Below are positions 1 to 64,000 of a stretch of 64,000 nucleotides of DNA, piece by piece. The stretch covers positions 1 to 64,000 of the forward strand of contig JALHRJ010000015.1 in assembly GCA_022841475.1 (NCBI GenBank), in the 5' to 3' direction. How positions within the stretch are numbered: the first letter of the stretch is position 1; each line of letters starts with the position of its first letter. Source of the stretch: Cyclobacteriaceae bacterium. GTDB taxonomy: Bacteria > Bacteroidota > Bacteroidia > Cytophagales > Cyclobacteriaceae. Both the position numbers and the translations under genes were made by a program. The notes under the pieces were generated by a model. That model worked only from the letters and a program-made list of their open reading frames with translations, did no database searches and was not told where the DNA came from.

Positions 1-333
1 CGTTATCTTTCGCTACAAACCAAACCGATGGAGTCATCGCATATAATAGCAATTGGGATGAAGCGCGATCCAGCCAAACGCTTGCCTGAGTGGGAAGAAC
101 TGGGCGCAGTGTTTTGTGCTGTACAAAATATGTATCTAACCGCCACGGCTTATAACGTAGGTTGTTACCTGAGTACCGGGGGCATTACCAACTTTGATGA
201 GGCTAAACCTTTTTTTGGTTTGGATAAAGAAGATAAACTCTGTGGCTTTTTGCATGTAGGGGTGCCAAAAGGCGCGGTGCCGGATGGCAGACGTAAGCCC
301 GTTGCAGAAAAGACCATTTGGGTAAACGCTTAA
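1..333 (+). CDS. Nitroreductase family protein, 3' part only
   Basis: The reading frame is open from the first base of the window, so the gene starts upstream and the ATG at 28 is internal. The visible part is the last ~110 residues. It carries the block EWEELGAVFCAVQNMYLTA followed by GCYLSTGG, typical of the C-terminal half of FMN-dependent nitroreductases (YdjA/NfnB-like), where these helices contribute to the dimer and flavin pocket. The expected role is NAD(P)H-dependent flavin oxidoreduction in the cytoplasm; the substrate cannot be told. It ends 23 bases before the next gene, which could be in the same transcript. Confidence 0.75.
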   Translation, partial: RYLSLQTKPMESSHIIAIGMKRDPAKRLPEWEELGAVFCAVQNMYLTATAYNVGCYLSTGGITNFDEAKPFFGLDKEDKLCGFLHVGVPKGAVPDGRRKPVAEKTIWVNA

Positions 334-356
334 TTTAATAACTTAATTCATATAAT

Positions 357-1823
357 ATGAAACTTCTTAATTCAATCCGAAGCACTGAGGCTGACCAAAA
401 AGTCAATCTGTCATCGCGGCCTTTGAGCCGCGATCCCGCGGAGTGCGCACAATTCGGGATTCCGGGTCAAGCCCAGAATGACACTTCGATTAATATTTTG
501 ACTTTTTGGTCAACCTCAAGGGGTGAGGTTGCCTTTCTCCTCATCACCCTTTTCGCACTAGCGGCCTGCACCTCTACGCCAACAGAAAACAAACTTCCCA
601 CATTCACCCTCACTAAAACCGATAAGTTTTTGTTCAACTCGTTTGTGGATTGCAACATGGCCGAAGTTTGGGTAGGCGATACATTTCGAATCTTTCCCGG
701 CAAGTATGGCGAAGATACCCTGTGGGGTTATTCTGATAACTTACGCTTTGGCAATGGCGCCAATGCCGATGAGGCCTTTGCCAATAAGTTTGACGATCTC
801 ATTATGCCCAAGATGCCGAAGAATGTAAAGCCAACGGAAGAGGGTTTACATGGTGCAGTCTGGTTTGAAACTGTTTATCAGGATTCGAAAGATGCTTCGG
901 GCAAAACATTGTATGCAGTATATCATAACGAAAACTACCCTCAGAATTTTCCTTACAACGAACAAACCGGTCAGGGATACATTTATAAATACTGGCCACA
1001 AGGATTAACGGGAGTTACTTCTCCGGCAGCGGTGTGTCGCATCGGCATTATGAAATCAACCGATGGTGGTTATAGCTGGGACAACCGCGGCATTTTTATT
1101 GAAGACCTGCAACCGCGTATGATTCTTAAACCACACAATACATCGAACACGTTTGCCGGTGGTGTGGGCGATCCTTCTGCGGTAGCCAGTGGTGAATACT
1201 TGTATTTGTTTTATGGTGAATATGGTTATCCGGGTGTATACGATTCTGCTTCGTACGATCCCGCCAAGGAATGGAGCGGCCAGTGTATAAGTGTGGCTAG
1301 AATAAAATTATCGGATCTCGACAATCCGGTCGGTAAAGCAAGACGTTGGGATGGAAAAGGATTTAATGCTTTGCCTGATGGATTTGGTGCGCCTGTACCT
1401 TCTTTACAAATCCCGATGGCGGAAGGTGGCGGTCCTGCATCGGCACCTGATAAGATGTTTCATTGGGGACCATCCGTCAGTTGGAATACTTATTTGAATT
1501 GCTGGGTGATGATGATGGGTCGCGTGGAGAGTTCTTCATGGAAAGGAAGCGCCATATATATTTCGTTCAACTATAACGAGGATTTAACCGAAGGAGATAA
1601 TTCGCAACAGTGGACCAAGCCGCAACAGGTTTTGGATATTCCTGAACATACTTTATGGTATCCATCCCTTCAGCCGATGAATACACCCGAGGATATTGAG
1701 AATAAATATACTTGCGTGCGATTGGGAAAAAGAGCCCGCTTGTTCTTTAAAGATATGTTTACCAACGAAGCTGGTTTTCAGAGTGAGTATAAATCAGAGT
1801 ATATTATTGAATTTGAGAAATAA
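357..1823 (+). CDS. Exported lipoprotein, beta-propeller/sialidase-like, with disrupted N-terminus
   Basis: The mature part begins at a lipobox (LFALAAC), so the product is probably a surface or periplasmic lipoprotein. A sialidase Asp-box-like motif (STDGGYSW) and repeated aromatic/Gly-Asp-Pro strands suggest a beta-propeller related to DUF4185 or glycosidase-like folds; the exact family is not certain and no catalytic set was identified. The odd feature is the start. Residues ~10-54 are encoded by an inverted-repeat element (386-518) that separates the basic MKLLNSIR from the hydrophobic stretch. Either the 357 ATG is still used, giving an unusually long n-region, or translation starts at the in-frame TTG at 498 inside the right arm, which would restore a normal short lipoprotein signal peptide. 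Confidence 0.6.
   Translation: MKLLNSIRSTEADQKVNLSSRPLSRDPAECAQFGIPGQAQNDTSINILTFWSTSRGEVAFLLITLFALAACTSTPTENKLPTFTLTKTDKFLFNSFVDCNMAEVWVGDTFRIFPGKYGEDTLWGYSDNLRFGNGANADEAFANKFDDLIMPKMPKNVKPTEEGLHGAVWFETVYQDSKDASGKTLYAVYHNENYPQNFPYNEQTGQGYIYKYWPQGLTGVTSPAAVCRIGIMKSTDGGYSWDNRGIFIEDLQPRMILKPHNTSNTFAGGVGDPSAVASGEYLYLFYGEYGYPGVYDSASYDPAKEWSGQCISVARIKLSDLDNPVGKARRWDGKGFNALPDGFGAPVPSLQIPMAEGGGPASAPDKMFHWGPSVSWNTYLNCWVMMMGRVESSSWKGSAIYISFNYNEDLTEGDNSQQWTKPQQVLDIPEHTLWYPSLQPMNTPEDIENKYTCVRLGKRARLFFKDMFTNEAGFQSEYKSEYIIEFEK
386..518. repeat. 133-bp inverted-repeat (MITE/REP-like) element inside a gene
   Basis: Arms of 21 bases at 386-406 and 498-518 are reverse complements with one mismatch (TGAGGCTGACCAAAAAGTCAA on the left). 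Between them lies GC-rich, internally palindromic sequence: CGCGGC/GCCGCG around 415-432, and TGTCAT...ATGACA ends of the kind seen in dispersed non-coding bacterial repeats. There is no room for a transposase. The element lies inside the open reading frame of a lipoprotein, right in front of its hydrophobic signal segment. No other copy was seen in this window. Confidence 0.7.
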
Positions 1824-1843
1824 AACTAAAATATGAAACTCTT

Positions 1844-1864
1844 CCCCTCTCCTCTGGAGAGGGG
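1844..1864. repeat. Small dispersed palindrome (CCCCTCTCC-type)
   Basis: CCCCTCTCC-TCT-GGAGAGGGG is a perfect 9-bp inverted repeat just after the lipoprotein stop codon. It is followed by ATGGATGAGG, resembling the outer part of the longer copy at 38249-38311. Besides being an interspersed repeat it could act as a hairpin at the transcript end. Confidence 0.6.
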
Positions 1865-1882
1865 TCATGGATGAGGTCAAAT

Positions 1883-2833
1883 ATGAATATCGATCGCCAA
1901 ACCATTGAACAAGCGCACGAGCGCATTAAATCCTACATTCATCGCACGCCTGTGCTTACAAGTCAAAGTATAGATGATGCAGCGGGTTGCCAGGTATTTT
2001 TCAAGTGTGAGAATTTTCAGAAGGTGGGTGCGTTCAAAGCACGGGGCGCCATGAATGCGGCCCTGTCACTTTCTACCGAACAATTGAAAAAAGGAATTGC
2101 CACACATTCATCGGGTAATCACGCACAGGCAATTGCAAGAGCGGGTAAAATTCTGGGTGTCAAATCTTATATAGTTATGCCACGCACTGCACCCGAAATA
2201 AAAAAGCGCGGAGTAAAAGGCTATGGTGGAGAAATTTTTGAATGCGAGCCTACACTGCAGGCACGAGAAGCCACCCTGGCCGAAGTAATAAAAAAGACAG
2301 GAGCCACAGAAATACACCCATTTAATAATTATCAGGTGATTGCCGGCCAGGCCACGGCTGCAAAGGAATTGTTTGAAGAAATAAAAGATCTAGATGTGAT
2401 CATGGCCCCGGTAGGTGGCGGAGGATTGTTGAGCGGAACAGCCTTGGCAGCAAGATATTTTTCACCCAAAACAAAAGTGATTGCCGGTGAACCCGCAGGG
2501 TCGGATGATGCGTATCGCTCTATGCAAAGTGGTAAAATTGAGCAAGCCCAATCCCAAACAATAGCCGATGGTTTGCTGACTACGCTGGGGGATAAAACAT
2601 TTCCCATTATTAAAGAATTAGTAAGCGAAGTTATTACCGTTAGCGATGTCCAGATTGTTGAAGCGATGCGAATGGTTTGGGAACGGATGAAAATTATTAT
2701 TGAACCTTCTTGTGCCGTTCCATTAGCTGCGTTGCTAAAAGAGAAAGAAAGATTTAGAGGTCAACGCGTGGGAATTATTCTTACTGGAGGGAATGTGGAT
2801 TTGGAGAAGGTGTTGGGGTTGATGACAGGTTAG
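1883..2833 (+). CDS. PLP-dependent threonine/serine dehydratase
   Basis: A fold-type II PLP enzyme of the threonine ammonia-lyase/serine racemase group, about 316 residues and lacking the C-terminal ACT regulatory domain of biosynthetic IlvA. Lys52 in GAFKARGA is the expected Schiff-base lysine, SSGNHAQ (76-82) binds the substrate carboxylate and VGGGGLLSG (177-185) holds the PLP phosphate. Likely reaction: deamination of threonine or serine to the 2-oxo acid; racemase or hydroxyaspartate dehydratase activity is possible. I chose the ATG at 1883 because MNIDRQTIEQAHERI matches the usual family N-terminus; the ATG at 1871 lies within the flanking repeat. Confidence 0.85.
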   Translation: MNIDRQTIEQAHERIKSYIHRTPVLTSQSIDDAAGCQVFFKCENFQKVGAFKARGAMNAALSLSTEQLKKGIATHSSGNHAQAIARAGKILGVKSYIVMPRTAPEIKKRGVKGYGGEIFECEPTLQAREATLAEVIKKTGATEIHPFNNYQVIAGQATAAKELFEEIKDLDVIMAPVGGGGLLSGTALAARYFSPKTKVIAGEPAGSDDAYRSMQSGKIEQAQSQTIADGLLTTLGDKTFPIIKELVSEVITVSDVQIVEAMRMVWERMKIIIEPSCAVPLAALLKEKERFRGQRVGIILTGGNVDLEKVLGLMTG

Positions 2834-2889
2834 TGAGAACTATTTGAAATAATTTGAGGTTCGATTTGTTCGTATTCAAAACCCAACTT

Positions 2890-4146
2890 ATGAAAGTGCT
2901 TTGCTCGTTCCTTTTAGCAACACTTCTTTCTTTTTCTGGATTCTGTCAATCGCAATCTATTATTCAGAATTTTTCGGTTTACCCGTTACGCAGCATTCAG
3001 TCTACCGATGTAGATTTTTCTGATCTCAAGCTTCTTAAAGACATACTCACAGACAAGCGCATTGTTTTGTTAGGCGAGCAATCGCATGGGGATGGCGCTT
3101 CTTTCGAGGCTAAAGTAAGATTAGTCAAATTCCTGCATCAAGAAATGGGTTTTGATATGATCAGCTTTGAAAGCGATCTGTTAGATGCGCATAGAGCATG
3201 GCAAGAGATAAAAACCAAAGATTATAAGGAAAGCCCCTTACGTGAGAGTATCTACTACATCTGGTCGGAAACAAAAGAGCTGGACTCCTTTATAAAATAT
3301 GTACATGAGCAAGCTGCTACTGAGAAGCCATTAATGGTTACCGGATTTGATTGTCAGGGAAGTGTTCTTTTGGAAGAGGGGCTACTGAATGAAATAGGAA
3401 AAGAAATTGGGAACAGTCTGATTCTAACCGCAGATGAAACGGCATCCATAGAACAAGTGCAACAAGCGGGGGCAGAGTTCCTCGCAGAGAATGAAGCAGA
3501 CTCCGCACTATTTTTTGCGGCAATCAATAAAGTAAGGGCTTCACTTAAGAAGTCTATTGCTGCTGATAGCACAGAACTTAAATCAATATTGCGGCAATCA
3601 CTTGAAGGATGGGTTGAAATGATCCGTTGGCAGATAGATCATCTTCATGAACGCGATGTAAAAGTGCAAAACCCTCGCGATCGGCAGATGGCCCTCAACC
3701 TTATCTATCTTTCAAAACTATATCCAGACAAAAAGATAATTGCGTGGGGAGCATCCTATCACTTTGCCAATCAAATAGAGCTACTTGAAAATACTCCGTT
3801 GGTGGAATTGTTCTCAAAACGAATGGATAGCATTCAACATATTCATGAAACCACCAACGTAGTTGAAAGTCTGGAAGGCGCATTGCCAATGGGTAGAATT
3901 TTGAAGAAACAATTTGGTGAAACTCTTTACAGTCTTGCATTTTCGTCCTATGAAGGAAAATTTGGGATGGTAGGTCATGGCCCCATGTCTTTAGAAAAAA
4001 TTCAGCCGCCAGCGGGGAGTATTGAAGTTGAGTTTGTTAAAAACAATTTGCCAATGGCCATTGTAAATTTTAATAGAACAACGAATCAGAAGTTTTACTC
4101 ATCGGCATTGGGAAATCTCCCACTTTTCGCTCCATGGATTCCTTAA
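2890..4146 (+). CDS. Erythromycin esterase family protein, exported
   Basis: A signal peptide (MKVLCSFLLATLLSFSGFCQ) leads a ~400-residue protein with the Ere-family core: IVLLGEQSHGDG near the N-terminus with conserved Glu and His, FDMISFESDLLDAHRAW, and later KIIAWGASYHFAN. EreA/EreB enzymes open macrolide lactone rings, but most environmental homologues have no proven substrate, so resistance should not be assumed. The start at 2890 was preferred over 2854 because it begins exactly at the signal peptide. It is convergent with the M1 peptidase gene at 4248, with a ~100-base gap that shows no clear terminator. Confidence 0.75.
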   Translation: MKVLCSFLLATLLSFSGFCQSQSIIQNFSVYPLRSIQSTDVDFSDLKLLKDILTDKRIVLLGEQSHGDGASFEAKVRLVKFLHQEMGFDMISFESDLLDAHRAWQEIKTKDYKESPLRESIYYIWSETKELDSFIKYVHEQAATEKPLMVTGFDCQGSVLLEEGLLNEIGKEIGNSLILTADETASIEQVQQAGAEFLAENEADSALFFAAINKVRASLKKSIAADSTELKSILRQSLEGWVEMIRWQIDHLHERDVKVQNPRDRQMALNLIYLSKLYPDKKIIAWGASYHFANQIELLENTPLVELFSKRMDSIQHIHETTNVVESLEGALPMGRILKKQFGETLYSLAFSSYEGKFGMVGHGPMSLEKIQPPAGSIEVEFVKNNLPMAIVNFNRTTNQKFYSSALGNLPLFAPWIP

Positions 4147-4247
4147 CAAAGTATCCTTCCCGAAAGATATTTTGAGAATAGCAAAAAGAGGAAATGGTTA
4201 AAATACCTAATGAAATACAAAGCCCTAGCAATTTTCCTTTTGTCATA

Positions 4248-6470
4248 TCAATTTTTTTTCAACTCATCAAATTTACTGGCCGAAGGTTTTTTAGGAAATA
4301 CATTATCAGATGGATTTACTTCTCCGGTTTCCCCTAAAGGATCAATGACCACGTTTGTTACTTCTTTCTCTTTAACAAATACTTTCTTCACTTCCTTTTC
4401 ATTCAGGCGCCAGATTTCAGCAGGAATTCGCTCAACCTCTTTGCTGCCATCCTTAAACGTCCATTCGATAACCACAGGCGTTACAAGTCCACCATTATTT
4501 TTTAGGGTTATTTCATACAAGTTTTTATCAGCTAATTTTTGACGTACTTCATCATTGTTGAGGCGGCTTCTGAATTCCCCGTATTGATTTTCTGCTGTGT
4601 TGATCATAGTAAATTCCTGTGGTCCATTACTAAAGTCAGTAGCTTTTCCCTTTGAAGTGGTTGCTGCCAGGTCGCCAGTTTTTGTTTTTACATTTTTATT
4701 TTCAAGGTCTTGTGTCTGACTCTTTACGGTATACCATTTCACTTCGTCAAGTTCTACATCAACATTATCAACTGTATAAAACCATCCGCGCCAGAACCAA
4801 TCCAGGTCAACAGCGGAAGCGTCTTCCATCGTGCGGAAAAAGTCTGCGGGCTTAGGATGTTTGAACGCCCAACGTTGTGAATATTCCTTGAAAGCTTTAT
4901 CAAAAAGTTCAGGCCCCATCACAGTTTCGCGCAACAACGTTAATGCTGCTGCAGGTTTGCCATACGCATTGGCTCCAAAATCACCACCCGGAATATTGTC
5001 CGAGTGCCACATAATCGGGCGCATCATATTTTTATCGCCACGCATGTAACCGGCCATGCCTTTGGGTGAACCCCAGTTGATGTTAACATCCGGATAGCGT
5101 TCGCGTTTGGTTTCTCTTTCGAGGAAAGAGTTTAGTCCTTCATCCATCCAACTCCATTGACGCTCATCGGAGTTCACTATCATCGGAAAGAAGTTATGAC
5201 CTACTTCGTGAATGATTACACCCACCATGCCTTCATACGTGCGTTGTGAGTATGTGCCATCAGCCTTAGGACGACCGCCATTAAAGCAAATCATCGGATA
5301 CTCCATACCCTGGTTGGCTGTGTGGACAGAGTATGCGGTTGGATAGGGATAATCGAACGTGCGAGCGGAATAAACTTCCAATGTGTTCTTAATTGCTTTG
5401 GTAGATTCTTTCGCCCAAAGTGGATTGCCCTCTTTTGAATAAAGAGATTGCGCCAGTGGAGTTTTGTCACCAACTTTTACAGCCATGGCATCCCAGATAA
5501 ATTTACGGGATGTAGCGAATGCGAAGTCCCGCACGTTTTCAGCATAAAAATCCCAGGTGCTTTTTTTCTTACTGCGCTCTTTTTCTTTTTTTATGGCCTC
5601 CGCTTCAGTTACAATAAACACCGGGGCGTCAAAGGTTGTCTTTGCTTTTTCGAAGCGCGCGATTTGTTCTTTCGTTAATACATCCTTTGGATTTTGAAGC
5701 ATTCCTGTTGCGCCAACGATGTGATCTGCAGGAACGGTTATGCGCACACGATAATTACCAAACACCAATGCATACTCACCTTGTCCTATAAATTGTTTGT
5801 TTTGCCAGCCTTCGTAATCGTCAAACACGCACATGCGTGGGAACCATTGCGCGATCGTATAAAGTGCGTTGCCATCTTCCGGAAAAAATTCGTAGCCACC
5901 ACGCTCACTGAATTTCATGCGGTCTTTCTCCACATAACTCCACTCCACTTTAAAGGAATATTTTTCTCCGGTTTTTAAAGGGGTTGGCAAATCCACCCGC
6001 AACATGGTAAAGTTGATGGTATAGGGAAGATCTTTTCCGGTGGCGGCATCTTTCACCGATTTAATTTTGAAACCACCATCATAACCATACGTATCAGAGG
6101 ATAATGGAAAAAATTTAACCGGAATGGAATCCCGAACCCGGTTGGTTTCGGTTTTGTCGGTCATGTTTCCGTTCGAGAGATTATTTTGATCTAACTGAAG
6201 CCATAAGTACCGTAATACCTCAGGGGCATTATTATAATAAGTGATGGTTTCCTTGCCTGTAATTAGTTGGGTGTCCTCATTCAACTCTACATCAATATCA
6301 TAATCGGCACGTTGCTGCCAGTAATTGATTCCCGGTGCTCCGGAAGCAGACCGGTAACTGTTGGGCGTGGGTAGTTGCTGATCGAGCTGTTCAAATTTTC
6401 CTTGCCAGTTTTGAGCCATTACAGCTACTGTGAATAGCAAGAATGCAAATAGTGAGATATGTTTTTTCAT
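4248..6470 (-). CDS. M1 family zinc metallopeptidase, paralogue 1
   Basis: A 740-residue exported gluzincin aminopeptidase-like protein. The signal peptide begins at the second candidate start (MKKHISLFAFLLFTVAVMAQ), so 6470 was chosen over 6539. The zinc site is HEVGH (His421) followed 18 residues later by the third ligand in WMDEGLNSF, i.e. HEXXH-X18-E. GMEYP stands where M1 aminopeptidases have GAMEN and would bind the substrate N-terminus. The N-terminal ~250 residues are beta-rich, as in M1 enzymes. Likely periplasmic or outer-membrane-associated peptide digestion. It is the most divergent of three tandem paralogues, especially near the C-terminus, yet keeps the shared tail KFDELKK. Confidence 0.9.
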   Translation of the reverse strand: MKKHISLFAFLLFTVAVMAQNWQGKFEQLDQQLPTPNSYRSASGAPGINYWQQRADYDIDVELNEDTQLITGKETITYYNNAPEVLRYLWLQLDQNNLSNGNMTDKTETNRVRDSIPVKFFPLSSDTYGYDGGFKIKSVKDAATGKDLPYTINFTMLRVDLPTPLKTGEKYSFKVEWSYVEKDRMKFSERGGYEFFPEDGNALYTIAQWFPRMCVFDDYEGWQNKQFIGQGEYALVFGNYRVRITVPADHIVGATGMLQNPKDVLTKEQIARFEKAKTTFDAPVFIVTEAEAIKKEKERSKKKSTWDFYAENVRDFAFATSRKFIWDAMAVKVGDKTPLAQSLYSKEGNPLWAKESTKAIKNTLEVYSARTFDYPYPTAYSVHTANQGMEYPMICFNGGRPKADGTYSQRTYEGMVGVIIHEVGHNFFPMIVNSDERQWSWMDEGLNSFLERETKRERYPDVNINWGSPKGMAGYMRGDKNMMRPIMWHSDNIPGGDFGANAYGKPAAALTLLRETVMGPELFDKAFKEYSQRWAFKHPKPADFFRTMEDASAVDLDWFWRGWFYTVDNVDVELDEVKWYTVKSQTQDLENKNVKTKTGDLAATTSKGKATDFSNGPQEFTMINTAENQYGEFRSRLNNDEVRQKLADKNLYEITLKNNGGLVTPVVIEWTFKDGSKEVERIPAEIWRLNEKEVKKVFVKEKEVTNVVIDPLGETGEVNPSDNVFPKKPSASKFDELKKN

Positions 6471-6508
6471 ACAGGTAGTTTCAAGATTCCAAAGTGCAAA
6501 AATAGAAA

Positions 6509-6537
6509 GACCAGCGGAATAGTCTACTCCACTGGTC
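6509..6537 (-). terminator. Intrinsic terminator after M1 paralogue 2
   Basis: On the minus strand GACCAGTGG and CCGCTGGTC pair with one G-U across an AT-rich loop, followed by TTTCTATTTTT. It lies 46 bases past the stop of the 6583-8823 gene. The trailing T-tract also contains TATTTTTG (6497-6504), a good -7 element for the next gene starting at 6470, so termination and re-initiation may be packed together. Confidence 0.6.
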
Positions 6538-6582
6538 AACTTATAATGTGATTTACTCCCACACCACAGGGGAGATCAATTG

Positions 6583-8823
6583 TTATTTACCCTTTTTCTT
6601 CAACTCATCAAATTTGTTGGGTTGCGATGCCTTCGGAAACACATTGTTTTCAATGCTTATATCAGCCGTTTCCTTCAACGGATCAATGACAACATTTACT
6701 ACTTCTTTATCTTTGGCAAACACCTTGGTTACTTTGGTTTCATTGATGCGCCAGATTTCAGCCGGCAATCGTTCAATCTCTTTACTTCCATCTTTAAAGG
6801 TCCACTCAATAATTACGGGCATGATTAAGCCCCCTTTATTGGACAAGGTTATCTCATAGAAATTTTTGGTTTCCATTTTTGAAATCATGGCCTTATCATC
6901 AAGTCGGTTGGCGAACTCACCATACATTCTGTCGTTCGTAGGAATTACGTTAAAGTATTGCGGTCCCTGACTAAAGTCAGCAGGTTTGTTTCCATCCCCT
7001 TTTGCAGTAGCCAGATCTCCTTTCGTTGCAGTTTTTGTTTTGTTTTCCACGGTAGCCTGATCTTTGCGAACCTTAAACCACTTTACATCATCCAACGACA
7101 TATCGCAGTTGTCCGTGGTATAAAACCAACCTCGCCAAAACCAGTCCAGATCAACCGCTGATGCATCTTCCATGGTTCGGAAAAAATCTGCTGGCTTGGG
7201 ATGTTTGAAGGCCCAACGCTCGGCATATTCTCTAAAAGCTTTATCAAAAAGTTCTGGCCCCATAACAGTTTCGCGCAAGATGTTGAGCGCGGTGGCAGTC
7301 TTTGCATATTGTTCGTTTCCAAAGTTCGAGCGCACAACAGATTCAGAATTTACCATCAATGGTCTTTGCAACTCGGCATTGCCTTTCATGTAAGGCACAA
7401 TGCTGGCGGCAGGGCCACGACCAATAGGTTTATCAGGATAATTTTCTACTTCGGTGCGGTACTGAACAAAGGTATTGAGTCCTTCATCCATCCACGTCCA
7501 TTGGCGTTCATCGTTATTGATGATCATAGGAAAGAAGTTATGGCCTACCTCGTGGATGATTACACCAATCATACCCCACTTGGTGCGATCGGGTACCGTG
7601 CCATCTTTATTGGGTCTGCCATAGTTGAAACATATCATGGGATACTCCATACCCAACGATGCAGCATGCACCGAAGTAGCTTGCGGATAAGGATAGTTGA
7701 TAGAATATTTTGAATACGTTACCAAGGTGTTCTTTACAGCGATGGTTGATTCCTTTTCCCAAAGCGGATTTCCTTCTTTCGGGTAATACGACATCGCCAA
7801 AGGTGTTTTATCACCCACTTTCACAGCCATCGCATCCCAGATAAATTTACGAGAAGAGGCAAAGGCAAAGTCACGAACATTTTCAGCTACAAATTGCCAG
7901 GTCTTCTTAGCTGTTGATTTTGTTTTTTCACGTTGCACGGCTTCTTCCTGTGTGCAGATGATAATGGGTTTATCGAAAGTTGTCTTTGCTTTTTCAAAGC
8001 GCGCATATTGTTCTTCAGTCAAAACTTCCTTTACATTTTTCACCATACCCGTAGCGCCAACAATATGATCGGCAGGTACCGTAAGATTCACTTCATAATT
8101 TCCAAAGTTCAATGTAAACTCACCCTGACCTAAAAATTGTTTGTTCTGCCAGCCTACTACATCATCGTAAACACACATGCGTGGAAACCATTGTGCAATG
8201 ATGTAGAGATAGTTGTCATCCTCCGGAAAATACTCCATGCCGCTACGACCGTCATTGGGCGTTGTATTCTTCATCCGGTCGTTGATGTTGAAAGACCACT
8301 CAATCGAAAGCGACATTTTTTGTCCGGCACTCAGTGCTTTAGGAAGGTCAATGCGCATCATGGTTTGATTGATGGTATAGGGTAATGCTTTGCCGGCAAC
8401 GTCCTTTACGGATTTGATTTTAAAGCCACCATCAAAATCGTAGAGGTCTACGGTAGCCGCCATCGTCCTGGTATTTACGGAGTCCCGAACAGTACTATTT
8501 GAAGTTTTAGTAGTGTTGTTGCCCTTTGCATTAATATTTTGATCGAGTTGTAACCAGAGGTAGGTAAGTGGATCCGGAGAGTTATTGTGATAGGTAATTA
8601 TTTCCGAGCCGGTAATACTTTGATTTTGATCATTGAGTTCGGCATTGATAACATAGTCTGCTTGCTGTTGCCAGTATTTTCCACCCGGTGCACCGGAGGC
8701 TGAGCGATATTCATTGGGAGTTGGAAGTTGCTGATCCAATTGTTCGAATTTGCCCTGCCATGTTTGGGCAGATAGCGGCATCGAGATAACCAGCAGTACA
8801 AAAAGGATGGTAGTTTTATTCAT
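6583..8823 (-). CDS. M1 family zinc metallopeptidase, paralogue 2
   Basis: A 746-residue secreted M1 metallopeptidase with signal peptide MNKTTILFVLLVISMPLSAQ. The active site is intact: HEVGHNFFPM with the third zinc ligand in WMDEGLNTF, and GMEYPMICF in place of GAMEN. Long stretches are near-identical to the downstream and upstream copies, for example KHPKPADFFRTMEDASAVD. It is closer to paralogue 3 than to paralogue 1: both have a KVRKD-type linker and the ending QPNKFDELKKK. It has its own candidate promoter (8848-8855) and terminator (6509-6537), suggesting independent expression. Substrate specificity is unknown. Confidence 0.9.
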   Translation of the reverse strand: MNKTTILFVLLVISMPLSAQTWQGKFEQLDQQLPTPNEYRSASGAPGGKYWQQQADYVINAELNDQNQSITGSEIITYHNNSPDPLTYLWLQLDQNINAKGNNTTKTSNSTVRDSVNTRTMAATVDLYDFDGGFKIKSVKDVAGKALPYTINQTMMRIDLPKALSAGQKMSLSIEWSFNINDRMKNTTPNDGRSGMEYFPEDDNYLYIIAQWFPRMCVYDDVVGWQNKQFLGQGEFTLNFGNYEVNLTVPADHIVGATGMVKNVKEVLTEEQYARFEKAKTTFDKPIIICTQEEAVQREKTKSTAKKTWQFVAENVRDFAFASSRKFIWDAMAVKVGDKTPLAMSYYPKEGNPLWEKESTIAVKNTLVTYSKYSINYPYPQATSVHAASLGMEYPMICFNYGRPNKDGTVPDRTKWGMIGVIIHEVGHNFFPMIINNDERQWTWMDEGLNTFVQYRTEVENYPDKPIGRGPAASIVPYMKGNAELQRPLMVNSESVVRSNFGNEQYAKTATALNILRETVMGPELFDKAFREYAERWAFKHPKPADFFRTMEDASAVDLDWFWRGWFYTTDNCDMSLDDVKWFKVRKDQATVENKTKTATKGDLATAKGDGNKPADFSQGPQYFNVIPTNDRMYGEFANRLDDKAMISKMETKNFYEITLSNKGGLIMPVIIEWTFKDGSKEIERLPAEIWRINETKVTKVFAKDKEVVNVVIDPLKETADISIENNVFPKASQPNKFDELKKKGK

Positions 8824-8847
8824 AACTCAATTTAGGATTTCGAACTT

Positions 8848-8855
8848 CAAAAGTA
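8848..8855 (-). promoter_or_regulatory. Candidate -7 element for M1 paralogue 2
   Basis: The minus strand reads TACTTTTG, matching the Bacteroidota TAnnTTTG -7 consensus, 25 bases upstream of the ATG at 8823. No convincing TTG -33 box is present at the usual ~19-21 base spacing (TTA instead), so support is moderate. Confidence 0.45.
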
Positions 8856-8908
8856 GTTAGTGATTTTGAATAGTTAAGACCCCGGATAACTTATTACAAC
8901 CGAACAAC

Positions 8909-8933
8909 AAAAAAGCCCCTTCAGAGGGGCTTT
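8909..8933 (-). terminator. Intrinsic terminator after M1 paralogue 3
   Basis: On the minus strand AAAGCCCCTCTGAAGGGGCT followed by TTTTTT forms a strong GC stem with a U-tract, 21 bases beyond the stop of the 8955-11186 gene. It closes the HupE-M1 transcription unit. Confidence 0.85.
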
Positions 8934-8954
8934 ATCAGACAATCAAAATTGTTA

Positions 8955-11186
8955 TCAATTCGATTTCTTTTTCAATTCATCAAACTTGTTGGGTTGTGCC
9001 ACGCGCGGAAATGCATTGTCTTCAATACTGATGTCAGCGGTTTCCTTCTGAGGATCGAGCATTACATTAACAACTTCTTTATCCTTTGCAAAAACCTTGG
9101 TCACCTTAGTTTCATTAATACGCCAGATTTCAGCAGGCAGTCGTTCTATCTCTTTACTTCCGTCTTTGTATGTCCACTCAATAATCACCGGCATCACTAA
9201 TCCCCCTTTATTGGTGAGAGTGATTTCATAGAAGTTTTTATTTTCCATTTTTGAAATCACGGCCTTGTCGTCAAGCCTGTTTGCGAACTCGCCATAGAAA
9301 CGACCATCTGTTGGAAGAACACTGAAGTATTGCGGGCCCTGACTAAAATCTGAAGGTTTATTACCGGCTGCATTCGCGGTCAAATCTCCTTTGGTTGTAG
9401 TTTTGGTTTTATTCTCAAGCGTCACTTCGTCTTTACGAACTTTAAACCACTTTACATCATCGAGCGACATATCACAATTATCGGTGGTGTAGAACCAACC
9501 TTTCCAGAACCAGTCCAGATCAACAGCTGATGCATCTTCCATGGTGCGAAAGAAGTCTGCGGGCTTTGGATGTTTGAAGGCCCAGCGCTGCGCATATTCT
9601 TTAAAAGATTTATCGAATAGTTCCGGACCCATTACAGTTTCTCTTAATATAAAAAGAGCCGTTGCCGCTTTTGCATATTGTTCGGCACCAGCCTGCACCA
9701 CTTGCTCACCACTAGTCATAAGCGGGCGCATCATGCTCCTATCACCTTTCATATAGGGTACAATACCTGCGGGTCTTCCGCGGCTCCAATCCAGATTGGG
9801 GTAACGTTCAAGTTCTGTGAGCAATTGAACAAAACTATCTATCCCCTCATCCATCCAGGTGGTTTGGCGTTCATCACTATTGATAATCATGGGAAAAAAG
9901 TTGTGACCTACTTCATGAACAATCACACCAATCATCCGCTGTAATGTAGCTGTTGAATACGTGCCGTCTTTTGCGGGTCTGCCGAAGTTGAAACAGATCA
10001 TCGGGTATTCCATGCCAATGGAAGCCGCGTGTACGGAGGTAGCTTGCGGATAAGGGTAATCGATTGTGTATTTGGAATAAACTTCCAATGTATTTTTTAC
10101 TGCTAACGTTGATTCCTTTTCCCATAGGGGATTTCCTTCTTTTGGATAATAAGACATGGCAAGCGGTGTATAGTCACCCACTTTTACAGCCATGGCATCC
10201 CAGATAAATTTACGCGATGAGGCAAACGCAAAGTCGCGCACGTTAGTCGCCTCAAACTGCCAGGTTTTCTTTGCAGTTGATTTGGTTTTTTCTTTAACCG
10301 TGGCTTCAGCTTGCGTTACAATGATAACAGGTTTGTCGTAGGAATTCTTTGCAGCTTCAAAGCGATCTAACTCCGTTTTTGTTAAAACCTGCTGCGGATT
10401 TTTAATCATGCCGGTAGCGGCAATGATATGATCAGCAGGCGCAGTGATTGAAACTTTATAGTCGCCAAAAGGCAAGGTAAATTCAGAACGACCGAGAAAC
10501 TGTTTGTTTTGCCAACCCACCACATCGTCATAAACACACATGCGAGGAAAAAACTGTGCGATAGTATACACGTAGTTACCGTCTTCTGGAAAAAATTCAT
10601 ACCCACTGCGTCCGCCTTGAAGATTGCGATCATTAATATTGTGCGACCACTCTATCTGGAAAGAAACTTTTTCTCCTGTCTTAAGCGGTTGGGGGAGGTC
10701 AACCCGCATCATGGTTTTGTTAATGAGAAATGACAAGGGCTTGCCCGCTGCATCTTTTACGGCTTTGATTTTATAACCACCATCAAAATCGTAAAGACTA
10801 AGTTGGCCCGCCATAGTTTTAGCGGCCACCGAATCGCGAATTGAACTGTTGCTCGACTTGCCGGTATTGCTTTCCTTTTCGAAAAGGTTTTGATCAAGTT
10901 GCAGCCACAAGTATTTCAATACATCGGGTGAATTATTGTGATAGGTGATTTTTTCTGCACCCGAAATACTTTGGTTAGTATCGTTTAACTCCACCGCTAT
11001 TTCATAGTCTGCTTTTTGTTGCCAGTAGCGTGGGCCGGGTGAGCCCGAACCTGTACGGTATTCATTGGGCGTTGGTAAAATCTGATCCAATTGTTCAAAC
11101 TTACCTTTCCATTGTGGCTCTTGCGCTTGTGCCGCAAATGCAATCAGCATAAGACAACCTATCAAAACTCGCTTCATACTTATCAT
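8955..11186 (-). CDS. M1 family zinc metallopeptidase, paralogue 3
   Basis: A 743-residue exported M1 metallopeptidase. A signal peptide (MKRVLIGCLMLIAFAAQAQ) starts at the ATG at 11177; the ATG at 11186 adds three residues, and both are possible. HEVGHNFFPM, WMDEGIDSF and GMEYPMICF preserve the zinc and substrate sites. The gene starts only 19 bases after the stop of the HupE-like gene and has no visible promoter of its own, so the two are probably co-transcribed, ending at the terminator at 8909-8933. This makes it the likely founder of the array, with paralogues 2 and 1 arising by tandem duplication; that order is inference. Confidence 0.9.
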   Translation of the reverse strand: MISMKRVLIGCLMLIAFAAQAQEPQWKGKFEQLDQILPTPNEYRTGSGSPGPRYWQQKADYEIAVELNDTNQSISGAEKITYHNNSPDVLKYLWLQLDQNLFEKESNTGKSSNSSIRDSVAAKTMAGQLSLYDFDGGYKIKAVKDAAGKPLSFLINKTMMRVDLPQPLKTGEKVSFQIEWSHNINDRNLQGGRSGYEFFPEDGNYVYTIAQFFPRMCVYDDVVGWQNKQFLGRSEFTLPFGDYKVSITAPADHIIAATGMIKNPQQVLTKTELDRFEAAKNSYDKPVIIVTQAEATVKEKTKSTAKKTWQFEATNVRDFAFASSRKFIWDAMAVKVGDYTPLAMSYYPKEGNPLWEKESTLAVKNTLEVYSKYTIDYPYPQATSVHAASIGMEYPMICFNFGRPAKDGTYSTATLQRMIGVIVHEVGHNFFPMIINSDERQTTWMDEGIDSFVQLLTELERYPNLDWSRGRPAGIVPYMKGDRSMMRPLMTSGEQVVQAGAEQYAKAATALFILRETVMGPELFDKSFKEYAQRWAFKHPKPADFFRTMEDASAVDLDWFWKGWFYTTDNCDMSLDDVKWFKVRKDEVTLENKTKTTTKGDLTANAAGNKPSDFSQGPQYFSVLPTDGRFYGEFANRLDDKAVISKMENKNFYEITLTNKGGLVMPVIIEWTYKDGSKEIERLPAEIWRINETKVTKVFAKDKEVVNVMLDPQKETADISIEDNAFPRVAQPNKFDELKKKSN

Positions 11187-11205
11187 GTTAAATCTCTATT
11201 GTTTT

Positions 11206-11793
11206 TTACCAAAAAATTCTGTCTTTCATTATTACTAGCGCTATTCCTGCGATAGCAGAAGATAGTACCAGCCGGAAATCTCTGCGTGAAACTTTTAACA
11301 AGTCTACTAAAACAAAACTGATCCCCAGAAAGACCGCCACCACAATTATCTGACCGATCTCCAGACCAACATTAAAGGCAAAAAGCGGGGATAAGATATT
11401 TTCATTTTTGCCAAGCAAAGCTCTTAAATAGTTTGAAAACCCAAGCCCGTGAATCAATCCAAAGAAAAGCGCAAACAGATAATTGATTTGCACCGGTAAC
11501 TTACTTACCTCAGAGTCATTTCGAAAAAGATTCGACCCAGCTGTAATGAAAATGGTAAGGGGAATCAAAAACTCAATCGTTTCAGAAGCAAAGTTGACCA
11601 CATTCATGGTGGCCAGCGCTAAGGTGATTGAGTGCCCGATCGTAAATGCTGTAATCAGGATTAGAATTTTCTTCCAGTCGCGAATCAGGTAAACCGCACA
11701 AAGCGCCAGCACAAACAGGATGTGATCATAACCATCCATATAGTCGAGAATATGATCTTTGCCCAGTCCAAAGTATAGTGCAAACTCGCTCAT
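11206..11793 (-). CDS. HupE/UreJ-type integral membrane protein
   Basis: A 195-residue polytopic protein with about six hydrophobic segments. Two conserved motifs, GHSITLAL and GLIHGLGFSNYL, with an early DHILFVLAL, are typical of the HupE/UreJ_2 group, whose better-studied members are linked to nickel/cobalt handling near hydrogenase and urease genes. There is no hydrogenase or urease here; instead it leads the transcription unit of an M1 zinc peptidase and is divergent from a DUF6702-like gene. A role in delivering or exporting a metal, or in assembling the neighbouring exported proteins, is plausible but unproven. Confidence 0.8.
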   Translation of the reverse strand: MSEFALYFGLGKDHILDYMDGYDHILFVLALCAVYLIRDWKKILILITAFTIGHSITLALATMNVVNFASETIEFLIPLTIFITAGSNLFRNDSEVSKLPVQINYLFALFFGLIHGLGFSNYLRALLGKNENILSPLFAFNVGLEIGQIIVVAVFLGISFVLVDLLKVSRRDFRLVLSSAIAGIALVIMKDRIFW

Positions 11794-11820
11794 GTATAAT
11801 TTACAGGTTGCAAGTATAGC

Positions 11821-11856
11821 CCTAATTTTGAATTAGGACAATTAGAACTAATTTTG
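11821..11856 (+). promoter_or_regulatory. Palindrome and promoter between HupE and DUF6702 genes
   Basis: CCTAATT-TTG-AATTAGG (11821-11837) is a perfect inverted repeat. TTTTG at 11826-11830, 18 bases upstream of TAATTTTG (11849-11856), fits the Bacteroidota -33/-7 promoter reading toward the gene at 11886. The palindrome covers the -33 region and is well placed to be an operator controlling this divergent pair. Confidence 0.45.
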
Positions 11857-11885
11857 ACGGCACGATTTTGGTGACCGGGTTATAC

Positions 11886-12371
11886 ATGATCTCACTATTA
11901 TATTCAATCTTACTTTTCTTGCACCCGATTCATCTTTCGGTGTCAGAAATTAACTACAGCGAGAAGGATAAAGCGCTTCAGATTACATCCCGCATTTTTC
12001 TTGACGATCTGGAGCTGTCCATTCGAAACCAGCGCAAGCAGCCCGACCTTGATTTACTTGAACCAGGCGCTGGTCTTACAACGGAACAACTGATCAGTAA
12101 TTATGTGTTAAAGAATTTCGCGGTGAAGTTGGATGGTAAACTTCAGAAGCTAAATTTTCTAGGGTTTGAACGCGAAGACCCGGCCGTAATCTGCTACATC
12201 GAAATTGAAAATGTAAAAAAGTTTAAAACCATCGAGGTAAAAAACGAAGTGATCATGGAAACCCATGACGATCAGTCGAACTTAATACATGTAACCTATA
12301 AAGGGCCTGTTAAAAGTTTACGCTTAATGCGCGACAAGTCCTCGGATGTGCTCACCTTTGAATCAAAATGA
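11886..12371 (+). CDS. DUF6702-like small exported protein
   Basis: About 161 residues, beginning with a hydrophobic segment (MISLLYSILLFLHPIHLS) and then a beta-rich domain starting with a HPIHLSVSEI motif. This resembles the DUF6702 family found in Bacteroidota beside HupE and M1 peptidase genes. No catalytic motif is evident. The ATG at 11886 was preferred over the upstream TTG/GTG because it begins the signal segment and follows the promoter at a sensible distance. Function unknown; divergent pairing with the HupE-like gene suggests a joint role at the membrane. Confidence 0.7.
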   Translation: MISLLYSILLFLHPIHLSVSEINYSEKDKALQITSRIFLDDLELSIRNQRKQPDLDLLEPGAGLTTEQLISNYVLKNFAVKLDGKLQKLNFLGFEREDPAVICYIEIENVKKFKTIEVKNEVIMETHDDQSNLIHVTYKGPVKSLRLMRDKSSDVLTFESK

Positions 12372-12390
12372 AATTTTAAATCATACTTAT

Positions 12391-13152
12391 ATGCGCCAAA
12401 AGATTGTAGCCGGCAACTGGAAAATGAATAAAACGCTTGAAGAGGCAAGTATCCTTACTTCAGAATTGATGGGCATGGTAGCCGATGAAGTAAAAGGAAA
12501 CGTGAAAGTAGTATTGTGCACACCTTTTCCCTATCTCTATCCAATCAAACAACAACTTGGCGGAAATGCCAGGATTTCGGTAGGTGCACAAAATTGCAGT
12601 GAGCATGATTCGGGTGCGTACACAGGCGAAACCTCTGTTGGCATGTTAAAATCAATGGGCATTCCGTATGTAATTATCGGGCATAGCGAACGCAGACAAT
12701 ATTTTGGTGAAGACGGAAAACTTCTTGCTACTAAAGTTGACAAGGCGCTGGCACAAGGATTAACGCCCATTTTCTGCTGTGGCGAACCTTTGGAAATCCG
12801 GGAGAAGGGAACCCATGAACAATTGGTAAAACAACAAGTGGAAGAAAGTCTTTTTCATTTGAGTGCTGAGGCATTGCAAAAGGTTGTGATTGCATACGAA
12901 CCGGTTTGGGCAATCGGCACGGGTAAAACAGCTACCTCGCAACAAGCGCAAGATATGCATTCCGTAATACGTAAACATCTTGCGTCAAAATATGGAGCTA
13001 TCGCTGAAAACATCTCAATTCTTTATGGAGGAAGTGTAAAAGCAGATAACGCCAAAGAACTTTTTTCTTGCGCGGATGTGGATGGCGGTCTGGTAGGTGG
13101 AGCTTCCTTAAAGAGTAGAGAGTTTGTAGAGATAATTAAGGGGATATCGTAA
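12391..13152 (+). CDS. tpiA: Triosephosphate isomerase
   Basis: Interconverts dihydroxyacetone phosphate and glyceraldehyde 3-phosphate in glycolysis/gluconeogenesis. The 253-residue length is normal. Asn9 and Lys11 (AGNWKMN), the electrophilic histidine in IIGHSERRQYF, the catalytic glutamate in YEPVWAIGTG (with the start of loop 6) and the phosphate-binding LYGGSVK and GLVGGASL blocks are all present. The ATG at 12391 gives the standard N-terminus; the ATG-like start at 12346 would overlap the previous gene. It follows the DUF6702 gene by 19 bases and may share its transcript. Confidence 0.97.
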   Translation: MRQKIVAGNWKMNKTLEEASILTSELMGMVADEVKGNVKVVLCTPFPYLYPIKQQLGGNARISVGAQNCSEHDSGAYTGETSVGMLKSMGIPYVIIGHSERRQYFGEDGKLLATKVDKALAQGLTPIFCCGEPLEIREKGTHEQLVKQQVEESLFHLSAEALQKVVIAYEPVWAIGTGKTATSQQAQDMHSVIRKHLASKYGAIAENISILYGGSVKADNAKELFSCADVDGGLVGGASLKSREFVEIIKGIS

Positions 13153-13161
13153 AAATCAACA

Positions 13162-13192
13162 TTGATAGTCCCCGAAAAGAATAGTAGCTTCG
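13162..13192 (+). promoter_or_regulatory. Candidate promoter for the toxin-antitoxin/prmA unit
   Basis: TTG at 13162-13164 and TAGCTTCG at 13185-13192 are 20 bases apart, fitting the TTG-N19-21-TAnnTTTG type promoter with one mismatch. The antitoxin ATG follows 23 bases later. Confidence 0.45.
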
Positions 13193-13215
13193 GGTTCAAG
13201 AAAATTGAATTGTAG

Positions 13216-13422
13216 ATGAAAGTTTTAATGGATGTTAAGGATCAAAAGGCGGACTTTATATTGGAGCTTCTAAATAGTTTTCCATTCGTGAAAGCAGAAA
13301 AAATTTCACCATCAAAGGCAAAGTTTCTTTTGGAATTAAGGGACTCTTTGGAAGAAGCTAAAATGGCCAAACGCGGAAAATTGAAATTAAAATCCGCCCA
13401 TGACCTTATCGGGGAGTTATAA
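13216..13422 (+). CDS. Putative type II antitoxin
   Basis: A 68-residue, lysine/glutamate-rich, mostly helical protein (FLLELRDSLEEAKMAKRGK) placed directly before a RelE/ParE-like toxin with a 23-base overlap, the usual antitoxin-first order. The pattern of a short beta start (MKVLMDVKDQKADFILELL), a helix and a charged tail resembles small Bacteroidota RelB-like antitoxins that often lack an obvious DNA-binding domain. It should bind and neutralise the toxin and may repress the operon. Assignment rests mainly on context. Confidence 0.65.
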   Translation: MKVLMDVKDQKADFILELLNSFPFVKAEKISPSKAKFLLELRDSLEEAKMAKRGKLKLKSAHDLIGEL

Positions 13423-13738
13423 AATTGAAGTTACCAGCCTTTTCGAAAAGCAGTTAAAGAGGCTTGTAAAGAAATACCCCTCACTGAAGAAGGAATACAT
13501 TAAGCTTGTAGACTCTTTGAGTAAGAATCCGGGCCAAGGAAATAACTTGGGGAATAACTGTTTTAAGATCAGGCTTTCTATAGCTTCAAAGGGCAAAGGA
13601 AAATCCGGTGGCGCACGGGTGATCACTTATGTTCACTTTACCCAATTCAAGATTTATCTTTTATCAATTTATGATAAATCAGAGCAAAGCGATATTTCTC
13701 AACGAGATTTGAAAAACTGGCTTACCTATTTGAGTTAA
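13400..13738 (+). CDS. RelE/ParE-superfamily toxin
   Basis: A 112-residue basic protein with the RelE/ParE pattern: a helical hairpin (SLFEKQLKRLVKKYPSLKKE), then a beta core with RLSIASKGKGKSGGARVI and YLLSIYDKSEQSD, typical of HigB/RelE-like ribosome-dependent mRNA interferases with a conserved Arg in GGARVI. It begins inside the antitoxin gene, consistent with translational coupling. Its stop codon is one base before the prmA start codon, so prmA probably shares the TA transcript. Confidence 0.75.
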   Translation: MTLSGSYKIEVTSLFEKQLKRLVKKYPSLKKEYIKLVDSLSKNPGQGNNLGNNCFKIRLSIASKGKGKSGGARVITYVHFTQFKIYLLSIYDKSEQSDISQRDLKNWLTYLS

Positions 13739-13739
13739 T

Positions 13740-14573
13740 ATGCATTCCACCCGACTTCAAGTAGTATGTGATCCGGAGTTTTCCGAAATTCTGATGGCCG
13801 AAATTGCTGAGGCTGGATTTGATACGTTTATGGAAACCGAGAAGGGTTTTGAAGCCTATGTGGAAGGAGAAAACTTCGATAAGGAATTGTTGAGTCACCT
13901 GCAGGAAAAATACAAGCATGTAAATCCATTGCTCTTTTTTCAGGATCAGATTCCAAAACAAAACTGGAATGAAGAGTGGGAAAAGAATGTAGAGCCTATC
14001 GTTGTGGATGAAAGTTGTCTGGTGCGGGCAGCCTTTCATAAGATTGATAAAAAATATCCTTACGAGATTATCATCACGCCCAAGATGTCGTTTGGAACGG
14101 GCCATCATCAAACAACGCATTTGATGATCAGCCGCCAGATGAAAATTAATCACAATGGCAAACGGGTTATGGATGCCGGTTGTGGCACCGCTATTTTATC
14201 GATCATGGCTTCAAAACTTGGCGCTACAGAAATTGAAGGATTTGATATTGATGAGTGGAGTGTACTCAATGGTGTTGAGAATGCTGAGAACAATCATTGC
14301 TCAAACATTCATATTCAGCAAGGAAAAATTGATGAAGTAAAATTGAGTGGAAAGTTTGATATCATTCTTGCCAACATCAATAAGAATATATTATTGGCTG
14401 AGATGTATCAGTATGCTAACTACCTCAAAGCCGGTGGCCTTCTTTTATTGAGTGGGTTTTACATCCATGATCTTGAAGATCTGAAAAAGGAAGCCACAAA
14501 ATATCATCTGCAAGAAGTAGCCCATGATGAACGTGAGACCTGGGTATGTTTGTTGCTTGAGTTAAAGCAATAA
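13740..14573 (+). CDS. prmA: Ribosomal protein L11 methyltransferase
   Basis: A SAM-dependent methyltransferase expected to trimethylate ribosomal protein L11. The N-terminal ~110 residues form the substrate-recognition domain (including NWNEEWEKNVEPIVV). Then come the PrmA signature FGTGHHQTT, motif I VMDAGCGTAILSI (SAM binding) and ILANINKNILL, the N-[IL]N active-site motif. The 277-residue length is typical. It starts one base after the toxin stop codon (TAATATG), so its translation probably depends on ribosomes finishing the toxin gene. Confidence 0.95.
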   Translation: MHSTRLQVVCDPEFSEILMAEIAEAGFDTFMETEKGFEAYVEGENFDKELLSHLQEKYKHVNPLLFFQDQIPKQNWNEEWEKNVEPIVVDESCLVRAAFHKIDKKYPYEIIITPKMSFGTGHHQTTHLMISRQMKINHNGKRVMDAGCGTAILSIMASKLGATEIEGFDIDEWSVLNGVENAENNHCSNIHIQQGKIDEVKLSGKFDIILANINKNILLAEMYQYANYLKAGGLLLLSGFYIHDLEDLKKEATKYHLQEVAHDERETWVCLLLELKQ

Positions 14574-14692
14574 AATTCATTTACATGGGTTATTTCACAG
14601 GTTACTGAGCTAACTATCACAAGTGAATAGCTTGTAACTCTTTTAATTAGCACATTCGCCATTTATTTACGAATTTCAAGGTTTTTGGCCCC

Positions 14693-17600
14693 GTGAAGCA
14701 GGTTTTTACCTACATTATTGCTGTTCTTGTATCATCGACCGGAGCTTTTGCTCAGTCGGGAGGCACCTATCAATATAGTTTTCAGGATAGTGTGCGGCTG
14801 GTTTTGGAAAATACCAAGGCCAGTGAAGCTATTACGATAGGTGCGGCTTTCAATACCGCCTGGGGTTCGCTTGGCCCCGATCAGCAACTTCAAGTGCGCA
14901 GGCAGGCTCAGTTGATGAAGAAAAAGAAATACAAAGTCAGGCCGCACATGGTTAATTATTATGGTGCGATTGCAGCTGCCGTTACTATTGAAAATTCGGA
15001 CCCGACCAGACTTTCTAATTATTTATCTGTAGCGGATAGGGTTATCGAGAAGGATAATATCAATCAGGCCAATTTATTTTTTCAACAAAGCCGGGATTTT
15101 TTTGAACACCATGCTTTACACTTTGAAAAAGCATTTAACCTTCTCGTGCGTGATGATAATTATAGATTTGATTACCTCGAGCCGGTCTACATACCGGATA
15201 CCGTTCAAACCGCGTACATCGAAGAGCCGGTAGATACGTCTTCGTACAATGCGCCCATGTGGCAACAAACGATTATACAACCTGAGTTGTTTGGCCCTGT
15301 TATTACGTTTGATAAACTATCTCTCAACTTCATTACACCCTATGATTCTGTTCAACTGCATAATACCAAGGGCACCTTTTCTTTGCGCGATAAACTTTTT
15401 GTGGGGGAAGGTGGCCGCTTTGATTGGGCGGCTGCAGGATTGTCGCCCGACTCCGTCTATTACGATCTGAATAAGTTCAATTTCAAAACAACACAACCTT
15501 ATCTGAAAGCCGAACAAGGTAAACTCAGGTACCTGGGCAAAGCACCGGGTCTTGTGCCGGGTATTTTTGAATTCAGAAGTATAAATCACAAAACTCCGGA
15601 AACGTCTACGTATCCACGGTTTAAATCGTACGAATCAAATATCAATTTGTTAGGACTTGGCTCTGAGAAATTGAAATATACAGGTGGGCTAGGTTTACAG
15701 GGCCGGTCTCTCAATAGTAACTCAGCCGATGGCAACCTTGCGATGATTGAAATAAGTGGTGATACAGACAGAAAATTTAAGGCAACTGCTGCTTCATTCG
15801 GCTTTAAAGATTCTGTCATTGTTTCCACCAATGCAAGGATAACGATCTATCAACAAAATGATTCGATTGTGCATCCAGCCATGGAGCTACGTTATGATTA
15901 TAAAAATCAAAAACTGGCTCTCAATAAAGAAAGTAGTCAATTGCGCAAGGCTCCGTTTTCCTCCTCCTATTTTGATGTAGAGTTCACGGCTGATCGCATC
16001 AATTGGGATCTTCGATCGGATAGCCTCTCTGTATTTGTTCGTGGCAGTGGTAAGGTAGCGCCCATGGTAATCGAGTCAAACGATTTTTACGATCCAGAAG
16101 GTTATCGCCAGCTGCGAGGCCAGGGATTTAATTTTCATCCTCTTGCCTTGATGGTTAATCATGCAAACGAAACAGGCAGCAATGACTTTTATGTATTTGA
16201 TCTCGTGCTTGACGGAAAGCGAAGTCTGGAAGTAGTAAGAATGGCGGCAGATTTTCTTTCTCAGAAAGGCATGATCGACTACGAGGCCCGCACAGGAAAG
16301 ATTCATGTGAAAGATAAGGCCGTCAACTTTGTGCAGGCCGTTAAAGGTTTTTCTGATTATGACAATCTAAAAGTTCATTCGCTTACCGATACGGTAGCGA
16401 ATGCGATTATCAGTTTTGCGACCGGAAAGATGACTGTGTATGGTGTAGAGGAATTCAATGTTAGTGACTCACTCAATGTAATTATCAAACCGGATAGCAG
16501 CCGCATTACTTTTTTGCAAAACCGCGACATAAAATTTAATGGCACTATTACGGCCGGTAACTTCGAGATTTCCGGGCGTGATTTTACACTTAAGTATGAT
16601 TCATTCTTCATCAACATGAATCACATTGACTCCATCCGGTTTTATGTAACGGAGAAAAACGGAACCCGAAGAAGAGTTAATAACTCCATGGTGGGGGCAG
16701 ATTCCACAGCAGCGGCAGCCGGTGGCATGCAGGCCTCAGCCAATAAAACTAGCGGCACGTTGTTTATTAACCAGCCCGATAACAAGTCAGGTAAAATTAA
16801 GTATCCAAATTATCCGCGCCTGGATGCTACTGCTGGTGGAGTGATTTATTTTGATCGAAGTGAGGTTTTGAATGGGGCCTATGATCGCTCGGTATTTTTT
16901 GTTGTTCCTCCCTTTAAGCTCGATAGCTTGAATGATGCCGATCCGGGCTCAATCAATTTTGATGGTACGTTTATTTCCAGTGGTATGTTTCCTGCCTTCA
17001 AGGAGAAACTGCATACTATGCCTGACAAGTCATTAGGATTTACACATACGGTGCCAGCCTCTGGTTATCAGTTGTACCAGGGCGATGGCAAATTGTATGG
17101 TGGCATGTCGCTGGATAATGCGGGTATCAGGTCTTCAGGAAGAATTGACTACCTGGCGGCAACAATCGAATCAAAAGATTTTATTTTCTATCCCGACTCA
17201 GTAGTTGGAAGAGGCAGTGTAGGAGAGATCAAAGAAAAACAATATGGGGCTGTTTACTTTCCTCAAATTAAGTTGGGCGATTATCAATTAAACTGGTTGC
17301 CCAAGCAGGACAAAATGAATATTAAAAATCTAAAGGAGCCCTTTAGTTTATATCAAAACACCGCCACATTGGATGGTAAATTAATTGTTTCAAAAAGAGG
17401 TGTAGGTGGCGATGGTCGTTTTAGCACACGGGGTTCAGAGGTTTTCTCTAAAGAGTTGAATTTTTCTGCCAAAGAGTTGAGTGCCCGCCATGCCCGGTTT
17501 CAGGTAAAGACAGGCAATCCGGATAAACCAGCTTTGGCTGCGAATGATGTTAAGTTGAATTTCAATCTTGATAGAAATTTTGCAACGATTAGCCCGGAAA

Positions 17601-19384
17601 GAGAGGGCGATGCTGCTATTGAATTTCCGTATGCCCAGTTTAAAACATCTATACCTGAAGCCCGCTGGGATTTGACCACACAAAAAATTGTGATGAATAA
17701 AGCGGCCGATGTGCCTCTGGAAAACTCTTACTTCTATACAACACGCAAAGAATTGGATTCGCTGAGTTTCAATGCCGAGAAAGCAGAGTATGATATTACA
17801 ACACAGCAATTAAAAGTAAGCGGAATTCCTTACATCATTGTGGCGGATGCCAAGATCACACCTGAGAATAATGAAGTTTTGATTCTGGAAAATGCAAAGA
17901 TTGGTCAGTTAACAAATACCACTATTGTTCTCGATACGCTAAATGGATATCACCGACTTACCGAAGGTGTGGTGGATATTATTTCCCGAAAGGAATTTGC
18001 GGGCTACGCAACCTATCAGTACGTGAATGCGGTGAATGACACCTTTGCCATCAAGATGACAGACTTCAGGTTGGAGCCGATCACGGAAGAAACAAAGAAC
18101 AAGAGAATGAAAAATCTGACGGCCTCCATGCAAACGGTGGCCAATGGTGCGGTTACTGAGGCCAACAACATTCTTGTTTCGCCTCGCATTTTTTATAAAG
18201 GCGACATGACCATGTATGCCACCAAGCCGGCACTTCAATTGCGTGGCTTTGTGAAGCTCGATCTTAAGAATATAAAAAACTACAGCACGTGGTTGCAATA
18301 CACACAAAGTGGTGACGAGAAGGATATTTATCTCGACTTTGATAATTCTATTACGGAAGAAGGCGGCCGCAAGGCAGATGCAGGTTTGCACTTTGCCGAA
18401 GACAATGACTTATACATCACGTTTGTTTTTGATAAGAAAGATCCGAGCGATGATGATTTCTTTTTGCCGAGCGGATCACTTTTCTTCGATAAAGAAAGCG
18501 CAGAATTCAAAATAGAAGACCGTCAGAAAGCGGCAGGCGAAAAGCTTGCAGGAAAAGTATTTGCCTACAATGAAGAAAAGCAGGAAGTACGGTTTGAAGG
18601 ACCTGTAAACTTTTTTACTGGCAGTAAGGATTTTAATCTGACCGCATCGGCACTAGGCTCTGGTAATCTGGAGACGAATGATATCAAGATGAATTCGTTC
18701 GTGATGGTAGACATGAATGTGCCAACAATGGCTTATCAACTAATGGCAGCCAGTATTCTTGATGTAATTAAAAACGAAGGCGTGAAGGAGGAAGGTCTCG
18801 GTGACCAGACTGACCTGCTATATAAAATTGCAGATCTTGTAGGGGAGCGTGCTGTAAAAGATTATGAACAACGATCGTTACAAAGTTATGTTTCATTGGC
18901 TACCGTGCCCGGTTTGCAAAAACCACTTGTCGTCTCTAATGCCGACTTGAAGTGGTCGCAAGAATACAAATCGTTTTACAGTCAGGGCCTGTTGGGCATC
19001 AGTCATATGGGCCGCACCGATATTAACGGAGCATTTGAAGGTTTTATGGAAATCAGAAAGAGCGAAGATGGAGCGCCTGTTTTTCATTTGTTTATTAAAG
19101 CTTCACCTGATGCATGGTTCTATTTTGGCATCGAGGACAATCGTCTCATGGTGCATTCCTCTTTACCTGCTATCAATGATTTGGTAAACAAAAAAACCAA
19201 TGCAAGCAAAGCCAAGGTGGGTGAACTGGTATTTATTCCGGGTACTGATGACGAGACAGTGGCTTTCATCAATCGATTCCGTCAGGTATACTATGGATTA
19301 GAGGCTCCCTATGATCTTTCCAGCAGCGATCCCGCAACTAAGAAAAAGGATAAGAAGAAAGAGGAAGAAGATGACGGCTTCTGA
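14693..19384 (+). CDS. Very large exported protein of unknown function
   Basis: A 1563-residue protein starting with GTG at 14693 directly at a signal peptide (MKQVFTYIIAVLVSSTGAFAQ). After a short helical N-terminal domain (~residues 25-165), the rest is predicted beta-rich, with many alternating aromatic/Asp strands such as SYFYTTRKELDSLSFNAEKA and FDGTFISSGMFP. The pattern suggests a long repetitive beta structure, but no named domain was recognised. The C-terminus is a lysine/glutamate tail (KKKDKKKEEEDDGF) rather than a type IX sorting domain. It stands alone between prmA and an exported carboxypeptidase. Likely periplasmic or at the outer membrane; role unknown. Confidence 0.85.
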   Translation: MKQVFTYIIAVLVSSTGAFAQSGGTYQYSFQDSVRLVLENTKASEAITIGAAFNTAWGSLGPDQQLQVRRQAQLMKKKKYKVRPHMVNYYGAIAAAVTIENSDPTRLSNYLSVADRVIEKDNINQANLFFQQSRDFFEHHALHFEKAFNLLVRDDNYRFDYLEPVYIPDTVQTAYIEEPVDTSSYNAPMWQQTIIQPELFGPVITFDKLSLNFITPYDSVQLHNTKGTFSLRDKLFVGEGGRFDWAAAGLSPDSVYYDLNKFNFKTTQPYLKAEQGKLRYLGKAPGLVPGIFEFRSINHKTPETSTYPRFKSYESNINLLGLGSEKLKYTGGLGLQGRSLNSNSADGNLAMIEISGDTDRKFKATAASFGFKDSVIVSTNARITIYQQNDSIVHPAMELRYDYKNQKLALNKESSQLRKAPFSSSYFDVEFTADRINWDLRSDSLSVFVRGSGKVAPMVIESNDFYDPEGYRQLRGQGFNFHPLALMVNHANETGSNDFYVFDLVLDGKRSLEVVRMAADFLSQKGMIDYEARTGKIHVKDKAVNFVQAVKGFSDYDNLKVHSLTDTVANAIISFATGKMTVYGVEEFNVSDSLNVIIKPDSSRITFLQNRDIKFNGTITAGNFEISGRDFTLKYDSFFINMNHIDSIRFYVTEKNGTRRRVNNSMVGADSTAAAAGGMQASANKTSGTLFINQPDNKSGKIKYPNYPRLDATAGGVIYFDRSEVLNGAYDRSVFFVVPPFKLDSLNDADPGSINFDGTFISSGMFPAFKEKLHTMPDKSLGFTHTVPASGYQLYQGDGKLYGGMSLDNAGIRSSGRIDYLAATIESKDFIFYPDSVVGRGSVGEIKEKQYGAVYFPQIKLGDYQLNWLPKQDKMNIKNLKEPFSLYQNTATLDGKLIVSKRGVGGDGRFSTRGSEVFSKELNFSAKELSARHARFQVKTGNPDKPALAANDVKLNFNLDRNFATISPEREGDAAIEFPYAQFKTSIPEARWDLTTQKIVMNKAADVPLENSYFYTTRKELDSLSFNAEKAEYDITTQQLKVSGIPYIIVADAKITPENNEVLILENAKIGQLTNTTIVLDTLNGYHRLTEGVVDIISRKEFAGYATYQYVNAVNDTFAIKMTDFRLEPITEETKNKRMKNLTASMQTVANGAVTEANNILVSPRIFYKGDMTMYATKPALQLRGFVKLDLKNIKNYSTWLQYTQSGDEKDIYLDFDNSITEEGGRKADAGLHFAEDNDLYITFVFDKKDPSDDDFFLPSGSLFFDKESAEFKIEDRQKAAGEKLAGKVFAYNEEKQEVRFEGPVNFFTGSKDFNLTASALGSGNLETNDIKMNSFVMVDMNVPTMAYQLMAASILDVIKNEGVKEEGLGDQTDLLYKIADLVGERAVKDYEQRSLQSYVSLATVPGLQKPLVVSNADLKWSQEYKSFYSQGLLGISHMGRTDINGAFEGFMEIRKSEDGAPVFHLFIKASPDAWFYFGIEDNRLMVHSSLPAINDLVNKKTNASKAKVGELVFIPGTDDETVAFINRFRQVYYGLEAPYDLSSSDPATKKKDKKKEEEDDGF

Positions 19385-19466
19385 TGGCATCTTAAAATAG
19401 ACCTTCTATCACATTTTGATTTTTGCTCCTCCTGAATTCACTAATTTTTCCTTTCAATCAGTTACT

Positions 19467-22043
19467 ATGAAAAAGCTTTTCGTTTTTTTAACTCTGTTCT
19501 TTTGTTTGTTTACAGTCGGAGCTCAAAACAATTATTTCTTTCCATCCGGAAGCTTTGACCCGGCAATCCCTTCCCCGGAGCAATTTCTTGGCTACCCGAT
19601 TGGTGAATGGCATACACGCCACGATCGGATTGTATCCTACTTTCAGGAATTGGCAAGAGTATCACCCAAAGCACACTTTCAAATAATTGGTTACACCCAT
19701 GAGCGCAGACCTCAAGTGGTGCTTACTATCACAAGTCCGGAGAACTATGCACGTATTGAGGAAATAAGAAAGGAGCATTTAAAACTGGCAGATCCCACAC
19801 AAACAGTAGCTATATCGTCTATGCCTGTAATCATTACCCATGGTTATAATGTGCACGGCAATGAACCCAGCAGCAGTGAAGCCGCCATGCTTACCGCTTA
19901 TTATTTGATTGCATCACAAGGACCCGAGGCAGAACGCACATTGAAGGAGGCGGTGATCCATGTCGATCCAAATTACAATCCCGATGGTCGCGATCGCCAT
20001 AGTAATTGGGCCAATATGCATAAAGGCTTCCCTCCGGTTTCTGATCCGATGGATCGTGAACATAATGAAGTATGGCCCGGAGGAAGATTCAATCACTATT
20101 GGTTCGACTTAAATCGCGACTGGTTGCCGCTCGCACATGTTGAGAGCCAAAATCGCGTTGAGTTTTTTCATCAATGGTTGCCCAATGTGTGCACCGATTA
20201 TCATGAGATGGGTACGAATGCTACCAATTTCTTTGAACCGACTAAACCTTATGGCTCAGAAAATCCGGTAGTACCTCGTGCCAACTACGATGTATTGAAT
20301 CCAATCTTTGCAAAATATTTTGCCAGGGCGTTGGATGAAATTGGGTCCTTATATTTTTCTAAAGAGAATTTCGATAACTCTTATCCGGGCTATGGCTCTA
20401 CCTATCCGGATATTCATGGTGGATTGGGATTAGTGTTTGAGCAAGCCAGCTCACGCGGACATGTTCAAAAAAGTTCAACTAAAGAAGTTACGTTCGCCTT
20501 TACGATTCGCAACCATGTGCGCACCAGTATAGCAACGGTAAAAGCTGGAGTAGAGAATCGCGAACTGTTGTTGAAACATCAGCAAGATTATTATAAAACT
20601 GCCCTGGAGGAGGGACGTAAATCAGCCATCAAGGCGTATGTGTTTGGCGACAGTAAAGATCAAAGCCGCACAAAAGCGTTTGCTGATTTATTATTGAAGC
20701 ATAGAGTAGAAACGTATCAGTTAGGTGCGGATCTTACGGTAGGCACTAACAAATATGAAAAAGGGAAAGCCTTTGTTGTTAACACCGATCAAACGCAATA
20801 TCGCATGGTGCGAAGTTTGTTCGAAAAAGTAACTTCGTTCCACGACAGTGTTTTTTATGATGCCTCTACGTGGACGATGGCACTGGCTTATGGAATACCC
20901 CACGATGCACTTAGTGCAACTATAAAATTTTCGAAAGGAGAAAAAGTTGCTGCTCAAAGTTTACAGACAACACCGGTAGCTGTTTTAAAAACCAACTATG
21001 CCTACCTCATTGAGTGGAATGAATACAATGCTTCGCGGGCGTTATATTTTTTACTCGCCAACAATGTTTTTGTAAAGGCAGCATTCAAACCATTTGCGGC
21101 CACGATTAACGGAGCAAAGAAGACATTCGGTTATGGCACGCTGGTGATTCCGGTAGTGGATCAGAATCATTCATCGGATGAATTGTTTGCATTGATGAAA
21201 GAGGCCTCTCAGGTTTCAGGCGTTGACATTCTTACTGTAGAAACAGGATTTAACCTGGAAGGCGTAGACCTGGGGAGTAATAACATCCGCACCGTGCAAA
21301 TGCCTCAGGTGGCGATGCTGATTGGTGATGGTGTGTCAGCAACTGAAGCGGGCGCCCTTTGGTATTTGCTCGACTCCAAACTTAAGATGCCAATCACGAA
21401 AGTAAACACGAGTCAGTTTAGTCAACTTAAACTCAATGATTACAACACATTGATTCTTGTATCCGGTAACTATGGCATGTTGGGAGAGAGCGGGGTATCA
21501 AAAATAAAATCCTGGGTGCAACTTGGAGGCACCTTGATCTTACAAAAGTCTGCCATAACGTGGGCGATTAATAATAAACTTATTGACGAGCAGCTAAAAA
21601 AAGCGGACGAGAGTAAGGATACAAAACGCATGGACTATGTAACGGCCGGGGATTATCAGGGGTCGCGCGCCATTGGGGGTTCCATTTACATGGGAACGTT
21701 AGACATTACCCATCCGCTTGGTTTTGGGTATACAAATCGCGAGTTGCCCGTTTATAGAAATCATGCGGTGTTTATTGAGCCAGGCAAGAGCCCATTCAAT
21801 TCCGTAATCAAATACTCAGCGAAGCCTTTACTGAGTGGTTATGTTCATCCGAGCAATCTGGAGAAGATTAAGAACTCGGTTTCGTTGCAAGTGAGCAACG
21901 TGGGACAAGGCCGCGCCATTTTGTTTGTTGATGATCCGGCTTTTCGCGGTTATTGGAATGGAACGAACCGCCTATTTTTTAATGCCCTGTTTTTTGGTTC
22001 GAATATTAGTGCCGGAGGATTTGGAGGTGCGGGTGAGGAGTGA
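19467..22043 (+). CDS. M14 family zinc carboxypeptidase, exported
   Basis: An 858-residue secreted protein starting at the signal peptide MKKLFVFLTLFFCLFTVGAQ (start 19467 chosen over 19416). Zinc ligands are His130 and Glu133 in HGNEPS and His246 in DYHEMG. NPDGRDRH and FDLNRDW form the substrate pocket, and Glu325 in GLVFEQASSRGH fits the catalytic glutamate. Residues ~600-850 resemble a class-I glutamine-amidotransferase-like fold (TLILVSGNYGMLGESG), as seen in many Bacteroidota M14 proteins. Expected role: trimming of peptides or cell-wall fragments outside the cytoplasm. The gene is convergent with the TMEM175-type gene; the two stop codons are separated by one base. Confidence 0.9.
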   Translation: MKKLFVFLTLFFCLFTVGAQNNYFFPSGSFDPAIPSPEQFLGYPIGEWHTRHDRIVSYFQELARVSPKAHFQIIGYTHERRPQVVLTITSPENYARIEEIRKEHLKLADPTQTVAISSMPVIITHGYNVHGNEPSSSEAAMLTAYYLIASQGPEAERTLKEAVIHVDPNYNPDGRDRHSNWANMHKGFPPVSDPMDREHNEVWPGGRFNHYWFDLNRDWLPLAHVESQNRVEFFHQWLPNVCTDYHEMGTNATNFFEPTKPYGSENPVVPRANYDVLNPIFAKYFARALDEIGSLYFSKENFDNSYPGYGSTYPDIHGGLGLVFEQASSRGHVQKSSTKEVTFAFTIRNHVRTSIATVKAGVENRELLLKHQQDYYKTALEEGRKSAIKAYVFGDSKDQSRTKAFADLLLKHRVETYQLGADLTVGTNKYEKGKAFVVNTDQTQYRMVRSLFEKVTSFHDSVFYDASTWTMALAYGIPHDALSATIKFSKGEKVAAQSLQTTPVAVLKTNYAYLIEWNEYNASRALYFLLANNVFVKAAFKPFAATINGAKKTFGYGTLVIPVVDQNHSSDELFALMKEASQVSGVDILTVETGFNLEGVDLGSNNIRTVQMPQVAMLIGDGVSATEAGALWYLLDSKLKMPITKVNTSQFSQLKLNDYNTLILVSGNYGMLGESGVSKIKSWVQLGGTLILQKSAITWAINNKLIDEQLKKADESKDTKRMDYVTAGDYQGSRAIGGSIYMGTLDITHPLGFGYTNRELPVYRNHAVFIEPGKSPFNSVIKYSAKPLLSGYVHPSNLEKIKNSVSLQVSNVGQGRAILFVDDPAFRGYWNGTNRLFFNALFFGSNISAGGFGGAGEE

Positions 22044-22044
22044 T

Positions 22045-22836
22045 TCATTCCTCCTGGGTAGCTAAAGTTTCTGATTCAGTCAAGGGAGCTAACGATTGAA
22101 GCAATTTTTTACGATTGCGCACAACTGATTTTCCATGCATCATCATAATGGGAGTATAAATGAAATAGGTAAATCCCGCAAACATTCCTGCTAACATATG
22201 GCGGTAGAACAAGATGGCCACCAGCACAGAAACTAAAGGAACTACCCCCATTAGAATATTCGATCGGATACTCATGCGGGTGTCAAATCTTTCAATTTCA
22301 TTGAGTTGAAGGTGATCAGCTTGCTTCAGCGCATAACGATACATCAACACCAATACAAAAAATACACTGGCGGCCCCCAACCCATAAATAATCATTAAGT
22401 CACTCATGTCTTCATAGCGAATGTTTCCCTCCAGGGATTTTAGCAATCCCTCATGATTGATCAGGTAGGCAATGGGCTTTAAAAGAAGCCGGGTTAAGAA
22501 TTTTAGTGGGTAAACATAAAATAGCACAATAATCAAAAAGAGGGTATTCAAAAAAACCACATTAGTATCCCGCAACCCATACCGGAAGTAAAAAACAAAA
22601 TGCTCGTGCCAGATAAGAATAATCAGGGCAATGCAAAGAGAGAATGGAATCAGGTCAAAAATGAAGAGTTTAATCTGATCAAAATTGACGGGTGGGCTCG
22701 TTGAGATTAAAAGTAAGGTAATCGCAAGAGCAAAGACGGCATCGCTAAAATTCTCCAGGCGTCCAGGCTCCTTTCCACGAAAGTGAAAGTCTTTATTGGC
22801 GTCAATTTGATTGTTACCTAAGATTTCGCGCATCAT
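22045..22836 (-). CDS. TMEM175-type (DUF1211) cation channel-like protein
   Basis: A 263-residue membrane protein with the hallmark RLENFSDAVFALAITLL (Arg26, Phe30-Ser31-Asp32) that lines the pore in TMEM175 potassium-channel homologues. Bacterial members have six transmembrane helices per subunit and assemble as tetramers; about six hydrophobic segments are visible here. It is the last gene of the operon with BLUF and PrsW: its ATG sits one base after the BLUF stop codon (TGATATG), indicating strict coupling. Ion conduction and its gating are inferred from family knowledge only. Confidence 0.85.
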   Translation of the reverse strand: MMREILGNNQIDANKDFHFRGKEPGRLENFSDAVFALAITLLLISTSPPVNFDQIKLFIFDLIPFSLCIALIILIWHEHFVFYFRYGLRDTNVVFLNTLFLIIVLFYVYPLKFLTRLLLKPIAYLINHEGLLKSLEGNIRYEDMSDLMIIYGLGAASVFFVLVLMYRYALKQADHLQLNEIERFDTRMSIRSNILMGVVPLVSVLVAILFYRHMLAGMFAGFTYFIYTPIMMMHGKSVVRNRKKLLQSLAPLTESETLATQEE

Positions 22837-22837
22837 A

Positions 22838-23281
22838 TCAATACGTGTTTACTTCAGGATAATCAACAAAGTTCTTTTTGTAAAATAATTGCAGGAAGGT
22901 CATCACGGCACTACCATCCGTATCCGTAAGGGGAGTAGCAAAGAATTTTTCAGGGTCGATAAAACCACTTAGTTTAGTGAAATCTGATTCCGAAATCTTC
23001 TTGAATCCCATAGACCAACCTTTGAAAAGACGTTTTGATGAAGTGCCCTCCAGAATTAAGGATACTTTTTTATTTCGTGGGTCTTTGCGGATCATGTCAT
23101 ACAACTCATTAACCGGACCTTCTTTTCCTTCCAGCACCTGAATGAATCTTTCCTGCAGATATACCAACATTCCGGTTATACCCATTTTCTTATTATACAT
23201 TCTGCTCACCGTGAGAATGTCCAACAGATCTTTTTCATGAAGGGGCCGGGATGCATAACTTACATAAACCAGGTGGTACAT
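22838..23281 (-). CDS. BLUF-domain blue-light sensor
   Basis: A 147-residue single-domain protein with a complete BLUF flavin site: Tyr6 in YVSYAS, Asn30 and GITGMLVY, Gln48 in FIQVLEG, and Trp89/Met91 in GWSMGF. The spacing is the same as in the short cyanobacterial PixD type (offset of two). Blue light should shift the FAD-Tyr-Gln hydrogen-bond network and alter interaction with a partner. Only ~50 residues follow the core, so output is by protein contact, not by a fused enzyme. The start at 23281 was chosen because the 23428 frame start lies inside the PrsW gene. It is tightly packed: 10 bases after PrsW, 1 base before the channel gene. Confidence 0.92.
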   Translation of the reverse strand: MYHLVYVSYASRPLHEKDLLDILTVSRMYNKKMGITGMLVYLQERFIQVLEGKEGPVNELYDMIRKDPRNKKVSLILEGTSSKRLFKGWSMGFKKISESDFTKLSGFIDPEKFFATPLTDTDGSAVMTFLQLFYKKNFVDYPEVNTY

Positions 23282-23291
23282 ATCAGGTAGT

Positions 23292-24038
23292 TTATGTTGA
23301 CGGATTAGTAGGATCAGAATTTTCAAGAGGTTGATTCTCCGCGGCAACTTCAACAGCTGGCTTAATGATAAAGGGTGATGCCAACTGATGAATGCGGATT
23401 GCTTTTTTTGCCAACCAGATTCCAACAACCAGAGAGATCAAGGCTCCCAATACAATGCCCGGGACAAAGGAGATAAAGAGAAAATAATCGTAAGCACCAT
23501 GAAAGAGTGTAGCCACACCCAGCGCATGCAAGGCATAGTACGATTTCTTGTGTTCAAATTTTGCTTTGCCCAGGTAATAGCCCATCAGAATGGCAAACAT
23601 GGCGTGAGCCGGCACAGCCGTGAACATACGCAGAATAGCGGTTCCTACGCCACCTTCAAATACGTAAAGGATGTTTTCAAACGTGGCAAAGCCCAGACTT
23701 ACCATCACCGCGTACACAATACCATCAAAGGGTTCATTAAAGTGTTTGTTGTTGTAGAGTATCCCGCGCACAAAAATGAATTTACTGAATTCTTCCACCA
23801 GGGCTACAATCAAAAAAGCATGTACGGCCTGTTCAGTTATACTGCTTTCGTCAATGGTAATAAATTGACCGATGATATCACTGATTAAAAGTGTAATGAA
23901 GATGCTAAGTAATCCAAAGAAAAAACTACGCACTAACAAACCCACCGGCTCCCGTTCGTGACGATCTTTTAAATAAATATAAACAGCAATAGCGCCACCC
24001 GGGGCTAAAGCAAGCGCAAGAAGGATAAGAATGTCCAT
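23292..24038 (-). CDS. PrsW-family intramembrane metalloprotease
   Basis: A 248-residue polytopic protein with the motifs of the PrsW/CAAX-protease-like superfamily: EEFSKF (Glu82, Glu83, Lys86), FENILY (Glu121), PAHAMFAILMG (His145) and FHGAYD (His180, Asp184), each at the ends of membrane helices. Bacillus PrsW cleaves an anti-sigma factor at the membrane; here no anti-sigma factor is adjacent. It sits in a five-gene operon, 9 bases after a four-helix membrane protein and 10 bases before the BLUF photosensor. A natural target would be one of the membrane proteins of the same operon, which is speculation. Confidence 0.85.
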   Translation of the reverse strand: MDILILLALALAPGGAIAVYIYLKDRHEREPVGLLVRSFFFGLLSIFITLLISDIIGQFITIDESSITEQAVHAFLIVALVEEFSKFIFVRGILYNNKHFNEPFDGIVYAVMVSLGFATFENILYVFEGGVGTAILRMFTAVPAHAMFAILMGYYLGKAKFEHKKSYYALHALGVATLFHGAYDYFLFISFVPGIVLGALISLVVGIWLAKKAIRIHQLASPFIIKPAVEVAAENQPLENSDPTNPST

Positions 24039-24047
24039 GGCTTCAGA

Positions 24048-24533
24048 TTAAAACATAGAGAGCTGGTACATGAAATAAACACCCAGCAGTAGCAATCCAA
24101 GGCCGCGAAAAAACGGACTCTTTAATACAACCAGGTTGTCGCGGTTGGTGCCAATCAGCACGGCTGAAAACAGGATACTCACCCCTAATCCCCCGCATCC
24201 GATCAGGAGCATCTGGTCCGCTCCCGGCAATTTCAGCAATGCAAAGAGAATTCCAATTACAGTAACTGCTGACGATATGTATATCAGTTTATAAAGCATG
24301 AAGGAATACAAAGCGGGCTTACAATCCGGAGGTAGTTGAATCATCATAAAAGCCATTAGAAAATAAACTCCGGCTAATGTTGACAGTCCGATCATCAACA
24401 ATTCAGTCGCACCGGTGTAATGCAGCGTTAGAAATCCCAATCCCACCGCACAGATGATAAGTGCAATCATGTGAACATTAGGGAGAATTTTAGTACGAAG
24501 CAGACTAATAAAAGAGGTTTCAGGGGTTGGCAT
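24048..24533 (-). CDS. Four-helix membrane protein B (unknown)
   Basis: A 161-residue protein with four hydrophobic segments and a short cytoplasmic N-terminus. It aligns over its whole length with the neighbouring 157-residue gene at 24597-25070: both share ...LLxIGL, PPxxKPxxY, KLIYxS, a MLLI segment and a RxNxVxL...RG ending. This marks an old tandem duplication. No known family was recognised. Its stop is 9 bases before the PrsW start, so it is part of the BLUF operon. Confidence 0.75.
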   Translation of the reverse strand: MPTPETSFISLLRTKILPNVHMIALIICAVGLGFLTLHYTGATELLMIGLSTLAGVYFLMAFMMIQLPPDCKPALYSFMLYKLIYISSAVTVIGILFALLKLPGADQMLLIGCGGLGVSILFSAVLIGTNRDNLVVLKSPFFRGLGLLLLGVYFMYQLSMF

Positions 24534-24596
24534 AAAAATTCTTTTGATGAAGGTAAACGATTGTTACTTCATCAACAACTACTATGTTTTGAGTTC

Positions 24597-25070
24597 TTAA
24601 TTAACCGATAAGGCCAGCAGCCCCAGCAATGCGGTTGAGAATCCACGAATAAGAGAATCGCGCAGAGTTACGTAATTTTCACGTTTTTGAACCATCAAAA
24701 AGATCGCTGAGGCCAGCGAGACCAACAGGGAGATACCACTGATCAACAGCATTTCGTGATGCCCCACTAATTCGAAGTAGGTATAAAGAACCCCCACCAG
24801 AAGTATGGAGCAACTGAAATAAATCAGTTTGTGAATGAAGGTGGCATAAACATCGGGTTTGCTATGCGGAGGTGTATCCACGGGTAAAAAGGTCCAAACG
24901 AAGTAGGCGATAGATAATAAGACGAGACCCACGATCAACAGTTGTCGTGCGTTCTGGTATTGTAGAAAATGAAAAGCAAGACCAGCTGCCGAAAGAATTA
25001 GTGCTATTTGCTGGAGATACGGTACAAACTGTTTTGCAATTCTTAGTACGCGTAGTCGTGATAAACTCAT
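24597..25070 (-). CDS. Four-helix membrane protein A (unknown)
   Basis: A 157-residue integral membrane protein, first gene of the five-gene BLUF/PrsW/TMEM175 operon. The start is the ATG at 25070 (MSLSRLRVLRIAKQF), giving a basic n-region and four transmembrane segments. It is a paralogue of the next gene (63-base gap). The conserved PPHSKPDVY and KLIYFS motifs at the helix 2-3 junction are the best candidates for a functional site. No family name can be given. Confidence 0.75.
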   Translation of the reverse strand: MSLSRLRVLRIAKQFVPYLQQIALILSAAGLAFHFLQYQNARQLLIVGLVLLSIAYFVWTFLPVDTPPHSKPDVYATFIHKLIYFSCSILLVGVLYTYFELVGHHEMLLISGISLLVSLASAIFLMVQKRENYVTLRDSLIRGFSTALLGLLALSVN

Positions 25071-25142
25071 GCCTCAAGGTACGTATAGATTCTAAAACCC
25101 AAAGAGAATTTTGAAGCGTCTGAATTTTATTCTGACTAAGAA

Positions 25143-25685
25143 TTAATCCTCAATCGATTCTTCTACTTCGTCCAGTTTGTCTTCGGTGAAACGGCCAGAG
25201 GTTGCATAAACGATCTTGCCCTCTGCGTCAAGCACGAAAAAGTAAGGAATATCACGCTTTTCGAAATCCAGAGCTTCCTTATAGGATTTCAACTCGCCTT
25301 TGTAAAATAAAATGTAGGGTAACAGTTGCGGATCTACATTTTTCAAGGCTTTCTTTTTGGCAGTACCAGTTGCAGCAGCATTAACCCCTGTAAACATGGG
25401 CACAAAGTATACGTTTACATCATAACCCATCCCAGCCATCATACCGGTAGCTTTTTTGATAAACTTATTGTAGACCGGACTGAACCAGCTGTTCAATTCA
25501 TCTTCCGATTTTTTGGAGTAGGCAAGACCCAACAAAGTATATTTGCCTTTTGTATCACCTGGGAGATTCACTTTTTTATCTTCCACGGTTTCGGCTTCCA
25601 TATCGGGAAATTGCTTGCCAATCACCTGGGCGTGTGCGAGATTAAAGCTAGCCAACAGGACAATAAGTGCGATTAGTTTTTTCAT
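25143..25685 (-). CDS. Exported thioredoxin-fold protein without CXXC
   Basis: A signal peptide (MKKLIALIVLLASFNLAHAQ) precedes a ~160-residue domain with the thioredoxin/AhpC-like layout: GKQFPDMEAETVEDKKVNLPGDTKGKYTLLGL as the first strand, and IPYFFVLDAEGKIVYATSG as the cis-Pro/last-strand region. The position where a CXXC would be has YSKKSEDE, so it is probably not a redox enzyme. It may act in binding or assembly, as ATP10-like proteins do. It is followed upstream by a TlpA-like gene on the same strand, 46 bases away. Confidence 0.65.
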   Translation of the reverse strand: MKKLIALIVLLASFNLAHAQVIGKQFPDMEAETVEDKKVNLPGDTKGKYTLLGLAYSKKSEDELNSWFSPVYNKFIKKATGMMAGMGYDVNVYFVPMFTGVNAAATGTAKKKALKNVDPQLLPYILFYKGELKSYKEALDFEKRDIPYFFVLDAEGKIVYATSGRFTEDKLDEVEESIED

Positions 25686-25731
25686 AATATAGTAACGAAG
25701 ATAAAAGGAATTAAGTATTTACGGAAGGTTA

Positions 25732-26922
25732 TTAGCCTGTTCCCCGATTTAATAAACTTTCAACGGTCTTTTTAAACTCTGGCGAAGATGGCTTGCCAAG
25801 GTCATTGGAAAGTATTTTTCCATTTTCGTCAATGAGAATATACCGCGGTATTGCCAATTCCCCCTCAACATGAAGCTCTTTTTTAATCGAAGCAAAGAGC
25901 GATCGTTTAGCCATCAAATGAGATCCATTCAAATTGAACCACATCAGATCTTTTTTCCACTGTGTTTCTTTTTCGGGCTTATCTAAACTAATGAATAGAA
26001 TCTCTATCTGTTTCGCGTCAAGAAATTCATAAAATCCGTTGTCGTATTTTGTAAACTCCAGCTTGCACGGACCACACCACGTTGCCCAGATATCAATAAG
26101 AACTCTTTTGCCCTGGAAAGTTTTGATTAAGTCACGTAAGGAAGCATTAGCCAGATTAACATCGACATAGTCAACACGATTGAATTTGGATTCCGCGTTT
26201 CTTTGCGACTGAGTCTTATTCGATTCTTTAAAAACAAAATCTGTTCCAGCAGTTGCCACATTGAACTCAACTTGTTCGTAGATTTCCCGGGTAAGCAGGG
26301 TGGTATTCAGATAGGCTTCGTGCAGGAAAGGATAGAGTATGAAGCCAGTATTTTGATAATTTTTGTAGAAATAAGTATTGTCAGGTAGCTTATCACTTTT
26401 CTCAGCAAAAAGATACTCAGATTCACAATCAAAAAAATACGTCTTGTTTGTTTTCTCTGGATCAGCATAGTTGGTTTTTAATTTAAAACACGCAACTCCT
26501 TGCAGTGTATCTTTCCCAACATATTTTAGCTTCCCTTTTTTGAAGTGATTGTGGATTTCGCTGGCTGGATGGAGTGAAATTTCGCTGCGGGTTGTATTGT
26601 TTACCTGATAGGGAAAAGGTATTTGCGAGGCGATCGTAATTCCCTTATCATTCGAAAAAGATTCAAATTTTAATTTTCCTGAAGTAGAGAAATTCCTACT
26701 TGTTCGATAGTATGGAAGTTTTTCAACTACCTGAACAAAAGTTGTATCAATCTTTCCGTAGTAGCTATAGCTTTTATAAGTTTTAGAACTTGTTTTTAAT
26801 TTTTCGATATTCTCTACTCCACCCACTTTTGTCAAGTATGTCTCAACAATAGTTTTGACATCTTGCCCAAAAGATGTTGAGCTGAAAAGTAAAACAATCG
26901 CAATGAGAGTAATTCTGTTCAT
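25732..26922 (-). CDS. TlpA-like thiol-disulfide oxidoreductase with N-terminal domain
   Basis: A 396-residue periplasmic protein with signal peptide MNRITLIAIVLLFSSTSFGQ. Residues ~20-230 form a beta-rich domain of the outer-membrane-lipoprotein-sorting-like type (VETYLTKVGGVENIEKLKT opening). Residues ~255-390 are a TlpA/ResA-like thioredoxin domain with active-site CGPC in DIWATWCGPCK and the cis-Pro loop IPRYILIDENGK. It should reduce or transfer disulfides on exported proteins or sense a ligand through the N-terminal domain. The fused layout is common in Bacteroidota. Confidence 0.85.
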   Translation of the reverse strand: MNRITLIAIVLLFSSTSFGQDVKTIVETYLTKVGGVENIEKLKTSSKTYKSYSYYGKIDTTFVQVVEKLPYYRTSRNFSTSGKLKFESFSNDKGITIASQIPFPYQVNNTTRSEISLHPASEIHNHFKKGKLKYVGKDTLQGVACFKLKTNYADPEKTNKTYFFDCESEYLFAEKSDKLPDNTYFYKNYQNTGFILYPFLHEAYLNTTLLTREIYEQVEFNVATAGTDFVFKESNKTQSQRNAESKFNRVDYVDVNLANASLRDLIKTFQGKRVLIDIWATWCGPCKLEFTKYDNGFYEFLDAKQIEILFISLDKPEKETQWKKDLMWFNLNGSHLMAKRSLFASIKKELHVEGELAIPRYILIDENGKILSNDLGKPSSPEFKKTVESLLNRGTG

Positions 26923-27000
26923 TTTAACCTCCGTTTTAGTCTCTGGTAACGCAGCGCTTAACCATACTAATTTAAGAAAGTATTCGTGTTGTATTATACT

Positions 27001-27699
27001 TTATTTCTTGTTGATGTCTTCTTCAACGAGAAGACGATCTTCAAAGCGCTTCCAGGAGATTGTTTCGGGGGCAAAATAGTAGGTTGCCTCTTTGCCGATA
27101 AAGAGTTTGTAATTCATTTTATCATTACCTGTTATAACGTAACCGGGATAATAGAATTCATATCCAGCGGATGTCAGAAAATCAACCGTAAGCAACATCA
27201 GGTATTTACCCAGACTATAATCTTTGTAAAGCGGATCAAAGAAATGAAGAATAGACGTTGCGGAATTTCCGCCCATATCAAAATAACCACCGGCAATCAG
27301 CCTGTCACCCTCAAACACAGAAATGAATTTCGTTGTGTAAATATTTTTTCCAGGTTCATCTTCTCCAAACAAACAACCCTTAATACTAACTGCCCCATCG
27401 AAGTCGATCGATGAACGATAGCTAGCGTAAAGCGCTTCATGGTCAGGGCGAATAATACTAAAGTCTTCGATGGTAGTTCGAAAAGCCTGACATCTTTTCC
27501 GGATGCGCTTGTGCGAGGCATGGGGTTTAATTTCAGAGAGCGGATACCGCAGCCAATGTACGCGAAACGATTCTTCCAGGTGCAGATGCGAGCTGGTAAA
27601 AATGCTTTGATGCATGCGATACCAGCCATGAGCCAATAGGAAATCCAGTTCAATTCCGCTAATGGAATCTGGACTGAGGCTATGATAGTAAGGTATCAA
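27001..27699 (-). CDS. Arginyl-tRNA-protein transferase-like GNAT protein
   Basis: A 232-residue protein matching the C-terminal half of the ATE/Bpt family (N-end-rule aminoacyl-tRNA transferases): LGKYLMLLTVDFLTSAGYE and YYPGYVI are the GNAT-fold core. The N-terminal part has the family's FLLAHGWYRMHQSIFTSSHLH/FRVHWLRYPL layout but lacks the usual cysteine pairs of ATE N-domains. It may transfer an amino acid from tRNA to protein N-termini, but loss of the cysteines argues for altered function. It stands alone, divergent from the ABC cassette with 270 bases between. Confidence 0.65.
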   Translation of the reverse strand: MIPYYHSLSPDSISGIELDFLLAHGWYRMHQSIFTSSHLHLEESFRVHWLRYPLSEIKPHASHKRIRKRCQAFRTTIEDFSIIRPDHEALYASYRSSIDFDGAVSIKGCLFGEDEPGKNIYTTKFISVFEGDRLIAGGYFDMGGNSATSILHFFDPLYKDYSLGKYLMLLTVDFLTSAGYEFYYPGYVITGNDKMNYKLFIGKEATYYFAPETISWKRFEDRLLVEEDINKK

Positions 27700-27969
27700 A
27701 AGGACGCTGACAATTAGCTACTACACAGCGTAAAATTAAACTTTCTTGGCGGAGTCTTTGCGTTAAAATAGGAGTAAACAATTATTTATCAAGTTTATTT
27801 TTTTCAATCGTTGAGTTCAATACGAGACTTTGCATGAAAGAAGTTTGGCCCATCGCTTCATTACCCTTCTTATTTTTATGGCTCGGCTTGGCCTTTGAGA
27901 TCTTGAATCAAATCTGTAACAAAATACTTTCCTGTTCGTCTCGAAAGAGATCTGCCAAATTATTGACCT

Positions 27970-28845
27970 ATGAGACTTGCTATTTCAAATATCTCGAAAA
28001 CTTATCCAAATGGAGTAAAGGCACTTGATAATCTCTCGCTTGATATTGGGTTTGGCATGTTTGGACTATTGGGACCAAATGGAGCGGGCAAGTCTTCGCT
28101 GATGCGGACTCTTGCCACTTTACAACTCCCCGATACAGGTTCCATTTCATTTGGTTCAATTGATGTTTTAAAGCAACCCATGCACCTTCGTAGAATATTG
28201 GGATATCTTCCGCAGGAGTTCGGTGTATACCCGTCTATTTCCGCTGAAGACCTCCTCGATTATTTCGCCATACTAAAGGGTGTTTCTCACAAGTCAGCTC
28301 GTAGAAAACGTGTGCAGGAAGTATTAGAACTCACCAATCTTTATGAGGTTAGAAGAGAACATGTCGCTGGATACTCGGGTGGTATGAAGCAACGCTTTGG
28401 CATTGCTCAACTTATGCTTAATAATCCTGAATTTATTATTGTTGATGAACCTACCGCTGGGCTAGATCCGGCAGAACGCAATCGCTTTTTAAATGTATTG
28501 CGTGAATTAGCCAGAACCAGTACAATCATTTTTTCTACGCACATTGTTGATGATGTAAAAGACTTGTGCAAGGAGATGGCAATTATGAATGGAGGCAAAA
28601 TCTTACAACACACCACTCCCAATATTGCCACCAAAGAGTTAGCTGGAAAAATATGGACTACTTCAATTTCGCGAGAAGAACTTGAGACAATGGAAGCAGC
28701 CTTGCCACTGCTCTCATCAAAGTACATAGAAGACCAAACTGTTCAGGTGAAAGTTCATGCTCATGAACGGCCCACAGAACGCTTCCACCCAACGGAACCA
28801 GAATTAGAGGATGCGTACTTCATCGCCTTGAAAAAAGATTCGTAA
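27970..28845 (+). CDS. ABC transporter ATP-binding protein
   Basis: A 291-residue ATPase subunit. Walker A GPNGAGKSS (residues ~36-44), Q-loop YLPQEFG, signature YSGGMKQR, Walker B FIIVDEPTAGLDPAE and the H-loop FSTHIVDD are intact. The C-terminal ~70 residues are the extension usual for ABC-2 type exporters. Its stop codon is one base before the start of the permease/M1 fusion gene, so the two form one transporter. The upstream 270-base gap (27700-27969) contains no other gene that I can support. Confidence 0.95.
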   Translation: MRLAISNISKTYPNGVKALDNLSLDIGFGMFGLLGPNGAGKSSLMRTLATLQLPDTGSISFGSIDVLKQPMHLRRILGYLPQEFGVYPSISAEDLLDYFAILKGVSHKSARRKRVQEVLELTNLYEVRREHVAGYSGGMKQRFGIAQLMLNNPEFIIVDEPTAGLDPAERNRFLNVLRELARTSTIIFSTHIVDDVKDLCKEMAIMNGGKILQHTTPNIATKELAGKIWTTSISREELETMEAALPLLSSKYIEDQTVQVKVHAHERPTERFHPTEPELEDAYFIALKKDS

Positions 28846-28846
28846 T

Positions 28847-31800
28847 ATGTTCCTGCCTATATTTTGGTTCGAACTCAAGTATTGGTTTCGTAGCCCCCCA
28901 TTCTATTTTTATATCCTTATTTTTCTGCTTCTGGCACTTGCGATTATGGGCGGAAGCGCTGGGGTGTTTGGTGCAGCTGCAAATACTAACCGAATAGCGA
29001 ACTCACCACTGAGCTTGTATTCCTTCGTAACTCTTTTCAATAAGCTTATTCTTTTCATAATCCCCGGCATCATAGGTAATGCTATTTACCGTGATTTTAA
29101 GAGCCGGAGTTATCAGGTGATGTATACATTTCCCTTTACCAGGTGGGATTATCTCGGTGGCAAATTTTTAAGCTCGCTATTTATTGTGATGATGATTTCC
29201 GCAGTTACACTTCTTGGTCTCTATATAGGAACTCAGTTGCCGGGTACAAATCAAAACATGCTTGTTGACTTTGATCTAAAAACTTATTTGCAATTGTACG
29301 GAATCTATCTTCTGCCCAACATATTTTTATTTGGAAGCTTGGTATTCGCCACCGTTACATTATCGCGCAATGTGTATACTGGCTTCATCGTTATTGTACT
29401 GTTGCTGATTATTCGTGAAGTGACATCAAAAATAATAGCCGGCTCTGGAGGCATACTGGCTTTGATTGTTGAACCGCTAGGCGAAACAGCTACCTTATTC
29501 GTGACAAAAAGTTGGACAATAGCCGAACAGAATAATAACTCCCTTCCTCTGGTACAGGAAATTCTATTTAATCGTCTGCTGTGGCTTAGTATTGCGTTCG
29601 CATTAGTTGTCTTTACCTATCGAAACTTCTCATTTAGTCACCTTGGATGGAGTATGTCAATGACTGCCAACAAGTCCGCACGGAGTACGAAGAATAATTT
29701 CGGTAGCCTGATCAAACTGAGACTCACTGCCATTCAACTCGATTTTAGTTGGATTCATCAGTTGCGGCTCATATGGCGTCTTTCCCAGGTTGATTTCAGG
29801 TATATACTTCGCAGCGGTTCTTTTATCAGCATCGTCTTAATCGGTGCAATCCTCGTTGTTGTTTTACTTAAACAAATGAACCCTCCGTATGAAACCCGGA
29901 TACTTCCGGTAACGTGGGTCATGTTGGCCTTTCCGATTTTCTTTTTCTCGCTTCTTGTAAACTTCTTGACATTTTTATACGCTGGCATTTTAATCCACAG
30001 AAGCCGGAGCACAAGAATGGATGAGCTATTGGATGTTACGCCTGCAAGTAATGTAGTTTTTGCTCTGTCAAAATTGCTGACCCTTGTAAAAATTCAATTG
30101 GTTTTGCTTGTAGTTATATTTTTATCGGGTATTGGTGTACAAGCCTATTCGGGATACTATCTGTTTGAAGTCGGCCATTATCTGTTTGACTTGCTTGCTA
30201 TCCATCTTATCGGATTTATAATCTGGGCAATAGCGGCTGTATATGTTCATACCGTTGTTTCTAATTCCTATTTGGGTCTGTTTATTTTAATACTTGGCTT
30301 CTTTAGCTCCTCACAGCTACAGCTAGTCGGACTCGATTCCTTAGTGTTTCAATTCAATCAGGATATTGAGCCTGGCTTTTTCATGAAGTACTCTAATATG
30401 AATGGCCACGGACATTCCTTGATCTCCTATTTCATTCTGAAAGGGTATTGGTTAGTATTTGGATTGCTTTTGTTTATCGTAGCCGTTATCGCGTGGTCAA
30501 GGGGAACTTCACAGACGGCAAGGGCAAGATTTGTAATGACGGGCGAAAGATTAAAAGGAAAGCTTGGGCTGGTACTTGTTCTCGCCATCGTCATAGTAAT
30601 GGTGGCTGGCTTTACAGTCTATCGAATGGAAAATATTTTTCATGTGCCCAACGAGGCAGTGCGGAATCAAATCAACAGATCAGCAGACAAAAAATATGGG
30701 CATCTGAAAACTTTTAAACAGCCTCGAATTGTACATGTTGCGGTGACTATGCACTTGTTTCCTGACAAAGAGACGTTTGAATCAACTGGCGCATTTACAC
30801 TCATCAATAAAACAAATGAATATATCGACACGCTGTTAGTTAATTACTCACATGATGCAATTACCCAATACAAAGCTGACCGGGAATATGAAGTCTTATT
30901 AAAAGACTCCACCGCAAAATTTGATATTAATCGATTAAAGCAACCCCTTGCTCCTGGCGACAGCCTGCATCTTTACTTTAGTGTAAGGAGCATTCCAAAT
31001 ACATGGCTATATCAAAATTCTCCTGTATTGAAGAATGGCACGTTTGTTACTTCACTCATTTATCCTGGAGTTGGTTACTATTCATCCGCTCTACGGGCCG
31101 ATTCAAACGACCGCTTCGCTCGGCAAAATCATTATCGCTCCATCGACTCAGATTATATTTCATTCAAGGCCACCGTTAGTACTTCGTCTGATCAAATCGC
31201 AATAGCACCTGGATATTTAACAAAAGAATGGACAGAGAATGGAAGAAATTTCTTTCAGTATCAATCAACCACTAACGTCACCAACGACTATGCTTTTACT
31301 TCCGGCAGGTATCAGGTGTTAAAAGACAAATACAAAGACATTAACCTCGAAATCTATTATCACCCCAGCCACACGTACAATCTCATCCATTTCATGAATG
31401 GCTTGAAGTCCACCTTGGAATATTGCGAAAAACACTTTGGCCCGTACCAGCATAAACAAATAAGAATAATTGAGTACTCACGAAAAGCAGGTGACTTTGC
31501 TCAAGCATTTGCTAACACCATCCCGATGTCGGAGCGAAATTTTATCATGGATATTGATGAGTCTAATCCACAGGCGTGGAATTTAAGTTTTTTAGGAGCG
31601 TCACATGAACTGGCACATCAATGGTGGGGACATCAGGTGATTCCTGCCGATGTGGAAGGGAGCCGAATGATTACAGAAAGTATGGCAGAGTATGTGTCGC
31701 TTTGTGTGTTGGAACAAAGATATGGTAAGGAGAAAGGTAAGCTTTTCCGGAAAAAGGCGCTGGATATTTATTTGAAGCGAAGAATTGAAGACGAAGATGA

Positions 31801-32404
31801 AAGATCTTTAATCCACAATACCGGGCTTGATAAATCCTATATTCCTTACCAAAAGGGATCGCTAGCGTTGTATTCACTTCGAGATCACATAGGAGAAGAG
31901 ACTATAAATCGTGCACTGCGTTCCTATTTGGAGCAAGTTAAATTTCAACAATCTCCCTACACAACTTCTGATGAAATGGTTCACTATCTATACCGGGCTA
32001 CACCCGATTCATTAAAATATCTAATTCATGATCTTTTCGAAACCGTTACACTGTATGAAAATAAGCTTGAGCAATATGATGTGGCCAATCTTGAAACCGG
32101 TCAGTATGAAGTAACCATTGATTTTACTATTACAAAATTTCATATCGTAAAAGGTACTAAGGTTTTCGTGGATGAAACCGGTCATACTCTAACTGCAGAA
32201 GATAGGAACTTAGTGTTGTCCTCATTACCCTTGAGTGACTTTGTTGAAATAGGAATCTATTCTACCACAGGTGAAGAATTATACCTGAGAAAACACTTTG
32301 TGAATCAAATTAAAAATAGAGTCAGTATTATAGTTGATAAAACCCCAGGTCAGGTGGCTATCGATCCGCTCGTAAAATTATTGGCCATTCAAACCGATAA
32401 TTAG
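28847..32404 (+). CDS. ABC permease fused to an M1 aminopeptidase domain
   Basis: A 1185-residue fusion. Residues 1-~600 contain two ABC-2-like membrane blocks, with helices around residues 15-260 and again from ~325 to 580 (each begins WF/FRYILRSG-like). After ~620 an exported M1 domain follows with HELAHQWWGHQV (His920) and, 19 residues after the HEXXH, Glu in MITESMAEY; M1 enzymes usually have 18. The catalytic part thus sits outside the cytoplasm, tethered to the transporter. This architecture is known in Bacteroidota but its substrate is not. Partner ATPase is the gene immediately upstream. Confidence 0.9.
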   Translation: MFLPIFWFELKYWFRSPPFYFYILIFLLLALAIMGGSAGVFGAAANTNRIANSPLSLYSFVTLFNKLILFIIPGIIGNAIYRDFKSRSYQVMYTFPFTRWDYLGGKFLSSLFIVMMISAVTLLGLYIGTQLPGTNQNMLVDFDLKTYLQLYGIYLLPNIFLFGSLVFATVTLSRNVYTGFIVIVLLLIIREVTSKIIAGSGGILALIVEPLGETATLFVTKSWTIAEQNNNSLPLVQEILFNRLLWLSIAFALVVFTYRNFSFSHLGWSMSMTANKSARSTKNNFGSLIKLRLTAIQLDFSWIHQLRLIWRLSQVDFRYILRSGSFISIVLIGAILVVVLLKQMNPPYETRILPVTWVMLAFPIFFFSLLVNFLTFLYAGILIHRSRSTRMDELLDVTPASNVVFALSKLLTLVKIQLVLLVVIFLSGIGVQAYSGYYLFEVGHYLFDLLAIHLIGFIIWAIAAVYVHTVVSNSYLGLFILILGFFSSSQLQLVGLDSLVFQFNQDIEPGFFMKYSNMNGHGHSLISYFILKGYWLVFGLLLFIVAVIAWSRGTSQTARARFVMTGERLKGKLGLVLVLAIVIVMVAGFTVYRMENIFHVPNEAVRNQINRSADKKYGHLKTFKQPRIVHVAVTMHLFPDKETFESTGAFTLINKTNEYIDTLLVNYSHDAITQYKADREYEVLLKDSTAKFDINRLKQPLAPGDSLHLYFSVRSIPNTWLYQNSPVLKNGTFVTSLIYPGVGYYSSALRADSNDRFARQNHYRSIDSDYISFKATVSTSSDQIAIAPGYLTKEWTENGRNFFQYQSTTNVTNDYAFTSGRYQVLKDKYKDINLEIYYHPSHTYNLIHFMNGLKSTLEYCEKHFGPYQHKQIRIIEYSRKAGDFAQAFANTIPMSERNFIMDIDESNPQAWNLSFLGASHELAHQWWGHQVIPADVEGSRMITESMAEYVSLCVLEQRYGKEKGKLFRKKALDIYLKRRIEDEDERSLIHNTGLDKSYIPYQKGSLALYSLRDHIGEETINRALRSYLEQVKFQQSPYTTSDEMVHYLYRATPDSLKYLIHDLFETVTLYENKLEQYDVANLETGQYEVTIDFTITKFHIVKGTKVFVDETGHTLTAEDRNLVLSSLPLSDFVEIGIYSTTGEELYLRKHFVNQIKNRVSIIVDKTPGQVAIDPLVKLLAIQTDN

Positions 32405-32431
32405 TTGCTGTTGTGTAATCTGCAAACCCCC

Positions 32432-32456
32432 GCGAAAAGTTGAATGAAGATAAAAA
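32432..32456 (-). repeat. Cassette spacer motif, copy 1
   Basis: The plus strand reads CGAAAAGTTGAATGAAGAT then AAAA, nearly the same as 34377-34400 (CGAAAACGTTGAACGAAGAT then AAAA). It lies directly after the stop of the 140-aa gene. Together with the other shared motifs it marks the edge of a cassette-like block. Confidence 0.55.
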
Positions 32457-32463
32457 TGCATTT

Positions 32464-32886
32464 TTAGTTCCTCGTTCTTTTCTCAATCAATAACCAATCA
32501 TCATTCTTGATGATGAAAGCATAAATTGTCCAGGCTAGCAAAAAGGATAGCCCCACGATACTAAATGTTTTTGCTATGGAAGATTCGTCCCAAATCATTC
32601 TTGGTAGGAGAGTGGTCAAAATGAGGACTCCTACCATTCTGGGAGCAAACCCATTCTTTATCCTCTCCCCTTTTATAATTAACTCAGATGTTGTTGTATC
32701 AATTGTTACTTCCTTTGATTTTAACAAATTCAACTTTGCGTAAACTTTAGTGGGTACCTTATCCACATAAACTTTTTTCATCTCTCCATTTCCAATTAAA
32801 ATTGTTGGCCCGTCTTCAACAACGACTTTGTAACTTACAAGTCTATCTATTTTTTCTTTTTCTCTTCGGATTGTGATTTCTTTCAT
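32464..32886 (-). CDS. Unknown membrane-anchored protein (140 aa)
   Basis: Residues 1-~85 are a soluble, beta-type domain rich in charged residues (MKEITIRREKEKIDRLVSYK, KVYVDKVPTKVYAKLNL). The C-terminal third has two hydrophobic segments (VGVLILTTLLP and IVGLSFLLAWTIYAFII), so it is a small membrane protein with its N-domain inside. No family recognised. It is the first of three minus-strand genes in an AT-rich block with repeated spacers, a setting that suggests acquisition by transfer. Confidence 0.65.
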   Translation of the reverse strand: MKEITIRREKEKIDRLVSYKVVVEDGPTILIGNGEMKKVYVDKVPTKVYAKLNLLKSKEVTIDTTTSELIIKGERIKNGFAPRMVGVLILTTLLPRMIWDESSIAKTFSIVGLSFLLAWTIYAFIIKNDDWLLIEKRTRN

Positions 32887-32932
32887 GCTCTGAATTTCAC
32901 AGGTGTCTTTAAGATTATCCTAACTTATTGTC

Positions 32933-32953
32933 GAAACATTTTGTTGGCGGCTG
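32933..32953 (-). repeat. Cassette end motif, copy 1
   Basis: The plus strand has GAAACATTTTGTTGGCGGCTG, almost the same as 34433-34453 (GAAACATTTTGTTTGGCGCTG). Both sit just past a gene stop codon on the minus strand and carry one arm (AGCCGCCAAC-like) that is complementary to CGTTGGCGGCT found in front of the serine hydrolase gene. Confidence 0.65.
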
Positions 32954-32957
32954 TTTT

Positions 32958-34274
32958 TCATTCTTTCTTTAATGTATATTGTCCACCACCTTGTTTTAAA
33001 ATCATTGTCTTGTCTGTGGGATTAAACTCCAAAACAAGTCCTGCTTGGTCAAATTTGAAAATATCTTTGTCTGTTGCTTTAAGTGGAAATGAAGGCTGTC
33101 CTGTTGCTTGTGCAATTAAAGTGGTATCCTCTTTTGTTATTGTAATTTTTAAGGGAAACTGTGTTGACGAATAAATGCCAAGATATTTATCTAAGTCGTC
33201 CGAAGTAAGATTGTAACTTTTAAAATCAGGAATATCATATGGTTTATTGTAAACCGCACTTAACACAGCGATTGAAATATCATTGTTGTTAAAATTTGTT
33301 CCATTTGAAACTAAAGCATAAGAAACATTATTGTCAAAGTTTGTGAATATTGACGAAAACCCGTCAATACCTCCGGTATGTCCATAACTAATTTTATCAT
33401 AAAAAGGAATTTGAAAAAGTCCATTTCCATAACGGTCTATTGTGCTTTTCATAAATTCAAGATTTTCACTCCTCAATAATTTACCTGTGAACAGTGCGTT
33501 ACTGAATTTTACTAAATCATTTGCTGTCGAAACTATTCCACCTGCTCCTAACGGAACCGACATATCTGTTTCAGGTTCTTGTTTCCAATTATTTATGTAT
33601 TTATAAGATTTACTTTCATTGTTTGAAGTATTGATATGTCCGCCAAAATATGTATTGGTTAATCCAATTGGTTGAGTGATGTACTTAGTCAATATTTTTG
33701 AATATGAACTTTTGAAAGTCTTTTCAAGGATGTATGTCAGCAAAACAAAATTTGAATTACTGTACGAAGACTTTGTATTTGGTTCAAAATCACTTCCACA
33801 TTTAGCTATAATTTCAACCATTTCTTTCTCTGTCTTGGGATGAGTGTACCAAGTCAAATAGTCTTTGTCGTCTGTAAAGTTGTGGATTCCGCTTCTGTGA
33901 TTAAGTAAATTCTTTATGGTTATTTTGTCAGAAAATTTAATGGTTGGAAACCATTTTCCAATCGTTTGGTTTAAGTCCAATTTCTTTGCTTCAACTGCTT
34001 TTAAAATCAAAACAGTCGTAAATGTCTTTGAAATAGATCCAATTCTATATTTTGATTCTTCGTTCGCCCTTACTTTGTTTTCCAAATCAATGAAACCAAG
34101 TGATTTGTTGTAAATAATTTTATCATCTTTAAAAACCGAAATGCTTCCCATAAATTTATCGTTTGTTTCAAGCGCATTGAAGTAACTATCCAATTTCGCT
34201 TTGTCAAAGTCTTGTGAAAAACCTTGTTGAACAAAAATTCCAATCAAAAAAGCTGTTAAAAGTTGTCGTTTCAT
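32958..34274 (-). CDS. Beta-lactamase-family serine hydrolase
   Basis: A 438-residue exported serine hydrolase of the class C/penicillin-binding-protein-like group (PF00144 type). Ser80-Ile-Ser-Lys83 (IGSISKTF) is the nucleophile motif, YSNSNF gives the Tyr-X-Asn, and SYGHTGGIDGF holds the HTG equivalent of the KTG box. A C-terminal beta domain (~330-438) follows. Signal peptide MKRQLLTAFLIGIFVQQGFSQ. Such proteins are often D-peptidases or esterases; beta-lactam hydrolysis cannot be assumed. It is the middle gene of the cassette-like block and looks more AT-rich than its surroundings. Confidence 0.88.
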   Translation of the reverse strand: MKRQLLTAFLIGIFVQQGFSQDFDKAKLDSYFNALETNDKFMGSISVFKDDKIIYNKSLGFIDLENKVRANEESKYRIGSISKTFTTVLILKAVEAKKLDLNQTIGKWFPTIKFSDKITIKNLLNHRSGIHNFTDDKDYLTWYTHPKTEKEMVEIIAKCGSDFEPNTKSSYSNSNFVLLTYILEKTFKSSYSKILTKYITQPIGLTNTYFGGHINTSNNESKSYKYINNWKQEPETDMSVPLGAGGIVSTANDLVKFSNALFTGKLLRSENLEFMKSTIDRYGNGLFQIPFYDKISYGHTGGIDGFSSIFTNFDNNVSYALVSNGTNFNNNDISIAVLSAVYNKPYDIPDFKSYNLTSDDLDKYLGIYSSTQFPLKITITKEDTTLIAQATGQPSFPLKATDKDIFKFDQAGLVLEFNPTDKTMILKQGGGQYTLKKE

Positions 34275-34457
34275 TTGTCAATCTTTTTTCGTTAGTCCAC
34301 TCTTTTTCAAAAATAGCCGCCAACGTTTGGGTATGAAACGTGGCTGGGTTTACGAAGCTGCGTCCTGTCTCACGAAACGAAAACGTTGAACGAAGATAAA
34401 ACTTAAAACCAACTCTTCACGGCATCATTGCAGAAACATTTTGTTTGGCGCTGGTGT
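34275..34457 (-). repeat. Cassette junction with inverted arms
   Basis: Read on the minus strand, this 183-base spacer starts with CAGCGCCAAACAAAATGTTTC, passes TTTTATCTTCGTTCAACGTT, and ends with CGTTGGCGGCT and then AAAGAGTGGACTAA just before the serine hydrolase gene. The arms CAGC-GCCAAAC and CGTTGGCGGCT are imperfect reverse complements about 140 bases apart, a size and layout reminiscent of integron attC sites, but the canonical RYYYAAC/GTTRRRY cores are only partly matched. Confidence 0.6.
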
Positions 34458-35411
34458 TTAAACTCGCTCACTTCGTTCCTTAATTATTGTCAGTATGTTC
34501 TTTTGAATGTCCGACATTATCAACTGACTCCATAGTCCGCTATAAAAATTGAAACCTGTCGACAATCTAAACTTTGATGTTAAATGAAGTCGAACTTTAG
34601 AATCACTTAGTTTTTCAATCTCATATCTGCCTTCCAAAACGTCAAAATATTGTCCCCCGACAAGTACGTGTTTATCTAAAGCTGTCGGTGGTATTGAGCT
34701 CGGGTCAGCCTTAATGTCAAATGCTAAAATTCTTTTATCCGCTACTTCAGTTACTGTCTCAGTAAAAAAAAGTCCACGGTCAAAAATTGCTTTTCTTATA
34801 CCACCAACAGCAATTGTGTCGAGTTCTGCTTTAAGTGGTCTGGGAAAGCCCATTATTTGAAAAACGGTCAGGTTGTTCTCTTCTTTTGAAATTTCTTGAA
34901 CTCTCGTTATGTTCTTCCAAACCTCATGGTCAGTTGAAGAAATTTCTATGCTTGTTGTCTCAGTAAATATTTTATCAGTCAAACCAAGAGAATTTTCAAT
35001 TGGAGCAATCACAAATGGCAAAAGAACTAGTAGCGAAATAGTCAACTTGTTTTTATTCCGCTCAAAAATTCTTACCCCAATCAGTCCACCGAGTAATGCC
35101 ATTACTGCAAAAATCGGAACTGCCATAAGAGCGCAAATGATTCCTTCTTGCCCGAAGAATACAGATAGTCCAATTAGTCCAATTATTGATAGAACAGGCA
35201 TTGATATTTTTAGAACTTTCCTTGAGCTTATTAAGTGGTCGTAGTTATAAGCTACAATGAGTCCGATGACAAATGGAACAATAAATAAGAATGAAAGTGT
35301 CATTAGTCCATAGGTCTGAAATATTGCTTTCTCACTTACTTCTAGAGCAAATATTCCTCTTGCAACTAGGCCGTATAAGATTCCAAATAAGAGTCCCTTT
35401 ATTTTATCCAT
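34458..35411 (-). CDS. Membrane protein with SRPBCC-like C-terminal domain
   Basis: A 317-residue protein. The first ~150 residues contain four to five hydrophobic segments (e.g. LFGILYGLVARGIFAL and FIVPFVIGLIVAYNY). Residues ~155-315 look like a soluble SRPBCC/polyketide-cyclase-like domain (IEISSTDHEVWKNITRVQEI, GRYEIEKLSDSKVRLHLTSKF). No precise family name is possible. It is the last gene of the cassette-like block, with the AAAGAGTAGACTAA motif and a strong palindrome directly upstream. Confidence 0.65.
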   Translation of the reverse strand: MDKIKGLLFGILYGLVARGIFALEVSEKAIFQTYGLMTLSFLFIVPFVIGLIVAYNYDHLISSRKVLKISMPVLSIIGLIGLSVFFGQEGIICALMAVPIFAVMALLGGLIGVRIFERNKNKLTISLLVLLPFVIAPIENSLGLTDKIFTETTSIEISSTDHEVWKNITRVQEISKEENNLTVFQIMGFPRPLKAELDTIAVGGIRKAIFDRGLFFTETVTEVADKRILAFDIKADPSSIPPTALDKHVLVGGQYFDVLEGRYEIEKLSDSKVRLHLTSKFRLSTGFNFYSGLWSQLIMSDIQKNILTIIKERSERV

Positions 35412-35420
35412 TTTCTTTTT

Positions 35421-35488
35421 AGTCTACTCTTTCCAACAGGTGCGCCCAACGATTATATATCAGACACGGAGTATCCGATATATAATCG
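35421..35488 (-). repeat. Cassette outer end with 12-bp palindrome
   Basis: CGATTATATATC (35450-35461) and GATATATAATCG (35477-35488) are perfect inverted arms around a 15-base loop. Immediately inside, minus-strand CGTTGGGCGC contains GTTGGGC, which fits the GTTRRRY core, followed by AAAGAGTAGACTAA as in front of the serine hydrolase. The palindrome may be the folded recombination site or the end of the mobile block. Confidence 0.6.
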
Positions 35489-35556
35489 ATGTAACCAATT
35501 TACTACATCTCGGCCACTATTTCAATGTCCGAAACCGTTTTAAGAGACCTTCTCTT

Positions 35557-37101
35557 CTATTTCAGCTTTACACTCCCCTTGCCCACTTCCACTTTCTTTC
35601 CGAGGTACTCGGTGGTTTCTGGTTGGCGCAAAGTTTCCATGTAATACCATTCGCCTTTGGCCTTGTCGGGATAGAGCGTTAATAACAAATAACCATGATC
35701 GCGGGCGTTCAGGTATTTGATGTGTGGATTATTGCTGAGCAGTGCGCCCTCCATCATTTTCACGGTATCAGTGTCGTGATATTCATTATCGTTGGCCGAA
35801 GAAATACTGGTGGTTCCTAATTCAATGGCAAATGCACCCGCTGAAGTTTTTGGATTGTAGGTCTTCTTAACTTCCGTGGCAACTTCAATGGCCCAGCTTG
35901 CGTGTGTATCGCCCGTCAGGAAGATCAGGTCCTTTAATTTGTTTTCGAGAATATATTCTTTCAGCTTTTTCTTTTCAGCCGGGTAGCCATCCCACGAGTC
36001 GAGGTTGCGTGGCATGTTTGGATAGACCACACTCAATTCGATGTCTGCAAACATTACCTGGTTGCCCAAAACTTTCCAGGTAGCGGTAGAATTCTTAAGT
36101 GTATTCTCCATCCAATTCAATTGTTCGCTTCCCAACATGGTGCGATCGGCATGATAATCGGTTGAAGTAAGACTATCCACGGGTCGCGTTCTTCCTTCCA
36201 ATCTTTCGTCCAGCATAATCACATCTGCCAGGGCACCATACGAGAATGAACGATAGTGTTTGGTGCCTTCGCGGATGGGAAGCCATTCGTAGTAGGCTTT
36301 AACCGCAGCTGCTTTTCTTTTTTCAAAATCCCCTTCATCAGGTTGATGATTTTGTGCACCAGCCGTGTAGACATTGTTCGCGACTTCATGATCATCCCAG
36401 ATGGCAATCACGGGATGTTGAGCGCTCATGCTGCGCAAGCCTTTATCCAATCGGTATTGTGAATGACGGATGCGATAGTCGCTTAGTGTTATAATTTCAT
36501 GTGGCGGTAGATTTTTTCGGATGGTAGTATCGCCATATTTGCCGCGACCGTATTCGTAAATATAATCACCGAGGTGAAGCACGGCATCAATGTCCTCCCG
36601 GTCTGCAATTTTATCATAGGCGTTAAAAAATCCCCATTCCCAGTTGCTGCAACTTACTACAGCAAATTTCAAACTATCGCGGCTGGCAGTGGGTGTTGTT
36701 TTTGTTCGACCTATCATAGAAGTTTTGCCCAATGCCATAAAGCGATAATAATAGGTAGTGCCTGGTTGAAGTCCATCAACATCTACTTTCACCGTATAAT
36801 CTTTTTCGGCAAGTGCCTGGGCAGAATCTGCTTTGATGATCGTAAGGAATTCTTTTGAATCGGAGATCTGGTATAAAACAGGTACATACGCAACCGAATC
36901 TTCAGGGGTAACGCGTGTCCACAAAATTACCCGATCGGCTAACGGATCGCCCGAAGCTACTCCGTGATAGAAAGGAGCCAGCGAAGACTCAAACAAACCT
37001 GCCACCGGCTCTGTTAATTTAGAAGTCGGCTTTTCTTCTGCGTTTTTGCAAGCTGTAAATACCAGGGCCATCAGGCAGGATAGTATAATGGTGCGCTTCA
37101 T
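35557..37101 (-). CDS. PhoD-family alkaline phosphatase, lipoprotein
   Basis: A 514-residue metallophosphatase with lipobox LVFTAC (Cys18), so it is membrane-anchored on the periplasmic or outer face. After the N-terminal Ig-like domain (SGDPLADRVILWTRV...GTTYYYRF) come the metal-site motifs VVSCSNW, LGDYIYEYG, IWDDHEVANN, and LTGDTHASW, as in PhoD enzymes that use Fe/Ca. Likely role: release of phosphate from phosphodi- or monoesters under phosphate limitation. A Pho-box cannot be identified. Upstream minus-strand TAGTTTCG (37117-37124) is a possible -7 element. Confidence 0.9.
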   Translation of the reverse strand: MKRTIILSCLMALVFTACKNAEEKPTSKLTEPVAGLFESSLAPFYHGVASGDPLADRVILWTRVTPEDSVAYVPVLYQISDSKEFLTIIKADSAQALAEKDYTVKVDVDGLQPGTTYYYRFMALGKTSMIGRTKTTPTASRDSLKFAVVSCSNWEWGFFNAYDKIADREDIDAVLHLGDYIYEYGRGKYGDTTIRKNLPPHEIITLSDYRIRHSQYRLDKGLRSMSAQHPVIAIWDDHEVANNVYTAGAQNHQPDEGDFEKRKAAAVKAYYEWLPIREGTKHYRSFSYGALADVIMLDERLEGRTRPVDSLTSTDYHADRTMLGSEQLNWMENTLKNSTATWKVLGNQVMFADIELSVVYPNMPRNLDSWDGYPAEKKKLKEYILENKLKDLIFLTGDTHASWAIEVATEVKKTYNPKTSAGAFAIELGTTSISSANDNEYHDTDTVKMMEGALLSNNPHIKYLNARDHGYLLLTLYPDKAKGEWYYMETLRQPETTEYLGKKVEVGKGSVKLK

Positions 37102-37303
37102 AAAAAAATCGTTTTGCGAAACTAAAAGGATTTTAGAAGAGTGTCGTTATTAAATTATGAATAGTGATTGGATGCTCCCAAAAGGCTTATTCTAATACAA
37201 TTGATCGTAATGTTTTAACAGTTGGGTAAACCTACATTTACTTATGGCATCTCCGGATGCAACCTTTGCGTATAAACGTTATCTTAACTTAAACTTAGAA
37301 GTC

Positions 37304-38248
37304 ATGCGCCTGATCATAGTTTTACTTTTTATCAGTTTTTCGATCTCTGCCCAACCGGTGGAGCGGGCCAAAAATTTGTTTCAAAACCAAAAGGGGGCCG
37401 AGGCAAAGAAACTCTTGCTCACTGTAAAAGACACCAATAAGGAATATGCAGACGCGCAATACTGGCTAGGGCGCATTGCGTTTGAAGAGAAAAACTATGA
37501 TGATGCGGAAGAGTATTTTGAAGCTGCGATAGAGGCCAATGATAAAGTAGCCGAATATTATACCTGGTATGGAAACACACTCGGCACAATTGCGGGTGAT
37601 GCCAATTTTCTGAAGCAAGGTATGCTGGCACCTAAAATGAAAAGCGCCTGGGAGAAAGCAGTGGCCTTAGATCCAACCGGCATCGATCCGCGCGAATCGC
37701 TTGTGCAATATTATCTGCAGGCCCCCGCCATTGCAGGTGGCAGTGTAGACAAAGCCATTGAAATAGCGAATCAAATTGTGAAGCTCAAACCAGCCGAGGG
37801 CCACCGGCAGTTGGGCAATATTTATTTTAAAGAGAAAAGAATGGTTGAGGCAGAAAAAGAATTTATTGCCATGACAAAAGCTGACCCTGCCTATGTATCT
37901 GGCCTGGCGAATTTTTACATGCTGCAAAAGCAGTATGATAAAGCATTCAATCTTTTTGAAGAAGGGGTTAAGAAAAATCCCGAGGATATGTTGGCTATCT
38001 ATCAGATTGGAAAAACAAGTGCATTGTCGGGTCAGCGTTTAGATCGCGGTGAGGAATGTCTGAGAAAATATCTTACTTATACGCCCAAGCAAAATGAACC
38101 TAGTCACGCAGGGGCCAACATGCGACTGGCACAGATAATGGAAAAGCGCGGGAAAAAATCTGAAGCAAAAAAGCTATATGAGTTAGCCATAAAATCGGAT
38201 GACACGTTGAAGGAGGCTAAAGAAGGACTGGAAAGGGTTTCAAAGTAA
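37304..38248 (+). CDS. Exported TPR-repeat protein
   Basis: A 314-residue protein; the start at 37304 begins the signal peptide (MRLIIVLLFISFSISAQ), whereas 37244 would add 20 residues. It contains about six tetratricopeptide-like repeats (e.g. ADAQYWLGRIAFEEKNYDDAEEYFE and HRQLGNIYFKEKRMVEAEKEF), forming a superhelical scaffold. No enzymatic domain is visible. Probably a periplasmic protein-protein interaction module. Its stop codon is followed directly by a dispersed palindrome. Confidence 0.85.
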   Translation: MRLIIVLLFISFSISAQPVERAKNLFQNQKGAEAKKLLLTVKDTNKEYADAQYWLGRIAFEEKNYDDAEEYFEAAIEANDKVAEYYTWYGNTLGTIAGDANFLKQGMLAPKMKSAWEKAVALDPTGIDPRESLVQYYLQAPAIAGGSVDKAIEIANQIVKLKPAEGHRQLGNIYFKEKRMVEAEKEFIAMTKADPAYVSGLANFYMLQKQYDKAFNLFEEGVKKNPEDMLAIYQIGKTSALSGQRLDRGEECLRKYLTYTPKQNEPSHAGANMRLAQIMEKRGKKSEAKKLYELAIKSDDTLKEAKEGLERVSK

Positions 38249-38311
38249 CCCTCACCCCGTCCTCATTCTTCGGACACCCCTCTCCCAGGGGAGAGGGGAA
38301 GGGGGTGAGGG
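38249..38311. repeat. Dispersed nested palindrome (CCCTCACCCC/CCCCTCTCC type)
   Basis: Outer arms CCCTCACCCC (38249-38258) and GGGGTGAGGG (38302-38311) enclose CCCCTCTCCCAGGGGAGAGGGG (38277-38298, within it a 9-bp stem). The inner part matches the palindrome at 1844-1864. Such repeats are scattered in many genomes; here it fills the gap between the TPR and DUF418 genes and may act as a bidirectional hairpin. Confidence 0.75.
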
Positions 38312-38331
38312 TGTCTAAAAGTTTATCAACT

Positions 38332-39558
38332 ATGCAATCACCCATTCAATCGCGCATCCAAATCATTGATGTTCTACGCGGCTTCACCTTGCTGGGAATT
38401 ATCATGGTCCATTTTTCCGAGCAATATTACGCTGGCATGCACCCGCAGAGCCATATGAATTTCGAAATCAAGTTTCTGGGTGATCAAATCATGCAAGGTC
38501 TTATTGGCTTTTTTATTTCGGGCAAATTCTTCATGATCTTCTCCTTTCTTTTTGGACTCAGTTTTTTTATTCAGTTAAACAAGAGTGACTCCAACATAAA
38601 ATTTTTCGGTCGGTTTTTCTGGCGGCTGCTTATTCTCGGTGTCATTGGCTTTGTCCATCATCTGCACTATCGGGGCGACATTCTTACAATCTATGCGATG
38701 TTGGGTGTGGGGCTTTTGATTTGTTATAAACTTCCGGATAAGTGGTTATTAATTCTCGCGCTTGTTCTCACCATTAACTTGCCTTCTGTAATTGTGCGCG
38801 GAGTCCAGTCCGTAACACAGCCTGAAATTGAAATTGAAAAGCTGTTTGGCGGCAACAATGAAGACAATGAAAAATACTTTGCTACCGTGAAAGCAGGAAG
38901 TTACGCGGAAGTACTGAAGGCAAACCTGAACGAGTTTGAATTTAAGTACCGGTTTCAGGTTGTTTCGGGCCGCATTTATATAACCATGGGATTGTTTCTT
39001 TTGGGATTATATGCGGGCCGAAAGCGGGTGTTTGAAAAATGGCAGGAGAACCTGCTGCAGTTCAAGAAATTTATGAAGCGTTCACTGTGGATAATTTTAG
39101 GATTGATACTTTTTGCGGCTGTGTTCTTTGGTGGCGCAGAACTTGCAAAAATCAAATTGCCCCAACTTGTGCAATGGACAGTAGGCGGTTTAGTGATCGA
39201 TATCTTTAATCTTTGCATGGCGGTGGTCTATGTAACTGGCATCGCCATGTTGTTTAACAAAGAGAAGTGGCATCATAGATTAATGCACTTTTATGCTGTG
39301 GGGCGTATGGGGTTAACAACCTACCTGATGCAAACTCTTTTTGGGGTGTTGCTATTTTTCGGTATTGGCTTCGGCTTGCTAGGTGAAATTGGACTGCTTG
39401 CATCGGTGACAATTGGGATCCTGATTTTTATGGGTCAGATCTATTTCAGTAAATGGTGGCTTGCTCGTTTTAGATACGGACCCGTAGAGTGGTTGTGGCG
39501 AAGTGCGACTTATTTGAAGGTGCAGGAGTTTAAAAATAAAATGCTTTCGCCAAATTGA
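38332..39558 (+). CDS. DUF418-family membrane protein
   Basis: A 408-residue polytopic protein with the N-terminal signature IQIIDVLRGFTLLGIIMVH and the C-terminal DUF418 block ending FRYGPVEWLWRSATYLK. There are about ten hydrophobic segments. YeiB-like DUF418 proteins are related to acyltransferase-3-type folds and may modify envelope components, but no substrate is established. The ATG at 38332 was chosen because the GTG at 38305 lies in the flanking repeat. Confidence 0.88.
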   Translation: MQSPIQSRIQIIDVLRGFTLLGIIMVHFSEQYYAGMHPQSHMNFEIKFLGDQIMQGLIGFFISGKFFMIFSFLFGLSFFIQLNKSDSNIKFFGRFFWRLLILGVIGFVHHLHYRGDILTIYAMLGVGLLICYKLPDKWLLILALVLTINLPSVIVRGVQSVTQPEIEIEKLFGGNNEDNEKYFATVKAGSYAEVLKANLNEFEFKYRFQVVSGRIYITMGLFLLGLYAGRKRVFEKWQENLLQFKKFMKRSLWIILGLILFAAVFFGGAELAKIKLPQLVQWTVGGLVIDIFNLCMAVVYVTGIAMLFNKEKWHHRLMHFYAVGRMGLTTYLMQTLFGVLLFFGIGFGLLGEIGLLASVTIGILIFMGQIYFSKWWLARFRYGPVEWLWRSATYLKVQEFKNKMLSPN

Positions 39559-39725
39559 CAAGCCCCCCTAAGAAAATTAATACCTACTTAAGTTAAGTAT
39601 ATTTTCTTTTACTTTAAAAGCACGTAACGTCAGCAGACTATCTTTCTCACTAAACCTATTTTTAGGATTATTATATTTTTAAAAGTTATCTTCGGACTAA
39701 CTTTTAAGAACAGTTGTTCCACTGC

Positions 39726-40820
39726 ATGAAATTTTCGATATCATTTGAATGTCAATTGCGACTAATTCTATTAATTATTATAGCGGCACATTCGATTCAA
39801 GTGAGTAATGCTCAAAGGCATCGTAATGATTATATAGCAACCGATTCTGTATATTCACAAGGCAGGGTGTTCCAAATTGGCAAGAATAAAATACGGTTTC
39901 AAAAAACAAAGCTGGATCAGTTAATAACCTATACCCCTAAAGACATTATTGAGTATGGATTCGGTGGCAATTCTTTTGAATCATTATTTATCAATGGAGA
40001 GCAAAATTTCTATGCAAGGGTAGTTCATGGAGAAAGTAGCCTTTATCTTGATAGGAGGTCATTTTTTCTCAAAAGAAATGATTCTTTAATTCAATTAAAT
40101 AGAGGAAATTTCAAGCCACGTTTGTCACGATTATTAGGTATCGATGACCAATCACTTAGCAGATTAACTTATTCAAAATTAGCGTTGGCAAATTTTATTG
40201 ATTTATGCAATAAGCGTAAATATAATTCCAGCTTTTTACCATTCAGAAAGGCCGGAGTATATGTTGGTTATTATAACTTTACATTTAATACAAGTGGACA
40301 AGGCCTATCAGAAATTACTGGTAACAGTGACTTTTTTTCCTTGGGATTTTTTGCAGACTTTCCGCTTTATGATCCACAATCATTGAATGTATTTGCTGAA
40401 TTGAATTGGATATCTGCAAAAACAGACTTCTACAATAGCAGCCAAAACCTAACTGACTATCTGGCAATTGATGTGATCGGTTTGACCGCTCCAGTAGGTA
40501 TTAAGTGGATATTTAATAGGGCTAAGATGAGCCCTTTTCTAAAAGCCGGAGCCTTGGTTTCCTACTTACAAGTTAATTCACCAAATGGAATTATTCAGAC
40601 TATAAGAACAGGTTCTGATATTGAGATTTATAAAAAGGAGTTAAGCCCCGCAAGTAATCTAATGTTAGGATATCATACCGGAATAGGGTTAGAGATTCCA
40701 ATGAAGGGGAGAAAAAATATTCATCTTGATATGAAGTATCTACGGTCCTTTAAAGCGGATTTTGACGCTATGAGTTTGGGATTTTCTGGTCTCTATTTTG
40801 GTTTGGGATTTAACCTGTAA
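39726..40820 (+). CDS. Outer-membrane beta-barrel protein
   Basis: A 364-residue protein with a signal peptide ending near VSNAQ. Residues ~1-160 form a soluble domain around the DSVYSQGRVFQIGKNKIRF motif; residues ~180-364 show the alternating aromatic pattern of an 8- to 10-strand porin-like barrel (YVGYYNFTFN, FADFPLYDPQ, ending YFGLGFNL with a C-terminal aromatic/Leu). The start at 39726 (ATG) was preferred over the TTG at 39714. It is three bases upstream of the Kelch/IPT lipoprotein gene, so they are one operon. The region is visibly AT-rich. Confidence 0.75.
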   Translation: MKFSISFECQLRLILLIIIAAHSIQVSNAQRHRNDYIATDSVYSQGRVFQIGKNKIRFQKTKLDQLITYTPKDIIEYGFGGNSFESLFINGEQNFYARVVHGESSLYLDRRSFFLKRNDSLIQLNRGNFKPRLSRLLGIDDQSLSRLTYSKLALANFIDLCNKRKYNSSFLPFRKAGVYVGYYNFTFNTSGQGLSEITGNSDFFSLGFFADFPLYDPQSLNVFAELNWISAKTDFYNSSQNLTDYLAIDVIGLTAPVGIKWIFNRAKMSPFLKAGALVSYLQVNSPNGIIQTIRTGSDIEIYKKELSPASNLMLGYHTGIGLEIPMKGRKNIHLDMKYLRSFKADFDAMSLGFSGLYFGLGFNL

Positions 40821-40823
40821 CAG

Positions 40824-42617
40824 ATGCAGTTTCGATTATTCTTACTATTAATTCTTTCAATCTTGTTCGGCTGTTATGAACGAGAGTATCCTCAACCGTT
40901 TCCAATTGCAATTACCTATGAAGTAGTAAATATTAGTTCTGAAGGTGCAGAGTTTAGGGGTAGCATTGAAAGTTTAGGAACTGATCAGAAAGTTATTAAA
41001 TATGGATTTGTGTGGGGAGAAGAAACCAAGCCAACAATAAACTCATCTTTCATCACATTTTCTGACAACTTCAAACTCGGAACTTTTTCAAAAGTGATTA
41101 ATTATGATCTCGCAAAGGACCAGGTTTATTATGTAAGAGGATTTATACAAACTGAGAACTTAATCGTCTACGGAAATGTTGAGTCATTTATCAGCCAAGG
41201 GAGCAATGCTCCGGAGATAACTGAAATTTCTCCTGAAAAAGGTACTGATGGTTCTGAGATAACAATCAAAGGGAATTACTTCAGCAATAATCCCGCACGC
41301 AACTTTGTAACAATTGGTGACCAGACTGCAAATATTATTTCATCGACCGAAACTGAAATTAAGTTTGTTTCGCCCATCTCGCCCCTTATTGGTGACTTTG
41401 ACCTTACTGTTGAAGTAGCAGGAAAAAAAACAACGGCTCTTCAAAAATTTTCAATTCGAGGTCCTCGAATCAATTCACTCTCAAAGTCGAATGGGCGTGT
41501 GGGTGATCTTTTAATTGCAACCGGAGAATACTTCGCTGATGAAAACTCTCTATCATTATTTTTTGGATCAATAATCCCTTATCAACAGTACGAAAACTAT
41601 AGCCAGACGTACATTCTCTCCACAACGGAGCTGGAGTGTTACGTACCGGATTACGTAGGCAGAGATGTTAATTTGGAATTATATTCCTATTCACCTCTCT
41701 TCGGGCCGCTTCAAAAAAAACATGTCTTTCCGCAAAACTTCACAATACTAAACTCATGGAATAACATTAGTAACCAGGTTCCACTTGAAAGGAATTATCC
41801 GGGGCTTAGCGGTTGGGGTTATAAGTCAACACAAATAAATAACCTGGTGTATGTTATAGGGGGAAAGACAATGTACGAATATAATATCAACACCAACGTA
41901 TGGACTCGCAAGGCTGACTTTCCAGGCGAGTACCGCTATTTTGGAACTGCATTTTCTTATCAGAATAAAGTTTACTATGGTTTTGGTGAGGCTTATTATG
42001 ACCCACCATTCGTAGGTAGAAAGAGTATCTTTCCTAATGACCTTTGGATTTATGACCCCACAAATAATACCTGGACAAAACAGCTCGATTCACCATTTCC
42101 CGGAAGGAGAAATGCAATTTCTTTTGTAATCAATGACCACGCGTATGTGGGTCTGGGGTTCTCTGATGCCTCAAACAATGTTGTGCATCATATAGATATC
42201 TGGAGTTTTAACCCTACTACTGGAAATTGGTCTTCAATCCCAGTCCCTTTTACCAAATCGGTTTCAAGGGCAACGTCTTTTGTGGTCAATAATAAAGCTT
42301 ATCTGGTGGGAGTAGAAGAATCCCGATCTCGATATTCAGATGTATGGGAGTTTGACCCCGCTAGTTCTTCATGGTCGGTCAAATCACCTTTACCAGAAGA
42401 AATGTTAAACGAGGGGGCCACGGCCTCTTCACAAAGTGGATATGTGATTGCCACTATTAACGGTTACGGCAATCGACCGTATGAATATGATCCTAATAAA
42501 GACCGTTGGATAAAAAGACAAAGTTTATATAGTACCAGTGCACCTTTCCAATTTGCACATTACCATAACAATAAACTTGTATACTGTGCTGGCACCCTGT
42601 GGCAACTTGATTTTTAA
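40824..42617 (+). CDS. IPT/TIG- and Kelch-repeat lipoprotein
   Basis: A 597-residue lipoprotein with lipobox ILFGC. Two IPT/TIG Ig-like domains follow: residues ~130-210 (PEITEISPEKGTDGSEITIKG) and ~212-300 (RINSLSKSNGRVGDLLIATG). The C-terminal half carries at least five Kelch motifs of a beta-propeller (e.g. VYVIGGKTMYEYNINTNVW, AYVGLGFSDASNNVVHHI, AYLVGVEESRSRYSDVWEF). Kelch propellers usually bind glycans or proteins; no active site is seen. Co-transcribed with the barrel upstream; together they may form a surface binding/uptake unit. Confidence 0.85.
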   Translation: MQFRLFLLLILSILFGCYEREYPQPFPIAITYEVVNISSEGAEFRGSIESLGTDQKVIKYGFVWGEETKPTINSSFITFSDNFKLGTFSKVINYDLAKDQVYYVRGFIQTENLIVYGNVESFISQGSNAPEITEISPEKGTDGSEITIKGNYFSNNPARNFVTIGDQTANIISSTETEIKFVSPISPLIGDFDLTVEVAGKKTTALQKFSIRGPRINSLSKSNGRVGDLLIATGEYFADENSLSLFFGSIIPYQQYENYSQTYILSTTELECYVPDYVGRDVNLELYSYSPLFGPLQKKHVFPQNFTILNSWNNISNQVPLERNYPGLSGWGYKSTQINNLVYVIGGKTMYEYNINTNVWTRKADFPGEYRYFGTAFSYQNKVYYGFGEAYYDPPFVGRKSIFPNDLWIYDPTNNTWTKQLDSPFPGRRNAISFVINDHAYVGLGFSDASNNVVHHIDIWSFNPTTGNWSSIPVPFTKSVSRATSFVVNNKAYLVGVEESRSRYSDVWEFDPASSSWSVKSPLPEEMLNEGATASSQSGYVIATINGYGNRPYEYDPNKDRWIKRQSLYSTSAPFQFAHYHNNKLVYCAGTLWQLDF

Positions 42618-42627
42618 TTACTCAATC

Positions 42628-44283
42628 TCATCCCGGCTTAAACCCTGGCGGCACCAAATCTTCCCACTCACTTGCTTGTTGAAAGGCATGCACAAGAGAA
42701 ACGATAGCCGCTTCGCCATATAGTTTTCCAAGAAATGAAATACTGGTAGGACTACCTTTATCATTAAATCCATTGGGCACTACCACACACGGATGTCCGG
42801 TAAGGTTGGTCGTGAGCAATTGTGTGCCACCAAAACTTGGCGCGATAATCACATCGTAGTCTTTTGTCTTTGCATAATATTCCTGAATCAGTTGCTGACG
42901 AATGCGCGAAGCATTGATGTATTCTACTGCCGGAATAAACCGTGCCGTGCGAAATGTATTCGGCCAGGCAAATCTTCGCTGGTCAGTCATCAGACTGTCT
43001 CGATTAGATCGGGTAAGTTCATCAAATGCAGCGGCTGCTTCTGCGGTAAGCATGATACGCACCGCATTGACCGGAATGCCTGAAGGCAACTCAACAGGAA
43101 TTAATTCAACACCTAAAGATTTAATAACGTCTAACACTTTTTGATCATTTGCTTTGGTTGGATAGTTAGCATCGAAAAGTGTTTTGAGATAGCCAACCTT
43201 TAACTTTTTAATGTCTTTTGTTGCCGAATAATTAAAGGCCGCATTCCGCACATGATTGTCCAATCCATCTTCACCACGAATAGCATTCAATACAATTGCA
43301 CCATCCAGAGCAGAGCGAGTTATCGGACCAATCTTATCCATACTCCAGCTCAATGCCATCGCACCATGCCGACTCACTCTTCCAAACGTAGGACGTAAAC
43401 CAGTCGCGCCACAACGGGTGCTGGGCGAAACAATTGAGCCGAGTGTTTCTGTACCAAGCGCGAAAGCAACAAGACCGGCAACTGTTGCCGAAGCAGAACC
43501 TGCACTTGATCCACTCGAGCCCTCTTTCAGGTTCCATGGATTTTTTGTTACCCCGCCAAACCAGATGTCGCCCATAGCTAACGCACCCAACGTAAGTTTT
43601 ATCACGAGCACCGCTCCGGCTGCTTCCAATTTTTTTACTACGGTAGCTGTTTCGCTAATCACTTGTCCCTTAAAAGGAGCCGCACCCCATGTAGTTTCAG
43701 TGCCCTCTACCGATAACAAATCTTTTATCCCGTAAGGAATTCCATGCAACGGGCCGCGGTATTTTCCCTTCGCGATTTCTTCATCTGCTTTTTTTGCCTG
43801 CGCAAGAGCCGTTTCTTCCAGCAACGTAATCGCACACTGGAGTGTATCCGCATATTTTTTTATTCGCTTCAGATAAAGTTGAGTAAGCTCGGTAGAAGTT
43901 ATTTTTTTATTCTTGATCAGGACTGCGAGTTTATAGACCGGGAAGAAGGCGAGTTCTTCTTTATTCACCGGCATGGTTACCGTTTTAGGCAACCCCCAGT
44001 CGATGGTTTTTTGATTTACATCAAGCTGCATGCCCGTAGGTATCGGATCGAAAACCAATGACATAGCAGTGCTATTCGACAGCTTGAATTCATGAATTGC
44101 TTTATAGGCTTTTTGATTATCTTCTAATCCACGTTGCAGCGAGTCGCGCTCGGCTTGTGTGAAATTGAGATCATAATAGGGTTCTATATCAACCGTGGGT
44201 GATTTTTTTTGAGCATTTGCAAATCCTGAGCACAGGCATAAAACAACAATGAAATAAACCTTGTAACTTGAACGCTGTTTCAT
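42628..44283 (-). CDS. Amidase (amidase-signature family), exported
   Basis: A 551-residue protein with a signal peptide ending SGFANAQ. The amidase-signature Ser-cisSer-Lys triad is present: Lys187 in GIPYGIKDLL, cis-Ser259 in GSSGSSAGSA and nucleophile Ser283 in GTETLGSI. Hydrolyses a carboxamide bond of an unknown substrate in the periplasm. It is convergent with the Kelch gene and divergent from DinB, with only 28 bases between the two start codons, so their promoters must overlap. Confidence 0.92.
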   Translation of the reverse strand: MKQRSSYKVYFIVVLCLCSGFANAQKKSPTVDIEPYYDLNFTQAERDSLQRGLEDNQKAYKAIHEFKLSNSTAMSLVFDPIPTGMQLDVNQKTIDWGLPKTVTMPVNKEELAFFPVYKLAVLIKNKKITSTELTQLYLKRIKKYADTLQCAITLLEETALAQAKKADEEIAKGKYRGPLHGIPYGIKDLLSVEGTETTWGAAPFKGQVISETATVVKKLEAAGAVLVIKLTLGALAMGDIWFGGVTKNPWNLKEGSSGSSAGSASATVAGLVAFALGTETLGSIVSPSTRCGATGLRPTFGRVSRHGAMALSWSMDKIGPITRSALDGAIVLNAIRGEDGLDNHVRNAAFNYSATKDIKKLKVGYLKTLFDANYPTKANDQKVLDVIKSLGVELIPVELPSGIPVNAVRIMLTAEAAAAFDELTRSNRDSLMTDQRRFAWPNTFRTARFIPAVEYINASRIRQQLIQEYYAKTKDYDVIIAPSFGGTQLLTTNLTGHPCVVVPNGFNDKGSPTSISFLGKLYGEAAIVSLVHAFQQASEWEDLVPPGFKPG

Positions 44284-44311
44284 AGTAAAAAATTAATGAG
44301 CGAAACTACAC

Positions 44312-44782
44312 ATGAAGGATTTCTTTTTAAAATGGTATAGCTACAATGCCTGGGCCAACCGCAGGGTAATCGGCAGTTTGGAGCGACAGGCGGTAACCGA
44401 TGAAAAAATAATTTCGGTGATGGGCCACCTGGTGAGCGCCAATTTCATTTGGCTTAACCGGATTAAAGATTTACCCAAGAGCAAATACGAATTGTGGGGT
44501 ACGTATGATGTGCCCGGATTAAAACGAATGGTTGATGAAGCGGATGAACAATGGATGAGTTTCATTCGTGAAAATGAAAATTTCGATCGCATCCTGAAGT
44601 ATAAAAATTATGTGGGCGATTATTTTGAAAATAACGTTCAACAAATCATGATTCACCTTGTTAATCATGGGTCTTATCACCGTGGCCAGGTAGCCATGTT
44701 ACTCAGACAAAAAGGCTATGAGCCTATAAATACCGATTTTATTACGTACGACCGTGTGCTATCCGGACAACTTAAAGACTAA
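44312..44782 (+). CDS. DinB-family protein
   Basis: A 156-residue four-helix-bundle protein. It has the opening FLKWYSYNAWANRRVI, an early His (VMGHLVSANFIW) and the late metal-binding HLVNHGSYHRGQV, the three-His site typical of DinB/DfsB-like bacillithiol-transferase or related metal-dependent enzymes. Substrate unknown. It starts 28 bases from the divergent amidase and is followed 24 bases later by a dienelactone hydrolase gene. Confidence 0.88.
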   Translation: MKDFFLKWYSYNAWANRRVIGSLERQAVTDEKIISVMGHLVSANFIWLNRIKDLPKSKYELWGTYDVPGLKRMVDEADEQWMSFIRENENFDRILKYKNYVGDYFENNVQQIMIHLVNHGSYHRGQVAMLLRQKGYEPINTDFITYDRVLSGQLKD

Positions 44783-44806
44783 CATCAATCAACAAAAACA
44801 CAAACT

Positions 44807-45664
44807 ATGAAATCAATCAAATTATTACTGCTGTTTGTCATCACAAGTTATTCAGCGATGGCGCAGCAACTAACGCTGGAAGATGGCATCACGATATGCC
44901 ATACAAGTGCCACAGAGAAGTTTGCACTTTTTGTGCAGGACGACAATTTTAACATGTCGCACCCGGACCCATTACCTTATGTTCATCAAAGTGAAGTGGG
45001 TAAGATGATTACATTCAAAACAGCTGATGGTAAGGATGGTATTGGCTATGTTTTGATGGCCTCCAAAAAAACCAACAACTGGATTTTTGTATTCCAGGAA
45101 TGGTGGGGCTTAAATGATCACATCAAACGCGAATCAGAAAAACTATTCAATGACCTGGGCAATGTAAACGTGTTGGCCATTGATATGTATGATGGTAAGT
45201 TGGCAACTACCCGCGAAGATGCCGGCAAATACATGGGCGAATTCAAGCAAGACCGTGGCAATGCCATTGTAAAAGGTGCGATTGATTTTGCTGGTAAGAA
45301 TGCAAAGATCGGAACCATTGGCTGGTGTTTTGGTGGTGGTCAGTCGATGCAGGCTTCTTTAACAGCCGGCAAGCAAGCGGCAGCCTGTGTAATTTATTAC
45401 GGCATGCCCGAAACTGATGTAGCGCGTTTGAAAAATCTTAACACCGATGTATTAAACATCTGGCCTACGCAAGATCAGTGGATCAATAAGGATGTAACCG
45501 ATAAGTTTGAGGCCAACATGAAAGCGGCCGGAAAGAAACTTACTACCAAGTCGTACGAAGCTGATCACGCTTTTGCAAATCCCAGCAATCCAAAGTTCAA
45601 TCCTGAGTTTACTGCGGATGCTTATAAGAACACACTTGAATTTTTTAAGGCACGGTTGAAGTAA
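44807..45664 (+). CDS. Dienelactone hydrolase family protein, exported
   Basis: A 285-residue alpha/beta hydrolase with signal peptide MKSIKLLLLFVITSYSAMAQ. The nucleophile elbow is GWCFGGGQS, with the Cys typical of dienelactone hydrolases. Asp and His are likely in LNIWPTQDQWIN and ADHAFAN. The QEWWGLNDHIKRESEKL segment is a family hallmark. Reaction: hydrolysis of a lactone or ester in the periplasm; the name does not imply aromatic degradation here. It is followed by a strong terminator. Confidence 0.9.
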   Translation: MKSIKLLLLFVITSYSAMAQQLTLEDGITICHTSATEKFALFVQDDNFNMSHPDPLPYVHQSEVGKMITFKTADGKDGIGYVLMASKKTNNWIFVFQEWWGLNDHIKRESEKLFNDLGNVNVLAIDMYDGKLATTREDAGKYMGEFKQDRGNAIVKGAIDFAGKNAKIGTIGWCFGGGQSMQASLTAGKQAAACVIYYGMPETDVARLKNLNTDVLNIWPTQDQWINKDVTDKFEANMKAAGKKLTTKSYEADHAFANPSNPKFNPEFTADAYKNTLEFFKARLK

Positions 45665-45683
45665 CCGCTCACACACCTATACC

Positions 45684-45714
45684 AAAGCCCGGTAATTTGA
45701 ATTGCCGGGCTTTT
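45684..45714 (+). terminator. Intrinsic terminator after dienelactone hydrolase gene
   Basis: AAAGCCCGG and CCGGGCTTT pair across an AT-rich loop and are followed by T-rich sequence, 19 bases after the stop at 45664. Confidence 0.85.
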
Positions 45715-45796
45715 GTTTTATTGGCTGACCACTCAAAACATAGTGCGAAGAAATCCGGAGGGTTTATCATAGATTTATCCGATAACCAAAATCCAT

Positions 45797-47788
45797 ATGA
45801 GAAAAATACTTTTACTGACGCTCTGGTGTTTCGTGATCAGCCTGCAGGCAGAAGCCCAGACCTTGAACAAACTCCGGCTCGAGCAATCCCTCGACATGGA
45901 AACCGTAGCCGATCCGCAACTCTCGCCTGACGGATCGGAAATCGTTTATGCGCGCACGTGGATCGACAAGATGAACGATTCACGCGAAACAGATTTATGG
46001 ATCATGAGCGCCAACGGATCAAAAAATCGGTTTCTGACCAAAGGTGGTTCTCCCCGCTGGTCTCCTGACGGAAGCAGGATTGTATATACCGCACAAGGCG
46101 AGCCGAAAGGCACACAGCTATTTCTAAAGTACAAGGGAACGGAAGGGAGCACGCAGCTCACCCGCCTGGAAAAGTCACCGTCCAACATTACCTGGTCGCC
46201 CGATGGGCAACACATCGCGTTCACTATGATGGTGCCGGCAAAAGATCCCTGGCCTGTAAAAATTCCGGGCAAGCCTGAAGGGGCGAAGTGGACAACCGAA
46301 CCAAAATTTGTAAGCAGTGTACAATACCGCAGAGACCGTGTTGGTTTTGTTGAAGAAGGATACGTACACATTTTTGTTTTGCCTGCCGGTGGCGGAACCC
46401 CGCGCCAGGTAACACAAGGCAATTGGGATCATGGTACATCGGGGATCTCGTGGACACGTGATGGAAAAGAAATCGTGTTCAGCAGTTTGCGCATTCCAGA
46501 AGCCGAGTATGCATACCGCGAATCGGAAATTTATGCCGTAAATATCAGTACAAGTCTTGTGCGGCAACTCACCACCCGCAAAGGACCTGATAATGCGCCT
46601 GTTGTTTCTCCGGATGGAAAGTTGGTGGCCTATACCGGGTACGACTGGACTGATGATACCTACCGCGATGCGCAATTGTATGTGATGAATATTGACGGCA
46701 CCGGGCATCGTTCACTGACGGCTTCACTCGACCGCAGTCCCGGTGGATTGACCTGGGCAGCAGACAATTCAGGAATTTATTTCAACGCTCAGAACGAAGG
46801 AAGCGGCAACGTATACTTTGCCCCACTGAAAGGAAACCTGAAGCAGGTTACACAAGGCAAACAGATGCTCACCATGAGTAGCATGAACACTACTGGCCTA
46901 GCGGTTGGAGTGTGGTCGGATTCCAAAAACCCCGGTGATGTGATGAGCTTCACGGTTGCGAATCCCAAGCCAACACGCCTTACGAATGTAAATGAAGATG
47001 TGCTCAGTACTGTTCAGTTGGGTGAAGTGGAGGAGATCTGGTACACCTCGGTAGATGATTTTAAAATACAGGGATGGATTGTTAAGCCACCGGATTTTGA
47101 TCCTAAGAAAAAGTATCCGCTCATACTGGTGATACACGGTGGGCCGCATGCCATGTATAACCTTGCCTTCAATTTCACCTGGCAGCATCATGCCGCTGAG
47201 GGTTACGTGGTGTTGTACACCAATCCACGCGGATCGACAGGCTATGGAAGCGCCTTCGCCAATGCGATTAAAAATGCTTATCCTGATAAGGATTACGATG
47301 ACCTGATGAAGGGCGTGGATGAAGTGATTAGACGTGGGTATATCGATGAGAAAAATTTATTCGTGTATGGTGGAAGTGGTGGTGGAGTACTTACGTCATG
47401 GATTGTAGGACAAACCGATCGGTTTGCTGCTGCATCCGTAAATTATCCGGTCATCAACTGGATATCGTTTGTGGGAACAACCGATGGGTCAAGCTGGTAC
47501 AGAAATTTTGCGAAATATCCGTGGGAAGATCCAACCGAACATTTGAAGCGTTCCTCGCTGATGTATGTGGGGAATGTGAAAACACCAACCATGCTGATGT
47601 GTGGCGTGAATGATTTACGCACCCCAATTTCGCAAACAGAAGAATATTATCAGGCGTTGAAAATGCTGAAGGTGCCCACGGTGATGATCAGGTTCAATGA
47701 AGAATTTCATGGCACTTCGTCCAAGCCATCGAATTATTTACGGACACAACAATATTTGTATTACTGGTTTGGCCAGTATAAGCGATAG
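45797..47788 (+). CDS. S9-family prolyl oligopeptidase, exported
   Basis: A 663-residue secreted serine peptidase. Signal peptide ends SLQAEAQ. Residues ~30-390 are a TolB/PD40-type beta-propeller (DPQLSPDGSEIVYART, PRWSPDGSRIVYTA, SPDGKLVAY). The catalytic alpha/beta domain holds Ser527 in YGGSGGG, Asp in CGVNDLRTP and His in EFHGTSSKP. It removes dipeptides or processes short peptides at the cell exterior. It has its own terminator (47823-47853). Confidence 0.93.
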   Translation: MRKILLLTLWCFVISLQAEAQTLNKLRLEQSLDMETVADPQLSPDGSEIVYARTWIDKMNDSRETDLWIMSANGSKNRFLTKGGSPRWSPDGSRIVYTAQGEPKGTQLFLKYKGTEGSTQLTRLEKSPSNITWSPDGQHIAFTMMVPAKDPWPVKIPGKPEGAKWTTEPKFVSSVQYRRDRVGFVEEGYVHIFVLPAGGGTPRQVTQGNWDHGTSGISWTRDGKEIVFSSLRIPEAEYAYRESEIYAVNISTSLVRQLTTRKGPDNAPVVSPDGKLVAYTGYDWTDDTYRDAQLYVMNIDGTGHRSLTASLDRSPGGLTWAADNSGIYFNAQNEGSGNVYFAPLKGNLKQVTQGKQMLTMSSMNTTGLAVGVWSDSKNPGDVMSFTVANPKPTRLTNVNEDVLSTVQLGEVEEIWYTSVDDFKIQGWIVKPPDFDPKKKYPLILVIHGGPHAMYNLAFNFTWQHHAAEGYVVLYTNPRGSTGYGSAFANAIKNAYPDKDYDDLMKGVDEVIRRGYIDEKNLFVYGGSGGGVLTSWIVGQTDRFAAASVNYPVINWISFVGTTDGSSWYRNFAKYPWEDPTEHLKRSSLMYVGNVKTPTMLMCGVNDLRTPISQTEEYYQALKMLKVPTVMIRFNEEFHGTSSKPSNYLRTQQYLYYWFGQYKR

Positions 47789-47822
47789 GCATTACGCTAA
47801 AGTGACCAGAATCATTTTAAAG

Positions 47823-47853
47823 AGGCATCTGATATATTGTCAGGTGCCTTTTT
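47823..47853 (+). terminator. Intrinsic terminator after S9 peptidase gene
   Basis: AGGCATCTGA and TCAGGTGCCT pair with one G-U across ATATATTG and are followed by TTTTTAT. Confidence 0.8.
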
Positions 47854-47863
47854 ATATCTCCTA

Positions 47864-48289
47864 TTAATATTGCTCCAGCATATAGCGCATCACATCGGTG
47901 GTAGTAACTATGCCCACCAGTTTCGTTTCATCTTCCGGATCCACTACGGGTAATGCATGAAATTCTTCTACCGCTAATATCTCAGCCACTTTTCGGATAC
48001 TATCGTCCGATCGCACAACGCGTGGTTTGTTCGACATCACCTGGCTAATGGTAAGCATATCCAGAATTGCTTCATCCGCTTCGCCTTCTCCGGCAAAGAG
48101 ACCGCTAAACGTTAAACGGTTTAAATCAGTCTTACTAATAATTCCAACTAATTGTTTTTTTTGAACTACCGGCACGTGGCGAACTCCATACTTCCGGATT
48201 GTTTCATGCACATCGGCCAGTTTATCTTCGATTTTCACCACGTGGATATTCTTAGTCATTATGGTGCTTACGGGTTCTTTCTTTTTCAT
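47864..48289 (-). CDS. Paired CBS-domain protein
   Basis: A 141-residue cytoplasmic protein made of two CBS motifs (MTKNIHVVKIEDKLADVHE...VGIISKTDLNRL and MSNKPRVVRSDDSIRKVAE...LVGIVTTTDVMRYM), i.e. one Bateman module that can bind an adenine nucleotide. There is no fused enzyme, so it probably senses energy state for a partner. The start at 48289 was chosen because the 48325 start adds residues lacking conservation pattern. A TGACTTATGTCA palindrome lies ~136 bases upstream, near the far end of the intergenic region. Confidence 0.9.
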   Translation of the reverse strand: MKKKEPVSTIMTKNIHVVKIEDKLADVHETIRKYGVRHVPVVQKKQLVGIISKTDLNRLTFSGLFAGEGEADEAILDMLTISQVMSNKPRVVRSDDSIRKVAEILAVEEFHALPVVDPEDETKLVGIVTTTDVMRYMLEQY

Positions 48290-48424
48290 AGTCTTGAAAT
48301 TTAATTGCACCAAGGAAACTCTCATTCAAAATTCCCTTACGGGATAGTAGCGTATGAGGATCCTTTTTTATTTAAAGGTATACACCTGCAATCATTAGAC
48401 TATGAGCAAGATCACCGGGAAAAA

Positions 48425-48436
48425 TGACTTATGTCA
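48425..48436. promoter_or_regulatory. FNR/CRP-like palindrome upstream of CBS gene
   Basis: TGAC-TTAT-GTCA is a perfect 4-4-4 palindrome, the kind of spacing used by Crp/Fnr-family regulators. It overlaps the stop codon of the acyl-CoA synthetase gene and lies upstream of the CBS gene on the minus strand. No regulator is encoded nearby. Confidence 0.3.
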
Positions 48437-50080
48437 CTCCCAAATCACTACGCCTTGTTGAGTATGGTACCAGGTAGGATATTTAGGCAAATGAATCTTT
48501 TCAACTTCGTTACGCTTAACTTTTAACGTGGGCGTAATCAAACCGTTTTCCACCGTCCAGTCACCTTGCATAACCACTACCTTCTCTAGTTTTTCATAGG
48601 ATTCAAGAGCGGGATTTACTTCTTGCAGCGATGCCGTTAAACTCGCAATAAGTTCATCTTTTGATTGGGCTTTGCCCGAAGCAGATAACACAACTAATGC
48701 AATGGGTTGAGGAATACCCATACCCACTACGCAAGCCTGTTCAATATTCTGGTTGGCAAGCAACAGCATTTCAATGGGTGCCGGAGAAACATATTTACCC
48801 TTATCGGTTTTGAATTGATCTTTAACCCGACCTACTATCGTTAGATATCCATCTTTATCATATTCTGCTTTGTCTCCTGTTTTCAGATATCCTTCTTCAT
48901 CAAAGGTGGCCGCGGTAAGTTCAGGTTCTTTATAGTATCCTTTCATTACTCCGCCAGACTTTAAACGAAACTCACCATCGTCAGCAATTTTTACAGTCAC
49001 TCCGGTAAGCGCTTTGCCCACGGTGCCAAATCGGTTTGCTGTTCTGCGATTGAAATGAGAATAGATACAATCTTCGGTCATACCAATGGCTTGAAAAATG
49101 GTCACTCCGATTTTATCGAACCACTCCAGTAAGTCAACAGAGATGGGAGCCGCACCTGAATAGATATGGGTGGCTTCGGCCAACCCAAGTTTTTTCTTTA
49201 TGCTCTTGCGGATGATATTATTGATGATGGGAATGGATAAGAGCGTGTTTAATTTTTTTGGTGGAAGTTTCTCAGAGATTTTCTCGCGGAACTTTGCCCA
49301 GATGCGTGGCACCGCAAAAAATAAATTGGGTTGAGTTTCTGCCAGATTTTTAGGGAAGGAATCCAACGACTCGGCAAATGAGAAAGTGGCGCCCCGATAG
49401 ATTCCGATCATTTCAATTCCAGCCCGTTCAGCAATATGACTGATGGGCAAATAGGAAAACAATCTCGGGTGCATAGGAAGTTCTAAATCAATAATTCCGG
49501 TCTGCACGATCGCATCAAAATTTCCAGCCGAGTGCATTACGCCTTTTGGTTTTCCGGTGGTGCCCGAAGTGTACATGATAGTCAGTACTTCATCCCGATC
49601 CCAGGTTGCAATGTCAGTGAGTGCCTTTTCAGTGGCTATCATTTTTTCTATCGAGAGCGACTCCTGAATACCGTAAAGCTCCATGCCGATTTTTTGAACA
49701 CTTGCAGGAATACCATCCTTTTGTTCGGCATACTTATCCAGTTTTCCAATAAAGATTGCCCGTGCTTCGCTATGTTCCAGGATTTGTTTTATGGATGGTG
49801 CCGTAAGGGTTGCATAGAGCGGTACTGAAATATGACCTGCCATCATGATAGCCAGATCGGCCATGATCCATTGGGCACAATTTTTTGAAAGGAGCGCTAT
49901 GTTACTCCGGGCAGGCAGGTTTAGACTCTTTAATCCTGCAGCAATTTTTCTTGTTTCTTCACCGGCTTGTTGATATGTCCAGTTACGCCATTCCCCTGAA
50001 AAGGGCTGGCGTAGCATAATGCTGTTGGGAGTTTCTTTTTCCCATTTCAAAAATTGCTGGAGGGGCGTGCTGGTTTCCAT
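48434..50080 (-). CDS. AMP-binding long-chain acyl-CoA synthetase
   Basis: A 548-residue cytoplasmic ANL-superfamily adenylate-forming enzyme. Core motif IMYTSGTTGKPKG (~residues 167-179), the adenine-binding FQAIGMTEDC, the hinge region KTGDKAEYDKDGYLTIVGRVKDQFKTDKGKYVSP and catalytic-lysine-type C-terminus are present. Most like the FadD/ACSBG-type long-chain fatty-acid ligases: fatty acid + ATP + CoA to acyl-CoA. It stands alone on the minus strand with 112 bases upstream before PorP. Confidence 0.92.
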   Translation of the reverse strand: METSTPLQQFLKWEKETPNSIMLRQPFSGEWRNWTYQQAGEETRKIAAGLKSLNLPARSNIALLSKNCAQWIMADLAIMMAGHISVPLYATLTAPSIKQILEHSEARAIFIGKLDKYAEQKDGIPASVQKIGMELYGIQESLSIEKMIATEKALTDIATWDRDEVLTIMYTSGTTGKPKGVMHSAGNFDAIVQTGIIDLELPMHPRLFSYLPISHIAERAGIEMIGIYRGATFSFAESLDSFPKNLAETQPNLFFAVPRIWAKFREKISEKLPPKKLNTLLSIPIINNIIRKSIKKKLGLAEATHIYSGAAPISVDLLEWFDKIGVTIFQAIGMTEDCIYSHFNRRTANRFGTVGKALTGVTVKIADDGEFRLKSGGVMKGYYKEPELTAATFDEEGYLKTGDKAEYDKDGYLTIVGRVKDQFKTDKGKYVSPAPIEMLLLANQNIEQACVVGMGIPQPIALVVLSASGKAQSKDELIASLTASLQEVNPALESYEKLEKVVVMQGDWTVENGLITPTLKVKRNEVEKIHLPKYPTWYHTQQGVVIWE

Positions 50081-50192
50081 AGTGCAAACGATTTAGAATG
50101 CCTAGATAGCGAGAAAATGATGAAAATAAAAGCAAAAAGATGACCGCCTGATCAGAAACCGTTTAAATGTACCCTGCAAATTCCTGGTCTAA

Positions 50193-51098
50193 CTAAAAAT
50201 TCCGGATTGCATCGAGATCATGAAAATTGAGCACACTAAGTCTTACCCCTAAGGTTAATTCATGGGTAGTAAACTGTGTACCGATCGACTCTCTTGTTGG
50301 GAGTTCGAATACATAAGCAAAGCGAACGTGATCACCCAGGTTGATTTGCGCTAAGAAGCCGTAGGTTTTGAAATTGCGGGTAAAGAGACCCAGCGAATAG
50401 CTATCATCTATTTTAATTGAAGTTCCGTAATCAAACGATGCAGGCGCTCCTTTCACCGTGCGTGCCAATGCCCAAGGCTTAAGTTTGATGCGATACGAGA
50501 GTTGAAAAACATACGCAGCCAGTGCATAAGCATGTTGATTATAAAGACTGGTACTATTCTGATCTATGGTATTATTGGCTTTCAAAAGTTTAGGCACGGA
50601 AAGACCAATCATAAATTTTTCGCTCCGCACGATGAGTCCCGTGCCGATGTTGGGTCGCCATTCACTTTGATTCGTAAACTTACTATCGGCCGGATTAAAT
50701 TTTATGTCGGAGTAATCGCTGTAGTAGTTAATCATCCCGCCCTGTAATCCAAACGAAAGTGTAATGTCATTGTTAAGTGGAAGATGATACCCATAGGTAG
50801 CCGTAACTTCCGTTGTTTTATCTACCCCGATCTGATCTTGAAGAATGATCAGGCCTGCTCCCATCCGATTATTGGAAAGTGAAATATGCGCGTTGGCATT
50901 CATGGTTACCGGACTGCCTTCAAAGCCCGCCCATTGCTTTCGATACATGACCGAAGCATTTAAGTCAGTAGTCATGCCCGAATAAGCCGGATTGATCAGC
51001 AATGGATTGATGATGTATTGCGAGTAAAGCGGGTCTTGCTGCGCCATGACACCCACACAAAAAAGGAAGAATACACTGAAGACGAGTTGTTTTTTCAT
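50193..51098 (-). CDS. PorP/SprF-family type IX secretion outer-membrane protein
   Basis: A 301-residue outer-membrane barrel with signal peptide MKKQLVFSVFFLFCVGVMAQ and the family start QDPLYSQYIINPLLINPAYSG. PorP/SprF proteins associate with the gliding/secretion apparatus and with secreted proteins carrying type B (CHU_C) C-terminal domains, anchoring them on the surface. The adjacent upstream gene (51101-53881) encodes precisely such a protein, two bases away, so the pair is a dedicated secretion/anchoring unit. Confidence 0.95.
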   Translation of the reverse strand: MKKQLVFSVFFLFCVGVMAQQDPLYSQYIINPLLINPAYSGMTTDLNASVMYRKQWAGFEGSPVTMNANAHISLSNNRMGAGLIILQDQIGVDKTTEVTATYGYHLPLNNDITLSFGLQGGMINYYSDYSDIKFNPADSKFTNQSEWRPNIGTGLIVRSEKFMIGLSVPKLLKANNTIDQNSTSLYNQHAYALAAYVFQLSYRIKLKPWALARTVKGAPASFDYGTSIKIDDSYSLGLFTRNFKTYGFLAQINLGDHVRFAYVFELPTRESIGTQFTTHELTLGVRLSVLNFHDLDAIRNF

Positions 51099-51100
51099 GG

Positions 51101-53881
51101 TCAGCGTTTTAAGGTGATAAAGCCTGTAATCGTACTAGAGGCGCCCTGAAATTCTAGTTTATAGAAATAGGTTCCGGAAGGAAGGTCTTTGCCGGAATTG
51201 GTTTGGCCTGCGAAAATATTTGAGAGGTTGTCGTAGTTATTTATTTCAAAGACCACATCGCCCCACCGGTTCAGTATGGTCACTTTATTGTTTAATGCGC
51301 CTTCAATCACATCAATGTATTTAATGAACAGGAAGTCATTGAGCCCATCACCATCGGGTGTAATTCCATTAAAGACTTCCACACCCCCGGCCACATCAAT
51401 ATCGAAAACCTGTTGTGCGCAAACTCCTGCAAGGTCACAGACTTCAATCGTTACCCGATCCTTTCCGGTAAAAGCGTTTCCTTCGTAATCAATAATCAGG
51501 TTATAAGAAGCATCAATGGAGGCAGCGATGCCTTTGGAGGTTTCATTATTAATTACACGCAGTGAGGAGAAGTCTACATTGTTGTCCGGATCGCTTATAA
51601 ACTGAGTAAGATCTTCTTCAAGCTGCCCTTCAATTTGTACCGAAAGAGTTTGTGCGGTAATCACAGGCGGAGCATTGGTTCCGCCCGTTGTAGTACAGGG
51701 TTGCCCCGTTGATGTAACTGTTATTGCATCGGACGCGATTGAAAGACAATTGCTGGCATTCCCAACAATCACCGAGAATGATCCTGCTGTTGATGCCGTG
51801 ACACCTTGTGTAGTTTGACCACCTGACCATTGGTAAATAGAAAAACCAGAAGGTGCGAGCAAGCCTACGGTGTTTGTACCACACAAGGCTGGGCTTCCAA
51901 AAACATCAATGATTGGTTTGGCAGGTGTTGTGTTAGCTGTTACGGTAATGCCCTCGGAAGATTCGCTGGAGCAACCACTTCCATCAGTAACAACAACGGA
52001 ATAATTTCCGGAGGCACTAACAACAATGTCTTGTAAAGTTCGGCCATCGGACCACACATACGTAAACCCGGCAGGTGCCGAAAGGGTCACGGATGATCCA
52101 TCGCACAAACTGGTTGAGCCCGTTGAACTAACAATGGGTTTGGCAGGTCTTGCTGAAACAATAATGGAGGCTGGTAAGGAAGGTTGACTTTCACAGGTTC
52201 CATCGCCTGCCACAACAGTGTAATCACCGGATGCGGTAACTATTATCTCGCGGGTAGTTTCTCCATTCGACCACTGGTAAGTTGTAAATCCAGTTGGCGC
52301 ACTGATCTTAATGGAATTTCCCGCGCAGATGGTTGCATTGGTAATATTTAATGGTGGTGGTGTGGTGCTGATTATTGTCGCAGTTACTGCAACCCGATTG
52401 CTTTCGCATAACGTGGCCGGATCAAATACACTTACAAAAAAATCAGTGGTAGCGGTTATCGATGGAGTCGTGAAAGCAGGGCCTTCAAATAATATCGTTG
52501 TGCTACTGGCATCGGTATACCAGCGATATACTTGTGTGCCCGTGGCACCATCGGTTGCGTTAAGTGTTACTGCACCACTGTTACAACGACTGGCTCCGTT
52601 AGCGGTGGGTAATGAAGGTGGGGTGCAGGCTAAAACATTAAAAGGTTGTGTGGAGATCTGACTCCAGACACCGGATGCATCTTTTACCCGAACACTCAGC
52701 GTTCTTGCTCCTGAGGGAACACCACTCAGTGCAAAATCAAAAACCTGATCTATGGTGGGTCCGGGTGTATTAACGGTTAACGGTTCGCCATTTCCTTCAC
52801 CAGGATCTATGCCATCAATAAAATACTCAGCCGCAACAATGTCACTCGTGTTTGAAGCAGATCCGGAAACATAAAATCCACGGCTTTCAAAAATTCCCCA
52901 CGTGCCATCGGTTCGTTGGGTGCGGATAGCAAGAAAATGAAACCCATGTGATAGCCCGGTTGTTGGAAGACTCACGGTAAAGTTTGAGATCGCACCCGGT
53001 GTTATTGAAATTGAAGTTGCATTGCCAGGTCCGGGATCTGTATCAAAAAAATATTCTGCGTTGGTAATGTTAGGCACATCGGTTGTTGAACCTGTGATAT
53101 AAAATCCACGACTTTCAAAGATCCCCCACTTTCCATTGGCAGCTTTTGTACGAATAGCGACAAAATGAAACCCGGGAGTAAGACTGCCCGTTGGCATGCT
53201 GGCGATAAAATTTGCAGAAGCGCCTGGTGTAATAGGAATAGCCGTACCGTTTCCAACGCCCGGATCGGTATCAAAGAAATATTCGGCAGCAACAAGATTG
53301 GGAACATCAGTGGTTGAAGAGGTGATATAAAATCCACGACCTTCAAACAAGCCCCACTTGCCATCTGCACCTTTTGTGCGGATCGCTAAAAAGTGAAAAC
53401 CTGCTGCAAGACTTGAGGTAGGAACGCTGACTGTAAAATTTGTAGTCGCACCGGGTGTTACCGGAATAGGAGTTCCGTTTCCTATGCCCGGATCGGTATC
53501 AAAGAAATATTCGGCAGCCGTAATATTAACAGCATCACTGGTTGTTGCGGTAATATAAAACCCACGACTTTCAAAATTACTCCACCTACCACCGGTCTCT
53601 TTAACGCGAATAGCTAATTGATGAAAACCTTGTGATAACGAACTCGTGGGAATACTGGTGTTGAATGTAAGGGTTCCGCTATTTGCAGCTAGCGTAATTG
53701 GAGTAGCGTTGCCAATTCCTGGATCGGTATTGAAAAAATATTCTGCTTTTAGTAAATTTTGAGAAAAGGAGACCGTTGAGATTGTCGAAAGAAAAGTAAA
53801 ATAAATCCAAGTCCCCAGTCGACCGTGGACAGTCGACCATAGACTTTTTCCATTGATTAAGATTGAAGTTTTAGTTAACAT
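51101..53881 (-). CDS. Large surface protein with five repeats and a CHU_C type IX sorting domain
   Basis: A 926-residue secreted protein. After an N-terminal signal region, residues 46-416 carry five ~76-residue repeats (each starts AEYFFDTDPG, with HFLAIRTK and FESRGFYI). Residues ~420-720 contain three PKD/Ig-like segments with the TYQWSNGETT and PAGFTYVWSDG type motif. A cadherin-like stretch (~745-830) follows. The C-terminal ~90 residues (GITPDGDGLNDFLFI...ILNRWGDVVFEI...FITLKR) are the gliding-motility-type CHU_C domain, the type B signal for type IX secretion. It abuts its neighbours on both sides (one operon with the beta-helix protein and PorP/SprF). Probably an adhesin or cell-surface matrix protein. 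Confidence 0.93.
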   Translation of the reverse strand: MLTKTSILINGKSLWSTVHGRLGTWIYFTFLSTISTVSFSQNLLKAEYFFNTDPGIGNATPITLAANSGTLTFNTSIPTSSLSQGFHQLAIRVKETGGRWSNFESRGFYITATTSDAVNITAAEYFFDTDPGIGNGTPIPVTPGATTNFTVSVPTSSLAAGFHFLAIRTKGADGKWGLFEGRGFYITSSTTDVPNLVAAEYFFDTDPGVGNGTAIPITPGASANFIASMPTGSLTPGFHFVAIRTKAANGKWGIFESRGFYITGSTTDVPNITNAEYFFDTDPGPGNATSISITPGAISNFTVSLPTTGLSHGFHFLAIRTQRTDGTWGIFESRGFYVSGSASNTSDIVAAEYFIDGIDPGEGNGEPLTVNTPGPTIDQVFDFALSGVPSGARTLSVRVKDASGVWSQISTQPFNVLACTPPSLPTANGASRCNSGAVTLNATDGATGTQVYRWYTDASSTTILFEGPAFTTPSITATTDFFVSVFDPATLCESNRVAVTATIISTTPPPLNITNATICAGNSIKISAPTGFTTYQWSNGETTREIIVTASGDYTVVAGDGTCESQPSLPASIIVSARPAKPIVSSTGSTSLCDGSSVTLSAPAGFTYVWSDGRTLQDIVVSASGNYSVVVTDGSGCSSESSEGITVTANTTPAKPIIDVFGSPALCGTNTVGLLAPSGFSIYQWSGGQTTQGVTASTAGSFSVIVGNASNCLSIASDAITVTSTGQPCTTTGGTNAPPVITAQTLSVQIEGQLEEDLTQFISDPDNNVDFSSLRVINNETSKGIAASIDASYNLIIDYEGNAFTGKDRVTIEVCDLAGVCAQQVFDIDVAGGVEVFNGITPDGDGLNDFLFIKYIDVIEGALNNKVTILNRWGDVVFEINNYDNLSNIFAGQTNSGKDLPSGTYFYKLEFQGASSTITGFITLKR
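52634..53746 (-). repeat. Five tandem ~76-residue coding repeats
   Basis: Repeat units begin at residues 46, 123, 199, 275 and 351 of the CHU_C protein; units 2-4 are closest, units 1 and 5 more divergent. This points to recent internal duplication of the middle units, a frequent mark of surface proteins under variable selection. Confidence 0.9.
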
Positions 53882-55006
53882 TTAATTGCTCTTCCTGGCA
53901 TCCACCGTCACACTCAGGTTACCACCCGGAGTTACCGTTGGCGTAGTAATGTTCATGCTGAAGATGCGCGGCAAGCGACTGTTGCGACTGTTGGTCCAGT
54001 TTAAACTGCCGGTGGCATCAAAGAGTAATCCCATGTCTTTACCATCACTACCGGAGTTGTTGGCTGGGCCACTGGCGATTGTGAAATTTAGAAGCGCATT
54101 GGAAGAGCCGGCATTTACAGCAGTTTGATCAACCATGCCCGGACTGGTGTTGGCTACATTGCCGCCACCATCTACATTGCTATTAACAGCCCATGGAGTT
54201 GCATTAGCAGTTGCATTGGATGAGTTTAACGTGATGTTGTTAGTAATGTTATTCGTAAATGTGCTAAAGCTAAGATTACTGCCTGCATTGGCCTGGTTGA
54301 AAATATTGTTGGTGAATGTAAGAAATCGGCAATTGGTTGCAAAGATCGCGGCTACACCACCTCCGCTATTGTTAGGACTCGTAAATAGATTGTGATCGAA
54401 TCGAATGTTTACACTATTGGTAAGCGCATTAATCTGAAACCCAACTGAGAAAAAGTTGTGCCAGAATAGATTATTCTGAAAAAGAAAATTTTGGTAGGTG
54501 GCAGCACCATTAAAATTAAGGTAGCTATAAAAGAGACAACCCTCAATCAAAAACCCGCTGGCTCCAAGTGGTATCTCAGTATTCGTATTAAATTGACATC
54601 GGATAATTCGTACATTGTTAACACCAAAATCACCACTCACTGCGTTTTGTGAAAGATTAACTCCTCCCGTAAAAACAAGCCCGTGTAATTCAGAACCATC
54701 AGGGCTTCCACCAGCAGGGGAATTTCTCAAAGCAGCGCCATTCACGAGCGCCTGCAATGGCAGGTTTTTATCAGGAGCCCAGCCTGGGCCAATAACAGTT
54801 ATTCTTTTATCTACAATATTAAACCCCGCGTAGACATTTGGGCTACCATAAACATATACCGTGTCGCTGTCGGCACTGGCATCAATAGCAGCCTGAATAG
54901 TGCTGAACTGACCGAGCGTTGCCGGTGTGTTGCTTACGGTGCGCACCGTAGCAAATGAACTTATGCCAGTAGCAATCACGAACAATAGAAGAATTACCCG
55001 TTTCAT
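53882..55006 (-). CDS. Secreted right-handed beta-helix protein
   Basis: A 374-residue protein starting at the ATG at 55006 with signal peptide MKRVILLLFVIATGISSFA (the TTG at 55012 is less likely). The body has the pectate-lyase-like solenoid pattern: GQFSTIQAAIDASADSDTVYVYG at the N-cap, then coils with GLVFTGGVNL, NVRIIRCQFN, GFLIEGCLFY, NFLFQNNLFW, RFDHNLFTS, FLTFTNNIFN. Usually such proteins bind or cleave polysaccharides; no catalytic residues can be fixed. Its stop codon is immediately before the start of the CHU_C protein gene. It lacks an obvious sorting domain itself. Confidence 0.85.
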   Translation of the reverse strand: MKRVILLLFVIATGISSFATVRTVSNTPATLGQFSTIQAAIDASADSDTVYVYGSPNVYAGFNIVDKRITVIGPGWAPDKNLPLQALVNGAALRNSPAGGSPDGSELHGLVFTGGVNLSQNAVSGDFGVNNVRIIRCQFNTNTEIPLGASGFLIEGCLFYSYLNFNGAATYQNFLFQNNLFWHNFFSVGFQINALTNSVNIRFDHNLFTSPNNSGGGVAAIFATNCRFLTFTNNIFNQANAGSNLSFSTFTNNITNNITLNSSNATANATPWAVNSNVDGGGNVANTSPGMVDQTAVNAGSSNALLNFTIASGPANNSGSDGKDMGLLFDATGSLNWTNSRNSRLPRIFSMNITTPTVTPGGNLSVTVDARKSN

Positions 55007-55073
55007 AATCAAATAGGTTTGGTGAATGAATTACTGAATAAATGTAGCCGTTACCTTTCCGGCTCTCAATACC

Positions 55074-55119
55074 TGAATTCCGTGAATTCATTGGAAAAAA
55101 AAATACCTGAAAGCAGGTA
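55074..55119. promoter_or_regulatory. Operator-like palindromes in the kinase/beta-helix intergenic region
   Basis: Two palindromes lie between the divergent genes: TGAATTC-CGT-GAATTCA (55074-55090) and TACCTG-AAAG-CAGGTA (55104-55119), both perfect. The second shares 11 of 16 positions with TCCCTGAAAAAGGGGA (58437-58452) and follows the same inverted-repeat plan as TCCCCGAAAAAGGGGA (63127-63142). A likely binding site for the NarL-type regulator encoded downstream of the kinase. Confidence 0.5.
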
Positions 55120-55167
55120 GAAGCCCAATTCTTGCAATGATGTAACTTGGAGCAACTTCAGTAAGCT

Positions 55168-57183
55168 ATGCGCCTTGCACTATTGGCTTTTCTTCTTTGT
55201 GTGTTTATTATACAAATTGGGTATGCTCAAAATACCAAGGGTTATATAGATAGTTTATTAAACATTGCTAATAAGGCTAAACCGGATAGTAATTCAGTAA
55301 ATGCCCTTACTACCCTGCAGCGATTTTATTTTGAACGAGGTCAGTATGATTCGGTATTGAAGTATGCAAAGAAAACGTTACCGATTTCTAAAAAGCTGAA
55401 AAACACAAAAAGCCAGGCCCGGGTAAATTATAATCTGGGATTGATCTACACCAACCTTTCGGAATATGATAGCGCAGAATATTATTTGAAAGATGCCCTG
55501 GCGCTAATCCCTATTACAAAAGATACGGTAGCGGAAATAAACATCTATAATGCGTTGGCCCTGCTCAGCAATAAGCGATCAAACTATGTGAGTGCTGTTG
55601 AATATTTACTGAAATCAGTAGAACGAATAGATCAGTCCGGAAACCCGGCCATAAAACAATGGCTGCCACAGGCGTATAGCAACATTGGTCATAATCTGAT
55701 CGCAGAAAAGCAACTTGAGAAAGGAATTGAGTATGAGAAAAAGGCCTTGCTTATTAAAAACTACCCGAATGAAGATCGGTATCGGATTTTATTATACCTG
55801 GACATTTTTGATGCGTATGTCAAACTCAAAGAACTAAAAACCGGAAAATTTTACCTCGATTCAGCCATTGCATTAAATAAAAAAGTTAACAATGTAGTTA
55901 TCTCAGCAATGGTTGCAAACAACGAAGGATACTATTATGATCAACTGAGTGATGCGAACAACGCAAAAAAAGCATATGCAAGAGCGTATCAGCTTTGTAA
56001 TAGCACGGGCAATGAGTATTTAAAAGCTGAAGTGGGAGGCAACCTGGCCAGTCTCAATTTCAAAACCAGAAATTATGAAGAAGCAGAAAAGTATGCGATT
56101 GAAGCCAACACAATTGGCAAACGGTTGAATCACTATAAAGTAACGGCCAGTACCTATGAAATTTTAAAAAGGCTTGCTTCCCTTCAAGGCGACTACAAAA
56201 ATGCATTGACATATGCCGAACTCTATAAAATTTATGCCGATAGTGCCACCAATCAGGAGACACAGAATGCTACGCTTTCGCTGGAATCAAAATATCAAAA
56301 TCAAAAAAACGAACGTGAGATAGCCGCACTCATCATTACCAATACACAAAACGAACTGGAAGTAGTAAAGCGCAACCGACTGCTAATCCTGGGTGGTGTG
56401 GTTGCGTCTGCATCATTAATTATCATTGGTTTGTTTTACAGAAACAGCAGGCAAAAGCAATTACTGGCTGAACGTGATGGAGCTCTGCAACAGGAGCAAA
56501 TAAAATTTTTGGAACGACAACAACAGGTGGTTTCATTGCAAAGTATGATAAACGGGCAAGAGACCGAGCGTACCCGAATTGCAAAAGATTTACACGATGG
56601 TTTGGGGGGACTTTTCTCAACTGTAAAAATGTATTTCAGCACATTGCAACATGATACTCCGGCCTTAAAAGAAAATGATCTGTTTCAAAAGAGTTATGCC
56701 ATTGTAGACTCTGCTTCGGTGGAAGTAAGGCGAATTGCTCACAACATGATGCCCGAGGTACTGATGAAACTCGGCTTGGTAAATGCCGTAAAAGATTTAT
56801 GCGATAACATCAGTGCCGGAAAATTATTAAACGTATCGCTGGAAGTTCATGGCATGAACAGACGCCTGAATGCCACAACAGAAATTATGCTATTCCGGAT
56901 TATTCAGGAGTTGTTAAATAACATTATCAAGCATGCTCAGGCCACGGAAGCGATCATCCAATTCATTAGAGAAAATGAGCGACTCAGTGTAGTCGTAGAG
57001 GATAATGGACGTGGCTTTCAAACGCAGGAAGCCAATAACAAAAATCATCTTGGTATTGCCGCCATTCAAAGTCGGGTTAATTATCTCAATGGCAAAATGA
57101 GCATTGACTCACAAAAAAATGTAGGCACCACCATTATGATGGATTTCTTAATCGATGAAGGACAAACCAATACAAGCGAATAG
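55168..57183 (+). CDS. TPR sensor histidine kinase (HisKA_3 type)
   Basis: A 671-residue membrane kinase. A signal peptide precedes six or more TPR repeats (~25-360) in the periplasm, then a membrane helix at ~405-424 (LLILGGVVASASLIIIGLFY), a coiled linker, and the HisKA_3 dimerisation segment with phosphoacceptor His476 (RIAKDLHDGLGG). The HATPase domain shows N-box NNIIKHAQA and G-box VVEDNGRGF. It should phosphorylate the response regulator 26 bases downstream. Divergent from the surface operon with beta-helix, CHU_C and PorP, whose products it may control. Confidence 0.95.
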   Translation: MRLALLAFLLCVFIIQIGYAQNTKGYIDSLLNIANKAKPDSNSVNALTTLQRFYFERGQYDSVLKYAKKTLPISKKLKNTKSQARVNYNLGLIYTNLSEYDSAEYYLKDALALIPITKDTVAEINIYNALALLSNKRSNYVSAVEYLLKSVERIDQSGNPAIKQWLPQAYSNIGHNLIAEKQLEKGIEYEKKALLIKNYPNEDRYRILLYLDIFDAYVKLKELKTGKFYLDSAIALNKKVNNVVISAMVANNEGYYYDQLSDANNAKKAYARAYQLCNSTGNEYLKAEVGGNLASLNFKTRNYEEAEKYAIEANTIGKRLNHYKVTASTYEILKRLASLQGDYKNALTYAELYKIYADSATNQETQNATLSLESKYQNQKNEREIAALIITNTQNELEVVKRNRLLILGGVVASASLIIIGLFYRNSRQKQLLAERDGALQQEQIKFLERQQQVVSLQSMINGQETERTRIAKDLHDGLGGLFSTVKMYFSTLQHDTPALKENDLFQKSYAIVDSASVEVRRIAHNMMPEVLMKLGLVNAVKDLCDNISAGKLLNVSLEVHGMNRRLNATTEIMLFRIIQELLNNIIKHAQATEAIIQFIRENERLSVVVEDNGRGFQTQEANNKNHLGIAAIQSRVNYLNGKMSIDSQKNVGTTIMMDFLIDEGQTNTSE

Positions 57184-57208
57184 CTAAGTAGAATAATTTA
57201 TTTCTGTC

Positions 57209-57841
57209 GTGACTAAAATATTACTCGTTGACGATCATCCGTTGGTTCGGGATGGAATTCAAACCATGTTGAAGGATGAGGCGTCCCTTCAACTAGCAGG
57301 TTCCAGCAAAACTGCTGCGGAGGCTCTTGCATTCCTTGCCAACGAAGAGCCGGATATTATTTTGTTGGATATCAGCCTGCCCGACATGGATGGATTACAA
57401 CTGTGCGAAAAAATCCGAGTGAAATATAAAACAGTAAAGATCATTGGACTCACCTCTACCAATGAAGCCGGTATTATTACCGGATTGTTGCAACGGGGTG
57501 GAAATGGTTATTTGTTAAAGAACATGGAACGTGCTGACCTGTTGGAAGCTATTCAAACAGTGTTGAAAGGGCGAGTCTATTTAAGTTCGGCCGCAAACGA
57601 TAAAGTATTGGAACAATTTCAGCACGGAAAAACTGCCAAGGAAGCAGAAGTTCTCCTTACCCGAAGAGAAAAGGAAATACTTCAACTTTTGTCCGATGGT
57701 TTAAAAGGTCCACAGATAGCCGAAAGACTTTTTCTCAGTCCGCTTACGGTTGAAACGCATCGCAAAAATTTGTTGCGGAAGTTTAATGCGAACAGTGTTC
57801 AGCTGTTATTGAAATCAGCCCGTGATGCTGGACTATTATAA
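57209..57841 (+). CDS. NarL/LuxR-type response regulator
   Basis: A 210-residue regulator starting with GTG. The receiver domain has Asp8/Asp9 and phosphorylation site Asp54 (IILLDISLPDMDG), with the K of LLKNM. The C-terminal LuxR helix-turn-helix (LTRREKEILQLLSDGLKG... LSPLTVETHRKNLL) binds DNA. It is the cognate partner of the TPR kinase. Candidate targets share a 16-bp palindrome at 55104, 58437 and 63127 (see findings). It is convergent with the next gene; the stop codons are 9 bases apart. Confidence 0.95.
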   Translation: MTKILLVDDHPLVRDGIQTMLKDEASLQLAGSSKTAAEALAFLANEEPDIILLDISLPDMDGLQLCEKIRVKYKTVKIIGLTSTNEAGIITGLLQRGGNGYLLKNMERADLLEAIQTVLKGRVYLSSAANDKVLEQFQHGKTAKEAEVLLTRREKEILQLLSDGLKGPQIAERLFLSPLTVETHRKNLLRKFNANSVQLLLKSARDAGLL

Positions 57842-57842
57842 T

Positions 57843-57860
57843 CGGTAAATTATTTTACCG
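57843..57860. terminator. Possible bidirectional hairpin between convergent genes
   Basis: CGGTAAA-TTAT-TTTACCG is a perfect 7-bp inverted repeat, immediately after the regulator stop and overlapping the last codons of the lipoprotein gene. The stem is short and there is no long U-tract, so it is only a candidate. Confidence 0.35.
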
Positions 57861-58383
57861 TAAAATCCAATTCGGAAACAATTTCTGCATCGCTGTTTTT
57901 GTCGAACACTCTGATTTTGCAATGATAGGATTCTCCAGAATTCATTGGGGTGCCGACAGTAACACTCCCCCGCAAAACGGATGCGTCTTCAGCTGAATAT
58001 CCTTCAGTTGAATTACCAAATAAATCAGCTTCATTCAGAATAAAGTTTCCGGCCGCATCTGTAACCTGCATTGAAAGACCCGGGAATGCCTTGCCATCTT
58101 TCAGTGTATAATTTTCTATGCCCTGATAGACAATTGAGAATTTTGTATCTAAGGGAATTTCGTTACTGCTTAGCGTTTTATCTTCAGCATCCACAATGTA
58201 AATTTCTTCTACACTAAAACCGGAATAACTTGTTTTTGTACCGGTGCTCAAATCCATTTTGACACCCGTGGATGCGCTAAAACTAAAGCCACCATTTTTA
58301 TCGGAGGATCCTCCACAGCTGGTGAGAAATAGCAGACAGCAAACTAAAATTGCCGAAACGAAATTATTCAAAATCTTCTTCAT
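57850..58383 (-). CDS. Small lipoprotein, module copy 2 (unknown)
   Basis: About 177 residues. Lipobox LFLTSCGGSS gives a lipid anchor. The body is a beta-sandwich-like domain shared with the gene at 59975-60547: SKFSIVYQG/SQFSIVIEG, YTLKDGKAFPGLSMQV/YTLKDGKAFPTLSIMV, and the same FTVK end. No named family. Start at 58383 (MKKILNN); two codons upstream (58389) is an alternative. It is the last gene of a minus-strand set of five exported proteins, preceded by the motif at 58437-58452. Confidence 0.75.
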   Translation of the reverse strand: MKKILNNFVSAILVCCLLFLTSCGGSSDKNGGFSFSASTGVKMDLSTGTKTSYSGFSVEEIYIVDAEDKTLSSNEIPLDTKFSIVYQGIENYTLKDGKAFPGLSMQVTDAAGNFILNEADLFGNSTEGYSAEDASVLRGSVTVGTPMNSGESYHCKIRVFDKNSDAEIVSELDFTVK

Positions 58384-58436
58384 GGACATGGGGTTTGGTT
58401 AATGAGTAAATAAAGCTACCTAATAATGAAATAGCA

Positions 58437-58452
58437 TCCCTGAAAAAGGGGA
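58437..58452 (-). promoter_or_regulatory. Operator-like palindrome, copy A
   Basis: TCCCTGAAAAAGGGGA, continuing as a longer block GAAAAAGGGGATTTTGAAAA that is found identically at 63132-63151. It lies 54 bases upstream of the lipoprotein start codon. Confidence 0.55.
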
Positions 58453-58513
58453 TTTTGAAAATAGGCTGACTGGGCAACTTTTTAATTTACGTAAGAAGAA
58501 AGTCCTGCAAAGA

Positions 58514-59917
58514 CTATTGCTGCCTGCCATAACTCGAATAGCCGCCATAGCCCGTATCCTGCAGCCATAAAATTCGCGCTCCTTTTACGCACGAGAAATA
58601 GGCATTGTATAGTTTTGGTTTTCCCTCCATTTCTGAAAAATGAATTTGCCAGTTGTTGGGATTTGTAAATTTACCGGATGACTTGGCGCTTGAAAATTTG
58701 ATGTTGCCCACAAACCCGCTGGCCACACCGATGGACCAGTTGTAGGTTCCGTTGCTCAAAAATTCAAATGTCTGAGCGGAGGAATGTGTATTCATGCCGG
58801 CATTTGCACCCGTATAAGCATTTACATATTGAGTAAAGCCGCTAAAGTTGTTTGTCCAGGTGCCCGTTAAATCGGAAGCAGCAACAGCAAATTTATTATA
58901 ACCTTCAAATTTTTGTAATGGATCATATTCACTATTGCTTACATCACCATTAAGGACAGCTACATTAAAACCGGTAACTTGCCCGAACGTAGTAATATTA
59001 GGTGCGATAAATTCCATCCAAGGACTTCGATCGCGTTTGAAAAGTACCACGTAAAATGTTTGCCCTGTATGGTTGTCGGTAAGTGTGCCCGAAATGAAAA
59101 ATCCCTGAAAGTAAGAAATTGCATTCCGGGCAATAAAATAATTTTGCAGGTTGCTATAGCGTGGCGCCACCAGGGTATTCCAGGCAATTCTTTTTTCTTC
59201 GTCCGAGTTGGGAATGTATTCGTTAGTGGTTGAGTTTGGATAATGAATCAAAACCTTCACATTACTTTTTGTTACTTCTACCCAATCTTCATGAACGGTA
59301 CTTACCCAACCATCATCAAAGTTAATAGTTGTGAAAGTAAATCCAGAAGTGGGTGCTGGTGTAGGATTCGTTACAACTTTTTGCTCAATAGTTTCCTGTT
59401 GAGTAGTGATTTCGGGAACCGAATTGGGTTGCTGATTATTTTGAGCTGGGGATGTAGTATCTGTTAAAGCCGGAGGAACGGCAATTGCAGGTTGGGCATC
59501 CACCGACTTCACAACAGATAGATAAAGTTGTGTATCCCTTTTAGTAGACTCGAGATACATTAATAATGTGGTGGAGTTTTTTTTGAGCAGCCAATACTTG
59601 GTTTGCCCTGCCAGAGAGGTAAGTTGCCAACCCGCTTTTTGCGCGGCTAGTTTTGTTTGATCGACCGTGCCCGCCCCCACTACACCAATCAATGTAAAAA
59701 CCTCTACGTTTTCCTCCAAGGTAATTTGATTATCCTTGGCGATCATGTCCAACAATGTTTTTGCTGAGGCTGTTGCCAGAATACGTTTGTCTTGTTTTGA
59801 TCCCGTTGGCAGTTCAATGCCCGACAATTCTGATCGCGATGCCGGAGTAACTTTGGATTGGCTAAAACCAAGTTCAGTAAGAAATAGTAAAAATACGAAT
59901 ACGGTAAAACGTTGCAT
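58514..59917 (-). CDS. Exported protein, module copy 2 (unknown)
   Basis: A 467-residue protein with signal peptide (MQRFTVFVFLLFLTELGFSQ). Paralogue of 60584-61951: same C-terminal block with NAYTGANAGM/NVYTGQNAGM, FEFLSNGTYN/FFFRDNGEYN and RILWLQD/RILHVAK, plus the middle DGWVSTVHEDWVEVTKSNVKVLIHY/DGWVAQAMDNYVLVTKENTKFFIYY. A low-complexity linker sits near residues 150-180. No family recognised; beta-rich. Pairs with the lipoprotein gene downstream. Confidence 0.75.
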   Translation of the reverse strand: MQRFTVFVFLLFLTELGFSQSKVTPASRSELSGIELPTGSKQDKRILATASAKTLLDMIAKDNQITLEENVEVFTLIGVVGAGTVDQTKLAAQKAGWQLTSLAGQTKYWLLKKNSTTLLMYLESTKRDTQLYLSVVKSVDAQPAIAVPPALTDTTSPAQNNQQPNSVPEITTQQETIEQKVVTNPTPAPTSGFTFTTINFDDGWVSTVHEDWVEVTKSNVKVLIHYPNSTTNEYIPNSDEEKRIAWNTLVAPRYSNLQNYFIARNAISYFQGFFISGTLTDNHTGQTFYVVLFKRDRSPWMEFIAPNITTFGQVTGFNVAVLNGDVSNSEYDPLQKFEGYNKFAVAASDLTGTWTNNFSGFTQYVNAYTGANAGMNTHSSAQTFEFLSNGTYNWSIGVASGFVGNIKFSSAKSSGKFTNPNNWQIHFSEMEGKPKLYNAYFSCVKGARILWLQDTGYGGYSSYGRQQ

Positions 59918-59974
59918 CGTGAGGAATTTTGAATTGAAAGTACGAAATATTTTACCTGTATTTTTATCAGTCAG

Positions 59975-60547
59975 TTACTTCACGGTAAACAGCCAAGTAC
60001 TTTGTACGTATGCATCTTTGTTGTTATTATCTGAAAGTTGGATGGCACAAATATATTGCTTCCCGATTTCCATTAGGTCGTTAACCTTAACGGTTGCTCT
60101 CAGTGTAGCTGCCTCGCTGAGCTCTAGTCCATCGGTGTATGATGCTAGCACATTTGCTTCATTTACTACAGGGCCTTTGTCGCCCGTTACCATAATGGAT
60201 AGAGTAGGAAATGCCTTACCATCTTTTAAGGTATAGTTTTTAATTCCCTCAATCACGATCGAGAATTGTGAGTTGAGCGGAACCTCTTCGCCATCAATTT
60301 TTTTATCCTCGCCATCTTCCAGGTAGGCTTTGTCAAAATTGAGACCTTCATAAATAGTTTGCAGATTGGTGTTATCAAAATCACTTTTAAAACCTTTAGT
60401 GCCGTCTTCTGCTATAATTTCATTGTGTTTGATTTCCATATCGTTAAATTTTACTGATTCTGAATTTTCTTTTGAGGAACCGCCACAGCCAGCCAGTAGC
60501 AAGGCGGGCAAGATGAAAGCTGAAACTAATCGTTTGGATGTTTTCAT
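59975..60547 (-). CDS. Small lipoprotein, module copy 1 (unknown)
   Basis: A 190-residue lipoprotein with lipobox LLLAGCGGSS. Clear paralogue of the lipoprotein at 57850-58383 (see there). Its gene starts 36 bases after the stop of the exported protein 60584-61951, so the two form a repeated two-gene unit. The fold seems beta-rich; the function is unknown. Confidence 0.75.
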   Translation of the reverse strand: MKTSKRLVSAFILPALLLAGCGGSSKENSESVKFNDMEIKHNEIIAEDGTKGFKSDFDNTNLQTIYEGLNFDKAYLEDGEDKKIDGEEVPLNSQFSIVIEGIKNYTLKDGKAFPTLSIMVTGDKGPVVNEANVLASYTDGLELSEAATLRATVKVNDLMEIGKQYICAIQLSDNNNKDAYVQSTWLFTVK

Positions 60548-60583
60548 TGGGTAGTTGATTCTAAAGTTTGTCTTATCTATTCT

Positions 60584-61951
60584 CTATTTGACTTTAACCA
60601 AGGCATAGCGCACACCAGGTGCATTTTTTTTTGCAACATGTAATATTCTCCCACCCTTCACCGCCTCGAAGTAGCACGTAAAGGGTTCGTATTTCGTTAA
60701 AACAATTTCCCAATCGGTTACGGTATAATTGCCTTGATACTTATTATCAAACACAACTTGCGAGCCACCCATATTACCAAAGGCTCCGGAAATGTTGGCA
60801 TTGTATTCACCATTATCCCTAAAGAAAAATTCCTGACCGCCTTGTGAAAACTGCATCCCGGCATTTTGCCCGGTGTACACATTGTAATATTGCAACGCAG
60901 AGCCACTTGAACTGCTCCAGTCGCCAATCACATCTTCCTTGGTTACAGCAAACCGGTTACTATTTCGTATATCATTGAGCATGTTCAGGTTAGGAAAATG
61001 CTTTTGATATTCCTCTTTGTCGGGAGATACTGCTGCTACACAAAAGTGTACGCCACCTTCAATAATGGTGCGAAAGCCAATGAATACTTGTTTGCCAGTG
61101 CTGCGTTCTGTGGCTAGCCCTTCTGCATAATAGTTGAACGACCCACCAAAAGAACCAACATCAGGATTAATCTTAAGATTAGATAATGCATATCCATACC
61201 TTGGCATAATAAATCTTTCCCAATTTGCTTTGGTTATTGTAGACTCATCAGATTCTAAAGGCAACGTATTAGGAATACCATAGTAAATAAAAAACTTCGT
61301 GTTTTCTTTTGTCACTAGCACATAGTTGTCCATCGCCTGCGCCACCCAACCATCACTGAAGGTGGTGGTGGATTTGGTAATGCCTGTACCGCCAACAGTG
61401 TTTGATACCAGAGGTTGGGATTTAATTGGTTCCGATGGCGTTGTGTTATCGTCTTCCCGTTTTTGCATTTCAATCGAATCGAGAAATTGTTCGGCTTCGG
61501 TTTGATAGGCTTTGGTGTTGGTGGTTACGGTAACGCTGGTCACTCGTCCATAGCCGGAGATCACATTTAACAGAATTACAGACTGCTGATTTTGCCATGT
61601 AAAATTTCCGAAGCCTGATTGCACGGACCAGCCGTCCTGCGTCACCAACTCTGGTGTTGGCTTTACTGTATTCGGATAAGCTTTAGTAACTAACTCATTC
61701 CATTCATGATCGAAGTCAGTGGCCAGATTGCCGCTGCTGCTCATACTTTTGTACACGGTAATCATACACCAATCGCCAGTTCGGTTATTGGTGATAGTAA
61801 ATGTGACTCCAGAGTTAGTGGTTTCTTTTTTCCAACCTTTTGGTATTGCATAAGAGATTATGTCGTAAGTCTCTCTTTGCTGGCTGTAACTTGCTTGCAC
61901 AGTAAGTATGAGCAGAAGGAATATTAAAAATTTTATTGCGGGGGTTTTCAT
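60584..61951 (-). CDS. Exported protein, module copy 1 (unknown)
   Basis: A 455-residue protein with signal peptide MKTPAIKFLIFLLLILTVQASYSQ. It opens with an AIPKGWKKETTNSGVTFTI segment resembling small periplasmic domains that follow a WKxxxxG pattern; the second half is homologous to the 467-residue paralogue. The start codon overlaps the stop codon of the upstream gene by four bases (ATGA), a sign of translational coupling. Function unknown. Confidence 0.75.
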   Translation of the reverse strand: MKTPAIKFLIFLLLILTVQASYSQQRETYDIISYAIPKGWKKETTNSGVTFTITNNRTGDWCMITVYKSMSSSGNLATDFDHEWNELVTKAYPNTVKPTPELVTQDGWSVQSGFGNFTWQNQQSVILLNVISGYGRVTSVTVTTNTKAYQTEAEQFLDSIEMQKREDDNTTPSEPIKSQPLVSNTVGGTGITKSTTTFSDGWVAQAMDNYVLVTKENTKFFIYYGIPNTLPLESDESTITKANWERFIMPRYGYALSNLKINPDVGSFGGSFNYYAEGLATERSTGKQVFIGFRTIIEGGVHFCVAAVSPDKEEYQKHFPNLNMLNDIRNSNRFAVTKEDVIGDWSSSSGSALQYYNVYTGQNAGMQFSQGGQEFFFRDNGEYNANISGAFGNMGGSQVVFDNKYQGNYTVTDWEIVLTKYEPFTCYFEAVKGGRILHVAKKNAPGVRYALVKVK

Positions 61952-63072
61952 TTTCCGACCAGTGACCTTAGCACGTTGAAATCAATTATTTTCAAAAGGT
62001 CTTCCATGGCTGCACGATGAATGTTTACGCCATCCGTTTCGTAAATATTAAAATTAACGGTAAAAAATTGAGGTGTTGACTTTGGCAAGGTGGCATCGAA
62101 ATAGGCGGGGTTGGGTTTTACCGCCCACTTGGCGTATTGATGATTAGCATCTACAAAGCCATAGAACCCATTAATTCCCTTCACGTGATCAAGAATGGCA
62201 GGTTCATTGAGTATGAGTTCACCAGCTGTTTTAAGAAAGTCATCCACCAAAGGAATAAATCGGGAATAATACGCTACTGCATTTTCCTTTGTTCGCTCTG
62301 CCTGTAGTTTGCCTTGTTCTCTCACCGTATTAGCATCCGCTTCATTGAACTTCTTCAGTTGAACATAACTCTCTTCAATGGATTTTAAAAACCTGGTGTA
62401 TTCAATGTCTGCCGCTTTAATTTTTTTCTGACAAAATGCTTTTACCATGTTGGCATATTCTTTCTTGGTGATGTGAACAAAGGGAGTCTTGTCATCTCTA
62501 GAAATCACATAGCGATAATCAAGGGTGGTGTATGTTCCTTGACCCTCTTTCCAATACCAGCCTTTGTCGGTTTTGATTGGTGGCTGGTCTAACAATATAA
62601 ACCCATCGGCATACAGATTTTCTTCGTAGGGTTGCTCGGGCATAAAGAAGGTATGACCAAACGTAAGCCCAAAGTCATTGGCATACACGGTCAGATGTCC
62701 GCCAAAGTGCTTTGACTTCATCTTCTCTTTATTATAAGGACAATCATGCTCAATAAAGTAGAAGTAAGCATAATAATAATTCCCTGCCTTAATATGTTCT
62801 GGTAGCCTGGACTGGTTCATATAGGCACCGCCAAAAATTATATCCATCCCTTTTGGGGTGTAGTTTTTTTGAATGGGTTGGATAATGTTGTTTACAATTG
62901 ATTTTTGTCGTGCCAGATCCGTTGCAGAGATTCCAGATGTGGATCCTCCTATGCCAGGTGTCCAATACCCTGGTTGCTTCAGCAAATCTTCCTTTGTGCA
63001 AGGTTGCGCTTTGACAGCGAGTGCCACTATCGTAAAGGCGATGACAGTAAAAAAGGTGCGGCTCGGTAGCAT
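61948..63072 (-). CDS. Exported protein of unknown function (first gene of the module operon)
   Basis: About 374 residues with signal peptide MLPSRTFFTVIAFTIVALAVKAQ (start 63072; the longer start at 63123 adds 17 residues). After PCTKEDLLKQPGYWTPG the protein is mixed alpha/beta with a long helical segment at ~210-270 (SIEESYVQLKKFNEADAN) and no known motif. It is the first gene of the five-gene exported set; the operator-like palindrome at 63127-63142 lies 55 bases upstream. Confidence 0.7.
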   Translation of the reverse strand: MLPSRTFFTVIAFTIVALAVKAQPCTKEDLLKQPGYWTPGIGGSTSGISATDLARQKSIVNNIIQPIQKNYTPKGMDIIFGGAYMNQSRLPEHIKAGNYYYAYFYFIEHDCPYNKEKMKSKHFGGHLTVYANDFGLTFGHTFFMPEQPYEENLYADGFILLDQPPIKTDKGWYWKEGQGTYTTLDYRYVISRDDKTPFVHITKKEYANMVKAFCQKKIKAADIEYTRFLKSIEESYVQLKKFNEADANTVREQGKLQAERTKENAVAYYSRFIPLVDDFLKTAGELILNEPAILDHVKGINGFYGFVDANHQYAKWAVKPNPAYFDATLPKSTPQFFTVNFNIYETDGVNIHRAAMEDLLKIIDFNVLRSLVGK

Positions 63073-63126
63073 TAAAATGGATAATTTTTCAATTAATAAA
63101 ATTGCCAGATTATAAAATTCCATCCC

Positions 63127-63142
63127 TCCCCGAAAAAGGGGA
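63127..63142. promoter_or_regulatory. Operator-like palindrome, copy B
   Basis: TCCCC-GAAAAA-GGGGA is a perfect inverted repeat, continuing into the same GGGGATTTTGAAAA as copy A. It lies in the divergent region between the module operon and the TPR gene at 63216. Confidence 0.6.
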
Positions 63143-63190
63143 TTTTGAAAAAGACTGCGCTTAAAAAAGTAAGGAAGTGAAGGGATCGGT

Positions 63191-63198
63191 TAGATTTG
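63191..63198 (+). promoter_or_regulatory. Candidate -7 element before the right-edge TPR gene
   Basis: TAGATTTG is an exact match to TAnnTTTG, 17 bases upstream of the ATG at 63216. No clear -33 TTG box is seen. Confidence 0.4.
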
Positions 63199-63215
63199 TA
63201 AAGGAATGATAGACT

Positions 63216-64000
63216 ATGCGTGTTATTTTATTATTATCTATTTGTGGCTTTTTATTCGCTAGCCGAGCGATGGTAGCGCAGGATTATCTGAATCGTGACA
63301 GTCTATGGCAAGTATTTGCATCATCAAAGCCAGATTCGAACCGGGTAAAACTCTTTATACAATTAGGGCAGCAGTACGAAACCAATAATCCGGATTCGGC
63401 CTTGCTACTTTATGAACAAGCCCTTAAACTCAGCGAACAACTTAATTACACCCATGGTATCATCAGCTATTACACGAATGCTACCTATGTCTATAACTTA
63501 AAGGGAAGATACGATACATCGCTGGTCTTAAATCTCAAATCGGTGGAGATTGCACAAGCGTTAGGTGATCCAGAACGATTGGGTGCTTGTTTAGGTAACA
63601 CGGGCGCTTCATACATGAGTTTAAAAGACTATGAAAAGGCGATAGAATACTTTTTACAAACCATTGACATTTATGAAAAGCTTGGTGATCGAAATAAACA
63701 GAGTACTATCCACCGCAATCTAGCAGTTGTTTATAGGGAGACTGGGCAATATAAGAAGGCCCGTGAATACGGGGAGCGGGCACTTGCTTTTGCCCGGGAG
63801 GAAAATAATATCTTTTCAATCACAGGTTCTTTAATAAATCTGTCGACCGTTTATAGTACTATGGGGCAATGGGATAAATCAATTGCCTTATTGAACGAAG
63901 CAAGAGGCCTCGCGATACAAAGTAATAATGATTATTCCATTCTTATTATTGCGTTAAACCTTAATGATGCCTACAACCGAGCTGGAAGGTTCGATGCCAC
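63216..64000 (+). CDS. TPR-repeat exported protein, probably sensor kinase, 3' part missing
   Basis: Open to the window edge: 261 codons visible. It begins with a signal peptide (MRVILLLSICGFLFASRAMVAQ) and then at least five TPR repeats (DSALLLYEQALKLSEQL, DYEKAIEYFLQTIDIYEKL, QYKKAREYGERALAFARE, QWDKSIALLNEARGLA). This matches the N-terminal layout of the TPR histidine kinase at 55168, so a C-terminal kinase is likely but lies outside the window. ATG at 63216 follows AAGGAA, a fair ribosome-binding site. Confidence 0.85.
   Translation, partial: MRVILLLSICGFLFASRAMVAQDYLNRDSLWQVFASSKPDSNRVKLFIQLGQQYETNNPDSALLLYEQALKLSEQLNYTHGIISYYTNATYVYNLKGRYDTSLVLNLKSVEIAQALGDPERLGACLGNTGASYMSLKDYEKAIEYFLQTIDIYEKLGDRNKQSTIHRNLAVVYRETGQYKKAREYGERALAFAREENNIFSITGSLINLSTVYSTMGQWDKSIALLNEARGLAIQSNNDYSILIIALNLNDAYNRAGRFDA

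Follow-up and report, generated by a model that had tools for sequence, protein, structure and literature searches.

Short BLUF proteins act as simple switches that respond to light, and for few of them is a partner known. PixD is one of them, and its soluble partner is reportedly PixE. In the BLUF domain, the flavin site is formed by a Tyr/Asn/Gln/Trp/Met residue set. The glutamic intramembrane proteases of the PrsW family use an EExxK motif and His motifs for catalysis, and PrsW of Bacillus subtilis is the site-1 protease of RsiW. GldL has a Glu residue in its second helix, which has a known role in this protein. For BlsA, PMC5955987 reports that the protein mediates light modulation of iron deficiency responses, and the title names Fur. 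Among TMEM175 channels, MtTMEM175 has been solved, and its selectivity threonine is Thr38 (PMC7176437). The literature on PrsW in Bacteroidetes includes a paper on polymorphic toxins, which names PrsW 37 times (PMC3482391).

Here, we characterize a locus from a Cyclobacteriaceae bacterium in which genes for three of these protein types adjoin each other. The window, i.e. the whole stretch of DNA that was analysed, comprises 64,000 nucleotides (contig JALHRJ010000015.1) and contains the following features:

22045–22836, minus strand: TMEM175 gene, TMEM175-type potassium channel as predicted by sequence and model, 263 aa
22838–23281, minus strand: BLUF gene, short PixD-type protein, 147 aa
23292–24038, minus strand: PrsW gene, PrsW-family intramembrane protease, 248 aa
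24048–24533, minus strand: gene of a GldL-hairpin small membrane protein, second in gene order, 161 aa
24544–24575: inverted repeat in the gap that separates the genes of the two small membrane proteins
24597–25070, minus strand: gene of the GldL-hairpin paralogue, first in gene order, 157 aa
25143–25685, minus strand: ATP10/thioredoxin-like gene, 180 aa (Pfam ATP-synt_10, 26.8 bits; cut-off 22.3)

The cluster of five minus-strand genes, separated in gene order by 63, 9, 10 and 1 bases, was reproduced exactly as originally predicted from the sequence. The original description needs to be extended: the ATP10-like gene, which lies 72 bases upstream of the five-gene set, also belongs to the conserved neighbourhood, as comparison of neighbourhoods revealed it as a conserved upstream neighbour of PrsW irrespective of whether BLUF is present or absent.

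The BLUF protein scores 98.3 bits with the Pfam BLUF model (cut-off 25), and its best matches among solved structures are Tll0078 and Slr1694. All flavin-site residues that had been expected, i.e. Tyr6, Asn30, Gln48, Trp89 and Met91, are in place, and they are invariant in 28 of 28 aligned proteins. Judged by sequence, the gene product is a predicted PixD-type photoreceptor. No other BLUF gene was found in the genome, the completeness of which is 94%. The same 28-protein alignment revealed a conserved C-terminal tail (FLxLFYKKNxxDYxE). Solo BLUFs of the same clade share this tail, and its conservation thus gives no specific pointer to PrsW. Among 12 pairs for which the dN/dS ratio of BLUF was sought, six gave values of 0.03–0.20, including three directly linked pairs, while dS was saturated in the remaining six, which gave no value. 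A single scan of viral contigs, sensitive to close relatives of the BLUF protein only, returned no BLUF match.

The assignment of the neighbouring gene to a PrsW-like intramembrane protease was upheld by the Pfam PrsW-protease score (136.3 bits; cut-off 23.5) and by the putative catalytic motifs, namely EExxK (Glu82, Glu83, Lys86), Glu121/Asn122, His145, His180 and Asp184. The motif residues, including Glu82, Glu83, Lys86, His145 and His180, are invariant in all 27 aligned proteins. The protein cannot be classified as a PrsW equivalog of the B. subtilis type, as it reaches 177.4 bits with NCBIfam model NF033739 (intramemb_PrsW), below the equivalog cut-off of 225 bits. In five alignment columns of PrsW, the association with BLUF presence exceeded the largest maximum obtained from 200 shuffles (0.334), but it is confounded by kinship and supports no conclusion.

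The third protein, previously described as channel-like with an RxxxFSD motif, indeed carries this motif (Arg26 and Asp32 invariant, 27/27 aligned proteins), reaches 34.7 bits with the TMEM175 Pfam model (cut-off 25) and can be named more precisely, being closely related to MtTMEM175, a K+ channel of solved structure. Sequence search matched it to MtTMEM175 (6hd8) at E 4e-57, its structure model superimposed on 6hd8, 6hdc and 6swr with TM-scores of 0.74–0.87, and the structure alignment yielded 42–43% identity over 219–229 columns. Thr40, which is at least 90% conserved among the 27 proteins, aligns with selectivity residue Thr38. Having the same fold and the selectivity threonine, the protein is predicted to be a TMEM175-type K+ channel.

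The two small membrane proteins had been regarded as related four-helix proteins. They are related (35–37% identity), but the model of the 161-aa protein (mean pLDDT 93) predicts five helices arranged in GldL-type hairpins. This protein matches Pfam GldL_N in two stretches (27.9 bits; cut-off 24) and, in profile searches, the GldL chains 7sau, 7sax and 7sat, whereas no Pfam family was detected in the 157-aa protein. A fold search with the GldL-hairpin model yielded no match under E 0.001, GldL chains being among the weak matches. The second-helix Glu that is present in the GldL encoded by the same genome (GLSVEAGIFF) is replaced in the 161-aa protein (GLSTLAGVYF), and a function of the small proteins as motor parts was therefore rejected. 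Not all loci have a GldL-hairpin gene, and among the 40 wide loci compared a second copy was found solely in the window (none in the other 39).

The 63-base gap between these two genes contains a perfect inverted repeat with two 9-base arms placed 14 bases apart, which has one match in the window vs none in 100 shuffles. Its folding as RNA gave z = -1.9, and five relatives possess hairpins of differing sequence in the corresponding gap. The repeat is possibly a leader hairpin, an operator or a weak terminator, and the first small gene may accordingly sit outside the shared transcript. At gathering scores, Rfam gave no RNA match in the window, and a scan for sigma-70 promoters and terminators found the window no richer than shuffled sequences.

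Next, we addressed the conservation of gene order. The prediction that the five genes are coupled could have failed through homologues that are scattered and never adjacent, and for BLUF and PrsW the outcome was in favour of coupling, with adjacency in two genera and in several surroundings. The PrsW tree contains 22 distinct genomes, from two genera, in which BLUF immediately follows PrsW; in two of these, BLUF is broken. A scan of named genomes, for which a 13-sequence alignment was used, placed PrsW directly upstream on the same strand at 18 of 79 BLUF loci and with one intervening gene at two more; at the remaining 59, no PrsW was found within flanks of up to 5 kb, or less on short contigs. 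The named strain Chryseotalea sanaruensis Ys carries the adjacent pair. Among 33 genomes of the family possessing both genes, nine adjacent pairs were seen vs approximately 0.007 expected from random gene order, assuming 4000 genes per genome and ignoring kinship. Of the 41 genomes examined in genus g1, 12 have a BLUF of this clade, and in ten of these PrsW is immediately upstream. The linked BLUFs are 40–60% identical to that of the window, and the pair is found next to ATP10 and GldL-hairpin genes, next to a pantothenate kinase gene or, in Chryseotalea, between the genes for a pseudouridine synthase and DPP IV. The spacing of PrsW and BLUF is 5–68 bases. Label changes number six on the PrsW tree and six on the BLUF tree, vs shuffled means of 15.7 and 17.0, respectively. 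Taken together, the BLUF gene recurs beside the PrsW gene. The partners do not carry equal weight: across genera, it is PrsW that is repeatedly found next to BLUF, while the coupling of the TMEM175 and GldL-hairpin genes, also part of the original prediction, is weaker.

The linkage has limits. At the level of the order, BLUF is present in 123 and PrsW in 56 of 341 genomes, and outside the family of the window none of the ten order-set genomes with both genes has them on one contig. All linked genomes of the coded set lie in one family, and shared descent thus accounts for part of the count. No BLUF was found adjoining PrsW in 17 of the 27 PrsW genomes of genus g1, and both the PrsW-linked BLUF copy of G025 and the BLUF of L145 are broken, indicating that PrsW is retained without BLUF. 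Several genomes have solo BLUFs of the same clade beside assorted unrelated genes. A strict rule by which every BLUF of this clade is accompanied by PrsW fails, as G034 (100% complete) lacks PrsW but encodes a solo BLUF.

How might the photoreceptor signal? Direct gating of TMEM175 by BLUF, creating a light-gated K+ conductance, appears very improbable, even though both genes almost touch (gaps of -4 to 6 at six g1 loci measured) and the channel retains the threonine for K+ selectivity. In genus g1, TMEM175 is found behind PrsW whether or not BLUF is there, and in g86 it is found there in the absence of BLUF; it is equally close behind PrsW when BLUF is absent (gaps of -4 in G020, G324 and G336, and of 62 in G122; likewise in others). 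Moreover, the five Chryseotalea-type genomes (g54) keep the PrsW-BLUF pair while TMEM175 is separated from it by at least 13 kb or lies on a different contig, and for this reason the channel was rejected as the main BLUF partner. Of the 18 loci that have PrsW directly upstream in the scan of named genomes, seven have TMEM175 behind BLUF, some of the 18 ending at a contig edge.

Alternatively, BLUF may merely be co-transcribed with PrsW and the channel and act on a soluble regulator encoded elsewhere, by analogy to BlsA and Fur in Acinetobacter, in which case the common operon would only set shared expression. We regard this as possible, if somewhat doubtful. The link of BlsA to light and iron deficiency (PMC5955987, with Fur in the title) provides a precedent, and both the assorted neighbours of the solo BLUFs and the presence of BLUF without PrsW in G034 would fit; however, recurrence of the pair in two genera and in different surroundings is left unexplained. 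It is also conceivable, albeit improbable, that a single arrival of BLUF behind PrsW, in an ancestor, was followed by inheritance without any functional link. This would agree with the restriction of the linked genomes of the coded set to one family, with six gains or losses per tree, which are compatible with a single origin and repeated loss, and with several BLUFs being broken or missing. Yet the pair has been kept despite sequence divergence and reshuffled surroundings, and BLUF dN/dS is well below 1 where measured.

We tentatively favour, at a little short of an even chance, that BLUF and PrsW form a light-signalling pair inside a PrsW/TMEM175 membrane module, with the step from light to protease being the inferred part. 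The short photoreceptor would have been recruited as light input into this module. Blue light may flip the Tyr/Gln/Trp switch around the flavin, upon which the C-terminal helices would alter their contacts. The contacted partner would be PrsW, at the cytoplasmic face, and light would thereby switch cleavage of a PrsW substrate, possibly a membrane-anchored regulator. For the channel, a role as co-regulated effector of the PrsW module is more probable than one as direct target of BLUF. This explanation rests on the gene identities, on the recurrent order PrsW>BLUF(>TMEM175), on low BLUF dN/dS in measurable close pairs, and on the intact flavin-site and protease residues. A more elaborate version, in which blue light turns PrsW cleavage on or off, the MtTMEM175-type channel is substrate or co-effector, and light alters both a membrane-anchored regulator and the membrane potential, seems unlikely. 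Thus, the recurring gene order suggests, without proving, light control of intramembrane protein cutting.

In the literature searched, we found no report of BLUF together with PrsW and no related report on BLUF and TMEM175, and among the matches listed for blue light and intramembrane proteolysis none was on blue light. If true, a natural BLUF-PrsW pair would connect an intramembrane protease to a light input, point to a function of PrsW in Bacteroidota and provide a biological context for bacterial TMEM175 channels; photo-switching of PrsW would constitute a light-regulated pathway of intramembrane proteolysis. As the named strain C. sanaruensis Ys has the pair, this idea is testable.

Finally, each protein can be compared to its closest described counterpart. 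The 161-aa protein has hairpin sequence matching GldL_N and the chains of GldL, a transmembrane part of the gliding/T9SS motor, but differs in having five predicted helices, no large cytoplasmic domain and a replaced Glu. The channel has fold and selectivity threonine in common with MtTMEM175 of Marivirga tractuosa, for which the available part of PMC7176437 mentions no sensor or protease partner, unlike the gene setting described here. PrsW of the cluster shares the Pfam family and the EExxK and His motifs with B. subtilis PrsW, from which it differs by its score under the equivalog cut-off and by the photoreceptor gene behind it. The BLUF protein resembles PixD/Slr1694, Tll0078 and BlsA in its single BLUF domain followed by a C-terminal tail of ~50 residues and in the full set of flavin-site residues. 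However, while PixD and BlsA signal to soluble partners, the recurrent gene neighbour of the cluster BLUF encodes a predicted intramembrane protease.

Re-checking of the window bore out the five genes at 22045-25070, with positions and gaps as originally predicted:

24597-25070, minus strand, first small membrane protein
24048-24533, minus strand, second small membrane protein (helixB, the GldL-hairpin gene)
23292-24038, minus strand, prsW
22838-23281, minus strand, bluf
22045-22836, minus strand, TMEM175-type channel

Pfam matches above cut-off were obtained for four of them (GldL_N for the second small membrane protein, PrsW-protease, BLUF and TMEM175); the first small membrane protein had no Pfam family match and is 35-37% identical to the second. 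The latter, which had been taken for a four-helix protein, matches profiles of GldL-type hairpins and is predicted by its structural model to form five helices. Many genomes of the family encode relatives of it, mostly away from known PrsW loci (20 fetched, L240-L259). An ATP10-like gene lies 72 bases upstream of the cluster and a convergent M14 peptidase gene downstream. The protein encoded at window positions 28847-32404 (1185 aa) combines a peptidase M1 domain with an ABC-2-like membrane part, the latter scoring slightly below the Pfam cut-off.

All flavin-site residues claimed for the BLUF protein (Tyr6, Asn30, Gln48, Trp89, Met91) were confirmed, and they do not vary across 28 aligned proteins. 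Residues Glu82, Glu83, Lys86, Glu121, His145, His180 and Asp184 of PrsW are kept in 27/27 aligned proteins. The window PrsW reaches 177 bits, below the NCBIfam equivalog cut-off of 225, and is therefore assigned to the family rather than to the B. subtilis-type PrsW equivalog. The parts of the cluster look functional.

The gene-order comparison called for by the original prediction revealed recurrent adjacency of BLUF and PrsW genes. In a scan of named genomes comprising 79 BLUF loci, each with at most 5 kb of flanking DNA, PrsW was located directly upstream of BLUF on the same strand at 18 loci, including that of Chryseotalea sanaruensis Ys, and with one intervening gene at two; no PrsW was found within this flank at the other 59. 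TMEM175 follows in seven PrsW-linked loci. Several of the named loci belong to genomes that also appear, unnamed, in the other sets, so that the counts overlap. Among 295 genomes of the window's family, 33 contain both BLUF and PrsW, directly adjacent in nine and separated by one gene in two; random gene order would yield ~0.007 adjacent cases, assuming 4000 genes per genome and ignoring kinship. Outside the family, none of ten genomes with both genes in the wider order set carried them on one contig, and thus the linkage, as far as observed, is confined to the window's family. One BLUF gene was found in the window's genome (94% complete), as compared to up to eight per genome in genus g13 (family f13) of the order set.

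The sample of genus g1 comprised 41 genomes, with PrsW in 27, TMEM175 in 16 and a BLUF of the window's clade (at least 46% identity, or a remnant) in 12; G015, with a more distant BLUF (33%) and PrsW on a different contig, was left out of the BLUF count. PrsW is immediately upstream in ten of these 12 genomes, with a broken BLUF in one (G025), while a solo BLUF (G034) and a BLUF remnant (G035) occur without PrsW. TMEM175 is found directly behind PrsW in 8/16 genomes, sometimes in pieces, behind PrsW-BLUF in six, and without any PrsW in two (G333, G014).

Conservation of the full gene order held only in part. The BLUF-PrsW pair is kept in varied surroundings. Its neighbours include ATP10, in some cases together with the GldL-hairpin gene, and type III pantothenate kinase; in Chryseotalea the pair is preceded by a divergent pseudouridine synthase gene and followed by a DPP IV gene. 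In the five Chryseotalea-type genomes (g54), TMEM175 is located 13 kb or more away from PrsW or on a separate contig, and PrsW-TMEM175 also exists without BLUF in g1 (G020, G324) and genus g86. PrsW therefore looks like the centre of the module, to which BLUF and TMEM175 are separately attached. ATP10-PrsW without BLUF occurs in further genomes. In g86, a second PrsW is separated from BLUF by a single aminotransferase gene (G122, G208) or lies 3.5 kb away (G264). At four g86 loci (L088, L089, L091, L092), some with PrsW upstream and some without, BLUF is flanked by a class V aminotransferase gene and a YtxH-like gene; two additional genes intervene in L088.

In a tree of 46 hand-picked PrsW proteins, BLUF lies directly behind PrsW in 22 distinct genomes (broken in G025 and locus L145), a figure that represents no rate. 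Direct adjacency required six changes on this tree (shuffled mean 15.7) and PrsW adjacency six on a tree of 61 BLUFs (shuffled mean 17.0), some placements being unsure owing to long branches. Linked and solo BLUFs are intermixed within one clade, which is consistent with an old linkage lost several times, although it may also have been gained repeatedly. BLUF dN/dS was 0.03-0.20 in six of 12 pairs tried (three directly PrsW-linked, two from g86 with PrsW nearby, one solo), several of these six having dS >1; dS was saturated in the other six. Decaying copies comprise fragmented BLUFs behind PrsW (L107:6468-7096, L145:5001-5433), a remnant of BLUF that follows the GldL-hairpin gene at a locus from which PrsW has gone (L116:5175-5899) and a PrsW split into three pieces (L115:5659-6377).

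A five-gene operon had been proposed. The close spacing of helixB, prsW, bluf and the channel gene (9, 10 and 1 bases) points to a single transcription unit. The 63-base gap before helixB contains an inverted repeat of 9+9 bases. Stem-loops differing in sequence from that of the window are present in the matching gaps of five related loci, and all six fold better than shuffle means:

window 24534-24596, stem-loop gap before the GldL-hairpin gene, z -1.9
L083:9787-9840, corresponding gap, z -1.2
L105:778-834, corresponding gap, z -2.1
L110:5152-5248, corresponding gap, reads as terminator, z -5.9
L112:7181-7232, corresponding gap, z -3.2
L113:5799-5851, corresponding gap, perfect 12-base inverted repeat, z -5.5

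A hairpin is thus recurrent upstream of the GldL-hairpin gene, and transcription of the first small gene and of ATP10 may be separate from that of helixB onward. At a seventh locus (L085) the gap measures 4 bases. In L111 (G324), a reversed 412-aa reading frame lies inside the 1349-base gap from ATP10 to the GldL-hairpin gene. Shortly before the latter, TTTACCTT is present in the window (24500-24600), L105 and L113 and may be a Bacteroidota-type promoter element.

Parts, order and constraint of the cluster are observed, and in the best-supported reading a PrsW module receives its light signal from BLUF: BLUF would contact PrsW, light would alter cleavage by PrsW, and PrsW would cleave a putative target. 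In the chief rival reading, the target of BLUF is a soluble protein, and BLUF is merely co-expressed with PrsW. This rival gains from the existence of solo BLUFs, one of them in a genome without PrsW, and from a C-terminal tail equally conserved in solo and linked copies.

A literature search covering few subscription papers returned no report of a BLUF-PrsW pairing and no relevant one of BLUF linked to TMEM175; among the matches listed, judged from the listing, none addressed TMEM175 gene context. All parts are of known kinds. The GldL of the same genome carries a Glu in GLSVEAGIFF, whereas the second small membrane protein reads GLSTLAGVYF; since this Glu is replaced, a role as motor part is unlikely. 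The TMEM175-type channel was corroborated by Pfam and by its match to MtTMEM175 (E 4e-57), of which it is a close relative; its model shares 42-43% identity with MtTMEM175 structures at TM-scores of 0.74-0.87. Passages of PMC7176437 attribute the K+ selectivity of MtTMEM175 to Thr38, a position occupied by Thr40 in the window channel.
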